Positions 1 to 43,939 of a stretch of 43,939 nt of DNA are shown here, one piece after another. The first letter of the stretch is position 1. The number at the start of each line of letters is the position of its first letter. This DNA comes from Hamadaea sp. (GTDB taxonomy: Bacteria > Actinomycetota > Actinomycetes > Mycobacteriales > Micromonosporaceae). The notes under the pieces are model-generated. The model saw only the letters and a list, made by a program, of their open reading frames with translations. It did not search any database and was not told the origin of the DNA. A program made the translations under genes and the position numbers. The stretch is from positions 1 to 43,939 of the forward strand of contig JABFYB010000474.1 of the NCBI GenBank assembly GCA_013361475.1. The letters run 5' to 3'.

Positions 1-87
1 AAGGACACCGGCAAGAAGGGCGCGATCACCCTCACCATCACCGTCGAGCCGATGAAGAAGGCCGAGGACCGCATGGTCGTCGTCGGC
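1..87. repeat. Terminal direct repeat (circular contig overlap)
   Basis: Bases 1-87 are identical to 43853-43939. The open frame at the right end (from 43724) continues in the same frame at base 1, so joining the copies gives one intact gene. This is what an assembler leaves on a circular or circularly permuted molecule. It is probably not a biological terminal repeat, because it lies inside a gene and the large terminase resembles headful-type enzymes. Unit length after removing one copy is 43,852 bp. Confidence 0.93.
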
Positions 88-273
88 GACAAGATCGCCA
101 TCAAGCTCCCCGAGCACGACCGTCCCGCCGCCGTCTGGTTCGTCGGCAAGGACGGCAACCTCCAGCGCGACGACCCCGACCAGCTGTCGTTCGAGTCGCT
201 CCGCGAGGTCCCACCACCGCCCGGGGTCAACGCGGCCACCGGCGAGATCACCGACACCCGAGAGGCCAACTGA
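1..273 (+). CDS. Hypothetical early protein, C-terminal part (gene spans the circle join)
   Basis: This is the last 90 codons of a gene starting at 43724; the frame is open from base 1 (KDTGKKGAIT...) to TGA at 271-273. Across the join the product is 133 residues. The visible part has short beta-prone stretches (GAITLTITVEP; DRMVVVGDKIAIKLPE) and a Pro-rich tail before a polar end. The ATG at 52 is an internal Met, not the start. It sits three bases before the DUF2303 gene and is probably in its operon. I do not recognise the family; position next to DUF2303 and recombination genes suggests early DNA metabolism. Confidence 0.8.
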   Translation, partial: KDTGKKGAITLTITVEPMKKAEDRMVVVGDKIAIKLPEHDRPAAVWFVGKDGNLQRDDPDQLSFESLREVPPPPGVNAATGEITDTREAN

Positions 274-276
274 CCC

Positions 277-1098
277 ATGCCCGAGACCACCGAGAACTAC
301 GACCTCATCCAGACCGCGAAGGACTCCGTCGGAGCCCAGAAGCTCGAGCACGGCATCTACTACGACGGCGTCGCCCACCAGCTCATCGACGTCCGCGACC
401 AGCTCCGCGAGGACGCCGAGGAGCGCCCCGCCCGCAAGACCGGCTCCTACACCGTCACCGACGTCGCCTCCTTCGTCGACTACCTCGGCAAGCACGGCCT
501 CCCCGAGACCGAGCTCTGGGCCAACGTCAACGCCGGCACCGTCCGCGCCGTCATCAACGCGCACCTCGGCACCATCGAAGGCGGCGAAGCCGACGCCGGC
601 CACCAGGACCACACCGCCACCCTTCAGCTCGCCACCACCGACGACTGGAAGCACTGGACGGGTAAGGACGGCGACCTGCAGCCGCAGCTCGCGTTCGCCG
701 AGTTCATCGAGGACCACCTCCCGAACTTCGTCAGCCCCTCCGCCGCCGACATGCTCGAGCTCGCCCAGACCTTCCAGGCCAAGACCAAGGTCGACTTCCA
801 GTCCAGCCACCGCACCAAGTCCGGCGAGACCCAGATCGCCTACGTCGAGGACACCACCGCGTCGGCCGGCAAGAAGGGCGACCTCACGATCCCGGACACC
901 TTCGACCTAGCGCTCCAGCCGTTCGAGAACGGCCCCACGTACCGGGTCCAGGCGCGGTTCCGCTACCGCATCAACGGCGGCCAGCTCTACCTCGGCTACC
1001 GCCTCACCCGCCCGAAGGACGTCCGCAAGACCGCCTTCGACGACGTCGTCGGCCAGATCGCCAAGGACGCCGACGTCACCATCTGGGCCACCAGCTGA
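277..1098 (+). CDS. DUF2303 (YfdQ-like) family protein
   Basis: The 273-residue product matches the DUF2303/YfdQ family pattern as I know it: a DDWKHWTGKDG segment followed by a FAEFIEDHLPNF block in the middle and a C-terminal beta-rich part ending in FRYRINGGQLYLGYRL. The family is common in phages and prophages beside recombination genes (RecT, exonucleases); its biochemical role is not established. ATG at 277 follows the previous stop by three bases. A hairpin-rich non-coding stretch begins at its stop codon. Confidence 0.85.
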   Translation: MPETTENYDLIQTAKDSVGAQKLEHGIYYDGVAHQLIDVRDQLREDAEERPARKTGSYTVTDVASFVDYLGKHGLPETELWANVNAGTVRAVINAHLGTIEGGEADAGHQDHTATLQLATTDDWKHWTGKDGDLQPQLAFAEFIEDHLPNFVSPSAADMLELAQTFQAKTKVDFQSSHRTKSGETQIAYVEDTTASAGKKGDLTIPDTFDLALQPFENGPTYRVQARFRYRINGGQLYLGYRLTRPKDVRKTAFDDVVGQIAKDADVTIWATS

Positions 1099-1166
1099 CC
1101 GGTCCCCTGCCGGTCACGCTCCGCACCCCCTGGCGGAGAGCCCGCGGCGCCAATCCCCTGTGGCGC
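1096..1166 (+). repeat. Three tandem hairpins with near-identical C-rich loops
   Basis: Three stem-loops follow one another in the 113-nt gap. Stem 1 is 1096-1102/1110-1116 (TGACCGG/CCGGTCA), loop TCCCCTG. Stem 2 is 1119-1124/1133-1138 (CTCCGC/GCGGAG), loop ACCCCCTG. Stem 3 is 1147-1152/1161-1166 (GCGCCA/TGGCGC), loop ATCCCCTG. Stems differ in sequence but pair perfectly, while the loops are almost constant. That pattern suggests the loop is recognised by something, as RNA or as single-stranded DNA. Hairpin 1 includes the stop codon of the DUF2303 gene, so a terminator or processing role is also possible. Confidence 0.75.
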
Positions 1167-1211
1167 GCGGCGGGCACCCCCCAACTTCACGAACGACACG
1201 AGAGGCCACCG

Positions 1212-1529
1212 GTGAGCGACCCACAGCTCTTCGACGCCACACCCTTCGAAGTGGCGCCGGCACCCACAGCAGACATGGGTCACGACGCGCAACGCACCGC
1301 CCGCCGACGCGCGCTCCTCGAGCAGGGCATCCACCCCATCACCAAGCGCCCCGTCGCCCCCGAGGCCGGCACCTGCGGCGACTGCGTGCACCTGCTGACG
1401 AAGGACCGCTACCCGCACCGGTGGTTCAAGTGCGACCTCACCCTCGACCGGCTCGCCCAGGGCCCAGACGTCCGCAAGTCGTACCCCGCCTGCGCCGCCT
1501 TCGAGCCAGCCCAGCGAGGTGACGCGTGA
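1212..1529 (+). CDS. Small Cys-containing hypothetical protein
   Basis: The 105-residue product starts at GTG 1212, preceded by GAGAGG about 8 bases upstream. The C-terminal half has CGDC (TCGDCVHLL), then KC (WFKCDL), then a final Cys (YPACAAFEP). This C-x2-C...C...C layout suggests a small metal-binding fold, as in many short actinophage proteins. The gene overlaps the helicase gene by a GTGA junction, so the two are probably translationally coupled. It could be a replication accessory factor, but only position supports that. Family not recognised. Confidence 0.8.
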   Translation: MSDPQLFDATPFEVAPAPTADMGHDAQRTARRRALLEQGIHPITKRPVAPEAGTCGDCVHLLTKDRYPHRWFKCDLTLDRLAQGPDVRKSYPACAAFEPAQRGDA

Positions 1530-3046
1530 CCGACCGACCACGCGACAGGCACCTCGCCCCCGTCCCCGACGACGGACCCGGCTGGGAGCCACCGTTCGAC
1601 CGCGCCGCCGAAGAAGCCACCATCGCCGCCGCCCTCACCAACCCCGCCAGCCTCGACGACATCACCCAAACCGTCACCAGCAGCGACTTCTACGACCACG
1701 CCCACGAACTCATCTACGACGCCATCGTCGCCCTCTACTCCCGCACCCGCCCCGTCGACAAGATCACCGTCGCCAACCAGCTCGGCAAAGACCTCGACCG
1801 CGCCCGCGGCCGCACCTACCTCGAACACCTCACCACCCTCGGCATCGGCATCATCGACGGCACCTGGCACGCCCAGATCGTCGCCGAACACGCCGCCCTC
1901 CGCCGCCTCCAGCAGCACCACATCCGCGCCCTCGCCGACATCGAGAACCGCGGCGACACCCCCGCCCTCGAGCTCTACCAGCGCGCCGCCGACCAGCTCG
2001 AACAGATCCCCCGCGGCGTCCCAGGCGTCGAAACCACCACCGTCAACACCTGGGCACCCGTCGACCTCGCTGCCATCATCACCGGCGACCTCACCGGCCC
2101 CGCCGCCACCCTCTGCACCCGCCGCGACGGCAAGCAGCTGCTCTACCCCTACGCCGTCCACTCCGTCTCCGGAGAACCCGGATCAGGCAAGACCTGGATG
2201 GCCCTCGTCGCCATCGCCCAAGAGATCACCGCCGGCCATGACGCCCTCATGCTCGACTTCGAAGACCGACCACAGACCATCGTCGCCCGCCTCCTCGGCC
2301 TCGGCGCCACCCCCGAACAGATCCTCACCCACCTGCGCTACATCCGCCCCGAAGTCGCCCTCACCCCAGCCCACCGCACCCTCCTCGAGCAGGCCGCCAC
2401 CGGCACCACCATCGCCGTCATCGACGGCATCACCGAAGCCATGACCCTCCACGGCCTCTCCCTCATGGACAACGAAGACGTCGCCCGCTGGCTCGCCCTC
2501 GTCCCCCGCGTCCTCGCCGACCTGGGCCCGGCCGTCCTCCAGATCGACCACGTCGTCAAGAACGCCGACAACCGCGGCCGCTACGCCATCGGCGGCCAGC
2601 ACAAGCTCGCCGGCATCACCGGCGTCGCCTACAAGATGCTCACCATCAAGTCCTTCGGCCAAGGCGCCAAAGGCCACGCCAAGCTCGTCGTCGACAAGGA
2701 CAAGCACGGCGACGTCGGCCCCAACGGCATCACCGCCGCCGACCTCCACCTCGACGCCACCGACCCGGGCGGCACCCTCTACGCCTGGCTCTCGGCCCCC
2801 GAGCAGTCCATCGACGAGGAAGGCCACTTCCGGCCCACCGTCCTCATGGAACGCGTCTCCCAGTTCCTCCTCGTCACCGTCGGACCCCAGTCCCTCGCCG
2901 CCATCCAGCGCGGCGTGAAGGGCAAGGCCGAGTCCATCGCCGAGGCCGTCGACGCACTCGTCCGAGAGGGCTTCGTCCGGGTCGAACCGGGCCCCCGCGG
3001 GTCGCAGATGCACCACCTTCTCGAGGCCTTCGAGGGCGACCGATGA
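1526..3046 (+). CDS. Replicative helicase: DnaB N-terminal domain joined to RepA-like ATPase
   Basis: The 506-residue protein has a DnaB N-terminal-like helical domain at about 25-130 (EEATIAAALTNPASLDD...FYDHAHELIYDAI). A RecA-fold ATPase of the RepA/AAA_25 type follows, with Walker A GEPGSGKT at 216-223, an acidic LMLDFEDRP strand just after it, and a later IAVIDGITEAM strand as a Walker B candidate. The last ~90 residues (FLLVTVGPQSLAAIQRGVKG...) look like a winged helix. Normal DnaB carries a DnaB_C ATPase, so this arrangement is a hybrid. Role inferred: 5'-3' unwinding at the phage origin, which may lie just downstream. GTG start in a GTGA overlap. Confidence 0.88.
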   Translation: MTDRPRDRHLAPVPDDGPGWEPPFDRAAEEATIAAALTNPASLDDITQTVTSSDFYDHAHELIYDAIVALYSRTRPVDKITVANQLGKDLDRARGRTYLEHLTTLGIGIIDGTWHAQIVAEHAALRRLQQHHIRALADIENRGDTPALELYQRAADQLEQIPRGVPGVETTTVNTWAPVDLAAIITGDLTGPAATLCTRRDGKQLLYPYAVHSVSGEPGSGKTWMALVAIAQEITAGHDALMLDFEDRPQTIVARLLGLGATPEQILTHLRYIRPEVALTPAHRTLLEQAATGTTIAVIDGITEAMTLHGLSLMDNEDVARWLALVPRVLADLGPAVLQIDHVVKNADNRGRYAIGGQHKLAGITGVAYKMLTIKSFGQGAKGHAKLVVDKDKHGDVGPNGITAADLHLDATDPGGTLYAWLSAPEQSIDEEGHFRPTVLMERVSQFLLVTVGPQSLAAIQRGVKGKAESIAEAVDALVREGFVRVEPGPRGSQMHHLLEAFEGDR

Positions 3047-3225
3047 CCCCGCAAACGACCTCTTCCCGACCGCTTCCCCGACCTCTTCCTTTCGGGGCCA
3101 GTCGCAGCACCTCTTCCCGCTTCCCCTCCCTACGGGAAGCGGAAGAGGTGCGACCGCATCCCGCGACCACTTCCCTCCACCACGACAACAGCAACAACCC
3201 GACCACCGAGAGGACCCCCCGATGA
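3043..3225 (+). CDS. Possible 60-residue ORF over the repeat cluster
   Basis: The frame starts with an ATGA overlapping the helicase stop and ends in a TGA that overlaps the ATG of the next gene (ATGA at 3222-3225), which is the coupling style used throughout this genome. Against it, the product is low-complexity (Ser/Arg/Pro/Thr), codon third positions are less G/C-biased than in neighbours, and the DNA is dominated by CCTCTTCC/GCTTCCC repeats and a long hairpin. The region may be non-coding, with the frame open by chance. Confidence 0.3.
   Translation: MTPQTTSSRPLPRPLPFGASRSTSSRFPSLREAEEVRPHPATTSLHHDNSNNPTTERTPR
3059..3150. repeat. Iteron-like repeats and long hairpin; candidate replication origin
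   Basis: CCTCTTCC occurs directly at 3059, 3082 and 3110 and inverted at 3141-3148. GCTTCCC occurs at 3072 and 3119 and inverted at 3134-3140. The last copies form a hairpin with arms 3108-3125 and 3134-3150 (one bulged C) and an 8-nt loop; GTCG at 3101 and CGAC at 3151 can extend it past a small bulge. One strand is strongly pyrimidine-rich. Repeats plus a hairpin directly after a helicase gene resemble iteron origins; a terminator or regulatory RNA is the alternative. Confidence 0.6.
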
Positions 3226-3866
3226 AGTTCCACGACGGCGACAAGTTCGAGGTCACCGACCAGACCGACGGCGGCTTCCTCATGACCCGCACCGACGGAC
3301 GCTGGCCCTGCCGCTGCGGCCAGATCCACGAGGACGAGCAGGTCGCCGTCGACCTGGCCAACCACAACGGCCGGCTCATCCCGATCACGGCCGGCATCCA
3401 TGCAGACCGCGACGGCAGCGAGCCGGGGACGTCCCGAACCGACGCCGCGCGTGTGGCCCGGTATGCCACGGCGCTGGACCTGCACTCCTTCCGACTTGCC
3501 TCCACCTACTGGCAGCGGTTCGTGCTGCGTGTTATGGCCGTGGCGGACGTCGAGCAGGCCGAGCTGCGTCAGCGGCTGGCCGACTCCGAGGAGGAGGTCG
3601 AGCGGCAGTACCGCGAGGCTCAGGCTGCCGAGGCCAAAGTCGCTGTCGCAGGGGCCAACGTCCTGACCCTCGCAGAGCGCGCGGAGGCCGCCGAAGCCAA
3701 GGTGGCGCGAGTCGAGGCGGAATGCCGCGAGTGGGAGGCGTCCATTCCGGGACAGGGCAGTGTCGAGGAGGAGGTGGAGGGCGAGACCATCAGTCGCGTC
3801 GTCGCCGGCCTCCGCGCCGCGCTGGCCGGTCCCGCAAAGCCCCAGGCCACTGAGGGCGGTGCCTGA
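3222..3866 (+). CDS. Hypothetical protein with coiled-coil region
   Basis: The 214-residue protein has an N-terminal part with a CRCGQIH motif (about residue 30), which may bind metal, then a long Ala/Glu-rich helical segment (about 105-180, ...ADSEEEVERQYREAQAAEAKV...AERAEAAEAKVARVEAE...) that looks like a coiled coil. GAGAGGA lies upstream of ATG 3222. It ends in EGGA and overlaps the next gene by TGATG. Codon use is less C-ended after about 3400 than in the neighbours, suggesting a different origin for the C-terminal part. Function unknown. Confidence 0.8.
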   Translation: MKFHDGDKFEVTDQTDGGFLMTRTDGRWPCRCGQIHEDEQVAVDLANHNGRLIPITAGIHADRDGSEPGTSRTDAARVARYATALDLHSFRLASTYWQRFVLRVMAVADVEQAELRQRLADSEEEVERQYREAQAAEAKVAVAGANVLTLAERAEAAEAKVARVEAECREWEASIPGQGSVEEEVEGETISRVVAGLRAALAGPAKPQATEGGA

Positions 3867-3870
3867 TGGC
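3852..3870 (+). repeat. 19-bp direct repeat at gene junctions (second copy 4091-4109)
   Basis: GAGGGCGGTGCCTGATGGC is present at 3852-3870 and exactly again at 4091-4109. Each copy encodes the last residues of one gene (EGGA, stop) and the overlapping ATG of the next. It is a duplicated stop-start junction, suggesting that one of the small ORFs arrived or was duplicated by recombination at the junction. Confidence 0.9.
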
Positions 3871-4105
3871 GCGTTGCAGGTTCGTCACGGTCGCCGGGAT
3901 GCAATGCCTGCTCGACGAAGGCCATAAGTCCGGCCACGACATCCTCGGCGACATGGTCCTCGCCGTCGCCGAGGGCAAGTGCCTGTCCTCCTACCTGCCC
4001 GTCGACGAGTGCCGGTCGTGCGACGTCGCGCCATACCCAAACCTCTGCGGCCGGCGGATTGAGGCCGGTCCCGCCGAGCCCGAGACGACCGAGGGCGGTG
4101 CCTGA
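3866..4105 (+). CDS. Small Cys-rich hypothetical protein
   Basis: The 79-residue product has Cys at CRF, MQCLL, GKCLSS, ECRSCDV and NLCGRR and a central GHKSGHD His pair, which could form a small zinc site. It starts at ATG 3866 inside the stop of the previous gene and ends with the same EGGA-stop-ATG junction, so it is coupled on both sides. No family is recognised. It belongs to a run of three short ORFs between helicase and DUF genes. Confidence 0.7.
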   Translation: MARCRFVTVAGMQCLLDEGHKSGHDILGDMVLAVAEGKCLSSYLPVDECRSCDVAPYPNLCGRRIEAGPAEPETTEGGA

Positions 4106-4188
4106 TGGCCGGCCCGCCCAGTTGCCCGCGCGCCTACGGACTCCACTGTCACTGCCCTCTCGACCGCTGCCGGAAGGATCACCCATGA
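4105..4188 (+). CDS. 27-residue Cys/His mini-protein
   Basis: ATG 4105 overlaps the previous stop (TGATG); the frame runs 27 codons to TGA 4186-4188, which overlaps the ATG of the next gene (ATGA). The peptide MAGPPSCPRAYGLHCHCPLD continues RCRKDHP. It has four Cys and three His, the composition of a tiny zinc knuckle. Overlaps at both ends and the duplicated junction favour real translation. Its second half also carries GGAAGGA, the ribosome site of the next gene, so it might act mainly as a coupling leader. Confidence 0.55.
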   Translation: MAGPPSCPRAYGLHCHCPLDRCRKDHP

Positions 4189-4979
4189 CCCGCCCACCCA
4201 TGCTCCCCGCAGACCACATCCGCGAGCTCAACCACACCACCACAACCACCGAACGCGTCGACCGATTCGTCCCCATCCCCAACATCACCGAACCGCCCTG
4301 GCACATCCCCGCCTGGACCAAAATCCGCGACACCCACACCGCCCACCACCCCGCCCTCCTCGACCAGCTCGAAGCCGCCGTCCAGCAAGCAGCCGGCGGC
4401 GGCGCCTACGGCGGCGGCACCGCCAAGTCCAAGCCCTCCGCCCGCCTCGACGCCATCGCCGTACTCCAGCGCATCGACCGACAGTCCGAGCGCCTCGCCC
4501 GCAACCTCGGCCTCCCCCACGCCACCCTCCGGCCCCGGCTGTCCGCCATCGCCGGCGCCCTGACCACCACCACCAGCGGCCGAGAAGCCGACCTCGTCCG
4601 CGCCTGGTGGGTCGCCGCACGCTGCACCACCGGCTGGGAGGACGCCGCCTACACCCCGCATGTCCCCTGCCCCAACGTCGACTGCGAACGCTGGGACACC
4701 CTCCGCATCCGCCTCACCGACGGCATCGCCACCTGCATCGAATGCGGCGAGTCCTGGCACGAGGGCAACTTCGTCCAGCTCGGTGACTACATCCGGTGGG
4801 CCGCCGAGCACCTCACCGGCCCCAGGCACTGGCTCTACGACGAGAACGGCTACCCCATCGAGTGCACCGTCTGCCTCGTCGAGCGCCAGGTCATGGCCGA
4901 ACGCGCCGCCGCCCGCGCCCGTGCCGGGAAGGCCGCCGGGCGAGCGCTGTCAGTGGTGCCCGGCACCATCGCGTCATGA
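4185..4979 (+). CDS. Hypothetical actinophage protein with two zinc-ribbon pairs
   Basis: The 264-residue product starts at ATG 4185, with GGAAGGA 8 bases upstream; earlier in-frame starts would overlap the previous ORF and lack such a site. Residues about 160-190 read CPNVDCERW...DGIATCIECGESW, a CPxxxC...CxxCG zinc ribbon, with a further CTVC pair near 229. The preceding part is helical with a conserved-looking AWWVAARC stretch. Proteins of this layout are frequent in actinophage early regions (I believe a DUF7341-like group) without a known role. DNA binding is inferred from the zinc ribbon. Confidence 0.78.
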   Translation: MTRPPMLPADHIRELNHTTTTTERVDRFVPIPNITEPPWHIPAWTKIRDTHTAHHPALLDQLEAAVQQAAGGGAYGGGTAKSKPSARLDAIAVLQRIDRQSERLARNLGLPHATLRPRLSAIAGALTTTTSGREADLVRAWWVAARCTTGWEDAAYTPHVPCPNVDCERWDTLRIRLTDGIATCIECGESWHEGNFVQLGDYIRWAAEHLTGPRHWLYDENGYPIECTVCLVERQVMAERAAARARAGKAAGRALSVVPGTIAS

Positions 4980-5167
4980 CCCAGAAGCGGGCGTGCGCCA
5001 AGATCCGGTACCGCGACCGGATCTCGGCGCTGCTCGCGCTGTCGAAGGCCCGAGCCCAGGACAAGTCGTGGCGACCGAAGCTCGAGGCTCGCGCGTACCG
5101 GTGCCCTGACTGCGCCGGCTGGCACCTCACCTCGCTGCAGAAGGGCCGGCGTCGGCGTGGCGCTTGA
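4976..5167 (+). CDS. Small basic zinc-finger-like protein
   Basis: The 63-residue protein starts at ATG 4976 in an ATGA overlap. It reads MTQKRACAKIRYRDRISALL, then a basic helix, then YRCPDCAGWHLTS and a Lys/Arg-rich tail (QKGRRRRGA). CPDC followed by WHLTS is a recurrent short actinophage motif, and the net charge is strongly positive, suggesting nucleic-acid binding. It is the last gene of the early operon; hairpins follow within 40 bases. Exact role unknown. Confidence 0.8.
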   Translation: MTQKRACAKIRYRDRISALLALSKARAQDKSWRPKLEARAYRCPDCAGWHLTSLQKGRRRRGA

Positions 5168-5202
5168 CCCACCTGTCACTTTTGTCGCATCATGACCTCG
5201 TC

Positions 5203-5257
5203 GGCAGAAGTGTCTCTTCTGCCAGGAAAGCCCCGGACTCGCGTTGAGCCGGGGCTT
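5203..5257 (+). terminator. Two consecutive hairpins ending the early operon
   Basis: Hairpin A is GGCAGAAG 5203-5210 / CTTCTGCC 5216-5223 with a 5-nt loop. Hairpin B is AAGCCCCGG 5228-5236 / CCGGGGCTT 5249-5257 with a 12-nt loop. Both stems are perfect and lie just after the last early gene. There is no long T-run, but strong hairpins without one are common in actinobacteria. Confidence 0.7.
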
Positions 5258-5328
5258 CACTCATTCCCCCGCCGCCGCACCGCGAGCCGCCATCTCCGAC
5301 GCATGCTGCCGCTTCGAGCGGCCCGTGA

Positions 5329-5404
5329 GGAGTGAGCGCCCGGAGTGAGCGTCGGGCCCTTGTCCGTCGTCGAGCCGGGTCGTGGAGGGTCCTGCTCGAC
5401 GACG
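5329..5404 (+). other. Structured non-coding leader before 5436 gene
   Basis: The 268-nt gap 5168-5435 has, after the terminators, GGAGTGAGCG repeated at 5329-5338 and 5342-5351 and a 10-bp perfect inverted repeat CGTCGTCGAG 5365-5374 / CTCGACGACG 5395-5404. No convincing coding frame is seen. It lies close to the terminase genes, so a packaging (pac) region, a late promoter region or a regulatory RNA are all possible. Confidence 0.45.
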
Positions 5405-5435
5405 GCACACCCGTCACCACCGGAAGGACATCCCC

Positions 5436-5765
5436 ATGAGCTGGTCACTATCTCTCGGCGAGGTCGCCGACGCCACCGAGTCGCCAGACGCCGACGCGCA
5501 GCACTGGGCTGTGCAGCAGGCAATCACCGAGCAGATCGACACGCAGAAGGCGGCCGGCTCGACGCTCTACGACAGCAGCGAGGTGTGCCAGCAGATCGAC
5601 GCCGCAGCCGCTGCAGCCGCGGCCCTGCTCACGTCCGGCACGCTCGGCGAGGGCCCCTGGTTCGTCAGCCTGTCCGGCCACGCCAACCCCGGGCACAAGC
5701 CGACGCCCGGATGGTCGAACGACGCCATCACGATCCACGTCTCGCAGGCGGCCCGCCCGGCCTGA
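5436..5765 (+). CDS. Hypothetical 109-residue protein upstream of terminase
   Basis: ATG 5436 has GGAAGGA nine bases upstream. The product has an N-terminal helical part (SLGEVADATESPDADAQHW), an Ala-rich helix (AAAAAAAALLTSG) and a beta-type end with FVSLSGHANPGHK and DAITIHVSQA. The length and the GHANPGHKP signature recur, as far as I recall, in uncharacterised actinophage genes near the head module. No enzyme motif is seen. It might be a small virion or packaging protein, based on position only. Confidence 0.75.
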   Translation: MSWSLSLGEVADATESPDADAQHWAVQQAITEQIDTQKAAGSTLYDSSEVCQQIDAAAAAAAALLTSGTLGEGPWFVSLSGHANPGHKPTPGWSNDAITIHVSQAARPA

Positions 5766-5861
5766 CACACGCCTCGCCGGTCGGGTCGTCGCACTACGTG
5801 ACCGGCACGCCCACACGGTTGGGCACGAGCCGGTGCCCGGACGCGGACACCGGCCGTTCAG

Positions 5862-6311
5862 CTAGGGGTGGCCCGTGGAGCCTCGAAACCAAGTCACTGC
5901 CACCCACCGGACCACGACGGCCGAGGCTTTCGCGGTGATCCACAAAGGCGTCAACGCTATGCCGACCGCCAGAGTGGAGAGACTCACGCCGCCAACTATG
6001 ACGCTCCAATCCCATGGAAGGTCGTAGTCGCCTCGAGTGAAGAAGGCGCGCCAGTCGAACTCTCCCCATATCTGCGCTACGAGGCCTCCAGCAATCGCGA
6101 GCAGGACGAACGCGAGCAAGGTCCACCCGAACTCGTTTACGCGCTTCAACTGCTTGCGATACTCACGATCGGTCAATCTGGCTACTCGCCGAAGCCATAA
6201 CGCAAGAAGCGACGTGATCGCCGTGAGAACCAGCCCTCCCACGATGGTGCCGAGGGCATTGACGATGACGTTCCCCAAGAAGTTGTCAGGCACCTCGGCA
6301 GTGTCGCGCAC
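5862..6311 (-). CDS. Reverse-strand multi-pass membrane protein
   Basis: The 149-residue protein has about four hydrophobic segments: NVIVNALGTIVGGLVLTAIT, then WTLLAFVLLAIAGGLVAQIW, VIVGGVSLSTLAVGIALTPLW and a weaker KASAVVVRWVAV, with a basic loop (RRVARLTDREYRKQLKR) after the first. GTG at 6309-6311 gives the longest frame but has no clear ribosome site; GTG at codon 7 or TTG at codon 12 may be the real start. It runs against both neighbours between early and packaging modules and its DNA is less GC-rich and less C-ended, signs of an acquired accessory gene. Superinfection exclusion is possible but unproven. Confidence 0.72.
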   Translation of the reverse strand: MRDTAEVPDNFLGNVIVNALGTIVGGLVLTAITSLLALWLRRVARLTDREYRKQLKRVNEFGWTLLAFVLLAIAGGLVAQIWGEFDWRAFFTRGDYDLPWDWSVIVGGVSLSTLAVGIALTPLWITAKASAVVVRWVAVTWFRGSTGHP

Positions 6312-6404
6312 AGCGGCCCGTTCGTGGGGCGCCTAATCAACTCGTCCCCCGCTCAACCGTGGGCAGGCCTGGCGCCTGCGCGGACCCCGAGGCAGGTGAG
6401 TCAC

Positions 6405-6905
6405 ATGCCGGCTCCCTTCCCCTGGACCGACGCCCTCGACCAGCAACTGCGTGACCTCGCCGCCGCCGGCCGCTCCGTCCGCGACATCGCCGCCGACATC
6501 GGCACCACGAAGTCCACGATCGACCGCCGGCTCAAGCACCTCGGCATCAGCCTCGACCGCTCGAGCACCGAGGCCGCGACCAAGGCCAACATGGCCGACG
6601 CGAAGAGCCGACGGGCCGCGCTGCAGCTCGCGCTCCTCGAGGACGCCGAGCGCCTCCGCGCGCAGATGTGGTCCTCGGCCGTCGTCTTCAACTTCGGCGG
6701 CAAGGACAACACCTACGAGGAGCGCACCCTCGACAAGCCGCCCTTCGCCGACCAGCTGAAGATCATGCAGGCCACCGGCATCGCGATCGACCGCTCCCTG
6801 AAGCTCGACCTGCACGACTCCGGCGGCTCGACCACCGTCATCGGGCTCCTGCAGCAGACCGCGGCCGCGCTCGGCATCCACGACGACGCCGACACACAGC
6901 CGTGA
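6405..6905 (+). CDS. terS: Terminase small subunit
   Basis: The 166-residue protein has a recombinase-type helix-turn-helix at about 22-48 (GRSVRDIAADIGTTKSTIDR), then a helical body (AATKANMADAKSRRAALQLA...) as in small terminases, which bind the pac/cos site and load the large subunit. ATG 6405 follows AGGTGAG. It overlaps the large terminase gene by GTGA, the usual order. Direct support is the HTH plus context. Confidence 0.85.
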   Translation: MPAPFPWTDALDQQLRDLAAAGRSVRDIAADIGTTKSTIDRRLKHLGISLDRSSTEAATKANMADAKSRRAALQLALLEDAERLRAQMWSSAVVFNFGGKDNTYEERTLDKPPFADQLKIMQATGIAIDRSLKLDLHDSGGSTTVIGLLQQTAAALGIHDDADTQP

Positions 6906-8164
6906 GCCTGTCCCCCAAGCAGCTCTCCTCCGTCCGCAACGCCACCGGCACAGTCAACCTCTGGCACGGCTCCATCCGTGCCGGCAAGACCATCGGCTCC
7001 CTCATCCGCTGGATGCTCTTCATCGCCAACGCACCCCGCGGCGGCGAGCTCGTCATGGTCGGCCGGACCCGCGACGCCGTCTGGCGCAACGTCATCGGCC
7101 CACTCCAAGACCCCGCCCTCACAGGCACCGTCGCCGCCCAGGTCGTCGGAAACTACGGTGCCCCCACCGTCAGCATCCTCGGTCGCCGCATCCACGTCCT
7201 CGGCGCCTCCGACGCCAAAGCCGAACTCGTCATCCGAGGCATGACCGTCGCCGGCGCCTACGTCGACGAGGTCACCACGCTCCCCGAGCAGTTCTTCACC
7301 CAGCTCCTCGGCCGCATGAGCGTCCGCGGAGCCAAACTGTTCGGCACCACCAACCCTGACAACCCCGCCCACTGGCTCAAGGCCAAGTTCATCGACCGGC
7401 ACCACCTGCTGCCGCACTGGCGGATCTTCCACTTCACGATGGACGACAACCCGGCCCTCACGCCGGAGTACGTCGCCCAGAAGAAGCTCGAGTTCACCGG
7501 CCTCTGGTACCGCCGCTTCATCCTCGGCGAGTGGGTCGCAGCCGAGGGCGCCGTCTTCCCGATGTGGGACCCCGCCCGGCACGTCGTGCCCTGGACGTCG
7601 CTGCCCCGAATGCGGCGCGTCCTCGGCGTCGGCGTCGACTACGGCACGAACAACCCCGCCACCGGGCTCGTCCTGGGCGTCGCAGACGTCCCCGACGAGA
7701 CCCTGGGCCTCCGCAGCCGGCTGTTCCTGCTCGACGAGTGGCGCACCAGCCAGGGTCATATGCTCACCGACCAGCAGCTGTCCGCGCAGCTCCGCGGCTT
7801 CATCGGCGCGCCGCATGTGCCGAGCCCGGCCGAGCCGGCGCCCGAGTGGGTGTTCGTCGACCCGTCCGCTGCGTCGTTCAAGACGCAGTTGCAGGCCGAC
7901 GGCGTCAGCAACCTGCGCGACGCGGACAACGACGTCGCGTACGGCATCCGTACTGTCGCGTCCCTGCTCGGCACCGGGGACCTGCTCGTGTCCGACCGGT
8001 GCGCCGGCCTGATCGCGGAGGCGCCCGGCTACTCGTGGGACCCGAAGCAGGCCGAGAAGGGGCTGGACAAGCCGCTGAAGGTGGCCGATCACTCGCTCGA
8101 CGGCGCCCGGTACGTCGTCACGACGACGGAGTCGCTGTGGCGCCCGATGCTGGACGCCGCGTGA
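6902..8164 (+). CDS. terL: Terminase large subunit
   Basis: The 420-residue protein carries an ATPase with P-loop GSIRAGKT (23-30) and Walker B AGAYVDE (117-123), then an RNase H-like nuclease with acidic residues in GVDYGTNNP (D246), VFVDPSAASF (D320) and KVADHSLDGARY (D396, D400). This is the Terminase_3/PBSX layout, which uses headful packaging in characterised relatives and would explain a circularly permuted assembly. It pumps DNA into the prohead at the portal. GTG start in a GTGA overlap with terS. Confidence 0.95.
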   Translation: MSLSPKQLSSVRNATGTVNLWHGSIRAGKTIGSLIRWMLFIANAPRGGELVMVGRTRDAVWRNVIGPLQDPALTGTVAAQVVGNYGAPTVSILGRRIHVLGASDAKAELVIRGMTVAGAYVDEVTTLPEQFFTQLLGRMSVRGAKLFGTTNPDNPAHWLKAKFIDRHHLLPHWRIFHFTMDDNPALTPEYVAQKKLEFTGLWYRRFILGEWVAAEGAVFPMWDPARHVVPWTSLPRMRRVLGVGVDYGTNNPATGLVLGVADVPDETLGLRSRLFLLDEWRTSQGHMLTDQQLSAQLRGFIGAPHVPSPAEPAPEWVFVDPSAASFKTQLQADGVSNLRDADNDVAYGIRTVASLLGTGDLLVSDRCAGLIAEAPGYSWDPKQAEKGLDKPLKVADHSLDGARYVVTTTESLWRPMLDAA

Positions 8165-8301
8165 CCTGCCCGCCCCAGATCAACCCCACCAACCCGTGGC
8201 AGTGCCAGACCTGCGGTCGTGAGCATCCGATCAAGCCCCTCGCCCGTGACTGCGAGGCCCGTCACCGAGCCCAAGAGCGAGCCAACGAGGAGGACCACTG
8301 A
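8161..8301 (+). CDS. 46-residue zinc-finger-like mini-protein
   Basis: GTG 8161 overlaps the terL stop (GTGA) and the frame ends in TGA overlapping the portal ATG (TGATG). The peptide begins MTCPPQINPTNPWQCQTCGR, then EHPIKPLARDCEARHRAQ and an acidic end. WQCQTCGREH plus the later C and H could form one zinc site. Similar tiny ORFs sit between terminase and portal in other actinophages to my knowledge. Role unknown. Confidence 0.7.
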   Translation: MTCPPQINPTNPWQCQTCGREHPIKPLARDCEARHRAQERANEEDH

Positions 8302-9929
8302 TGCCGCTGCCGCAGAACGGGATCGCGTGGCCGCCCGCGCAGCTCGACCCCATCACCCGGTGGATGGCCATCTGGGACGCCTGGTACGTCGGCGACCCCG
8401 AGCGGCTCACCAGCGTCTACCGCGGCACCCCCAGCCCGACACGCATCGACCGGCCCGCCCAGTACCGCGGCGGCCTCGTCGGCGCCGCAGCCCGGTTCTT
8501 CTGGGGCCGCCCCGTCGGTGACCTGCAGCAGGCGCCCGCGCAGCTGCACATCCCGCTCGCGTCCGACATCGCCCGCGCCGGCGCCGACCTCATCTGGTCC
8601 GAGGCGCCGACCTTCACGATCGAGCACGACGCGACACAGGCCCGGCTCGACGAGCTCGTCGACGACGGCCTCCTGCACACCCTCGCCGAAGGCGCCGAGC
8701 TCGGCTCCGCCCTCGGCGGCCACTACCTCAAGGTCGCCTGGGACACCGCCATCCGCGACGACGCCCCGTTCCTCACCCTCGTCGACGCCGACGCCGCCTG
8801 GCCCGAGTTCCGCTACGGCCACCTCGTCGCCGTCACGTTCTGGTGGGTCGTCGCCCGCGAGGGCCAGAAGGTTGTCCGCCACCTCGAGCGGCACGAGACG
8901 GACGCGGCCGGCAACGGGATCATCTTGCACGGCCTGTACGAGGGCACCGAGGACAAGCTCGGCACCGCCGTCCCGCTCGGCGAGCACACATCGACCGCAG
9001 CCCTCGCGCCGCTGGTCGACGCCGAGTCCGCCATCAGCACGGGCTCCCCGGGCCTCGCCGTCACCTACATCCCGAACGTGACGCCGCAGCGACGCTGGCG
9101 CAACGACCCCATCGGCCGCCACCTCGGCCGCTCGGACCTCGACGGCATCGAGGGCCTCATGGACGCCGTCGACGAGGCCTGGACCTCATGGATGCGCGAC
9201 ATCCGCCTCGGCAAGGCCCGCGTCTTCGCCTCGCGCGAACTCCTCGAGTCCAACGGCCCCGGGCAGGGCGCCAGCCTCGACCTCGACCGTGAGCTGTTCT
9301 CGCCGCTCGGGACGGCCGTCGGGTCGCTGAACATGTCCACGAGCACGGGCAACGCCAACGGGTTTCTCATGGCGCAGCAGTTCGCCATCCGCTACGAGGA
9401 GCACAAGCAGACCGTCAACGAGCTCGTCCTCAACACCCTGCGCGCCGCCGGCTACTCCGCCGCCACGTTCGGCGAGGCCGACGGGTACGGCGCCGCCGTC
9501 ACCGCCACCGAGGTCGCCGCCCGCGAGCAGCGGTCACTCCTGACCCGCGACCGGAAGCTCCGCATCATCCGGCCGAGGCTCGCCGACATCCTCGAGAAGC
9601 TCCTGGCCGTCGACAAGGCCATCTTCAACTCCGCGGTCACCCCGGCCCGCCCGGACGTGCAGTTCCCCGACGGCGTGCAGGACTCCCCGCTCGTGCTCGC
9701 CCAGACCGCGCAGGCGCTCAGGACGGCCGAGGCGGCGTCGACGAAGACGCTCGTCGCGATGATCCACCCCGAGTGGGACGAAAAGCAGGTCGACGACGAG
9801 GCGAAGCTGATCCTCGAGGAGAACCAGCCGCTGCCCCTCTCGGACCCGCTCGGCGGCTTCGCACCCCCGAACAACCAGGGCGACGTGAACGGCGACACCA
9901 GTGGCGACGCAGCCGTCACAGCCAGCTGA
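8301..9929 (+). CDS. Portal protein (SPP1 gp6-like)
   Basis: The 542-residue protein lies directly after terL. It has WMAIWDAWYVGDPERL near the N-terminus, KVAWDTAIRDDAPFLTLVDADAAW in the middle, and a long helical stretch (AQQFAIRYEEHKQTVNELVL) typical of the portal stem/crown, with a polar C-terminus. It forms the dodecameric ring through which DNA enters and to which the tail joins. Its last 29 bases overlap the start of the MuF gene. Assignment rests on position, size and these segments. Confidence 0.92.
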   Translation: MPLPQNGIAWPPAQLDPITRWMAIWDAWYVGDPERLTSVYRGTPSPTRIDRPAQYRGGLVGAAARFFWGRPVGDLQQAPAQLHIPLASDIARAGADLIWSEAPTFTIEHDATQARLDELVDDGLLHTLAEGAELGSALGGHYLKVAWDTAIRDDAPFLTLVDADAAWPEFRYGHLVAVTFWWVVAREGQKVVRHLERHETDAAGNGIILHGLYEGTEDKLGTAVPLGEHTSTAALAPLVDAESAISTGSPGLAVTYIPNVTPQRRWRNDPIGRHLGRSDLDGIEGLMDAVDEAWTSWMRDIRLGKARVFASRELLESNGPGQGASLDLDRELFSPLGTAVGSLNMSTSTGNANGFLMAQQFAIRYEEHKQTVNELVLNTLRAAGYSAATFGEADGYGAAVTATEVAAREQRSLLTRDRKLRIIRPRLADILEKLLAVDKAIFNSAVTPARPDVQFPDGVQDSPLVLAQTAQALRTAEAASTKTLVAMIHPEWDEKQVDDEAKLILEENQPLPLSDPLGGFAPPNNQGDVNGDTSGDAAVTAS

Positions 9930-11082
9930 CGACTCAGCCGACCTCGCGCTCGTCATCGAGCTCCTCGCCGCCGGCGTCGTCCAGGAGTTCTCCAACGCGG
10001 AGCAGGAGCTCATCACCGAGGTCGCCCAGTACGCCCGCCGCGGCCTCGCCGCGCCGGTCGGATCCGCAGCACGGCTGGACATGCTGCGCCGCATGCAGAT
10101 CGCAGCGCACCGGGTCGCGGCCGAGCTCCGCTCCCGCGCAACGCCGCTCGCTCGCCGCGTCACCGACGAGGCGGCCCGTCGAGGCATGGCAGCCGCTGCG
10201 CGCCGGCTCGCGCAGCTCACGTCGTCGCACCCGAGCCTGCTGCGGACACTGACCGCGCCACAGCCCGAGCCGATCTCCGCGCACGCACTCGCCTCAGCGA
10301 TCACCGTCCGCCTCGACCTGCAGCGCAACCTCGAGGACGCAGCCACCCGGATCACCCGATTCGGCGACGACGCCTACCGCGCCGCGGTCGCCCAGGCAGC
10401 CGAGAAGGAGATCCTCCACGGCATCGCCCCGGCAGCCGCTCAGCGCGGCGCCTGGGACGACCTGACGTCACAAGGCATCACCGGCTTCACCGACTTCCGC
10501 GGCCGACGCTGGAACCTCGCCTCGTACGTCGAGATGGCGACCCGGACCGCGGTGCAGCGCGCGTACAACGAGGCCCACGAGGCGAGGATGGCGGCCGGCG
10601 GCATCGCGTTCTTCACGGTCGCCCCGCACGCCCACCCATGCCCGCTCTGTGCGCCATGGGAGGGCCAGGTGCTGTCGAGCCGATACCTGTCGGGGCGGAC
10701 GACGACGCTGTCCGCGGTGAGCGACGCCATGGTGTCGTTCGACGTGGCCGGCACTGTCGACCAGGCGCGCGCCGAGGGGCTCTTCCACCCGAACTGCACG
10801 CACACGCTGGTGGCTTACCTGCCGGGCGTGACACGAATGCCGAAGCGGTCGCCGTGGACGAAGGCCGACGAGGCCGCGTACCGGGCGGCGCAGCGGCTGC
10901 GGGAGCTCGAGCGGCGGGTCCGGTCGGCGAAGCAGCGCGAGCAGGCGGCTCTCGACGACGTGAGCCGGGCGCGTGCACGGCGGGACGTGCGGGCTGGTCA
11001 GGCTGCGATCCGTGCCCACGTCGCGGCGCACCGGCTGGTGCGGCGGCCGCGACGCGAGCAGCTGGACCTCGGAAACGCCTGA
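9901..11082 (+). CDS. MuF-like minor head protein
   Basis: The 393-residue protein (GTG 9901, overlapping the portal end) has the Mu gpF-type block at about 200-310: SYVEMATRTAVQRAYNEAHE, then HAHPCPLCAPWEGQVLS, and later FHPNCTHTLVAYLPG. Paired Cys/His with the catalytic-looking helix are hallmarks of the minor head/MuF family, of which a few copies enter the head through the portal. The C-terminus is a basic helical tail (RELERRVRSAKQREQ...). No toxin domain is fused. It abuts the reverse-strand zinc-ribbon gene with no gap. Confidence 0.9.
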   Translation: MATQPSQPADDSADLALVIELLAAGVVQEFSNAEQELITEVAQYARRGLAAPVGSAARLDMLRRMQIAAHRVAAELRSRATPLARRVTDEAARRGMAAAARRLAQLTSSHPSLLRTLTAPQPEPISAHALASAITVRLDLQRNLEDAATRITRFGDDAYRAAVAQAAEKEILHGIAPAAAQRGAWDDLTSQGITGFTDFRGRRWNLASYVEMATRTAVQRAYNEAHEARMAAGGIAFFTVAPHAHPCPLCAPWEGQVLSSRYLSGRTTTLSAVSDAMVSFDVAGTVDQARAEGLFHPNCTHTLVAYLPGVTRMPKRSPWTKADEAAYRAAQRLRELERRVRSAKQREQAALDDVSRARARRDVRAGQAAIRAHVAAHRLVRRPRREQLDLGNA

Positions 11083-11280
11083 CTACTTCCCGCCGAGACG
11101 GCGAATCTTCTTGTCCAGGTCGTCCAGTGCCTTCTGTGCCTTCCGGGCGCCGCCGCCCTTGTCGTTGAGCTTGATCGAGTGGCCCTTGCGGCATCGCACG
11201 GTGCGCTGCTTCGCCACGTCCTCGAGGCTCACGCCCACCTTCGATCCGCACTCAGGGCATTCGATGTCGATGTCGGCCAT
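11083..11280 (-). CDS. Reverse-strand zinc-ribbon protein
   Basis: The 65-residue protein starts at ATG 11280 with an excellent GGGAGGAG site upstream on its own strand. Residues about 6-32 read IECPECGSKVGVSLEDVAKQ followed by RTVRCRKGHSIKL, a CPxCG...C-x-KGH ribbon like those of MJ0042/Com-type small regulators. The tail is a basic amphipathic helix (ARKAQKALDDLDKKIRRLGG). It opposes the surrounding late operon and ends exactly where the MuF gene ends. Nucleic-acid binding, perhaps regulatory, is inferred. Confidence 0.82.
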   Translation of the reverse strand: MADIDIECPECGSKVGVSLEDVAKQRTVRCRKGHSIKLNDKGGGARKAQKALDDLDKKIRRLGGK

Positions 11281-11411
11281 GCCCGCTCCTCCCTGTTCTC
11301 CGTCTCGCCGGGTGCGAGTCGGTCTGCGATCAGTTTCGGCCACGGCGCCGACTCCGGTCGGCTTCATCCACAGCCAATCCGGCCGGGCGCCGGAGAGAAG
11401 AGATCCCAGCC

Positions 11412-12167
11412 ATGAGCACCATCGCGCACCACGCAGCCCTCACCGCCCCGCTCACCGTCAACGGCATGACCGTCGACGAGCTCCTCGCCTTCCACAAGGC
11501 CCGCTTCGGCGACGCCCGCATGGAGGCCGACGGAGACGGAGCGGACGGCGCCGACGGGACCGACGCCGGCGACACCAAGACGGACGGCACGGACGGCGCT
11601 GACACCAAGACCGGTGCCACCAAGACCGACGGCGACACCAAGACGACCGACGCTCAGACGTGGAACCCCGACGCCTGGGACGGGAAGGTCGACACCCTCC
11701 CCGCCGGCGCGCAGAAGATCATCACCGACCTGCGCAAGGCCGACGGCGACGAGCGCGTCGCCAAGAAGACCCTCGATGCCATCATGGCGGCCATCAACCC
11801 CGAGAAGGCCGGCGACAAGCCCGACCCGGCCCAGCTCGCCCAGCAGCTCACCACGGCACAGCAGGCGCAGCGGCAGACCGCCGTCGAGCTCGCCGTCTAC
11901 AAGACCGCCAGCAAGCACTCCGGCGACCCGGATGCCCTGCTGGACTCGCGTGCCTTCCTGGCGAAGGTCGCGGACCTCGACCCCGCCGCCGACGACTTCG
12001 CGTCGAAGGTCGACGGGGCCATCAAGTCCGCCGTGGCGGACAACCCCAAGCTCAAGGCGGCCCGGGTGGCCGGCGCGAGCGGTGCGGACCGTGCCGGTGG
12101 ATCCGGCGAGGGTGCCGCAAAGCCCACCACCCTCGAAGACGCCATCGCCAAGAAGATGGCCGGATAA
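11412..12167 (+). CDS. Capsid scaffolding protein
   Basis: The 251-residue protein precedes the major capsid gene. It has a Gly/Asp/Thr-rich flexible stretch (ADGDGADGADGTDAGDTKTD...; about 38-80) and a helical remainder (PAQLAQQLTTAQQAQRQTAV...) ending in a basic LEDAIAKKMAG. Low-complexity acidic linker, helical core and basic C-terminal capsid-binding end are typical of phage scaffolds, which direct prohead assembly and are then lost. GAGAGAAGAG lies before ATG 11412. Confidence 0.88.
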   Translation: MSTIAHHAALTAPLTVNGMTVDELLAFHKARFGDARMEADGDGADGADGTDAGDTKTDGTDGADTKTGATKTDGDTKTTDAQTWNPDAWDGKVDTLPAGAQKIITDLRKADGDERVAKKTLDAIMAAINPEKAGDKPDPAQLAQQLTTAQQAQRQTAVELAVYKTASKHSGDPDALLDSRAFLAKVADLDPAADDFASKVDGAIKSAVADNPKLKAARVAGASGADRAGGSGEGAAKPTTLEDAIAKKMAG

Positions 12168-12182
12168 CCCAGGAGCACAACC

Positions 12183-13187
12183 ATGCCCGTGACCCTCGCC
12201 CAGGCGAAGCTCAACGCGACCGACGACGTCGACGTCCAGATCATCGACGAGTTCCAGAAGAGCAACGACGTGCTCAACCGGATCACGTTCGACGACGTGG
12301 TCTCCGGCGCCGGCAACGGCGCCACCCTCACCTACGGCTACACCCGCCAGATCACGCAGCGAGGCGCCGCCTTCCGCGCGATCAACAGCGAGTACACGCC
12401 GACCGAGGCGACGAAGCAGCGCTACACCGTCGACCTCAAGCCCCTCGGTGGGTCCTTCCAGATCGACCGCGTCCTCAACCGCGTCGCCCAGGCCGCGGAG
12501 ACCGCGTTCCAGATGCGCGAGCTGCTCAAGGGCACCTCGGCGAAGTTCAACGACGCGTTCTTCAACGGCGACACCGCCGTGGACGCCAACGGCTTCGACG
12601 GCCTCAACAAGCTGCTCACCGGCACGACCACGGAGTACCTGCCGCTGAACAACGGCGTCGCCACCGGCTACGTCGACTGGACCGCCGTCAACTCCCAGTC
12701 GGCCGCCTTCCAGGCGATCGCGCACATCGACGCGTGGCTTGGCAGCCTCGACGGCCGCCCCGACGCGATCTACCTGCCCCGCAAGGCGAAGGCGCTCTTC
12801 AAGGTCATCGCCTCCTACGCCGGGCAGTACTCCGTCGACCGCAACGAGATCGGGCAGGTCGTCGACACCTACAACGGCATCCCGCTGATCGACCCGGGCA
12901 CCAAGGACGGCTCGGCGACCGACGTCCTGGCGGTCGCCTCCCGCGATACCGACGGCGCCGGCGCCGGCGGCACCATCACGGGTCTGGCCGACCTGTACGC
13001 CGTCCGCTTCGGCCTCGACGGCGTGCACGGCGTCTCGATGGCCGGCGGCCCGCTGGTGTCCAACTGGATGCCCGACTTCAGCACGGCCGGTGCCGTGAAG
13101 ACCGGTGAGGCCGAGCTCGGACCCGCAGCGGTCGTCGTGAAGAAGACGAAGAGCGCGGCCGTGCTGCGCAACGTCAAGGTCGCCTGA
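12183..13187 (+). CDS. Major capsid protein (HK97 fold)
   Basis: The 334-residue protein lies between scaffold and connectors with a strong AGGAG site. It has the segments expected of an HK97-type capsid: an N-terminal arm, a beta-hairpin region (LTYGYTRQITQRGAAFRAIN), a spine-helix region (AAETAFQMRELLKGTSAKFN), and a late PLIDPGTKDGSATDVLAV and SNWMPDFSTAGAVKTGEAEL stretch. Codon use is very strongly C-ended, as expected of a highly expressed gene, and a powerful terminator follows. Confidence 0.93.
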   Translation: MPVTLAQAKLNATDDVDVQIIDEFQKSNDVLNRITFDDVVSGAGNGATLTYGYTRQITQRGAAFRAINSEYTPTEATKQRYTVDLKPLGGSFQIDRVLNRVAQAAETAFQMRELLKGTSAKFNDAFFNGDTAVDANGFDGLNKLLTGTTTEYLPLNNGVATGYVDWTAVNSQSAAFQAIAHIDAWLGSLDGRPDAIYLPRKAKALFKVIASYAGQYSVDRNEIGQVVDTYNGIPLIDPGTKDGSATDVLAVASRDTDGAGAGGTITGLADLYAVRFGLDGVHGVSMAGGPLVSNWMPDFSTAGAVKTGEAELGPAAVVVKKTKSAAVLRNVKVA

Positions 13188-13202
13188 CCTGACCCCTGAG
13201 CG

Positions 13203-13234
13203 AGGCGGGGCCGGAGAGACCTCCGGCCCCGCCT
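13203..13234 (+). terminator. Strong hairpin after major capsid gene
   Basis: AGGCGGGGCCGGA (13203-13215) and TCCGGCCCCGCCT (13222-13234) form a perfect 13-bp stem with a 6-nt loop, 16 bases after the capsid stop. TGACCTGACCCCT at 13186-13198 just before it recurs before the terminator of the major tail gene. It probably trims or partly stops transcription to raise capsid mRNA over distal genes. Confidence 0.85.
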
Positions 13235-13266
13235 CCCCCGGAACCACAACGCCCAGGGAGGGCACC

Positions 13267-13998
13267 ATGAAGATCACGAGCCCCGACAAGACCTACACGG
13301 GCGAGTCGCGCTACGGCGAGGTCGTCCTCCAGTTCGAGGACGGCGTCGCGAAGTTCGACGGCGAGCTGCCTGTCGGCGTGCGCCAGTACCTCGTGGGCGC
13401 CGGCTACGGCCTCGGCTCCAAGAGCCCGGCCGAGCCCGACGAGACCCCCACCCCCGCGGACCCGCGCGACGTCACCCACGTCCAGGGCGGCACGCCCCTG
13501 CGTGACGCAGCGGTCGACCCGCAGCCCGAGGACTACCTGCCGCCGACGAACGCCGGCAAGGACGGCGAGGACGGCAACCCGCACGGCCCCAACGTCGTCG
13601 CCCCCCAGATCCACGCCTCGACCGGCCAGCCCGTCGTCCCCGGCCCCGTCGGCACCTACGAGGAGCGCGACATCGAGGACGAGGACGGCAACGTCACCGG
13701 CAAGGTCGGCGTCGTCACCTCCGACCCAGACGCCCAAGCGGAGCGCGAGACCGAGTACGCCCAGCGCGCCCTCGTCGGCAACGAGCCCGTCCCGACGGTG
13801 CTCGAGGAGATCGGCGCGAAGGCCAACCCCGAGACGGCCAACCCCGACGGCGAGGACGACGAGGACTCCGACGACGGCGAGGACCCGGCTGAGCTCAAGG
13901 GCGCCGCGCTCGACGCAGCCCTCGAGGAGGCCGGCCTCTCGAAGTCCGGCACGGCCGACGAGAAGCGGGCCCGGCTCGCCGAGCACCGCAAGGCCTGA
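13267..13998 (+). CDS. Hypothetical structural protein with SAP/HeH-like C-terminus
   Basis: The 243-residue protein has a compact N-terminal domain (KITSPDKTYTGESRYGEVVL...), a long Pro/Asp/Glu-rich linker, and a C-terminal ELKGAALDAALEEAGLSKSG...TADEKRARLAEHR, which matches the helix-extension-helix (SAP/LEM-like) pattern seen in phage head genes. It lies between capsid and connector genes with GGAGGG upstream. It may be a head decoration or head-completion factor; a similar HeH end occurs in the 16220 gene. Confidence 0.8.
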   Translation: MKITSPDKTYTGESRYGEVVLQFEDGVAKFDGELPVGVRQYLVGAGYGLGSKSPAEPDETPTPADPRDVTHVQGGTPLRDAAVDPQPEDYLPPTNAGKDGEDGNPHGPNVVAPQIHASTGQPVVPGPVGTYEERDIEDEDGNVTGKVGVVTSDPDAQAERETEYAQRALVGNEPVPTVLEEIGAKANPETANPDGEDDEDSDDGEDPAELKGAALDAALEEAGLSKSGTADEKRARLAEHRKA

Positions 13999-14113
13999 CC
14001 GAACCATCGGGTGGGGCGTCAACACGTCCCCGGGAACCGCTCCACGCGCGGTGGCACACCTGACGTGAAGGCTGAGCCGGAGGTTTCTCACCCCCGGGTC
14101 CTTTCGGCCTCTG

Positions 14114-14650
14114 CTATGGCTCTACCTGCGCCCCACCCGAAGCCTTCGACAGATACCGCGCTGCCGCCCGAAGCCGCACAGGGTCGTCCTGAAAGTGGCC
14201 GATCCCGAGATTGCACATGGAGCACAGGATGCCGCGCACGGCCCCCGTGTCGTGGCAGTGGTCGACGTGCCACACCTTGGCGTCCTTGGTCTTACAGATA
14301 GCGCACCGGCCGCCTTGGCCTCGCATGAGACGGTCCCGCTCCTCGAGCGTCATGCCATAGGCGCGATTCAGCCACTTCGCCTGCTCGATGCTCGGGTCGC
14401 GAAGATTCTTGGTCGCCGCCCGACACTGCTCGCTGCAATGGAGCACATTCACGGGCCGGTCGGAAATGTCCGCACCGCACGACTTGCAGACGTCGCCGGT
14501 CCGATGGTTGGTAGCGATCTTTCCCGAGCGAATATCGCGCCGATACGCGTTGGTGCACGGCTTGCACCAACGATCCGAGCGCCTGGCCATGGACGGGGTG
14601 AAGTCGGACTCAGGCCGCATTTCGCGGCACCGGCGGCACTCAAGTCTCAT
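14114..14650 (-). CDS. Endonuclease VII-like HNH nuclease (homing-type insertion)
   Basis: The 178-residue protein has an N-terminal zinc region (CRRCREMR; CKPC; CKSCGAD), then the endonuclease VII block GQGGRCAICKTK (C116, C119), WHVDHCHDTGAVRG (H128, D130, H131) and ILCSMCNLGIGHFQDD (C143, C146, N147). Free-standing enzymes of this type often act as homing endonucleases in phages; T4 endonuclease VII resolves branched DNA. It is reverse-oriented inside the head genes, with lower GC. ATG 14650 has no ribosome site but a TAGAAT box 7 nt upstream, suggesting a leaderless mRNA. Confidence 0.9.
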   Translation of the reverse strand: MRLECRRCREMRPESDFTPSMARRSDRWCKPCTNAYRRDIRSGKIATNHRTGDVCKSCGADISDRPVNVLHCSEQCRAATKNLRDPSIEQAKWLNRAYGMTLEERDRLMRGQGGRCAICKTKDAKVWHVDHCHDTGAVRGILCSMCNLGIGHFQDDPVRLRAAARYLSKASGGAQVEP

Positions 14651-14657
14651 GGAAAGG

Positions 14658-14663
14658 ATTCTA
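14658..14663 (-). promoter_or_regulatory. -10 box of a leaderless promoter for the endonuclease VII gene
   Basis: TAGAAT on the minus strand lies 7 nt before the ATG at 14650, the distance expected if transcription starts at the A of the start codon. No ribosome site lies between. A good -35 box is not apparent. Confidence 0.6.
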
Positions 14664-14700
14664 CCGTCCTTCCCACCCGAACACCCTCCAGGAGGCAACC

Positions 14701-15108
14701 GTGCTCGTCTACGCGACCGCCACCGACCTCGCCGACTGGACCGGCAGCGCCGCCCCCAGCAACGCCGTCCAGCTGCTCCGCACCGCGTCCGGGCTCGTCG
14801 CCGACGCCACCGTCACCGCCTGGTACGCGACCGACGCCAGCGGCATGCCCACCACCAGCTACGTCGTCGACGCGATGCGCGACGCCACCTGCGCCCACGC
14901 CGCAGCCATGGCCGCCGCGAAGGTCGACCCGCTCGCCGCCGGCGCCAACACGGCCCGCACCGCCTCCCGCAAGAAGGTCGGCACCGCCGAGGTCGAGTAC
15001 GCCGACGCCGCCCAGGCCGCCGCCGCCCGCGCGGCCCTCGTCGACACCCTCTGCCCCGACGCCGTCCGAATCCTCCGCGCCGCCGGCCTCACCTCGAGCG
15101 TCCTCTGA
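14701..15108 (+). CDS. Head-tail connector/adaptor protein
   Basis: The 135-residue protein starts at GTG 14701 after AGGAGG. It begins YATATDLADWTGSAAPSNAV, then has helical ATCAHAAAMAAAKVDP and an end DTLCPDAVRILRAAGL: the short all-helical layout of gp15/gp6-type connectors that attach under the portal. It is the first of four overlapping connector and tail-completion genes. Confidence 0.82.
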   Translation: MLVYATATDLADWTGSAAPSNAVQLLRTASGLVADATVTAWYATDASGMPTTSYVVDAMRDATCAHAAAMAAAKVDPLAAGANTARTASRKKVGTAEVEYADAAQAAAARAALVDTLCPDAVRILRAAGLTSSVL

Positions 15109-15425
15109 TGTTCACCGCCGCTGGTGACTTCCAGCCCACCACCGTCACGGTCCGCACCAAGACCGGCTCCGGCGCCAACGGCGACATCTTCGCTGCCGCC
15201 GTCGACCGCGACGTCTTCCTCGAGGACTCCCGACGTCTCGTCCGCAACGCCACCGGCGAGCAGGTCGTCTCCGAGGCCACCCTCTACGCCGACGTCGCCG
15301 ACCAGGCGATCTTCACCACCGACTCCAAGGTCACCCTGCCCGGCCGCACCGCGCGCGTGCTCCTGGCCAAGCGGCACGTCATCGGCGACCCCGACGTCGA
15401 CCACCTCGAGGTGACGCTCACATGA
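15108..15425 (+). CDS. Head closure / head-tail stopper protein
   Basis: The 105-residue product (ATG overlapping the previous stop, TGATG) is beta-rich: TTVTVRTKTGSGANGD, ATGEQVVSEATLYADV, then DSKVTLPGRTARVLLAKRHV ending HLEVTLT. The pattern resembles SPP1 gp16-like stoppers, which seal the head after DNA packaging. Gene order (connector, stopper, gp10-like, terminator) supports this. It overlaps the next gene by ATGA. Confidence 0.78.
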   Translation: MFTAAGDFQPTTVTVRTKTGSGANGDIFAAAVDRDVFLEDSRRLVRNATGEQVVSEATLYADVADQAIFTTDSKVTLPGRTARVLLAKRHVIGDPDVDHLEVTLT

Positions 15426-15772
15426 CGCTGCGCATCGAGAAGAAGATCGACCTCTCCCGCCTGTCTGGCGACATCGCCGCAGTCACCCCCGAGGCCGTCG
15501 TCCGCGCCGGCGAGCACATCCGCGGCGTGGCAGTCTCCCGCACCCCGGTCGAGACCGGCCGGCTCGCCGGGTCCGCGGCCGTGCACCTGGACCACCAGGA
15601 CGGCGACGCGACCGCCTCGATCACCTACGACGGCCCCTACGCCCGCTACCAGCACGAGCGGCTCGACCTGCGCCACGAGACCGGCCAGGCGAAGTTCCTC
15701 GAATCGGCGCTCCTGTCCGAGGCCGACACGGCCCTCGACATGATCGCCACCGACCTGCGGCGGGCCCTGTGA
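15422..15772 (+). CDS. HK97 gp10-like tail-completion / minor capsid protein
   Basis: The 116-residue protein has the gp10-type core AGEHIRGVAVSRTPVETGRL followed by AGSAAVH...ASITYDGPYARYQHE and a C-terminal helix. VPVDTGxL-like and the Y-A-xYQHE block are the family signature for small proteins at the head-tail joint. Overlaps at both ends (ATGA, GTGA) place it tightly within the connector operon. Confidence 0.82.
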   Translation: MTLRIEKKIDLSRLSGDIAAVTPEAVVRAGEHIRGVAVSRTPVETGRLAGSAAVHLDHQDGDATASITYDGPYARYQHERLDLRHETGQAKFLESALLSEADTALDMIATDLRRAL

Positions 15773-16206
15773 GCGGCTACGAGCGCGACCTCCTCGCAGG
15801 CCTCGCCCAGGAGCTCGACGACGCAACGGTGGCCACCTACCGGCCTGACACGCCCCTCGAGGACGCAGAGACGGCGATCACCTTCGGCACCATGCCCGAC
15901 CGGCCCGACCGGTGCGTCACCCTCACGACCTACCCGATCAGCGACGAGCCCCGAGAGGCCAAGTCCTTGGTCGGTGTGCAGGTCCGCTGCCGCGCCGAGT
16001 CCTACCTCGACGCCGTCGACCTCAACGGCCAGATCTTCGACGCCCTGCACGGGCTCACCGGCCGCCAGTACGGCACCTGCCACCTCGTGCAGCTGCAGCG
16101 CCGCTCGTCGATCCCGATGGGCACGGACGGCGACCAGCGCTGGGAGTACTCAGCGAACTTCTACGCCGACATCAACCCGCCCACGACCGCGCTGCGGCCC
16201 GAGTAG
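15769..16206 (+). CDS. Tail terminator protein
   Basis: The 145-residue protein (GTG in GTGA overlap) has a helical N-terminus (YERDLLAGLAQELDDATV), a central VTLTTYPISDEP and VGVQVRCRAES segment, and ALHGLTGRQYGTCHLVQLQR near the end. This matches the minor capsid/tail terminator layout that caps the tail tube at the head side in siphoviruses. Gene order (after the gp10-like gene and before the major tail protein) supports it. Confidence 0.8.
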   Translation: MSGYERDLLAGLAQELDDATVATYRPDTPLEDAETAITFGTMPDRPDRCVTLTTYPISDEPREAKSLVGVQVRCRAESYLDAVDLNGQIFDALHGLTGRQYGTCHLVQLQRRSSIPMGTDGDQRWEYSANFYADINPPTTALRPE

Positions 16207-16219
16207 GAGACGACACACC

Positions 16220-16624
16220 ATGGCCCGCTTCACCTCCGTGCACCCCCTGCACTTCACCGAGCCGCCCGTCCGCTTCCGGCCCGACGGCGACCTCTACGTC
16301 CTCGAGACCGACGACGACGCCGTCATCGACGCCATGCGCGGCCTGCCGGCCACCTTCGGTGTCACCGAGGAGCTCGTCGACGACCTCGACACCAAGAAGA
16401 AGCCCGAGCTCGAGGCGTACGCCACCGAGTACGGCATCGACCTCACCGGCGCCCGCTCCAATGCCGACCGCGTCAAGGCCATCCGTGCCCACTTCGCGGC
16501 CCTCCCGGACGAGGAGCCCGACGGCGGCGAGTCGGAGACCACCCCCGCGGTGCTCGTCTCCAGCGACGCCGAGGCCGAGGCACAGCCCGTCAACGCCGCT
16601 GACGACAACGGCGACACGGAGTAA
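16220..16624 (+). CDS. Hypothetical structural protein with HeH/SAP-like domain
   Basis: The 134-residue product (ATG 16220) has a small beta N-terminus (FTEPPVRFRPDGDLYVLETD) and then VDDLDTKKKPELEAYATEYG...GARSNADRVKAIRAHFAALP, a helix-extension-helix motif, followed by an acidic disordered end. The same fold class appears at the end of the 13267 gene. It lies between tail terminator and major tail gene, so it may act at the head-tail joint or in tail assembly. Not assigned further. Confidence 0.75.
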   Translation: MARFTSVHPLHFTEPPVRFRPDGDLYVLETDDDAVIDAMRGLPATFGVTEELVDDLDTKKKPELEAYATEYGIDLTGARSNADRVKAIRAHFAALPDEEPDGGESETTPAVLVSSDAEAEAQPVNAADDNGDTE

Positions 16625-16697
16625 CCACCCCCCCACTAGACCCCCGCCGCAAGACCGCGAGCGGGTCCACCGGCACGCCTTTAGGAGGCAACCCGAC

Positions 16698-17384
16698 ATG
16701 GCAAATGAGCTCGCACGCCGGCTCGCGGTCGACGTCTCGGTCGACGGCATCACCTGGGCACGACTGCTCGGCACGACCGACGTCAACGACCAGGACAACA
16801 TCACCGAGCAGGACTCGACCGACTACGACAACGCGGGCTACACCAGCTCGGAGATCACCCTCCACGGGTGGGTCCTCGCGGTGAAGTTCAACCGCAAGTC
16901 CAACGCCGGCGTCTTCGACCCGGTGCAGGAGATCATCCGCGCGGCCCGCTTCAAGTTCGGCGACGCCGCCCGCGTCTTCGTGCGCTGGTACGACCGCAAC
17001 GGCCGCAACGACGGCAAGCAGGGCAAGGCGTTCGTCGAGTGGAACCGGTCCAAGACCGGCGTCGGCGACATCGAGGAGATCTCCGTCAACTTCAAGGGCG
17101 ACGGGATCCTCACCGACATCGCCAACCCCGGCTCGTCGACGATCCCCGTCGTCATCTCGGCCCTGCCCGGCGGCGCCGCGGCCGGTGCGCAGGTCACGAT
17201 CGGCGGCCAGTACTTCACCGGCGCCACCTCGGTGAAGTTCGCCGCCGTCTCCGCGACGGTCTACACGGTCGTGTCCGACACGACCATCGTCGCCACCGTC
17301 CCGGCCGGCTCGGCCGGCTCCGCGCCGGTCACGGTCACCACGGCCGCCGGCACCTCCAACGCACTCCCCTACACGCGGGCGTGA
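16698..17384 (+). CDS. Major tail protein with Ig-like (IPT/TIG) C-terminal domain
   Basis: The 228-residue protein has a tube domain (about 1-145: RLAVDVSVDGITWARLLGTT...FVRWYDRNGRNDGKQGKAFV) and a C-terminal IPT/TIG-type Ig domain from about 150 (VISALPGGAAAGAQVTIGGQ...TVTTAAGTSNALPYTRA). Phage tubes often carry such surface Ig domains, thought to touch cell-surface sugars weakly. AGGAGG lies before ATG 16698; codon use is very C-ended and a strong terminator follows. Confidence 0.92.
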   Translation: MANELARRLAVDVSVDGITWARLLGTTDVNDQDNITEQDSTDYDNAGYTSSEITLHGWVLAVKFNRKSNAGVFDPVQEIIRAARFKFGDAARVFVRWYDRNGRNDGKQGKAFVEWNRSKTGVGDIEEISVNFKGDGILTDIANPGSSTIPVVISALPGGAAAGAQVTIGGQYFTGATSVKFAAVSATVYTVVSDTTIVATVPAGSAGSAPVTVTTAAGTSNALPYTRA

Positions 17385-17391
17385 CCTGACC

Positions 17392-17427
17392 CCTCGGGGC
17401 GCGCCCTGGCTGGAGCGCGCCCCGAGG
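17392..17427 (+). terminator. Strong hairpin after major tail gene
   Basis: CCTCGGGGCGCGC (17392-17404) and GCGCGCCCCGAGG (17415-17427) make a perfect 13-bp stem with a 10-nt loop, 7 bases after the stop. It is preceded by TGACCTGACCCCT (17382-17394), the same 13 bases found at the capsid gene end. It probably raises major tail mRNA relative to distal genes. Confidence 0.85.
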
Positions 17428-17461
17428 TCCAGCCACCCAGCCGCCCAGCCAAGGAGAACCG

Positions 17462-18034
17462 ATGGCGCTCAAGCGCTTCACACCCGAACCGCTCGTCTTC
17501 CCCATGCCGAACGGCACCGACTACGAGGTCCCCTCGGTTGACATCGACCGCGGCTGGCGCCTCTCCCAGCTCCTCGCTCGCACCCCGGCCCAGCTCGAGA
17601 AGGCCAAGGAGACCGACGAGGACCTCTTCAAGCTCGCGCTCACCGACGAGCTGTGGGACCGCATGAAGGCCGACGGCGTCTCCAGCACCCTCGCCTTCCG
17701 GGCCGGCATGGCCGCCCTCGCCCACTACCAGATCCTCGAGTCCGCCTCTGGCTCGCTCGAGGCCGTCCACACCGCCGCCATGGAGGCAGCCGAAGCGATC
17801 TGGGAGTCCGGCATCCACCCGGAAGCCGTGGCCGCCTGGGCGGCGGCCAACATGACGACGACCTCGCCCGCTACGGCCGAGGAGAGTGCCGAGACGGCAT
17901 CTACGAGTGGTACGAGCTCCCCGAAGAAGGCGACGGCCCGACGGTCACGGTCGACGACCTCCTCGCCCAAGAAGAGCTCCTCATCCTCGACTTCCAGCAG
18001 GTCTACGGGATCGCGCTCGAACGCTGCGACCTGA
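17462..18034 (+). CDS. Tail assembly chaperone (G-type)
   Basis: The 190-residue frame lies between major tail protein and tape measure, the fixed place of tail chaperones. Residues 1-130 look folded (FTPEPLVFPMPNGTDYEVPS...FRAGMAALAHYQILES...IHPEAVAAWAAANM); the rest is Ser/Thr/Lys-rich and may be read only if no frameshift occurs. A second frame at -1 overlaps this tail. The product binds the tape measure during tail assembly in known systems. GGAGA precedes ATG 17462. Confidence 0.85.
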   Translation: MALKRFTPEPLVFPMPNGTDYEVPSVDIDRGWRLSQLLARTPAQLEKAKETDEDLFKLALTDELWDRMKADGVSSTLAFRAGMAALAHYQILESASGSLEAVHTAAMEAAEAIWESGIHPEAVAAWAAANMTTTSPATAEESAETASTSGTSSPKKATARRSRSTTSSPKKSSSSSTSSRSTGSRSNAAT

Positions 18035-18144
18035 CCTGGTGGGAGTTCCGGCGACGCGTCGTCGGACTCATGTCCACCGAGAGCCGCCTCTCGCGCCATT
18101 TCGCTCGCGACCTCGAGCCCGACACACCTGAGGGGGATGCATGA
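17851..18144 (+). CDS. Frameshifted extension of tail chaperone (GT, -1 frame)
   Basis: This frame is -1 to the 17462 gene and has no ATG/GTG start in the overlap, so it must be reached by frameshifting. The exact entry is uncertain; about 17851 is where it begins to look like protein: DLARYGRGECRDGIYEWYEL, then TVTVDDLLAQEELLILDFQQ and LTWWEFRRRVVGLMS, resembling the gp15/T part of chaperones. It ends in an ATGA overlap with the tape measure. No classic slippery heptamer is visible. Confidence 0.7.
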   Translation, partial: HDDDLARYGRGECRDGIYEWYELPEEGDGPTVTVDDLLAQEELLILDFQQVYGIALERCDLTWWEFRRRVVGLMSTESRLSRHFARDLEPDTPEGDA

Positions 18145-21100
18145 GCGAGACCAGCGTCGGCGCGATCGTCGGATACCTGCAGCTCGACGCCTCGGACTGG
18201 CACCGGGAGATCGCGCAGGCCGACCGCGAGGTCGAGAAGCTCGACGGCAAGGACGCTCACGTCCAGATCAAGGTCGACGGTGGCGCCAAGGCCAAGGCCG
18301 AGATCGACTCTGTCGCAGTCGCATCCGAGAAGCTGAAGGACGCCAACGTCCGCCTTTCGATCGCGCAGGCCCGGCTCAACGAGGTCCGGCAGCGGGGCAA
18401 CGCCAAGGCCTCGCAGATCCTCACCGCCGAGCGGGCCGTCGCCGTCGCCACCCGCAACGTCGAGCGGGCCTCTCGTGACGCCACGTCGGCGCAGGAAGCT
18501 CTCTCCAAGGCGAATGACCACGTCGAGACCTCGAACCGGCGGGTCGAGCGGTCGGCGCAGGGTGCGCACCGCAACACGCGGGCCCTCGTCACCGCCATCG
18601 GCATCCTCGGGCCCGCCCTCGTCCCCGTCGCTGCCGGCGCGGTCGGGCTCGGTGTCGCCTTCGGCGGCATGGGCGCGGCCGGCGTGCTGGCCATCGTCGG
18701 CATCAACAACGAGATGAAGAAGGGCACGACCCTCGGCCTGACGTACAAGGCCGCTCTCGACTCGGGCAAGAACACCCTGAACGGCCTGGCCAAGACCGCC
18801 GCCGGCAACGTCCTCGGACCGCTCCAGGCGGCCGTCGTCGACCTGAACCGCCGCTTCCCCACCCTGAACGGCCAGGTGGGCGAGCTGTCCACGCTCGCAG
18901 GCAAGTCCGCGGGCGCTGTCACGTCCGGGCTGGTCTCGGCGTTCATCGCGCTCAACCCGCTGATGCGCGACGCCGGGGTCTACACCCTCGACCTGTCCAA
19001 CCGCTTCAGCTCGGCGATGTCCGGTGGCGGGGTCGTCGCGTTCGGCGACTACGTGCGTTCGGTCTTCCCGCAGGTGATGCAGGCCATCGAGTCGCTCGTC
19101 ACGACCGCCGGGCACCTCGTCACCGGTTTCGCGCCCCTCGGCATGGGCACCCTCACGACGCTGCGGACCCTCGCCGACCTGATCAACGCGATGCCGATCG
19201 ACGTCTTGCAGTCCCTCGCGACGACCGCCGGCTCGGTCTACATCGGGTTCCAGGCGTGGAAGGGCCTGCAGTCCCTGACCAGCGGCCTCGGTGGCGCGCT
19301 CGAGAAGCTCGGCGTCTCCGGCGAGAAGGCCGCGGCCGGCATGCGCGCCGTCAACATCGCCTCCGGCGTCATCGGTGCTGCCCTGGCGGTCCTGTCGATC
19401 ATCATCAGCCGCAACGCGGAGACGCAGCGGGAGAACCAGCAGGCCGCCAACGACTACGCCGACGCGCTGCGCCGCAGCAACGGCGTCGTCGACGAGTCGA
19501 TCCGGCAGATGACCGCGAAGAAGCTCGCCGACGACGGCGTCCTCGATGCCGCCCGCAAGCTCGGCATCGCCCTGCCCGACGTCACCAACGCGGCCCTCGG
19601 CAACGCTGACGCGCAGGCCCGAGTCAACGCCGTCATTGACGCCCAGGCGGGCAAGCTCAAGATCATGACGACCGGCGCCAAGTCGGGCGTGCAGGCCAAC
19701 ACCGACCTCGGCGACGCCGCGGACAAGGTCACCGGCGCCATCGGCCGCAACAACGGCCAGCTCGACGCCGGCATCCAGAAGAACAAGGACATCGCCGCGG
19801 CCACCGCCGTGGCCAAGACCAACGTGTCGGCGCAGGCGACCGCCGTGCAGGACCTTGCGTTCAAGTACGGCGGCACCGTCCCGGTCCTCCAGGCCGTCCA
19901 GGACGCCCAGAAGAAGGCTGCCGACCAGCACGCCGCTGCCACCATCCAGATGCAGATGGAGAACGACGCGGCAGGGCTGCTCAAGCAGTCCCTCGATGCG
20001 CTCAACGGCAAGGCACTCAACGCTGCCGAGGCCCAGAACGCCTTCGACTCCTCGCTGGCCAACATGGGCGACCACGTGACGAAGACGGGCAAGAAGGTGA
20101 CGTTCACCACGACCTCGATCAACAACATGTCGGCTGCCTCTGTGGCCCTGCGTGGTCAGCTGAACGGCCAGGTCGCGAACCTCCAGCGTGTCGTCGAGGC
20201 CAACGGTGGCCTCTCCGGCTCGACGGGCAAGGCCCGTGAGCAGATGGTCGCGATGCGCAAGCAGATCATCGACAACGCTGTCGCTCACGGTGTCGACCGC
20301 AAGGCCGTCACTGAGTACATAGACAAGCTGCTGAAGATCCCGCCGAGCGTGCCTCCGACGAAGCTCGACGTCGACAAGGCTGCGGCGCAGTCGAAGGCCC
20401 AGGAGTTCATCGGCATCGTCAACGGCATCCCGCAGTTCCGCTCCATCACTCTGTCGGTGGGTGCGATCTTCTCGAACGCGGCCCGGGAGGCGATCTCGGC
20501 CGCCGGCAGCGGTGTGCTGTCCATCGGGGCTTCGGTGGCGAAGGCTGCGAAGCACGCCGACGGCGGGACCGTAGTCGGCCCGGGCGGCCCGCGCGAGGAC
20601 AAGGTGATGACCTGGCTCTCGCCCGGCGAGGAGGTCATCAAGAACGGCCCTGCGCAGAAGCACCGCGCGCTGCTCAAGGCCATCAACGCCGGTAAGTTCG
20701 CCGACGGCGGCACCGTCGGAGGCGCCCGCTTCGGCGGTTCATTCGCCACTGGCGGCACGGTCGCCCCGCTCGGGCAGTTCCTGTCCGACTACCTCTCGGG
20801 CCTCGGAGAGAAGGTCACCAATGCCGTCATGGCCGGCCTGCGGGCTGGCGTCACGACCGCACGCACTGGCGTCACGACGGCGCAGAAGGCGCAGTCCACT
20901 CACGCCGCGAACCGCGCCGACAGCTACCGCAAGGACCGGGCCGCGATCGCAGACGCCGAGTCCGACGTCCGCCACGCCCGCTCCCGCGCCCAGAGGGCCG
21001 CCGCGCAGAGGCGTCTCGCTGAAGCCGAGGCGAAGTATCAGCGCGACCGCCGGAACGGTGACCTGCAGGCCGTCCGCGACACCAACGCCGTCGCCGCGGC

Positions 21101-21953
21101 CAAGGACAAGCTCGCCAAGGCCACCAAGGCGGTCGGTGACGCCGAGGCTCGCGCCAAGAAGCAGGCCGAGTCCCCGCTCGTCCAGTTCCAGAAGGCCAAC
21201 GCGGTCGGCATCAAGAACGCAGGCGCCTTCATCGCCAACCTGCAGAAGCTCGCAGCGCGCGGCTACGGCACCCTCGCGCAGCAGCTTGCGGCTATGGGTG
21301 GCGAGGAGGCAGAGAAGATCGCGGCCCAGGCGGCCAACGCCTCAACGAAGACCCTCGACGGCATCTCGGCCCAGGTGGGCACAGCCACGACTCAGGCGAA
21401 GAAGCTCGACAACATGACCGGGATCACCACGATCCTGAGCGCCACGAAGTCGAAGAACCTCTCGGTCCGCGAGCTCGCCGCCCAGTCCGGCATGAGCGTC
21501 GAGGACATCATCGCCGCGCTCTCCCTCGTCAAGGGCGACCTGAAGGGCAACAAGAACGCCGGCAAGCTGCTCGCCGACCTGGCGAACTATGAGAGCGGCA
21601 AGCTTTTCGCCAACGGCGGCCAGATCCCCGGCTTCGCCGGCGGCACGGTCATCGGGCCCGGCACTGGCACCTCGGACAGCATCCTCGCGATGGTTGCGCA
21701 GTCCCGGAAGGTGCTGCGCGTCTCGGCGGGCGAGTTCCTCTCCACGGACGGCTCGAGGCGCCGTAACGAGGTGGCCCTGCAGGCCGGGAACCGCGGCGCC
21801 ACCCTCCAGGTCGCGGGCGCGGCCCGGCCCGAGGGGCCGATCGAGCTGGGTGAGGCGTCGCTGCAGCGGCTCGCGTCCATGCTGTCGCGGACGCCGATCC
21901 AGGCAACCGTCTCCGCGAGCACCTTCGACCGAGCATTGGCGGTGGGGCTGTGA
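18141..21953 (+). CDS. Tape measure protein
   Basis: The 1270-residue protein is the largest in the window and sets tail length. It begins SETSVGAIVGYLQLDASDWH with long helical stretches (EKLKDANVRLSIAQARLNEV...), a hydrophobic segment at about 153-190 (IGILGPALVPVAAGAVGLGV...), then Ala-rich helices, several FADGGTV/GG turns near 850-900 and 1150, and a second coiled coil (ADAESDVRHARSRAQRAAAQ). No peptidase motif was recognised. It overlaps chaperone and distal tail genes by ATGA and GTGA. Length predicts a moderately long flexible tail. Confidence 0.95.
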   Translation: MSETSVGAIVGYLQLDASDWHREIAQADREVEKLDGKDAHVQIKVDGGAKAKAEIDSVAVASEKLKDANVRLSIAQARLNEVRQRGNAKASQILTAERAVAVATRNVERASRDATSAQEALSKANDHVETSNRRVERSAQGAHRNTRALVTAIGILGPALVPVAAGAVGLGVAFGGMGAAGVLAIVGINNEMKKGTTLGLTYKAALDSGKNTLNGLAKTAAGNVLGPLQAAVVDLNRRFPTLNGQVGELSTLAGKSAGAVTSGLVSAFIALNPLMRDAGVYTLDLSNRFSSAMSGGGVVAFGDYVRSVFPQVMQAIESLVTTAGHLVTGFAPLGMGTLTTLRTLADLINAMPIDVLQSLATTAGSVYIGFQAWKGLQSLTSGLGGALEKLGVSGEKAAAGMRAVNIASGVIGAALAVLSIIISRNAETQRENQQAANDYADALRRSNGVVDESIRQMTAKKLADDGVLDAARKLGIALPDVTNAALGNADAQARVNAVIDAQAGKLKIMTTGAKSGVQANTDLGDAADKVTGAIGRNNGQLDAGIQKNKDIAAATAVAKTNVSAQATAVQDLAFKYGGTVPVLQAVQDAQKKAADQHAAATIQMQMENDAAGLLKQSLDALNGKALNAAEAQNAFDSSLANMGDHVTKTGKKVTFTTTSINNMSAASVALRGQLNGQVANLQRVVEANGGLSGSTGKAREQMVAMRKQIIDNAVAHGVDRKAVTEYIDKLLKIPPSVPPTKLDVDKAAAQSKAQEFIGIVNGIPQFRSITLSVGAIFSNAAREAISAAGSGVLSIGASVAKAAKHADGGTVVGPGGPREDKVMTWLSPGEEVIKNGPAQKHRALLKAINAGKFADGGTVGGARFGGSFATGGTVAPLGQFLSDYLSGLGEKVTNAVMAGLRAGVTTARTGVTTAQKAQSTHAANRADSYRKDRAAIADAESDVRHARSRAQRAAAQRRLAEAEAKYQRDRRNGDLQAVRDTNAVAAAKDKLAKATKAVGDAEARAKKQAESPLVQFQKANAVGIKNAGAFIANLQKLAARGYGTLAQQLAAMGGEEAEKIAAQAANASTKTLDGISAQVGTATTQAKKLDNMTGITTILSATKSKNLSVRELAAQSGMSVEDIIAALSLVKGDLKGNKNAGKLLADLANYESGKLFANGGQIPGFAGGTVIGPGTGTSDSILAMVAQSRKVLRVSAGEFLSTDGSRRRNEVALQAGNRGATLQVAGAARPEGPIELGEASLQRLASMLSRTPIQATVSASTFDRALAVGL

Positions 21954-22789
21954 GCAGCATGGTGTCCTTCGACGGGTGGCCGCTGACCGGGACGTCACCG
22001 GCCGGCGGCCGCAATCGGACCCTGTCGATCGACGGGTGGCTCGCGAAGACGCTGCGACGGAGCCGGCAGCCCCGGGCCGGGCAGGACGGCAACTGGGCAT
22101 CTACGGGGCGCGTCGAGGGCAAGACCATCACCATCAAGGGCACCACTGTGTACGCGTCCGCGACGGACGCCGCGATCGAGCGACGTCAAATGCTTGCCTT
22201 GGGTGGGCGCGGCCTCACGGAGTTGATGATCGAGGACGCGGCGCTGACTCTCACGGCTCAGGTCGAGCTAGACGCCGTCGACGCACGCGTCGTGCGCGAC
22301 ACCATGGTGGAGTTCACGATCACAGTCCACGCTCCCGACCCAGTGCTGTACGGCCCGCCAGTCACCGCGTCCACAGGGCTCGCGGACATCGCCGGAACGG
22401 GCCGCGTGTGGCCGCGAGTGTGGCCTCGCGACTGGGGCGTACCGGCCGGCGTAACGCCAGGGTCGATCGCCGTCCCGAATGCCGGCACGACCGCCTACTG
22501 GCCCACGGGGCGAATCGACGGCCCGATCATCAACCCCGTCGTCACCCTCAACGAGACCGGCGACTGGATCCGCATCAACCGCACTGTCGACGCCGGGCAG
22601 TGGCTCGACATCGACTTCGGGAGCCGGCGCGTGATGCTCAACGGCACCGTCCCGCTGACCTACGCGGTCACCTTCTCCGGGCAGTGGCTCGCCGTGCCCG
22701 TTGGCGGCGCCTCCATCAGCATCGCTGCCGACGATGCCGACCCTGCAGCACTTCTCACGATCAGCGCGTTCGAAGGGGCATACGAATGA
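21950..22789 (+). CDS. Distal tail protein (Dit-like)
   Basis: The 279-residue protein directly after the tape measure (GTG in GTGA overlap) has the beta-rich Dit layout: N-terminal VSFDGWPLTGTSPAGGRNRT, central TVYASATDAAIERRQMLALG and TVEFTITVHAPDP-type strand (read VEFTITVHAPDPVLYGPP), and a C-terminal galectin-like half (YWPTGRIDGPIINPVVTLNE...GQWLDIDFGSRRVMLNG). Dit rings join the tube to the baseplate. Gene order supports it. Confidence 0.83.
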   Translation: MSSMVSFDGWPLTGTSPAGGRNRTLSIDGWLAKTLRRSRQPRAGQDGNWASTGRVEGKTITIKGTTVYASATDAAIERRQMLALGGRGLTELMIEDAALTLTAQVELDAVDARVVRDTMVEFTITVHAPDPVLYGPPVTASTGLADIAGTGRVWPRVWPRDWGVPAGVTPGSIAVPNAGTTAYWPTGRIDGPIINPVVTLNETGDWIRINRTVDAGQWLDIDFGSRRVMLNGTVPLTYAVTFSGQWLAVPVGGASISIAADDADPAALLTISAFEGAYE

Positions 22790-23661
22790 CCGAATGGAAA
22801 GCCGCAGCACTCGCTGAGCAGGAGTCCCAGTGGCGGCAGTTCCTGGCGTACCTCTTCCGGCAGCAGGTGGGCTCCGTGTCGCCCGGATTCGCCGTCAGCG
22901 GAGTCGTTGCCGGCCTGGGCGTCTCCCAAACCTCGACAGCGTCCGGGTCGGTCATTGTCGGGCCGGGCATGGGCGTCATCCAGTGGTCCGTCACCAACGG
23001 CGTCGAGCCCCTGCTCAGCAACGCGAACAAGCCGATCGACATCCTGACCGACTCGCCGATGGGCGCGCTGCCCAGGAACGACATCATCGCGTTCGACCCG
23101 GCGACCTCCACCATCCGCGCGATCATCGGGGTCGCGAGCGCCTCCCCCGTCGACCCGCCCGAGGCCGGCTTCATGCTGTCCCTCGCGCGCATCAGGCAGA
23201 TCGCCACCGGCCAGCCCGGAGCCGGCGCGATCACAGCGGCACAGATCGACGACCTCCGCACGTTCACGACGTTGAACGGTGCGCCGGGGTTGTGGCAGCC
23301 ATACTCTCCGCTGCTGTATTCGGGGATGACTGCGACACCGACGGTGATCGCTACGACGGTGAACTATGCGCGGTGGCGGTACCTGGGCGCGAACACGGTG
23401 CAGGTGCAGGCGTCGGTGTCGCGTCAGGCTGGCGCGACGATCACGAACGGTGTGGGCGTGGATCTGCCTGTGCCGGCTTCGTTCCGGTCGTTGAACTGCG
23501 GCATCCTCACGGTCCATGGGACGACGGCCCCGAGCACGCAGTCGGGTGCGGCGGTGATGTCTGGGGACCGGACGAAACTGATCCCGTCGGCGTACAACAA
23601 CGCGTATCTGTCGATTGACCCGCTGATGGAGATCCGGTTCAGCGTCACCTACGAGGTGTAG
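22786..23661 (+). CDS. Minor tail / receptor-binding protein with mosaic composition
   Basis: The 291-residue product starts at ATG 22786 (ATGA overlap). Residues 1-165 (FLAYLFRQQVGSVSPGFAVS...PRNDIIAFDPATSTIRAIIG...AAQIDDLRTFTTLNG) look like a baseplate-attachment domain; the rest (LWQPYSPLLYSGMTATPTVI...SLNCGILTVHGTTAP...MEIRFSVTYEV) is a beta-sandwich typical of phage tip domains. At about 23280 codons switch from C-ended to G/T-ended, so the tip has probably been exchanged. Receptor binding is inferred. Confidence 0.78.
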   Translation: MTEWKAAALAEQESQWRQFLAYLFRQQVGSVSPGFAVSGVVAGLGVSQTSTASGSVIVGPGMGVIQWSVTNGVEPLLSNANKPIDILTDSPMGALPRNDIIAFDPATSTIRAIIGVASASPVDPPEAGFMLSLARIRQIATGQPGAGAITAAQIDDLRTFTTLNGAPGLWQPYSPLLYSGMTATPTVIATTVNYARWRYLGANTVQVQASVSRQAGATITNGVGVDLPVPASFRSLNCGILTVHGTTAPSTQSGAAVMSGDRTKLIPSAYNNAYLSIDPLMEIRFSVTYEV

Positions 23662-23664
23662 CCC

Positions 23665-24876
23665 GTGGCCGACTACGGTGTCTACGCCACCCGCTGGGAC
23701 GATCCCCGTGTCGTGGAGGAGCTGCTGCCCGCCCGCGACCTGTCCTTCAGCCTCCCGAACCGAGACCACGGGGAGGCATCTTTCAGCGCGACTGTAGAGC
23801 CCGGCAGGTCACCATGGCGGGCCGCCATCACGCCCGCCCTGTCCGGCATTCTCATCTGCCGCGACGAGGTCCCCATCTGGTCCGGTTGGGTGACATCCGA
23901 GCAAGAGGCCGCCGACCGCACGTTCAGGTTCACGGCCAAAGAGTGGGGCAGCATCTTCTCCCGATTCCCAGCCCCTGTCGGACCCCTCAACATGCAGAAC
24001 GACCACGACCTCTTCCGGGCCATGATCATCGGCGCACAGGCTCGCACTGGCTGCAACGTGCACGTCGACACCCCGCCCAGCACCGGCGCCCACACGTCCA
24101 ACTTCGACATCAAGTCTTGGGAGAACCTTGATGCCGAGACGGCCTACCGCCGAATCGCCGACGCCGAGGGAGGGCCGGAGTGGTATGTGGCCGCCTCTGG
24201 CACCCGCGCCGCCCCCAAGCGGGTCCTGATGCTCGCCGACCAGCACGGCAACCACAAGGTCGAGGGCGACGCCGTCCTGCACTTCGTCGAAGACACCGAA
24301 GCCCCCGCTCCTGCCCCGCAAGCCCCGCGGATCATGCTGCTCAACGACCTCTTCCCGATCGGGACATACTCGAACGGCCGGATCGGTCGCCGCGGCGGCA
24401 ACGTCCTGGCCAAGGCACGCACTCGAGATGTCGCCCGCTCAACAACCCGAGCGGTGGCCATCGGCGACGGCACCGACGCGGCACAGCTACAGCGCGAAGC
24501 CCGGGCGAACCGGCTGGTCGACCAGATCGGCTGGCCTGAGCTCACTACGTGGACGCAGCACTCGAGCGTCTCGAACGAGAGCGCGATCCAGCGCCACGCG
24601 AACGCTGACCTCGCCGCGGCCGCCGGGATCGCGACCGGATGGGCGCTGACCACGCTGGACCACTGGGTCGACCAGCGCGGCAAGGCGCACGGCGGCCCGG
24701 ACTGGACGCAGATTCCTCGCGGATCGACGATGCGCGTCATCCTCGACACCGACGTCTACGCAGGCCCGCGGCCACTGCAGTTCGAGGCGCGCCTCCTCGA
24801 CACGCGAGTCGACGTGCCCGACGACGGGCCCGCTCAGGTGACGTGGTCGCTAGCTGAGACGTTGGAGGTTTCCTGA
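23665..24876 (+). CDS. Minor tail protein, baseplate hub-like
   Basis: The 403-residue protein (GTG 23665) begins GVYATRWDDPRVVEELLPAR and contains RDEVPIWSGWVTSEQEAADR, FTAKEWGSIFSRFPAP, LFRAMIIGAQARTGCNVHVD and ENLDAETAYRRIADAEGGPE, the sequence style of actinophage tail hub proteins in which gp27/Tal-like domains trimerise at the tail tip. No peptidase or lysozyme motif was seen. It overlaps the next gene by TGATG. Confidence 0.8.
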   Translation: MADYGVYATRWDDPRVVEELLPARDLSFSLPNRDHGEASFSATVEPGRSPWRAAITPALSGILICRDEVPIWSGWVTSEQEAADRTFRFTAKEWGSIFSRFPAPVGPLNMQNDHDLFRAMIIGAQARTGCNVHVDTPPSTGAHTSNFDIKSWENLDAETAYRRIADAEGGPEWYVAASGTRAAPKRVLMLADQHGNHKVEGDAVLHFVEDTEAPAPAPQAPRIMLLNDLFPIGTYSNGRIGRRGGNVLAKARTRDVARSTTRAVAIGDGTDAAQLQREARANRLVDQIGWPELTTWTQHSSVSNESAIQRHANADLAAAAGIATGWALTTLDHWVDQRGKAHGGPDWTQIPRGSTMRVILDTDVYAGPRPLQFEARLLDTRVDVPDDGPAQVTWSLAETLEVS

Positions 24877-25541
24877 TGTCGCGCCCACCTGACCCGTGGC
24901 CACGGCTCTCACGTGACCTGAAGGCGCTCAGTGACCGCCTCAACGAGCTCGCGCGCCGCTCCCCCTGGTTCGGAACGGGCGCGAAGCCGAACGGCCTGGG
25001 CGGAATCGACTCCGACAACTACGTCGAGAGCGTGAGGGGATACCGGCTGGCGGAGACCCCGGAGTTCAATGACATCAGGCTGCGTGGCGGCATCATCGGG
25101 AATGATGCGCTGACATCTCCCGTCATTCAGAGCGTTGCCCGTAACCGCGTCACGGGGTTCGGCCTGACCACCTCATACGTGGAGCTCGCCGGCGTCGATG
25201 TCGTCGTCCCGTCGCTTTGCACCCAGGTGCTCGCGAACGTGAACGCCTCGGTGTTCGCATACAACCCCAACACGACAGGCGGCAGCAACGGCACGGGCGG
25301 CGACGCCTACTACGTCATCGCGGCCATCGGTGGCCAGTCAACGAACGGCGAGGAGCCCTTGGGCGTGTCGGGGAACGGAGGCTACACGACGGTTCGCACC
25401 GCGGACACCTTCATCATCACTGGGCTGACGCCCGGGCAGACAATCCGGCTCAGCGTCTATGGCGCGTCGGCGTACGCCTCTGTCGCCTCGAACGCGGCGA
25501 ACGTCGCGAAGGTGTCAGCGGGCCTCAGTTTCCTTCGCTGA
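24876..25541 (+). CDS. Minor tail protein
   Basis: The 221-residue protein has a helical, positively charged start (RLSRDLKALSDRLNELARRS), a linker NGLGGIDSDNYVESVRGYRL and a Gly/Asn-rich beta C-terminus (FAYNPNTTGGSNGTGGDAYY...GLTPGQTIRLSVYGASAYA). An N-terminal coil with a beta head is typical of small tail-tip proteins. GGAGG lies before ATG 24876. Its last 17 bases overlap the 3' end of the opposing gene at 25525. Exact tail role unclear. Confidence 0.75.
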   Translation: MSRPPDPWPRLSRDLKALSDRLNELARRSPWFGTGAKPNGLGGIDSDNYVESVRGYRLAETPEFNDIRLRGGIIGNDALTSPVIQSVARNRVTGFGLTTSYVELAGVDVVVPSLCTQVLANVNASVFAYNPNTTGGSNGTGGDAYYVIAAIGGQSTNGEEPLGVSGNGGYTTVRTADTFIITGLTPGQTIRLSVYGASAYASVASNAANVAKVSAGLSFLR

Positions 25542-26028
25542 CCTTCGGCGCCTCGCCGCCAGCCTGCCCGGTGAACGTGTTGGGCGTGAGGCCGGTCGGC
25601 ATCGGCGGGCGCGGCACTGCGGGCACGGCAGGCTCGGTCGGCTTCGGCTCGACAGGCGTCGGGTCGGCAGGCGTCGGATCTGCAGCCACTGCAGCGCTCC
25701 TCGTGGTCGTGGCCACCCGTTTCGTTGTGGTGGTCGTCTTCTTCGAGGATACGGCGGTCGTGCTCTTCTTCACCGGAGCTGCGGCCTTCGCGACGACGGT
25801 CGTTGCCGCGACCTTCGTCGGCGTCCCCTTCACGAGTGGAGCGCTCGTCGCCGTGGTCGTCGTCGCAGTCGGGGTAGGCGTTCCTGTTACCGCGGCCCCA
25901 GCCGGAACGACAACCATCGGCGCCTCGCGCTGGGCCGGCTGCCTTCCAGTGGTTGCCACCGCGACTCCGCCGATGATGCCGCCCAGCGCGACTGTGAGGC
26001 CGATGCCGGCCAGGACCTTGCTTGCCAT
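25525..26028 (-). CDS. Membrane-anchored Thr/Pro-rich surface protein (reverse strand)
   Basis: The 167-residue protein starts at ATG 26028 behind GCGGGGGA. Residues 2-24 form one hydrophobic segment (SKVLAGIGLTVALGGIIGGV), followed by a long Thr/Ala/Pro/Lys-rich low-complexity stalk (TPTPTATTTTATSAP...; VSSKKTTTTTKRVATTT; DPTPADPTPVEPKPTEP). It should be an outward-facing anchored stalk, possibly glycosylated. A promoter-like GGTACTGTC lies at 26066-26058, shared with the acyltransferase gene. Surface alteration of lysogens, such as receptor masking, is an inference. Confidence 0.78.
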   Translation of the reverse strand: MASKVLAGIGLTVALGGIIGGVAVATTGRQPAQREAPMVVVPAGAAVTGTPTPTATTTTATSAPLVKGTPTKVAATTVVAKAAAPVKKSTTAVSSKKTTTTTKRVATTTRSAAVAADPTPADPTPVEPKPTEPAVPAVPRPPMPTGLTPNTFTGQAGGEAPKVSEGN

Positions 26029-26058
26029 TCCCCCGCTCCATTCCCCTGTCTGGGCGTG

Positions 26059-26064
26059 ACAGTA
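26059..26064 (-). promoter_or_regulatory. Putative -10 box TACTGT for the 25525-26028 gene
   Basis: TACTGT on the minus strand lies 30 nt upstream of ATG 26028, within GGTACTGTC, the same 9 bases found upstream of the acyltransferase start. A short leader with a G-rich ribosome site would follow. No clear -35 box. Confidence 0.5.
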
Positions 26065-26123
26065 CCGCCAGACCGATGCCCGATGTGCCCGTTCTGATGC
26101 ATCCCGAGCCTTGGAGGTTCCCT

Positions 26124-28109
26124 GTGGCAACCGACTACCTGTTCACTGAGGTGCCGATCTTTGACCGCCTGGGCGTGAACCTGATGCTCGCGCGAGGCCA
26201 GAAGATCGACGTCCTCGACACGAGGGTTGACACGGTCGCGCCTGGGCTGAAGCAGCAGGGGCAGCCGGTCACGTTCGTGACGAGCGACCAGCTCGGACGG
26301 GCCACGTTCACGTCCACGCAAGGCTTCGTGCGGCTCCGCGCCCCGAAGGGGTTTGAGCGGGTCGTCTACTCGCCGCAGTACCTTCAGGAAGTGCGTCAGG
26401 CGGCGACGGATGCCGCGTCGTCGGCGTCGTCGGCCGCCACGTCCGCGACAGCCGCGCAGAACGCCGCGAACCTCGTCGGGGCACCGGCTGACACCGCCAT
26501 CGCTGCGGCCGTCAACGGTGCCGCCTCGCAGACGCGCGCGGCCTTGGACGACCTAACGGAGCGGCGGAAGGTCATCGACGCGAATAAGCGCGGCGTCAAG
26601 GCGGACGGCGTCACGAACGACGCGCCCGCGTGGAACGCCCTGGTGGCGTCCTGCACGGCCGGTGACGTGATTACGTGGACGGGCCGGTCGATGCTGAACG
26701 GCCCCATCATCTGGAAGTCCGGCGTGTCCCTCGTCGGGCAGGGGCGTGGCAAGTCGGTTCTCGCGACCCGCGACACCACCGGCAGCGTCTACTTCTCCGC
26801 AATCCAGCGCATCGTCGCCGACGGCGCGTCCGTGTCGTCACCGCTGCTCAACTGCACGTTCCGCGACTTCGAGATCGACGGCTCCGGTCTATCCGGCACC
26901 GCCGCCAACGTCGGCGGCAAGGCGATGTTCATCCAATTCGCCCGCCGCTGCCAGTTCCTCAACCTCTACCTCCACGACACCGTCGGGACCGCCTTCGGGT
27001 GCGACTTCCTACCCGAGTGCCTCATCTCAGGGCTGGTCGTGGAGCGCGGCGGCCGCAACTGGGACGGCGTCGACGGCGGCCACGCCGGCATCGGCATCGG
27101 CACTGGCGCGTGGCAGGTCGAGGACACCCTCATCACGAACTGCCACACCATCGACTGCGGCCAGTGGGGCATCTTCACCGAGTGGCAGGCCGACCAGCCG
27201 TACCACTCCCGCGGCCTGAAGATCGTCAACAACGTCGCCACCGGCTGCCAGGGCCCCGGCATCGCCGACATCGGCAACACGGGCGTCTACATCGCCGGGA
27301 ACTACTGCCGCGGCAACGGCACCCGCAACGTGACCGACCGCCGCGCCGGCATCGTCATCTACGCCAAGGCCGAGGGCCTGATCGTGGTGAACAACATCTG
27401 CGAGAACAACGCCGGGGCCGGGATCACCCTCAACGCGTTCGCGTACGGCGGGCACACCATCCGCGGGAACACTTGCTCCGGTAACACCCGCGAGGGCATC
27501 TTCGTGGACACCCCGCCGAGCGTGGCCCACAACGGCCTCACCATCGCCGACAACCGGTGCTTCCTGAACGGCCGCTCTGGCATCAAGGTCACTTCGGGCG
27601 CGTCGGCGATCATCAAGAACAGCCGCGTCGACCGGAACCACTGCTACAACAACGGCACCGCGCTCATCGCTGGCGACCGGCGCGGCATCGACCTGTTCGG
27701 CGGCATGGTCGACTCGACGGTGTGCGGGAACCGCTGCTACGACGACCAGGCGACGCCGACGCAGGACAACGGCATCGCCTCCGCGTCGGGCACGTGGACG
27801 AACGTGCTGATGGAGGGCAACAACCTCGTCGGGCAGGCGACCGGGGCGAGCATCACGGGCACCGTGACGGGCCTGACGCGCCGGAACAACCTCGGCTATG
27901 TGACTGAGGCGCGCGGCACGGGTCAGATCACGTCGGCGGCGACGAACGTGACGGTCATTCACGGCCTGTCGATCGCGCCGACCGCGGTGGTAGTGACGCC
28001 ACGGACGAACGAGAACGTGTGGGTGACGACGATCGGCGCGTCCGGGTTCATCGTCAACCGGGCGACGGCTGGTGCGGCCCTCGACTTCACCTGGTCGGCG
28101 TTGGTCTGA
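26124..28109 (+). CDS. Tail fibre/spike with right-handed beta-helix
   Basis: The 661-residue protein starts at GTG 26124 with TTGGAGG upstream. Residues 1-100 form a head-binding domain (TEVPIFDRLGVNLMLARGQK...RVVYSPQYLQEVRQA), then an Ala-rich coil (AASSASSAATSATAAQNAAN), then a long parallel beta-helix (about 160-560) with repeating N-x-C/G-N turns such as VVNNICENNAGAGITLNAFA, and a C-terminal tip (VTVIHGLSIAPTAVVVTPRT). Such spikes bind or cleave surface sugars; no catalytic residues can be assigned. It overlaps the reverse acyltransferase gene by 23 bases. Confidence 0.88.
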   Translation: MATDYLFTEVPIFDRLGVNLMLARGQKIDVLDTRVDTVAPGLKQQGQPVTFVTSDQLGRATFTSTQGFVRLRAPKGFERVVYSPQYLQEVRQAATDAASSASSAATSATAAQNAANLVGAPADTAIAAAVNGAASQTRAALDDLTERRKVIDANKRGVKADGVTNDAPAWNALVASCTAGDVITWTGRSMLNGPIIWKSGVSLVGQGRGKSVLATRDTTGSVYFSAIQRIVADGASVSSPLLNCTFRDFEIDGSGLSGTAANVGGKAMFIQFARRCQFLNLYLHDTVGTAFGCDFLPECLISGLVVERGGRNWDGVDGGHAGIGIGTGAWQVEDTLITNCHTIDCGQWGIFTEWQADQPYHSRGLKIVNNVATGCQGPGIADIGNTGVYIAGNYCRGNGTRNVTDRRAGIVIYAKAEGLIVVNNICENNAGAGITLNAFAYGGHTIRGNTCSGNTREGIFVDTPPSVAHNGLTIADNRCFLNGRSGIKVTSGASAIIKNSRVDRNHCYNNGTALIAGDRRGIDLFGGMVDSTVCGNRCYDDQATPTQDNGIASASGTWTNVLMEGNNLVGQATGASITGTVTGLTRRNNLGYVTEARGTGQITSAATNVTVIHGLSIAPTAVVVTPRTNENVWVTTIGASGFIVNRATAGAALDFTWSALV

Positions 28110-29253
28110 CCGGCCGGTGACGCCCGCCACGGGTGGGCGTCACTGCGCCAACAGCTCGGCCGACGGTGCCGTCGAAGATCCTGAACCAGAACGCTTTCGG
28201 GCGGCGCTCCACCAGCACGTGCAGCCCGTACGCCAACCCGAGCACGCCAGCGATGACCATCGGGTACACCCAGAGGCGGTTCTGCTCGGTCGCGAACAGG
28301 CTGAGCATCATGTAACCGATGTGGGCGTGGACCAGGTACAGCGGGTAGGTGAGGGCGCCGAGGAGGACCGCGGCCGGTAGCCGGACGGCGGCGACGCGGG
28401 GCAGGCACATGCTGAGGATCGCGAGGTAGCAGACGCCGACGAGGACGGCCGCGGTCGTCTCGGAGAAGTCGACGCGGGTCGCGACCTCGAGTTCGTGGGC
28501 GTGGCGTGCGGCGTGCGGTAGCGCGGTCGCGGCGGACGCGACCAGACCAGCGACGCGCAGCACGGACGGGCCGTGGTGGCGGATCTCAGCGATGAGCGCC
28601 CCGCCAGCGAACAGCGCGAAGTACCCGCCGAGCCCTGGCAGTCCCGCGTACTGCGGCACTATCAGGGACACGGCGAGCATCCCGAACGCCCACCACGGCA
28701 GGAACGCGCCGAGCCGGCGCCCCTGCCCCGCGAGGAGCAGCAGGAACACGAGGGCGTAGAACTCGAGCTCGAACAGCAGCGTCCAATAGACGCCGTCAAC
28801 GAGCGGCGCCCCGAGCAGCGACGGCACCATGGTCAGGTTGATTGCGACCTGTTTCGGGGTGACGGTGAGCCCGTTGACGTGGCCGAACGCGACGGTGACG
28901 GCGGCGGTGACGAGCACGGCGGCCCAGAACGCCGGGTAGAGCCGGACGGCACGGCCGACGGCGAACTGGCGGGCGGTCTTGTTCCGGGCGGAGTTCAGGA
29001 TCACGAACCCGCTGATGAGAAAGAACAGGTCAACGCCCAAATACCCGTACTGGGTGACGGGGGTGATGGGCCAGTACGTGTCGAGGGACGCGATCTTGCC
29101 GTTGTTGATGCCGTTGAAGGTGTAGTGGAACGCGAGGACCACGGCGGCGGCAACGAACCGCAGGTAGTCGAGGACGTGCAGGTGCCGCCCGCTGCCGTTG
29201 CGTGCTGTCGCCGCGCGGTCCTGGGCGTCCAGTGTTCTCGTCTCCCCCGTCAT
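28087..29253 (-). CDS. Acyltransferase-3 family membrane protein (O-acetylase-like)
   Basis: The 388-residue protein has the acyltransferase-3 signature: LDYLRFVAAAVVLAFHY near 27-43 (R32, H42), then YLGVDLFFLISGFVI, RAVRLYPAFWAAVLVTAAV and about ten TM segments in all, ending WVYPMVIAGVLGLAYGLHVL. The family moves acetyl or other acyl groups onto exported glycans, as O-antigen-converting phages do. ATG 29253 has no ribosome site but a TACTGT box 8 nt upstream. Next to the fibre gene, it probably modifies the host receptor in lysogens. Confidence 0.92.
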   Translation of the reverse strand: MTGETRTLDAQDRAATARNGSGRHLHVLDYLRFVAAAVVLAFHYTFNGINNGKIASLDTYWPITPVTQYGYLGVDLFFLISGFVILNSARNKTARQFAVGRAVRLYPAFWAAVLVTAAVTVAFGHVNGLTVTPKQVAINLTMVPSLLGAPLVDGVYWTLLFELEFYALVFLLLLAGQGRRLGAFLPWWAFGMLAVSLIVPQYAGLPGLGGYFALFAGGALIAEIRHHGPSVLRVAGLVASAATALPHAARHAHELEVATRVDFSETTAAVLVGVCYLAILSMCLPRVAAVRLPAAVLLGALTYPLYLVHAHIGYMMLSLFATEQNRLWVYPMVIAGVLGLAYGLHVLVERRPKAFWFRIFDGTVGRAVGAVTPTRGGRHRPVRPTPTR

Positions 29254-29261
29254 AGCGCACG

Positions 29262-29267
29262 ACAGTA
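29262..29267 (-). promoter_or_regulatory. -10 box TACTGT of a leaderless promoter for the acyltransferase gene
   Basis: TACTGT on the minus strand ends 8 nt before ATG 29253, with no ribosome site between, as for a leaderless transcript. It lies in GGTACTGTC, identical to 26066-26058. Confidence 0.6.
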
Positions 29268-29336
29268 CCTGCTCAAACCGGTCCAGATGCCGCGCCGACC
29301 ACCCAACGACGCTCAGCCCGCGACAGGAGATGCCAC

Positions 29337-29759
29337 GTGCCCGACCGACCACCACCCTTCAGCACCATCCGGCGCCTGCGCATGTACCAACTGTTCCCGC
29401 TCGCCGTGCACGCCGCGATCCTGCTCCTCGACCTCTCGGACCGGGCCGCCTACCAGTCACAGAAGGGCACTGTCCTGGGCGCCGTTTCGGACTCCGACCT
29501 GTGGAACCTGTTGCACCTCAGCGTGATCGCCCTCCTGCTCGCGGCGCGTACCGCGCGAGCTCACCAGCGCGCCTGCTCTTGGTCGTTCGTCGTCCTGCTC
29601 GTGTGGGGCGTCATCGACCTGCTCGTCGTGTTCACCGCCCCGATCCGGCTCAACCTCATGGGCCCAGTCATGGTGCTGCTCGTCGCCTGCCTCAACCTCT
29701 TCGCCGGATGGGCCTGGTCCGACCGAGCCGACACCGACCTCTCTCAGAACAGGACCTGA
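29337..29759 (+). CDS. Small membrane protein of the lysis region
   Basis: The 140-residue protein starts at GTG 29337 after AGGAGA. It has about four hydrophobic segments: MYQLFPLAVHAAILLLDLSD, LLHLSVIALLLAARTA, SFVVLLVWGVIDLLVVFTAP and GPVMVLLVACLNLFAGWAW. The layout could suit a holin or a membrane-protein accessory, but no family is recognised. It begins the block of membrane genes upstream of the endolysin. Confidence 0.72.
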   Translation: MPDRPPPFSTIRRLRMYQLFPLAVHAAILLLDLSDRAAYQSQKGTVLGAVSDSDLWNLLHLSVIALLLAARTARAHQRACSWSFVVLLVWGVIDLLVVFTAPIRLNLMGPVMVLLVACLNLFAGWAWSDRADTDLSQNRT

Positions 29760-29762
29760 CGT

Positions 29763-30029
29763 GTGGACGCCCAGACGCTCTCGAACATCTCCACCATCGT
29801 CCTCCTCATCCTGCTCGGACTCGGCGGCATCGGCACCAAGCTCACCACCAGCGCACGCAAGCGGGCTCGCGAGTTCCGCGCCGCCCGCAACCGGCAAGAG
29901 GCGCTCGAGGCGTACGTCTACCGGCTGCGCCGCCAGATCTACGCCGACGGCGGCGAGCCTCTGAAATGGCCTCCCGCCCTCAAGGACATGGCCGTCACCG
30001 CAGCCGACGCCGAGGAGGCCGACCGATGA
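29763..30029 (+). CDS. Single-TM protein, possible lysis accessory
   Basis: The 88-residue product (GTG 29763) has one TM near the N-terminus (NISTIVLLILLGLGGIGTKL) followed by a basic helix (ARKRAREFRAARNRQEALEA) and a Pro/Trp turn (GGEPLKWPPALKD). One TM with a charged cytoplasmic or periplasmic helix is seen in many lysis-cassette helper proteins. It overlaps the collagen-like gene by ATGA. Role inferred from position only. Confidence 0.7.
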   Translation: MDAQTLSNISTIVLLILLGLGGIGTKLTTSARKRAREFRAARNRQEALEAYVYRLRRQIYADGGEPLKWPPALKDMAVTAADAEEADR

Positions 30030-30976
30030 ACGACGAGACGACGCCGACCGCCCCGCACCCTCCGTCGGAGGAGGTGGCGATCGCGGCTAAGAGGACCACA
30101 CGCACGATGTGGCAGGCGCTGCTCTTCGGCGGCCTTGCGATCCTCATCGCCCTGGTCGCCGTGCTGGTGCTGCGGTCGGTGAACCTCACGACGATCGGTG
30201 AGCGTGACGCGGCGCAGGACCAGGCGCAGTCCCTCGCCAACGGTGTTGTCACCGGGTGTGCGTCCGCGAATGTGCGTGCTGCGCTCACCAAGGCCGGCCA
30301 GGCCGCGCTATGTGGGAAAGCCGCCCAGGTGAAGTCCGACCCGCAGCCCGGCCCCAAGGGCGATCCCGGCGACCCGGGCGCCAAGGGTGACACCGGCAGC
30401 ACTGGCGCGAAGGGCGACACGGGAGCCGCGGGCCCGGCACCGACGCAAGCCCAGGTCGTGGCCGCCGTGCAGGCGTACTGCGCCGCAAACGGTGGCTGCC
30501 GCGGCGCCGCCGGCGCCAGCATCACGCAAGCGCAGGCCATCGCTGCCGTAGCGACGTACTGCAGCTCGGGCACGTGCAAGGGCCCGACCGGGGCGACCGG
30601 CGCGCAGGGCGTCGCGGGTCAGGAGGGCGCTGCGGGGGCCGCTGGCGCGGACGGGAAGAACGGCGCCGACTCGACCGTGCCTGGCCCGCAAGGTCCCGCC
30701 GGCGCTGAAGGACCCGCGGGCCCTGCCGGCCCGGGCCCGACGCAGGCGCAGATCAACGAAGCCGTCACGGCGTACTGCTCGGCAGCCGCCGACCGGTGTA
30801 CCGGCCCTGCCGGCCCGAAGGGCGACACGGGCGCAGCCGGCACGGACGGTACTGACGCGGTCCCGTTCACCTTCACGTTCACGATCCCGGCCGACGGGCC
30901 GCTGAAGGACGCGCAGACCTACAGCTGCACGGTCACGGCACCCAACGACCCGGTCACCTGCACGCGAGCAGCCTGA
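30026..30976 (+). CDS. TM-anchored collagen-like protein with three Cys modules
   Basis: The 316-residue protein has one TM at about 29-50 (MWQALLFGGLAILIALVAVL), a short helix, then Gly-X-Y collagen-like blocks (GPKGDPGDPGAKGDTGSTGA; GPTGATGAQGVAGQ; GPQGPAGAEGPAGPAG) separated by three modules, PTQAQVVAAVQAYC...GGC, SITQAQAIAAVATYC...TC and PTQAQINEAVTAYC...RC, each with a Cys pair. A beta-type cap ends it. Likely a trimeric stalk held by the modules. Collagen-like proteins occur on phage tails, but the TM anchor and place before the endolysin also allow a host-surface role. Confidence 0.8.
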   Translation: MNDETTPTAPHPPSEEVAIAAKRTTRTMWQALLFGGLAILIALVAVLVLRSVNLTTIGERDAAQDQAQSLANGVVTGCASANVRAALTKAGQAALCGKAAQVKSDPQPGPKGDPGDPGAKGDTGSTGAKGDTGAAGPAPTQAQVVAAVQAYCAANGGCRGAAGASITQAQAIAAVATYCSSGTCKGPTGATGAQGVAGQEGAAGAAGADGKNGADSTVPGPQGPAGAEGPAGPAGPGPTQAQINEAVTAYCSAAADRCTGPAGPKGDTGAAGTDGTDAVPFTFTFTIPADGPLKDAQTYSCTVTAPNDPVTCTRAA

Positions 30977-30990
30977 CCGACCCCACCTCC

Positions 30991-31022
30991 GAGCCCCGCC
31001 CGGACCGTCCGGCGTGGGGCTC
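30991..31022 (+). terminator. Hairpin before endolysin gene
   Basis: Outer arms GAGCCCC (30991-30997) and GGGGCTC (31016-31022) enclose an inner CCGGA/TCCGG stem (31000-31004/31008-31012), 14 bases after the collagen gene stop. It is followed by TTGC rather than a T-run. Probably a partial terminator or processing site ahead of endolysin. Confidence 0.6.
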
Positions 31023-31045
31023 TTGCACACCCCCGAGGAGGACCC

Positions 31046-32023
31046 GTGCCCGGCACGTCCACACCGCTCACCGCCGCGCAGATCCGCGCCGCCTTCAAGA
31101 AGTTCGGCGTGAAGTACCGCGAGGTACCCGGCTGGGAGACCCGCAACCGCGCCGGCCACGGCGCGTGGGGTCCGGTCGTCGGCTTCATGGTCCACCACAC
31201 CGGAGACGACGCCCCCGACACCGCTGACCGCAACGTCATCATCAACGGACGCACCGGCCTGCCCGGGCCCCTCGCCCAGTTCGGCGGCAACGACGACGAC
31301 ACGATCGACCTCATCGGGCTGGGCCGCGCCAACCACGCCGGCACCGGCGACCCCGACGTCCTCGCGGCCGTCCGTGACGAGTCCTACGCCAACTACCCGC
31401 CCCAGCCGAACCAGAAGACCGTCGACGGCAACGGCCGCTTCTACGGCCTCGAGACCTATTACTCCGGCAAGACGCGCCCGAAGCAGTACGCCTCCATGGT
31501 CAACCTCGCCGCCGCGATCTGCGACGCCCACGGCTGGACCGGCAAGTCCGTCATCGGCCACAAGGAGTGGTCCTACACCAAGCCCGACCCGGGCTCCGTC
31601 GACATGGCCCAGTTCCGGCGCGACGTCGACGCACGCATCAAGGCCGTCAACAGCGGCACCCCCAGCAAGCCCACCGCACCGACGCCCGACCCATCCCTTG
31701 GAGGACTGACCATGGCCGACATCAACACCCTCACCGAGCAGCTCGCCCGCATCGAGGGCAAGCTCGACGCCGTCAAGGTCGACGTCTCCGACGACCTGAC
31801 CAAGGCCGACGGCGCCACCCTGCGCAACGACCTCGCCTGGCAGAACCGTCAGGCAGCCGCGCTCGCGGGACAGGTCGCCGGCCTGTCGACGGCGCTGACG
31901 TCGCTCGCTGCCGGGCAGGGCGTCGATCTCGACGCCGTGGCTGCCGCTGCCAAGGCGGGGGCGCAGGCTGCGCTCGACGAGAAGATCGCCGGCGCAGTGA
32001 CCCAGCTCAACGTCACGCCATGA
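31046..32023 (+). CDS. Endolysin: N-acetylmuramoyl-L-alanine amidase
   Basis: The 325-residue protein has an Amidase_2/PGRP domain at about 20-200: GFMVHHTGD (H50, H51), GHKEWSYTKPDPG (H172, D181) supply the expected zinc ligands, with WGPVVGF before them. A Pro/Thr linker follows (GTPSKPTAPTPDPS), then a helical C-terminus (INTLTEQLARIEGKLDAVKV...) that may oligomerise or bind the wall. It cuts the amide bond between muramic acid and the stem peptide. No signal peptide, so export depends on a holin. GAGGAGG precedes GTG 31046. Confidence 0.93.
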   Translation: MPGTSTPLTAAQIRAAFKKFGVKYREVPGWETRNRAGHGAWGPVVGFMVHHTGDDAPDTADRNVIINGRTGLPGPLAQFGGNDDDTIDLIGLGRANHAGTGDPDVLAAVRDESYANYPPQPNQKTVDGNGRFYGLETYYSGKTRPKQYASMVNLAAAICDAHGWTGKSVIGHKEWSYTKPDPGSVDMAQFRRDVDARIKAVNSGTPSKPTAPTPDPSLGGLTMADINTLTEQLARIEGKLDAVKVDVSDDLTKADGATLRNDLAWQNRQAAALAGQVAGLSTALTSLAAGQGVDLDAVAAAAKAGAQAALDEKIAGAVTQLNVTP

Positions 32024-32178
32024 CCGCGGCGGTCAACTACCGGCCGCAACTGGCGCGCGACGCCGACCGCGCACTCCTCGTCATCGCGCTCGGCATCGCC
32101 GGGTGCGCCCTCCTCGGCGCCGGCCTTGCAGCCGCCGCCGTGGCTCACCTCACCACCCCGCCCAAGGAGTCATCGTGA
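32020..32178 (+). CDS. 52-residue single-TM protein, holin candidate
   Basis: ATG 32020 overlaps the endolysin stop (ATGA) and the frame ends in a GTGA overlap with the next gene. The product has a charged start (NYRPQLARDADRA), one TM (LLVIALGIAGCALLGAGLAA) and a short polar end. Position between endolysin and a two-TM protein suggests a second holin or antiholin. Direct evidence is only the TM and context. Confidence 0.72.
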   Translation: MTAAVNYRPQLARDADRALLVIALGIAGCALLGAGLAAAAVAHLTTPPKESS

Positions 32179-32516
32179 CCGCACCCACCGCCAGCGCGCC
32201 CACGCAGGTGCGCTTCTCCGCCCGTGCCGTCGTGCGCACCATCCTGCAGGTCGGCATCCCGACCCTGCTCGCCCTCGGCCTCGTCGTGCCGCAGATCGTC
32301 AACGCCATCCTCGAGCAGCTCGATGAGGCTGCACCTGCCTGGCTGCGGGCCGCGCTGCTCGCCGCCGCCGCCTTCGTGACCGCGGCCGCCGCGATCATCG
32401 CGCGCATCATGGCCATACCTCAGGTCGAGGCGTTCCTCCGGTCGAGCCGGTTCCTCAAGTGGCTCGCCGCCGAGCCGACCCCTGTGCCGCCCGTCGACCT
32501 CGAGCCGGCGGAGTGA
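32175..32516 (+). CDS. Holin
   Basis: The 113-residue protein (GTG 32175) has two TM segments: TILQVGIPTLLALGLVVPQI and AWLRAALLAAAAFVTAAAAI, with a basic N-terminus and a Pro-rich polar end (AEPTPVPPVDLEPAE). Small two-TM proteins directly after an endolysin gene are the usual actinophage holins; they form the membrane holes that release the amidase. It overlaps both neighbours by four bases. Confidence 0.82.
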   Translation: MTAPTASAPTQVRFSARAVVRTILQVGIPTLLALGLVVPQIVNAILEQLDEAAPAWLRAALLAAAAFVTAAAAIIARIMAIPQVEAFLRSSRFLKWLAAEPTPVPPVDLEPAE

Positions 32517-32653
32517 CCTACGACCCCAACCGTCCGGTCCGGCCCCAACTCACCGACCTCAACATGCAGGCCCTCCGCCAGGCACCGTCGTGGCGGCGTC
32601 GCCTGATCGCATGGCTGCGGGCCCGGGTCACCGCTGTCAGAGGTCGCAGGTAA
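32513..32653 (+). CDS. 46-residue basic protein ending the late operon
   Basis: GTG 32513 overlaps the holin stop (GTGA). The product, MTYDPNRPVRPQLTDLNMQA then LRQAPSWRRRLIAWLRARVT and a basic end, has an amphipathic, strongly basic helix but no full TM. It might be a small membrane-active lysis helper. Its stop codon lies in the loop of a 9-bp hairpin. No family recognised. Confidence 0.6.
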   Translation: MTYDPNRPVRPQLTDLNMQALRQAPSWRRRLIAWLRARVTAVRGRR

Positions 32654-32752
32654 CGTCGCTCCTGCGACCAGATCGCCGCGCCGGCCAGGCGCCCCACGCC
32701 ACACAACGGCCGACGCAACGAGCGCCCCGTCCTCTCCGGAGGACGGGGCGCT
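32642..32752 (+). terminator. Double terminator at end of late operon
   Basis: Hairpin 1: GGTCGCAGG 32642-32650 / CCTGCGACC 32661-32669, with the stop TAA in its loop. Hairpin 2: AGCGCCCCGTCCTC 32721-32734 / GAGGACGGGGCGCT 32739-32752, a perfect 14-bp stem with a 4-nt TCCG loop followed by TCG. The second is the strongest stem in the window and separates late genes from the lysogeny region. Confidence 0.88.
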
Positions 32753-32780
32753 TCGTCATGCCTGGACGGACGACCGCGCA

Positions 32781-32786
32781 TAGGTT
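32781..32786 (+). promoter_or_regulatory. -10 box TAGGTT of a leaderless promoter
   Basis: TAGGTT lies 7 nt before the ATG at 32794, with no ribosome site between. It follows the double terminator, so the gene is independently expressed. No clear -35 box. Confidence 0.6.
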
Positions 32787-32793
32787 CTCCCGC

Positions 32794-33033
32794 ATGAGCG
32801 ACATTCACACGATGAAGATCATCGCCGGGCTGTTGTTCGCCGTCGGCGCGATCCTGCAGGTGGTCTCCCTGCGCCTCGTCGGGACGAACATCATCTTCGC
32901 GGACACCGATGGCACGCCGGCATTCGGCGATCTGGAGAAGGACCTCAAAACGGTTCAGCGAGGAGTGAGGCTAGCCATCGTCGCGACGGTGCTAGTGACG
33001 GTCGGCAGTTTCGTTGCCCTACTGCCTTGGTAG
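32794..33033 (+). CDS. Small two-TM membrane protein (lysogeny region)
   Basis: The 79-residue product begins MSDIHTMKIIAGLLFAVGAI and has two TM segments (about 8-28 and 60-78: AIVATVLVTVGSFVALLPW), with an acidic middle (DLEKDLKTVQRG). Codon use is less GC-biased than the late genes. It has its own promoter-like box and sits after the late terminator. Expression from the prophage and an exclusion role are plausible but unproven; no family is recognised. Confidence 0.75.
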   Translation: MSDIHTMKIIAGLLFAVGAILQVVSLRLVGTNIIFADTDGTPAFGDLEKDLKTVQRGVRLAIVATVLVTVGSFVALLPW

Positions 33034-33057
33034 CCCGACGCCGCCGCGGTCACGATG

Positions 33058-33309
33058 TCAGCCGACCGGACCTCTGACAGGCTGCGCCCCACGCCCACGC
33101 CGCTGCACACCGGCCTGGTCGAGCGCACGCCGCACCGCCGACTGCGACCGGCCCGTCAGCTCCGCGAGCTCACGCAGCGACCGCCCAGCTTCGTACTGCT
33201 CGACACAGAACGCCAGCAGCCGGGCACGCTGCTCCGCCGTCTGGCGCGGGGAAGCGGTGGCCACGAACTCAGGGAGCACCTCGAGCACCGGGCGGCCGGG
33301 GTAGGGCAT
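33058..33309 (-). CDS. HTH DNA-binding protein, reverse strand
   Basis: The 83-residue protein has one homeodomain/recombinase-like helix-turn-helix at about 25-65: RQTAEQRARLLAFCVEQYEA then GRSLRELAELTGRSQSAVRR. Short proteins with GRSLRELAELTGRS-SAVRR are widespread in actinobacteria. ATG 33309 has no ribosome site but a TACCTT box 7 nt upstream, with a palindrome ACCTGTGCAGGT between likely -35 and -10, so autoregulation is plausible. It may control the lysogeny block or serve as recombination directionality factor. Confidence 0.83.
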   Translation of the reverse strand: MPYPGRPVLEVLPEFVATASPRQTAEQRARLLAFCVEQYEAGRSLRELAELTGRSQSAVRRALDQAGVQRRGRGAQPVRGPVG

Positions 33310-33316
33310 GCGCCCG

Positions 33317-33352
33317 AAGGTACAAGAACAGACCTGTGCAGGTGAACTTCAC
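33317..33352 (-). promoter_or_regulatory. Promoter with palindromic operator for HTH gene
   Basis: On the minus strand, a possible -35 TTCACC (33346-33341) is followed by an 18-nt spacer and -10 TACCTT (33322-33317), 7 nt before ATG 33309. The spacer region contains the perfect 12-bp palindrome ACCTGTGCAGGT (33332-33343). The layout fits a repressible leaderless promoter. Confidence 0.6.
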
Positions 33353-33439
33353 GGCGACACGCCGCCACAACGCCTCTCAATGAAGGTCGGTTTGTGTTAT
33401 CGCCCGTAGGCTGATTCGCAGATCAAGGGCGCAAGCGTT

Positions 33440-33469
33440 CGGCCCCACCCGCGGCAACGGGTGAGGCCG
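33440..33469 (+). other. Hairpin in the 33310-33522 intergenic region
   Basis: CGGCCCCACCCG (33440-33451) pairs with CGGGTGAGGCCG (33458-33469) apart from one C-A mismatch, loop CGGCAA. It lies in the 213-nt gap between the divergent HTH gene and the 33523 gene, the least GC-rich non-coding stretch here. It may be a structured leader, a small RNA or part of the attachment region. No coding frame is seen. Confidence 0.5.
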
Positions 33470-33522
33470 AGTGGCACCCGATCACTGGTCACGGCTAAGC
33501 GACAACGAAGGTGGTACCGAAC

Positions 33523-33705
33523 ATGAGCATATCCCCGCACGACGACGGCCACGGAGCGACACGCGACGGTTCTCCGAAGCCTCCCAGGTGGCCCATTGCG
33601 CTCGCCGGTGCGGCACTCGTGGCGACGTGGCGCTCTACCGGAGATGCCGGCCTTGCCATCGAGCTGGCCATGCTCATCCTGACTGCCTTCCGCCCCGGCG
33701 AGTAG
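33523..33705 (+). CDS. Small hypothetical membrane-associated protein
   Basis: The 60-residue product starts at ATG 33523, with GAAGGTGG about 9 bases upstream; GTG 33511 is a less likely start because it overlaps that site. It has a polar His/Asp start (SISPHDDGHGATRDG), a hydrophobic WPIALAGAALVATW and a second AIELAMLILTAF segment. Role unknown; it lies in the lysogeny block before integrase. The short length makes this call uncertain. Confidence 0.55.
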   Translation: MSISPHDDGHGATRDGSPKPPRWPIALAGAALVATWRSTGDAGLAIELAMLILTAFRPGE

Positions 33706-33746
33706 GTGGGTCGAACAGGCGTTCTAACGTGCGCCACACTGTAGCC

Positions 33747-34004
33747 ATGGCCGGCGGATCAGGACGGGGGCACCAACACCCCATCCCACCCACGCCACCC
33801 AGCCGCCGCCACGCCTGGGTTACCGGCACCCGCGAAGCACCCGGCCCACACCCCGGCATCGTGCTCGCCTGGGAACAACGCGACGGCCGCTGGTTCGCCC
33901 TCGTCTCCTACTACCTCGAGGCGGACGGCGTGCTCGCCCAGCAGTGGCTCGCCGCCGAACTCCTCACGCCCGTCGGTGAAGCCAGACGCTCCGCCTCGCC
34001 ATGA
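33747..34004 (+). CDS. Hypothetical protein upstream of integrase
   Basis: The 85-residue protein starts at ATG 33747 and has a basic, Pro-rich start (GRGHQHPIPPTPPSRRH) and a compact HAWVTGTREAPGPHPGIVLA then WEQRDGRWFALVSYYLE...GVLAQQWLAAELLTP. That sequence is typical of small actinobacterial prophage proteins beside serine integrases, as I recall, with no known function. No good ribosome site; TAACGT at 33724-33729 could give a near-leaderless mRNA. Codon use is normal for the genome. Confidence 0.7.
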   Translation: MAGGSGRGHQHPIPPTPPSRRHAWVTGTREAPGPHPGIVLAWEQRDGRWFALVSYYLEADGVLAQQWLAAELLTPVGEARRSASP

Positions 34005-34030
34005 TTCAGGTTCGGACCCATCGTCAACGA

Positions 34031-34052
34031 CGGTCACGGAGTACGGTGACCG
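34031..34052. repeat. Inverted repeat upstream of integrase; attP or operator candidate
   Basis: CGGTCAC (34031-34037) and GTGACCG (34046-34052) flank GGAGTACG. CGTC/GACG arms lie just left of it (34022-34032). Large serine integrases usually sit beside attP, which carries imperfect inverted repeats around a central dinucleotide, so the 34005-34128 gap is the best attP candidate; a regulator site is the alternative. Confidence 0.4.
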
Positions 34053-34053
34053 C

Positions 34054-34116
34054 ATGACGCGGCCCCTACTGATATCTCGCCTAGCACCCTTCGGGACGAC
34101 GAAGCCAACAGCCTGA
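34054..34116 (+). CDS. Possible 20-residue leader peptide before integrase
   Basis: ATG 34054 opens a 20-codon frame (MTRPLLISRLAPFGTTKPTA) ending in TGA at 34114-34116. TACGGT (34042-34047) lies 6 nt before it, the same spacing as the leaderless starts here. The integrase -10 box overlaps just after its stop, so its translation could affect integrase expression. It may equally be chance. Confidence 0.25.
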   Translation: MTRPLLISRLAPFGTTKPTA

Positions 34117-34122
34117 TACGTT
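34117..34122 (+). promoter_or_regulatory. -10 box TACGTT of a leaderless integrase promoter
   Basis: TACGTT lies 6 nt before GTG 34129, and the bases between (CAGCCC) hold no ribosome site. This fits a transcript starting at or next to the start codon. Confidence 0.55.
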
Positions 34123-34128
34123 CAGCCC

Positions 34129-35469
34129 GTGAAGGCCGGCCTCCTCGTCAGGATCAGCAGCGACCGCGAAGACGAGCGCGTCGGCGTCCAACGACAAGAG
34201 ACCGACACCCGAGCCCTGGCCCGACGCTACGACCACGACGTGGTCGAGGTCTACGTCGAGAACGACACCAGCGCTTACAAACGCCGCACCGTCACCCTCC
34301 CCGACGGCTCCCGCGCCCTCCGCGTCGTCCGACCCGAGTACCGCCGCGCGCTCGAGGACCTCCACGCAGGCCGCATCGAGATCCTTATCGGCTACGACCT
34401 CGACCGCATCGTCCGCGACCCGCGCGACCTCGAAGACCTCATCGACGTGTGCGAGCAGACCGGCCGCAAAGCCATCTCCGTCACCGGATCCCTCCAGCTC
34501 GAGAACAGCGTCGGCATCACCATGGCCCGCGTCGGTGTCGCCATGGCCAACCAGTCCTCACGGGACACCGCTCGCCGCGTCGCGCGCGCCCGCGAAGCCG
34601 CAGCTGCCGAAGGCCGATGGTCCGGCGGCGGCCGCCGCGCCTACGGCCTCACCGGCGACCGCTCCGCCGTCGTCACGACCGAGGCCGAGGTCATTGCCGG
34701 CATCGCCGCCGACGTACTGGCCGGCCGCTCCCTCAACAGCATCGCGACCCGCCTCAACGACGCCGGCACGCCGTCAGCGTCCGGGAAGGCCTGGGCCGGC
34801 GCCCACGTCCGCTCCGTCGTCACCAAGCCCGCCGTCGCCGGCCTCCTCGTCTACCGCGGCGAGGTCGTCGGCGACGCCCCGTGGCCTGCGATCCTCGACC
34901 GCGAGACCTGGCAGCAGGTCTGCGACGAGCTCTCCAACCGCACGCCCCGCGGCGACAACACGCTCCGGCACTGGCTCTCCGGCGTCCTCGTCTGCTCCCA
35001 ATGCCACCTGCCCCTGCGCGGCAACGGCGACCGCTACTGGTGCGGCAACGGCTGGGCCGACGGCCGCCGCGGCTGCGGCAAGATCTCCATCACCGCCGAC
35101 CTCACCGAGGAGTACCTCGGCCGGCTGATCCTGCGCCGTGTCGCCCGCACCAAGGTGAAGCCCGGCCGCCCCGTGCGGTCCATCGCGCCGGACGACGAGC
35201 AGCTGACAGACCTCGCGGAGATGTGGGCGTCCCGGGAGATCACGCTTGCGGAGTACCGTGCCGCCAGGACGAAGCTCCTCGAGACCGTGGCCACTCCGCC
35301 GGCACCGGCCCTGCCGGCGTGGGTGGGCCCGAACCTCGCGGACGAGTGGCTCGACCTGCCCCCGAGCAGCCGCCGCCGGCTCGCGACGGCTCTGCTCGAG
35401 GGCGTCGTCGTGCACCCGTCAACAAACCGGCGCTGGTCGACCGAGCGCCTCGAGCCTCACTGGCGCTGA
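34129..35469 (+). CDS. int: Large serine recombinase (integrase)
   Basis: The 446-residue protein has a resolvase domain with the expected serine near S10 in LLVRISSDRE, IGYDLDRIVRDPRDLEDLID, and the TMARVGVAMANQSSRDTARR helix; a recombinase domain follows (RRAYGLTG...IATRLNDAGTPSASGKAWAG), then a zinc ribbon (CSQCHLPL...YWCGNGWADGRRGCGK) and a helical end. It recombines attP with the host attB for lysogeny, and needs a directionality factor to excise. It is somewhat shorter than most. Its last 13 bases overlap the reverse DUF3263 gene. Confidence 0.95.
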   Translation: MKAGLLVRISSDREDERVGVQRQETDTRALARRYDHDVVEVYVENDTSAYKRRTVTLPDGSRALRVVRPEYRRALEDLHAGRIEILIGYDLDRIVRDPRDLEDLIDVCEQTGRKAISVTGSLQLENSVGITMARVGVAMANQSSRDTARRVARAREAAAAEGRWSGGGRRAYGLTGDRSAVVTTEAEVIAGIAADVLAGRSLNSIATRLNDAGTPSASGKAWAGAHVRSVVTKPAVAGLLVYRGEVVGDAPWPAILDRETWQQVCDELSNRTPRGDNTLRHWLSGVLVCSQCHLPLRGNGDRYWCGNGWADGRRGCGKISITADLTEEYLGRLILRRVARTKVKPGRPVRSIAPDDEQLTDLAEMWASREITLAEYRAARTKLLETVATPPAPALPAWVGPNLADEWLDLPPSSRRRLATALLEGVVVHPSTNRRWSTERLEPHWR

Positions 35470-35681
35470 CGCGACCTCGCCTGCAGCCGCTCCGCGAGGA
35501 CCCTGGTCGTCGCAGGGTCGGCCTCCCACGCCTCGCGCGTAGACACGGCGGCGACAACCCGCTGGTAGTGCCGGGTCTCGTTGACGCCGAACGTCTCCCG
35601 GATCGCCTGAGCCTTCCGGCCGTCGCCGGCGCGGGGGTCGTTCAGCCAGACCCGCTCGAACTCGAGCAGCTGTGCGATCAC
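35457..35681 (-). CDS. DUF3263-family protein
   Basis: The 74-residue protein (GTG 35681) matches the DUF3263 pattern: LLEFERVWLND...GRKAQAIRETFGVNETRHYQ then RVVAAVSTREAWEADPATTR and a basic end. The family is small, actinobacterial, HTH-like and uncharacterised. It overlaps the lipoprotein gene by GTGA, so it is the last gene of the repressor operon, and it converges on integrase with a 13-bp overlap. A role in integrase or lysogeny control is an inference. Confidence 0.85.
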   Translation of the reverse strand: MIAQLLEFERVWLNDPRAGDGRKAQAIRETFGVNETRHYQRVVAAVSTREAWEADPATTRVLAERLQARSRQRQ

Positions 35682-36097
35682 GGCAGCAGGTTCTTGTACT
35701 GCGGGCAGAGGTTGATGACGGCCTGGCGGAACATCGCGTCCACCTCCGACGTCTTGGCGCCCATGCTCTTGAGGCTCGTGTGCAGCTCCTCGACTGCCTT
35801 CCCGAACGAGGGCTGCGTCTTGATGACCTCGCAGGCGGCGTTGCCCAGGGACAGCAGCTGCTCCTCGGTCGCCTGACTCATGTCACGGTCGCCCATCTCG
35901 GAGGTCTTTCCCCAGGAGATGAAAGCGTCAGGACCTGCCTGGGTGGTGGTTGTCGTGGGCGACGGCGTCTCGGACGTCGTTGAGCTCGTCGTGGTCGGCG
36001 TCGTGGGTGCGGCGGCCGGCGGCGCCTCGCTCTTGCCGCACGCCGCAAGTGCTGCCGTCATCGCGATGACGACCATGGCTGCCTTGATGCTCTTCAT
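35678..36097 (-). CDS. Secreted lipoprotein, DUF732-like
   Basis: The 139-residue protein begins MKSIKAAMVVIAMTAALAAC with lipobox LAAC (C20), a clear lipoprotein signal. A Thr/Pro/Ser-rich linker (APTTPTTTSSTTSETPSPTT) leads to a DUF732-like domain with paired Cys (NAACEVIKTQPS...VINLCPQYKNLL). It would sit on the outer face of the membrane. It is the third gene of the repressor operon and so is probably made in lysogens. Phage lipoproteins that block incoming DNA are known (e.g. Ltp of Streptococcus phage TP-J34), so superinfection exclusion is plausible. Confidence 0.85.
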   Translation of the reverse strand: MKSIKAAMVVIAMTAALAACGKSEAPPAAAPTTPTTTSSTTSETPSPTTTTTQAGPDAFISWGKTSEMGDRDMSQATEEQLLSLGNAACEVIKTQPSFGKAVEELHTSLKSMGAKTSEVDAMFRQAVINLCPQYKNLLP

Positions 36098-36129
36098 GCT
36101 TGGTGCTCCCCTGCTCTCTGGCCCGCGCA

Positions 36130-36555
36130 TCAGTGCGCCGGCTCCTCTTCCATTTCGGCTGCGGCCCGTCGGAGCACGGCGCGCTCCGACGGGTGCAGAT
36201 GTCTCAATCGGACGTGCACCACGTCCTCTGTCACGTTGAGCTCGTCGGCGAGCTCAGGCATCGACCTCGCCCACCTGGCCGCATCGACCAGAGCATCCAG
36301 GCTGATGAGTGCGTGGGCCGTGGCGACGTCGACACTGCGCTCCTCGTAGAGCACATGCCCACCTGGCCCGCGGATGATGTGCTGCCGCTCGTGCTCGATG
36401 ATGCAGCGGCGTTGCACCTGGCTCAGACCATGCCGCATCCAGATGGTCCTGTCGGCCCAACGGACCGCGGCGTCCACACCCTCGGGCAGCTCGGCCGTCC
36501 AGTGCACGGTCCAGTCCGCCAGTGCGCGGACCGCCCGCCACGGATGATGCACCAC
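36130..36555 (-). CDS. ImmA/IrrE-type metallopeptidase
   Basis: The 141-residue protein has the zinc motif HERQH (H55-E56-R57-Q58-H59) in CIIEHERQHIIRG, followed by YEERSVDVATAHALI where the third ligand is expected, and a C-terminal helical part. In ICEBs1 and relatives ImmA cuts its partner repressor ImmR to trigger induction. Here it lies 57 bases after the repressor gene in the same operon, which fits that pairing. GTG 36555 (or 36552) follows an AGGGGG site. Confidence 0.88.
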   Translation of the reverse strand: MVHHPWRAVRALADWTVHWTAELPEGVDAAVRWADRTIWMRHGLSQVQRRCIIEHERQHIIRGPGGHVLYEERSVDVATAHALISLDALVDAARWARSMPELADELNVTEDVVHVRLRHLHPSERAVLRRAAAEMEEEPAH

Positions 36556-36612
36556 GGTGCCCCCTGTCTTGCTGGTGGGCCGTCGGCTCGACCCGCGAGC
36601 GCAAGATAACCG

Positions 36613-37125
36613 TCAGGACTGACGGCCGCCTTCCCCGTCTCGTCGATGCCGCCTGGTGCGGTGTGCTGCCGCCCGGCCGGACTCGATGTCTTCCATCGTG
36701 GGCGGGGTCGGGATCTTCGTCACTGTGGCGCCGGCGTTGCCGGCCTGGGTGGTGGGGGCTCCATCGCTGGACTCCTCTGCCTTGACATCGGACAGGAAGG
36801 CACGCACGACGCCGATCACCGCCTTACGGTGGTGCGGCTTCAGCAGGTCCACATCCGGGGGCAGCTCGTCAGCGAACGGCTTGCCCGCCATGGGCACGCC
36901 CGCGGCGCGGTATGCCACCTCCGGCTTCACCCGAGCCAGCGTCGCGATCGCGTCGATCGTCGACCGCTTCGGCTTCGAGTGATAGGTGCCGGCGAGGATG
37001 TGGTTGATCTGCGTGTGCGTCAGGGCGAGGCCTCGCCGCTGGGCCAGGTCGCCCAGTGCGCGCCCGGACGTCGCCTGCTCGAGGCGCATTGCCTCTCGCA
37101 GCAGTCCGGCCAATGTCTCGTCCAT
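36613..37125 (-). CDS. Phage repressor (HTH, immunity)
   Basis: The 170-residue protein starts at ATG 37125, with AAGGAGGA upstream. It has an HTH at about 22-60 (ALGDLAQRRGLALTHTQINHILAGTYHSK), a TLARVKPEVAYRAAGVP segment like many actinophage repressors, and a flexible charged C-terminus without a peptidase domain. Loss of the self-cleaving domain fits control by the ImmA protease next door. It faces the cro-like gene over a shared operator region. Repressor function is inferred from HTH, operon and orientation. Confidence 0.88.
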   Translation of the reverse strand: MDETLAGLLREAMRLEQATSGRALGDLAQRRGLALTHTQINHILAGTYHSKPKRSTIDAIATLARVKPEVAYRAAGVPMAGKPFADELPPDVDLLKPHHRKAVIGVVRAFLSDVKAEESSDGAPTTQAGNAGATVTKIPTPPTMEDIESGRAAAHRTRRHRRDGEGGRQS

Positions 37126-37150
37126 GGCGATGACGGTCCTCCTTGGTGGT

Positions 37151-37288
37151 CGCTTGTAACAGCGCGACTCGCGCGCCACGCGACAAGTTACCCGCTCGTG
37201 TCGCTTGACGCTGAGTACGAATCTTCCGCGATTCCACTTGTTCGCTTGACAAGTAATGACGCGTGCCGCATTCTTCACTTGTCACTAC
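37151..37288. promoter_or_regulatory. Operator cluster between repressor and cro
   Basis: ACTTGT or its complement occurs at 37184-37189, 37236-37241, 37249-37254 and 37277-37282, with the variant GCTTGT at 37152-37157. Extended versions are GTAACTTGTCGCG, CCACTTGTTCGC, TTACTTGTCAAGC and TCACTTGTCACTAC. The copies lie on both strands across the 180-nt divergent promoter region, as operators for a repressor/Cro pair do. Confidence 0.78.
37246..37274 (+). promoter_or_regulatory. Early rightward promoter (PR-like)
   Basis: TTGACA (37246-37251) is a perfect -35 box, followed after 17 nt by CATTCT (37269-37274) as -10. The -35 lies inside the operator half-site at 37249-37254 and another operator follows the -10, so repressor binding should block it. 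It would drive the cro-like gene and early operon. Confidence 0.72.
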
Positions 37289-37305
37289 AACGAAAGGAGG
37301 GCAAG

Positions 37306-37623
37306 ATGGCCAGGACCAGACACACCACGCGAATCCGACGCAGTGAGGCATGGATGCAGGTCAAGGACCCCGACGTCATCACCCGGTGGCGCAAGCGGCG
37401 CCAGCTGAGCCAGCGAGACCTGGCATTCCTCTGCCGCTGCTCGCAGAACGCCATCAGCCTCATCGAGCTCGGCAAGATGCGGACCCTCTCCGAGGACCTC
37501 GCCGTCGCGATCGCCAAGCGCCTCGACGTCCCCTGGGAGGACCTCTTCGCCGCCCGGGACACCTCTGGCGTGCGCCGCGTGCCGCGTGGCGCATCCTCCA
37601 CACGCCGGCCGGACGCAGCATGA
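37306..37623 (+). CDS. Cro-like HTH regulator
   Basis: The 105-residue protein starts at ATG 37306 behind AAAGGAGGG. An XRE-type HTH spans about 25-81: VITRWRKRRQLSQRDLAFLC then RCSQNAISLIELGKMRTLSE and LAVAIAKRLDVPWEDLF. A short basic tail follows. Being first after the divergent early promoter, it should act as Cro and open the lytic path; it could also help excision. It overlaps the next gene by ATGA. Confidence 0.88.
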   Translation: MARTRHTTRIRRSEAWMQVKDPDVITRWRKRRQLSQRDLAFLCRCSQNAISLIELGKMRTLSEDLAVAIAKRLDVPWEDLFAARDTSGVRRVPRGASSTRRPDAA

Positions 37624-37886
37624 ACACCGCCACCCTGATCCGCTCCCTGGGGTGGCTGAACGACGCCAAGCTCTACCGGGTCGACCCGCCCATCGGGCTG
37701 CCCACCGGAGAGACCGTCGAGCACGTAGTCATCTCCATCGGCCCCCTCACCAACGGCGACCACGGAACCCTCGTCGTCGCCGCCGACGAGACCGGCGAAG
37801 TCAAGTCCTGGACTCCGCTGGCCTCCCTCGAAGCCGGCGACCACGCCGACGCCCTCCAGCAGCTCGGCTACGAGGTGCAGCCGTGA
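37620..37886 (+). CDS. Hypothetical early protein
   Basis: The 88-residue product (ATG 37620, ATGA overlap) is a small alpha/beta-looking protein: LIRSLGWLNDAKLYRVDPP, then GETVEHVVISIGPLTNGDHG and TLVVAADETGEVKSWTPLAS. The VVIS and TLVVAADE strands suggest one folded domain. No family is recognised. It is the second gene of the early operon and is coupled to the next by GTGA. Confidence 0.78.
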   Translation: MNTATLIRSLGWLNDAKLYRVDPPIGLPTGETVEHVVISIGPLTNGDHGTLVVAADETGEVKSWTPLASLEAGDHADALQQLGYEVQP

Positions 37887-38059
37887 CGGCCGGCCAGCAG
37901 GACGAACCGCGCCTGGCGAAGTACTCGGCCGAGATGGACGAGGCGATCGAGCGCGAGCTCGCGAAGCCGGAGGCCCAGGGCCCGCTGCCCGCTGAGGCCG
38001 AGCGCGTCCTCACAGGCCTGCTGGCCAACCGCAAGTACCGGCGCGACGCGTCGGCCTGA
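37883..38059 (+). CDS. Small hypothetical early protein
   Basis: The 58-residue product starts at GTG 37883 in a GTGA overlap. It is mostly charged helix: RLAKYSAEMDEAIERELAKP then ERVLTGLLANRKYRRDASA. It has no Cys or TM. It could be a small regulatory or partner protein, but nothing in the sequence shows which. It ends 20 bases before a leader hairpin. Confidence 0.68.
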   Translation: MTAGQQDEPRLAKYSAEMDEAIERELAKPEAQGPLPAEAERVLTGLLANRKYRRDASA

Positions 38060-38078
38060 ATCTCTCCCGCACATGACG

Positions 38079-38114
38079 GAGCCCGGCTCCCACGACCAAG
38101 CAGAAACCGGGCTC
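38079..38114 (+). terminator. Hairpin in leader of the 38136 gene
   Basis: GAGCCCGG (38079-38086) and CCGGGCTC (38107-38114) form a perfect 8-bp stem with a 20-nt loop, between two early genes and just before the ribosome site at 38121-38126. It may be a weak terminator or attenuator separating cro-proximal from recombination genes. Confidence 0.55.
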
Positions 38115-38135
38115 ACGACCGAAAGGAATCGTCTC

Positions 38136-38585
38136 ATGACGACCCAGCAGCAGACCAGCACCACCGCACCGGCCTACGTCGGCAAGCACCGGCCCACCGT
38201 GCCGTCGTGGAAGCCCAGCCCGGAGTACGGCGAGGTCCCCGAGATCTCGGCCGGCGTCGGCCTCACGCTCCTCGGCAACGCGCCGCACCTCACCCTCGTC
38301 GACCTGACCGGCGGCATGGTCCGCATCCCGTTGACGCCCGAGGACGTCGAGCACATCGTCGCAAAGGTCACCGACCACCGGGCAGAGCTCGAGGTCCGCT
38401 ACGCCGAGCAGGAGCGGCAGCTCGAGGCTCTCGGGGCGTGCGTCTGCGAGACCGGCGTCGGTGTCGCCGCGTGCCCGGTGCACGAGGACTACGACCCGAC
38501 CGACGCCGAGCTCACGACCAACTACTGGCCTGTCACGACGACCGAGCGCCACGCCGCCGCGCGTGACCTCGAGCGGAGCCTCTGA
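38136..38585 (+). CDS. Hypothetical early protein with C-terminal Cys cluster
   Basis: The 149-residue protein starts at ATG 38136, with GAAAGGAA eight bases upstream; the ATG at 38073 lies inside the leader hairpin region and lacks a site. It has APAYVGKHRPTVPSWKPSPE, a strand region TLLGNAPHLTLVDLTGGMVR, a helix with PEDVEHIVAKVTDHRAELEV and an end CVCETGVGVAACPVHEDYD that may bind a metal. The family is unknown. It couples to the next gene by TGATG. Confidence 0.75.
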   Translation: MTTQQQTSTTAPAYVGKHRPTVPSWKPSPEYGEVPEISAGVGLTLLGNAPHLTLVDLTGGMVRIPLTPEDVEHIVAKVTDHRAELEVRYAEQERQLEALGACVCETGVGVAACPVHEDYDPTDAELTTNYWPVTTTERHAAARDLERSL

Positions 38586-38926
38586 TGACGAGCCTGCTCA
38601 ACCCCACGATCGCGGACTGGACCGCTGGTGGCGCACGCCCCACCGGGCAGCCAGGACGGGTCGGTCGCGACCACGGCGCAGGCGCGTCCTGGTCCTACCC
38701 GGCCGTGCAGACCGCTGACGGCACCGTCCTCTACTGGCGCGACACCACCGACAGCGCCGGCCGCTGGCTGCCTGCTCCCCCGCGGCTCGCCGCCTCGTTC
38801 GAGGCCGGGCCTGAGTGGCAGGCCGACTGCGACCACGCCCACCACGAGCCCTGGCGTGTCTGCGAGTTCGAGTCCGACTGTGTCTCGCTCCGCCGCGAGG
38901 ACGAGCGCTCCTGGGGTGACGACTGA
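38585..38926 (+). CDS. Hypothetical early protein
   Basis: The 113-residue product starts at ATG 38585 (TGATG overlap). The middle reads GASWSYPAVQTADGTVLYWR and GRWLPAPPRLAASFEAGPEW, then CDHAHHEPWRVCEFESDC with several Cys/His that could bind zinc. Trp-rich and compact, but no known domain was recognised. It precedes a membrane gene and the exonuclease in one operon. Confidence 0.72.
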   Translation: MTSLLNPTIADWTAGGARPTGQPGRVGRDHGAGASWSYPAVQTADGTVLYWRDTTDSAGRWLPAPPRLAASFEAGPEWQADCDHAHHEPWRVCEFESDCVSLRREDERSWGDD

Positions 38927-39207
38927 TGCCTGGTCAGAACATCCTCGCTCTCGCGCTGCTCGTCGCCGTCTTCGTCGCGATCGTCGTCCTGGCCTTCAAA
39001 CCGGCGCCCGCCGAGAAGCCAGCCGAGCCCGAGCCGGCCGAGCCCAAAACGTGCCAGCTCCGCTTCCTCGGACGCATCTGCGGCGTCGTCGCCTACTTCC
39101 ACGACCGCCACATCGACGGCACCTGGGTGTGGACCTGCACCGGCTGCCACGACCGCGGCGTCGCCCACGGCTACCTCAACAACGACCCGAAGGACGTGAC
39201 CCTGTGA
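38926..39207 (+). CDS. Single-TM hypothetical protein
   Basis: The 93-residue product has an N-terminal TM (NILALALLVAVFVAIVVLAF), a Pro/Glu/Ala-rich linker (PAPAEKPAEPEPAEPK) and a C-terminal domain with CQLRFLGRICG and WTCTGCHDRGVAHG, a CxxC zinc-like pair. It is anchored to the membrane with a possibly zinc-stabilised head. Its place in the recombination operon is odd. It overlaps the exonuclease gene by GTGA. Confidence 0.75.
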   Translation: MPGQNILALALLVAVFVAIVVLAFKPAPAEKPAEPEPAEPKTCQLRFLGRICGVVAYFHDRHIDGTWVWTCTGCHDRGVAHGYLNNDPKDVTL

Positions 39208-40097
39208 GCGCCACCCAGATCACGACCCTCGAGCCCGGCAGCCCCGAGTGGGCCAAGCGCATGAGCGCTTCCAAGATCGCCGCCGTCGTCGGCCACTCGC
39301 CCTACGAGTCCCGATTCTCCCTGTGGCACAAGATGTCCGGGAACCTCGACTGGGACGAGGGCGAGAACGCCGACGAGAAGAAGCGCGGCCACTACCTCGA
39401 GCCCGCCCTGCGCCAGTGGTTCCGCGACCAGCACCCCGACCTGCGCGTCGAGCGCACGGGCACCTGGGAGCGCGACCTCTTCGGCTGGCAGATCGCCTCG
39501 CCCGACGCACTCGTCGACGACGACGACCTCCTCGAGTGCAAGACCTCGACGAAGGACTGGGAGTGGGGCGAGCCCGGCACCGACGAGGTGCCCGTCTACT
39601 ACGACGACCAGGCCCAGTGGACCCTCCTCGTGACCGGCCGGCGCCGCTGCTACTTCTCGGTGCTCACGTCGTTCATGGAGTTCCGCGAGTACGTCGTCGA
39701 CGCGAACCCGCAGAAGCAGGCGTGGCTCGTCGACGAGGCCGACACCTTCATGCGGTCCCTCGGCCGGCTCACCAACGCGCCGTCCATCGACGAGCACGAC
39801 GCCACCTACCGCGCCATCCGCAAGCTGCACCCCGACATCGAGGACGCCGAGGTCGAGATCGACCTCGCCCTGGCCGTCCACTACGCCGAGGCCAAGGCCG
39901 CGAAGGACGACGCCGAGACCGCCTACCGCGGCGCCGCAGCGCAGATCTCGCTCCAGCTCGGCAGCGCCCGCGTCGCGAAGACCGCCACCGGCCAGACCGT
40001 CGCCTACCGGCGAGCCGGCCGCGGCGGATCCACCCCGTACCTCAACCCGGCTCGCGGGCTCACCGCGACCTTCCTGACCGAAAGGCACGCATCATGA
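39204..40097 (+). CDS. YqaJ-like recombination exonuclease
   Basis: The 297-residue protein (GTG 39204) has the YqaJ/lambda-exonuclease core: SASKIAAVVGHSPYESRFSL, RGHYLEPALRQWF (E66), WQIASPDALVD (D101), DLLECKTSTK (E111, K113) and YYDDQAQWTLLV (Q136). These are the PD-(D/E)XK catalytic residues. The enzyme degrades one strand of double-stranded ends so that RecT can anneal the other. The next gene is recT, overlapping by ATGA, giving the classic pair. Confidence 0.93.
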   Translation: MSATQITTLEPGSPEWAKRMSASKIAAVVGHSPYESRFSLWHKMSGNLDWDEGENADEKKRGHYLEPALRQWFRDQHPDLRVERTGTWERDLFGWQIASPDALVDDDDLLECKTSTKDWEWGEPGTDEVPVYYDDQAQWTLLVTGRRRCYFSVLTSFMEFREYVVDANPQKQAWLVDEADTFMRSLGRLTNAPSIDEHDATYRAIRKLHPDIEDAEVEIDLALAVHYAEAKAAKDDAETAYRGAAAQISLQLGSARVAKTATGQTVAYRRAGRGGSTPYLNPARGLTATFLTERHAS

Positions 40098-40993
40098 CCG
40101 CCGTCACCCGCGTCGAGCCGGGCACCCCGGCCGGACTCGTCCAGCAGTACCAGGGCGACTTCGCCGTCGTCCTCCCGTCACACATCAAGCCCGAGACGTG
40201 GTGCCGCGTCGCGATCGGCGCGCTCCGCCGCGACCGGAACCTCGAGCAGGCCGCCCGGTCCAACCCCGCGTCGTTCCTCGGCGCGCTCCTCGACGCCGCC
40301 CGCCGCGGCCTCGAGCCTGGCACCGAGCAGTACTACCTCGTGCCGCAGAAGGTGAAGGGCCAGATGCAGGTCCGAGGCCAGATGGGCTACCAGGGCGTCG
40401 TCGAGCTCATCTACCGCGCCGGCGCCGTCTCCTCGGTGATCGTCGAGGCCGTCCGCCAGAACGACACGTTCTCCTACCGCCCCGGCCGCGACGCCCGACC
40501 GACCCACGAGATCGACTGGGACGCCGAGGACCGCGGCCCGCTGCGCCTCGTCTACGCATACGCGGTCATGAAGGACGGCGCCACCAGCAAGGTCGTCGTC
40601 CTCAACAAGCACGACATCGCCCGGGCCAAGGACTCGTCGCAGGGCGCCAACTCGGCCTACTCGCCGTGGGTGAAGCACGAAGAGTCGATGTGGCTCAAGA
40701 CCGCGGTCCACCGCCTGGCGAAGTGGGTGCCGACCTCGGCCGAGTACATGCGCGAGCAGCTGCGCGCCGTCAAGGCCGTCGAGGCCGAGCAGGTCGGGCC
40801 CGGCTCGATCGGCGCGGTCCGTGACCAGCCCGTCACCGAGACCGGCCTCGAGCAGGCAGCCGACCCGCACGCGGGTGACGAGTTCGTAGCTGACGAGGTG
40901 ACCGGCGAGGTCATCGACGAGCAGGACCCGCCGCGGAGCGAGTACGCCACCTACGACCCGGACGCCGACCCGACCACCGAGCCGGACTGGTGA
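40094..40993 (+). CDS. recT: RecT single-strand annealing protein
   Basis: The 299-residue protein has the RecT core at about 30-220: SHIKPETWCRVAIGALRRDR, NPASFLGALLDAARRGLEPG, then QVRGQMGYQGVVELIYRAGA, LVYAYAVMKDGATSKVVVLN and SPWVKHEESMWLKTAVHRLA. The C-terminus is acidic and disordered. It anneals complementary single strands for phage recombination and replication. Paired with the exonuclease upstream; it overlaps the next gene by GTGA. Confidence 0.95.
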   Translation: MTAVTRVEPGTPAGLVQQYQGDFAVVLPSHIKPETWCRVAIGALRRDRNLEQAARSNPASFLGALLDAARRGLEPGTEQYYLVPQKVKGQMQVRGQMGYQGVVELIYRAGAVSSVIVEAVRQNDTFSYRPGRDARPTHEIDWDAEDRGPLRLVYAYAVMKDGATSKVVVLNKHDIARAKDSSQGANSAYSPWVKHEESMWLKTAVHRLAKWVPTSAEYMREQLRAVKAVEAEQVGPGSIGAVRDQPVTETGLEQAADPHAGDEFVADEVTGEVIDEQDPPRSEYATYDPDADPTTEPDW

Positions 40994-41862
40994 CCGCCAT
41001 GTCCTGGCACACCGGGCGCCTCGCGCTCTTCGACCTGGAGACCTCCGGCGTCGACCCGCACCGCGACCGCATCGTCACCGCGGCCGTCATCGAGGTCGGC
41101 GCCGGCCATAGGGCCACGACCCGCACCTGGCTCGTGAACCCCGTCATCGAGATCCCGCAGGGCGCCACCGACGTACACGGCATCACGACCGAGCACGCTC
41201 GCACCCACGGACGCGACGCCGCCACCAGCGTCAAGGAGATCGGCGTCGACCTCTTGTCCTGCGTCGGGTCCGGCGTTCCCATCGTCGGACACAACGTCGG
41301 CTACGACCTCACGCTCCTGCACGCCGAGCTGGTACGCCACGGCCACAAGTACCTCGCCGCGTCGCTGTCCGGCATCAAGCCCGTCATCGACACCATGGTC
41401 ATCGAGAAGCACCTCGACCCGTACCGGCCCGGAAAGCCCAACGGCCGCCGCCCCGACGACGCCTGCGGCCCCCACACCCTCGTCGAGTGCTGCCGCCTCT
41501 GGGGCATCCCGCTCACCGAGGACGACGCCCACGGCGCCGAGGCCGACGCTCTCGCGGCCGGCCGTCTCGCCTGGCGTCTCGCGCACCAGCCCGACCGGTT
41601 CGGCCAGTTCGACGGCCCCCGCGGCGTCGACCGCATCAGCCCCGCCGACTGGCCCCTCGACCGGCTGCACGACTGGCAGGCCGAGCAGTACGCCCGCTCC
41701 GCCGCCTCGTTCCAGGCCTACAAGCGCGGCGAGCAGCGGAAGAAGCCCGACGACGTCGACCCGACGTTCGTCGCCAACACCCAGTGGCCGGTCGCCGACC
41801 TGCCCGCCGGCTGGTCACCCGACCAGCTCCCCGCTCCCGCAATCGAATCGGAGGTCGCGTGA
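40990..41862 (+). CDS. DEDDh 3'-5' exonuclease (DnaQ-like)
   Basis: The 290-residue protein carries all DEDDh residues: LALFDLETSG (D15, E17), VPIVGHNVGYDLTLL (D106), and AHGAEADALAAGRL (H181, D186). The family trims 3' ends in proofreading or repair. No polymerase is seen in this phage, so the enzyme may work with host polymerase or in recombination. The last 90 residues are a charged, Trp-rich extension (WPLDRLHDWQAEQYARSAAS). GTG in GTGA overlap. Confidence 0.92.
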   Translation: MTAMSWHTGRLALFDLETSGVDPHRDRIVTAAVIEVGAGHRATTRTWLVNPVIEIPQGATDVHGITTEHARTHGRDAATSVKEIGVDLLSCVGSGVPIVGHNVGYDLTLLHAELVRHGHKYLAASLSGIKPVIDTMVIEKHLDPYRPGKPNGRRPDDACGPHTLVECCRLWGIPLTEDDAHGAEADALAAGRLAWRLAHQPDRFGQFDGPRGVDRISPADWPLDRLHDWQAEQYARSAASFQAYKRGEQRKKPDDVDPTFVANTQWPVADLPAGWSPDQLPAPAIESEVA

Positions 41863-41960
41863 TGGAGCTCGCAGCCATCATCCTCGGCATCGTCCTCGTC
41901 GTCTGCGCCGGCGCCAGCGTGTGGGTCTCCCAGCAGCGGAACGGCGGTGACCCACGATGA
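41862..41960 (+). CDS. 32-residue single-TM micro-protein
   Basis: ATG 41862 overlaps the preceding stop (TGATG) and the frame ends in an ATGA overlap with the resolvase gene. The peptide is MELAAIILGIVLVVCAGASV followed by WVSQQRNGGDPR: one TM and a short polar tail. Tight coupling at both ends supports real translation. Function unknown. Confidence 0.68.
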   Translation: MELAAIILGIVLVVCAGASVWVSQQRNGGDPR

Positions 41961-42451
41961 GCCGCATCCTCGCCATCGACCCGGGCAACACCGAGTCCGG
42001 CTACGCCCTCATCAACGCCCACACCCGGCGCCCCATCGAGGTCGGCAAGATCGACAACCACGAGCTCCTCGCCGACATCCGCGGCGACAAGGCGGCGTTC
42101 GACGACGTCGAGGTGTTCGCCATCGAGATGATCGCGTCCTACGGCATGGCCGTCGGCAAGGAGGTCTTCGAGACCTGCGTCTGGATCGGCCGGTTCGACG
42201 AGGCATCGACGCACTCCGCCGAGCTGGTCTATCGCCGCGAAGTGAAGCTGCACCACTGCCACTCCGCGAAGGCCAAGGACGCCAACATCGCCCAGGCCCT
42301 CATCGACCGGTTCGCGTCCGGTGAGCCGAACCGCGGCAAGGGCACCAAGGCCGCGCCCGGCTGGTTCTACGGCTTCCGCGCCGACATCTGGCAGGCCTAC
42401 GCCCTCGCGGTGCTCGTCGCCGACCGCGTCGACAGCAAGGCGGTCGCCTGA
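41957..42451 (+). CDS. RuvC-like Holliday junction resolvase
   Basis: The 164-residue protein has the RNase H-fold RuvC pattern: RILAIDPGNTESGYALI (D8), VEVFAIEMIASYGMAVG (E57), and FRADIWQAYALAVLVAD (D143) at the C-terminal helix. It should cut four-way junctions made during recombination or replication. It lies in the same operon as recT and exonuclease, consistent with a joint DNA-processing module. ATGA overlap at the start. Confidence 0.9.
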   Translation: MSRILAIDPGNTESGYALINAHTRRPIEVGKIDNHELLADIRGDKAAFDDVEVFAIEMIASYGMAVGKEVFETCVWIGRFDEASTHSAELVYRREVKLHHCHSAKAKDANIAQALIDRFASGEPNRGKGTKAAPGWFYGFRADIWQAYALAVLVADRVDSKAVA

Positions 42452-42633
42452 TGGCCACCGCCGCAGCCAAGTGCCCCGAGTGCGGGCGCATCAGCACCGA
42501 CAACCGACCCCACTGCGACGCGGCGAAGAAGCCCGGCGGGCTCGCCTGGTGGGCCAAGCACTGCCTCACGTACGTCTGCCGCTGCGGCGTCACCTACAAC
42601 ACGCACGGCCACTACCCACGAAAGGCGGCGTGA
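42451..42633 (+). CDS. 60-residue zinc-ribbon protein
   Basis: The product starts at ATG 42451 (TGATG overlap) and has KCPECGRIST...PHCDAAKKPGG then HCLTYVCRCGVTYNTHGHYP, two CxxC/CxC pairs that fit one zinc ribbon. It overlaps the next gene by GTGA. Small zinc-ribbon proteins are common in actinophage early operons, with no proven role; nucleic-acid binding is inferred. Confidence 0.78.
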   Translation: MATAAAKCPECGRISTDNRPHCDAAKKPGGLAWWAKHCLTYVCRCGVTYNTHGHYPRKAA

Positions 42634-43727
42634 GCGACATGACCGCGCGCCAGCCCCGGGACAGCCAGCTGCACTGCGATGACTGCGGATTCACCACCCC
42701 CGTCACGACCCCCAACCACGCCGCCCGCTCTCTCAAGCTGCACTCCTGCGACAACGAGCGCGAACGCCAGGCACGTCGACAGCGACGCCTCGACCGACTC
42801 GCAGCCTCCGGCGAGGAACGCCCGTGCCTCCACGACGGCAAGCACCCCCACGGCGACCGCGTCCGCTACGTCATCGACAAGTGCCGCTGCCGCCCCTGCC
42901 GCGACGCCGCCTCCGCCTACCAGCGCGGACTCGAGCGCCGACACCTCTACGGCAAGACCATCTACGTCGACGCCGCGCCAGCGCGCGCGCACGTCCGCGC
43001 GCTGCAGACCCAGGGCATGGGCTGGAAGCGCATCGCGCACGCCGCCCAGGTCCAGCCGTCGGTCATGTGGAAGCTGCTCTACGGCGACCGGACGCGCAAC
43101 CTCGCCCCCTCAAAGCGCATCCGCCCCACGACCGAGGAGAAGATCCTCGGCGTCCGCCTCGACCTCGCAGCCGGCCTCCCCGTTGACGGCACCGGCACCG
43201 GCCGCCGGCTGCAGGCGCTCTGCTTCCTCGGCTGGTCCGTCGGGCAGATCAGCGCCCAGTCGGGCCTCGACCGGCAGGCACTCGACAAGGCCATCCACGG
43301 CGGCGCAATCAGCGTCAAGACTCGCGACGCAGTCCGCGCAACGTACGACCGCCTGTGGAACCAGCCGCCGCCCGAGACGAACAAGCGCGAGCGGATCGCC
43401 GCATCCCGATCCCGGCGCCGCGCACTCATCGCCGGCTGGGCGCCCCCACTCGCCTGGGACGACGAAGCCATCGACGACCCGGCGGCCACGCCCGAGCTCG
43501 GACAGTCGCGCGCGACGAACCGCGGCCGGGCCCTCGAGGACCTCGTCGAGGACGTCGAGTTCCTCCTCGACGACGAGCCCCTCAGCACCGCAGAGCAGCT
43601 CGCCCGACGCCTCGGCTACGCCGACCGGTCCGGCCTCCAGCTCGCCCTCAAGCGCGCAGGCCGCCAGGACCTGCTCGACCAGCTCTCCCGCAACGCACGA
43701 CTCCACCAGGAAGGAACCGCAGCATGA
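42630..43727 (+). CDS. Zinc- and HTH-containing DNA-binding protein
   Basis: The 365-residue protein (GTG 42630, GTGA overlap) starts with LHCDDCGFTTPVTTPNHAAR...LKLHSCDN, a C2HC-like finger, then CRCRPCRDAASAYQRG. Several HTH-like segments follow: QTQGMGWKRIAHAAQVQPSV, LCFLGWSVGQISAQSGLDRQ, and a C-terminal LARRLGYADRSGLQLALKRA. Such multi-HTH proteins are common in actinophage early regions; regulation or origin binding is inferred. It overlaps the gene that crosses the circle join by ATGA. Confidence 0.82.
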   Translation: MSDMTARQPRDSQLHCDDCGFTTPVTTPNHAARSLKLHSCDNERERQARRQRRLDRLAASGEERPCLHDGKHPHGDRVRYVIDKCRCRPCRDAASAYQRGLERRHLYGKTIYVDAAPARAHVRALQTQGMGWKRIAHAAQVQPSVMWKLLYGDRTRNLAPSKRIRPTTEEKILGVRLDLAAGLPVDGTGTGRRLQALCFLGWSVGQISAQSGLDRQALDKAIHGGAISVKTRDAVRATYDRLWNQPPPETNKRERIAASRSRRRALIAGWAPPLAWDDEAIDDPAATPELGQSRATNRGRALEDLVEDVEFLLDDEPLSTAEQLARRLGYADRSGLQLALKRAGRQDLLDQLSRNARLHQEGTAA

Positions 43728-43939
43728 CCGCACAGCACCAGCACGACGACGACCCACACATCCGGCCCTTCGCCGACTTCCTCCTCGAGCACGGCCGCGG
43801 CCGCACTCACGACGAGCTCGGCGAGGCCCTGCACACGCTCATCGCCCGGGTGAAGGACACCGGCAAGAAGGGCGCGATCACCCTCACCATCACCGTCGAG
43901 CCGATGAAGAAGGCCGAGGACCGCATGGTCGTCGTCGGC
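43724..43939 (+). CDS. Hypothetical early protein, N-terminal part (gene continues at base 1)
   Basis: ATG 43724 in an ATGA overlap starts a 133-residue gene that runs off the right end and continues at 1-273. The N-terminus reads MTAQHQHDDDPHIRPFADFL then LEHGRGRTHDELGEALHTLI, a helical, charged domain before the beta-prone KGAITLTITVEP. The last 87 bases duplicate the window start. No family recognised; it is the direct upstream partner of the DUF2303 gene. Confidence 0.82.
   Translation, partial: MTAQHQHDDDPHIRPFADFLLEHGRGRTHDELGEALHTLIARVKDTGKKGAITLTITVEPMKKAEDRMVVVG

Follow-up and report, generated by a model that had tools for sequence, protein, structure and literature searches.

We have found three tandem hairpins with differing stems and near-identical CCCCTG loops in an actinobacterial temperate phage, where they begin on the stop codon of a DUF2303 gene. 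Many related phages have a gene-end hairpin at the same place, and this array is most probably an unusual form of it in three parts. More specifically, we see an even chance that the array is a lineage-specific, three-part RNA element of the gene end, namely a U-less partial terminator or a stabiliser of the 3' end.

The window, i.e., the whole stretch of 43,939 bases analysed here, is a contig of a 7.1 Mb draft actinobacterial assembly. Its two ends (1-87 and 43853-43939) are identical over 87 bases, and the contig is therefore probably the complete genome of a circular or circularly permuted phage. The phage is a temperate one, with terminase, portal, head proteins, tape measure, endolysin, and integrase all encoded, and the same contig also encodes a RecT-like protein, a resolvase, a DUF2303 protein, and a DnaB-like helicase. 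Within a run of genes on the same strand, the array is located in the 113 bases that separate the DUF2303 gene from a gene of 105 amino acids, the latter of which overlaps the helicase gene. The features concerned are as follows.

277-1098, plus strand: DUF2303 gene, encoding a phage protein of 273 amino acids and of unknown function (Pfam PF10065, E 1e-53; phrog_210).
1096-1116, plus strand: hairpin 1, with the 7-bp stem TGACCGG/CCGGTCA and the loop TCCCCTG (located by script; -12.0 kcal/mol as RNA).
1119-1138, plus strand: hairpin 2, with the 6-bp stem CTCCGC/GCGGAG and the loop ACCCCCTG (located by script; -9.5 kcal/mol as RNA).
1140-1175, plus strand: hairpin 3 with its outer stem; the apical 6-bp stem GCGCCA/TGGCGC and the loop ATCCCCTG occupy 1147-1166 (script and RNA fold).
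1200-1205, plus strand: GAGAGG, read from the sequence as the likely ribosome-binding site of the 105-aa gene, outside the hairpins.
1212-1529, plus strand: 105-aa gene (starting MSDPQLFD) without a family match; a homologous start is found in the same place in L001, the nearest relative.
1526-3046, plus strand: DnaB-like helicase gene (Pfam PF00772, E 9e-19; phrog_19).

Three tandem stem-loops with perfect stems of 7, 6, and 6 bp had been described in an earlier note on this DNA, and our script indeed located them at 1096-1116, 1119-1138, and 1147-1166. What the description had missed is the outer stem (GCCCGC/GCGGGC), by which hairpin 3 is extended into a larger bulged hairpin at 1140-1175 and forms its tip. 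The stop codon TGA of the DUF2303 gene (1096-1098) is contained in hairpin 1, so that the array starts on the stop codon. When the plus strand was folded as RNA, all three hairpins were formed as drawn, except that a U-G wobble pair closes the stem of hairpin 1 and reduces its loop to CCCCU. The runs of C in the loops of hairpins 1, 2, and 3 are C4, C5, and C4, respectively. Owing to the high GC content of the region, its overall RNA folding energy stands out only modestly (z = -2.2). CCCCTG occurs 20 times on the plus strand of the window, and the three occurrences that lie in stems of at least 5 bp are exactly those of the array.

The plus strand folds into the same three hairpins also as DNA, with z = -3.6 and no shuffle equally stable, which bears on a reading of the array as a single-strand DNA element. 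Hairpins extruded close to the helicase gene, on the lagging strand, would then act as a start for primase or replication, and every loop does contain CTG, with the DnaB-like helicase gene 350 bp downstream. The complementary-strand origin of phage G4 likewise has three adjacent hairpins, and CTG is the start for primase there; its loops are not constant, however, and the array belongs to a dsDNA phage. Neither iterons nor other origin-like repeats were found nearby, the cumulative GC skew, after detrending, changes direction near 17.8 kb and 37.4 kb but not at the array, and the position of the array tracks the stop codon as gene-end hairpins do. We consider this reading very unlikely.

The near-identity of the three loops, also pointed out earlier, exceeds what chance would give. 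When 1096-1211 was shuffled 20,000 times with its dinucleotides kept, three disjoint hairpins of the array's size appeared once and a shared loop 6-mer never; in 856 kb of GC-rich related sequence, furthermore, four distinct adjacent hairpin triples were found, none with a shared loop. The probability of three background loops having a common 6-mer is about 9e-6, a figure which, like the other chance figures, is uncorrected for the choice of this cluster by eye out of a large scan. On the coding strand of these phages, C-rich loops as such are nothing special: of the 141 strong hairpins counted in related loci, the coding-strand loop has C4 or longer in 25 and G4 in 4, and shuffling of the letters within loops gives an expectation of about 21 for C4, versus the 25 observed. 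The C bias of the loops follows composition, and the unusual part is the shared exact 6-mer only. It might nonetheless be a coincidence that gene-end hairpins with such ordinary loops share CCCCTG, given how common C-rich coding-strand loops are, the selection of one striking cluster from so large a scan, and the lack of conservation of the array. Against this speak the rarity of three such hairpins in the shuffles and of 6-mer sharing among three loops, and we regard coincidence as unlikely while still giving it some weight. Kissing between the loops is ruled out by the sequence, as CCCCTG is not self-complementary.

A perfect hairpin of 8-17 bp follows the DUF2303 gene in about 16 of the approximately 35 loci examined, starting mostly 6-26 nt past the stop codon, and every one of these hairpins differs in sequence. 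The single hairpins are, for example, 8 bp long in L001, 10 in L002, 14 in L003, 11 in L005, 17 in L015, 15 in L076, and 13 in L082. The window itself suggests a general tendency of this phage to carry hairpins at gene ends. Very strong U-less hairpins are present at 13202-13235 (15 bp), just past the major head gene, which ends at 13187, and at 17392-17427 (13 bp), just past an ORF ending at 17389.

In Bridgettevirus-type Arthrobacter phages (L246 to L249), a strong hairpin past DUF2303 is followed by a tRNA-like element; in the phage GlobiWarming (L246), the two are located at about 5113-5200, and in L248, both sit after the gene that follows DUF2303. The element (GGGCCTG ... GGTTCGAATCCGGGCAGGCCCACCA) has an acceptor stem, a T-arm, and CCA, and contains a conserved CCCCCTG; ARAGORN detected no tRNA in the four phages, and Rfam gave no match to the element in L246, the member searched. 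Also, a strong hairpin (GCCACACCCGGGC...GCCCGGGTGTGGC) lies just 5' of a related helicase gene in L261 (7787-7832) and encloses GCGC-ACCCCCT-GCGC, a single C-rich inner loop resembling that of hairpin 2 in the window.

No homologue of the array, in turn, was found in any of the sequences searched, namely the DUF2303 loci, genomes of the class, viral contigs, and phages. The relatives of DUF2303 comprised 72 loci from viral contigs, 27 loci from genomes, further genome loci, and phage records, and two adjacent CCCCTG hairpins were seen in none of the DUF2303 loci read. Loss of the stems or loops in related phages of unchanged gene order had been named earlier as a refutation of the loop-recognition proposal, and for the array L001 is such a case: with 63% identity in DUF2303 and the same next gene, it is without the array, and its gene-end spacer has one 8-bp hairpin (GTGCCGGC...GCCGGCAC) unrelated in sequence to those of the window. 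BLASTN of 1040-1230 against phages found no related array. Among the matches listed from two scans of viral contigs for a three-loop CCCCTG pattern, and from another for two copies of ACCCCCTG, there was no triple array with differing stems; the listed matches that passed a hairpin filter were same-stem tandem repeats or unrelated pairs. A candidate array in L270 was rejected, as it is inside a coding frame. The exact core of unit 1 had 46 matches, by estimate no more than expected by chance and none with an array beside it, and that of unit 3 had zero; the units are therefore no visible mobile repeat.

We also searched with a covariance model of the units, as had been proposed earlier. This model, R1, is a descriptor only: one of its four rows is the real array, with loop 1 and the spacers slightly edited, and the other three are invented, with identical loops and random stems. 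R1 scored 65 bits on the window, and in its own genome and 395 genomes of the class this locus was the sole match, while 42 related loci gave matches at chance level only (E 0.27 and above). With no homologue found, covariation has nothing to count; the differing stems of the three units are, furthermore, all within one genome and hence provide no evolutionary covariation. The earlier proposal, in which loops on compensating stems are under selection for recognition, is not shown.

As a gene-end element, the array would form the transcribed 3' end of the DUF2303 message, and this end is predicted to fold into three stacked hairpins beginning on the stop codon. We infer that the hairpins would act as a U-less partial terminator and/or as a barrier to 3' exonucleases, by which the end of the DUF2303 message may gain in abundance or stability over the downstream replication genes. 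Loops rich in C would agree with the C-over-G bias of the coding strand, and for their near-identity, local copying of a loop and an added binding role are both candidate origins.

Consistent with a gene-end element, hairpin 1 starts on the stop codon and hairpin 2 ends 40 bp past it, where a GC-rich hairpin is counted as gene-end up to 50 bp. No T-run or terminator-like U-tract was found after the array (ACCCCCCAAC comes after hairpin 3), and no promoter-like site was seen near it. Gene-end hairpins without a U-tract have been reported in mycobacteria and Streptomyces (PMC8269248; PMC12288462), and U-less, I-shaped terminators are located within 50 bp of stop codons in mycobacteria and other GC-rich bacteria (PMC12288462; PMC8269248). 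The array is similar to these terminators of GC-rich actinobacteria in being GC-rich, within 50 bp of the stop codon, without a U-run, and on the coding strand; an I-shaped terminator is one long hairpin, however, whereas the array has three short tandem hairpins with near-identical loops, and termination by it is putative. U-less termination is itself disputed, because the title of Czyz 2014 (cited in PMC12288462) reports that the mycobacterial polymerase needs a U-tract at intrinsic terminators. Several points also speak against a gene-end element here: two of the three stems are just 6-7 bp and weaker than the single hairpins of the relatives; neither termination nor stabilisation alone calls for a constant loop, and it is highly improbable that the loops have CCCCTG in common by chance; and a full terminator in this same-strand run would cut off the helicase gene.

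The main mechanistic rival to the gene-end element is a 6C-like RNA. The small RNA 6C is composed of two hairpins whose C-rich loops pair with G-rich 5' leaders (PMC10470900; PMC8628891), and the array, either freed or within the 3' end of the message, might similarly pair its loops with G-rich ribosome-binding sites of the host or the phage. Indeed, 6C was found in 15 of 21 genomes around the host, the consensus of its second loop (UCCCCCCcugG) is similar to UCCCCUG, and the start of the tape-measure gene has AGGGGGAU at 18131, a match to CCCCCU of loop 2 and AUCCCC of loop 3. This start region reads GAGGGGGATGCATG at 18131-18141 and contains 6-nt stretches complementary to loops 2 and 3. A single G-rich site at a gene start is expected anyway in a GC-rich genome, however, and the full complement CAGGGG has three sites on the plus strand, all of them away from the starts of recognised phage genes; among phage gene starts, we found no convincing target for the C-rich loops, the tape-measure site being a partial complement. 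The array and 6C (also B11; Rfam RF01066) have in common tandem C-rich-loop hairpins in actinobacteria, but 6C has two hairpins of conserved sequence with stems of 12-13 bp, whereas the three stems of the array are half as long and lie in the gene-end spacer of a phage. No match was obtained from Rfam at the gathering threshold, nor, on 1050-1260, from Rfam with its 6C model even at E 10. No promoter was seen for a separate RNA, and the array is not conserved in relatives. Classification as 6C by its loops (two hairpins, each loop with six or more C) was rejected, the array having three hairpins with C4, C5, and C4. A 6C-like RNA is unlikely to be the explanation.

A further possibility is an array for protein binding, in which an RNA-binding protein of the phage or host recognises the constant loop on the three hairpins, as CsrA does on CsrB-type sponges. 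CsrB/RsmZ-type sponge RNAs have tandem hairpins with differing stems and a repeated identical loop with a GGA core; the geometry of unrelated tandem stems with a constant loop is thus shared with the array, and the loop sharing exceeds chance. The plus-strand loop of the array is C-rich instead, with GGA in two of the three loops of the minus strand only. A CsrA-like reading of that strand was rejected, since one of its loops lacks GGA and no minus-strand promoter was seen. In addition, no candidate binding protein was identified, no related phage has a homologous array with conserved loops, and the U-G pair closing the loop of hairpin 1 in RNA makes the three loops differ in shape. We regard a protein-binding array as quite improbable. 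Recognition of the loops as such is possible, with no support from relatives. It is likewise unlikely that the phage encodes a counterpart of 6C or CsrB, in which tandem hairpins would serve as a decoy or regulator in an actinobacterial host, their three constant C-rich loops capturing either a loop-binding protein or G-rich ribosome-binding sites.

If the loops are recognised, an actinophage would have in this array a compact, three-copy regulatory RNA, which would bear on how RNAs with C-rich loops work in actinobacteria that are without Hfq. If they are not, the comparison still shows that a hairpin past DUF2303 recurs in related phages with complete turnover of its sequence.
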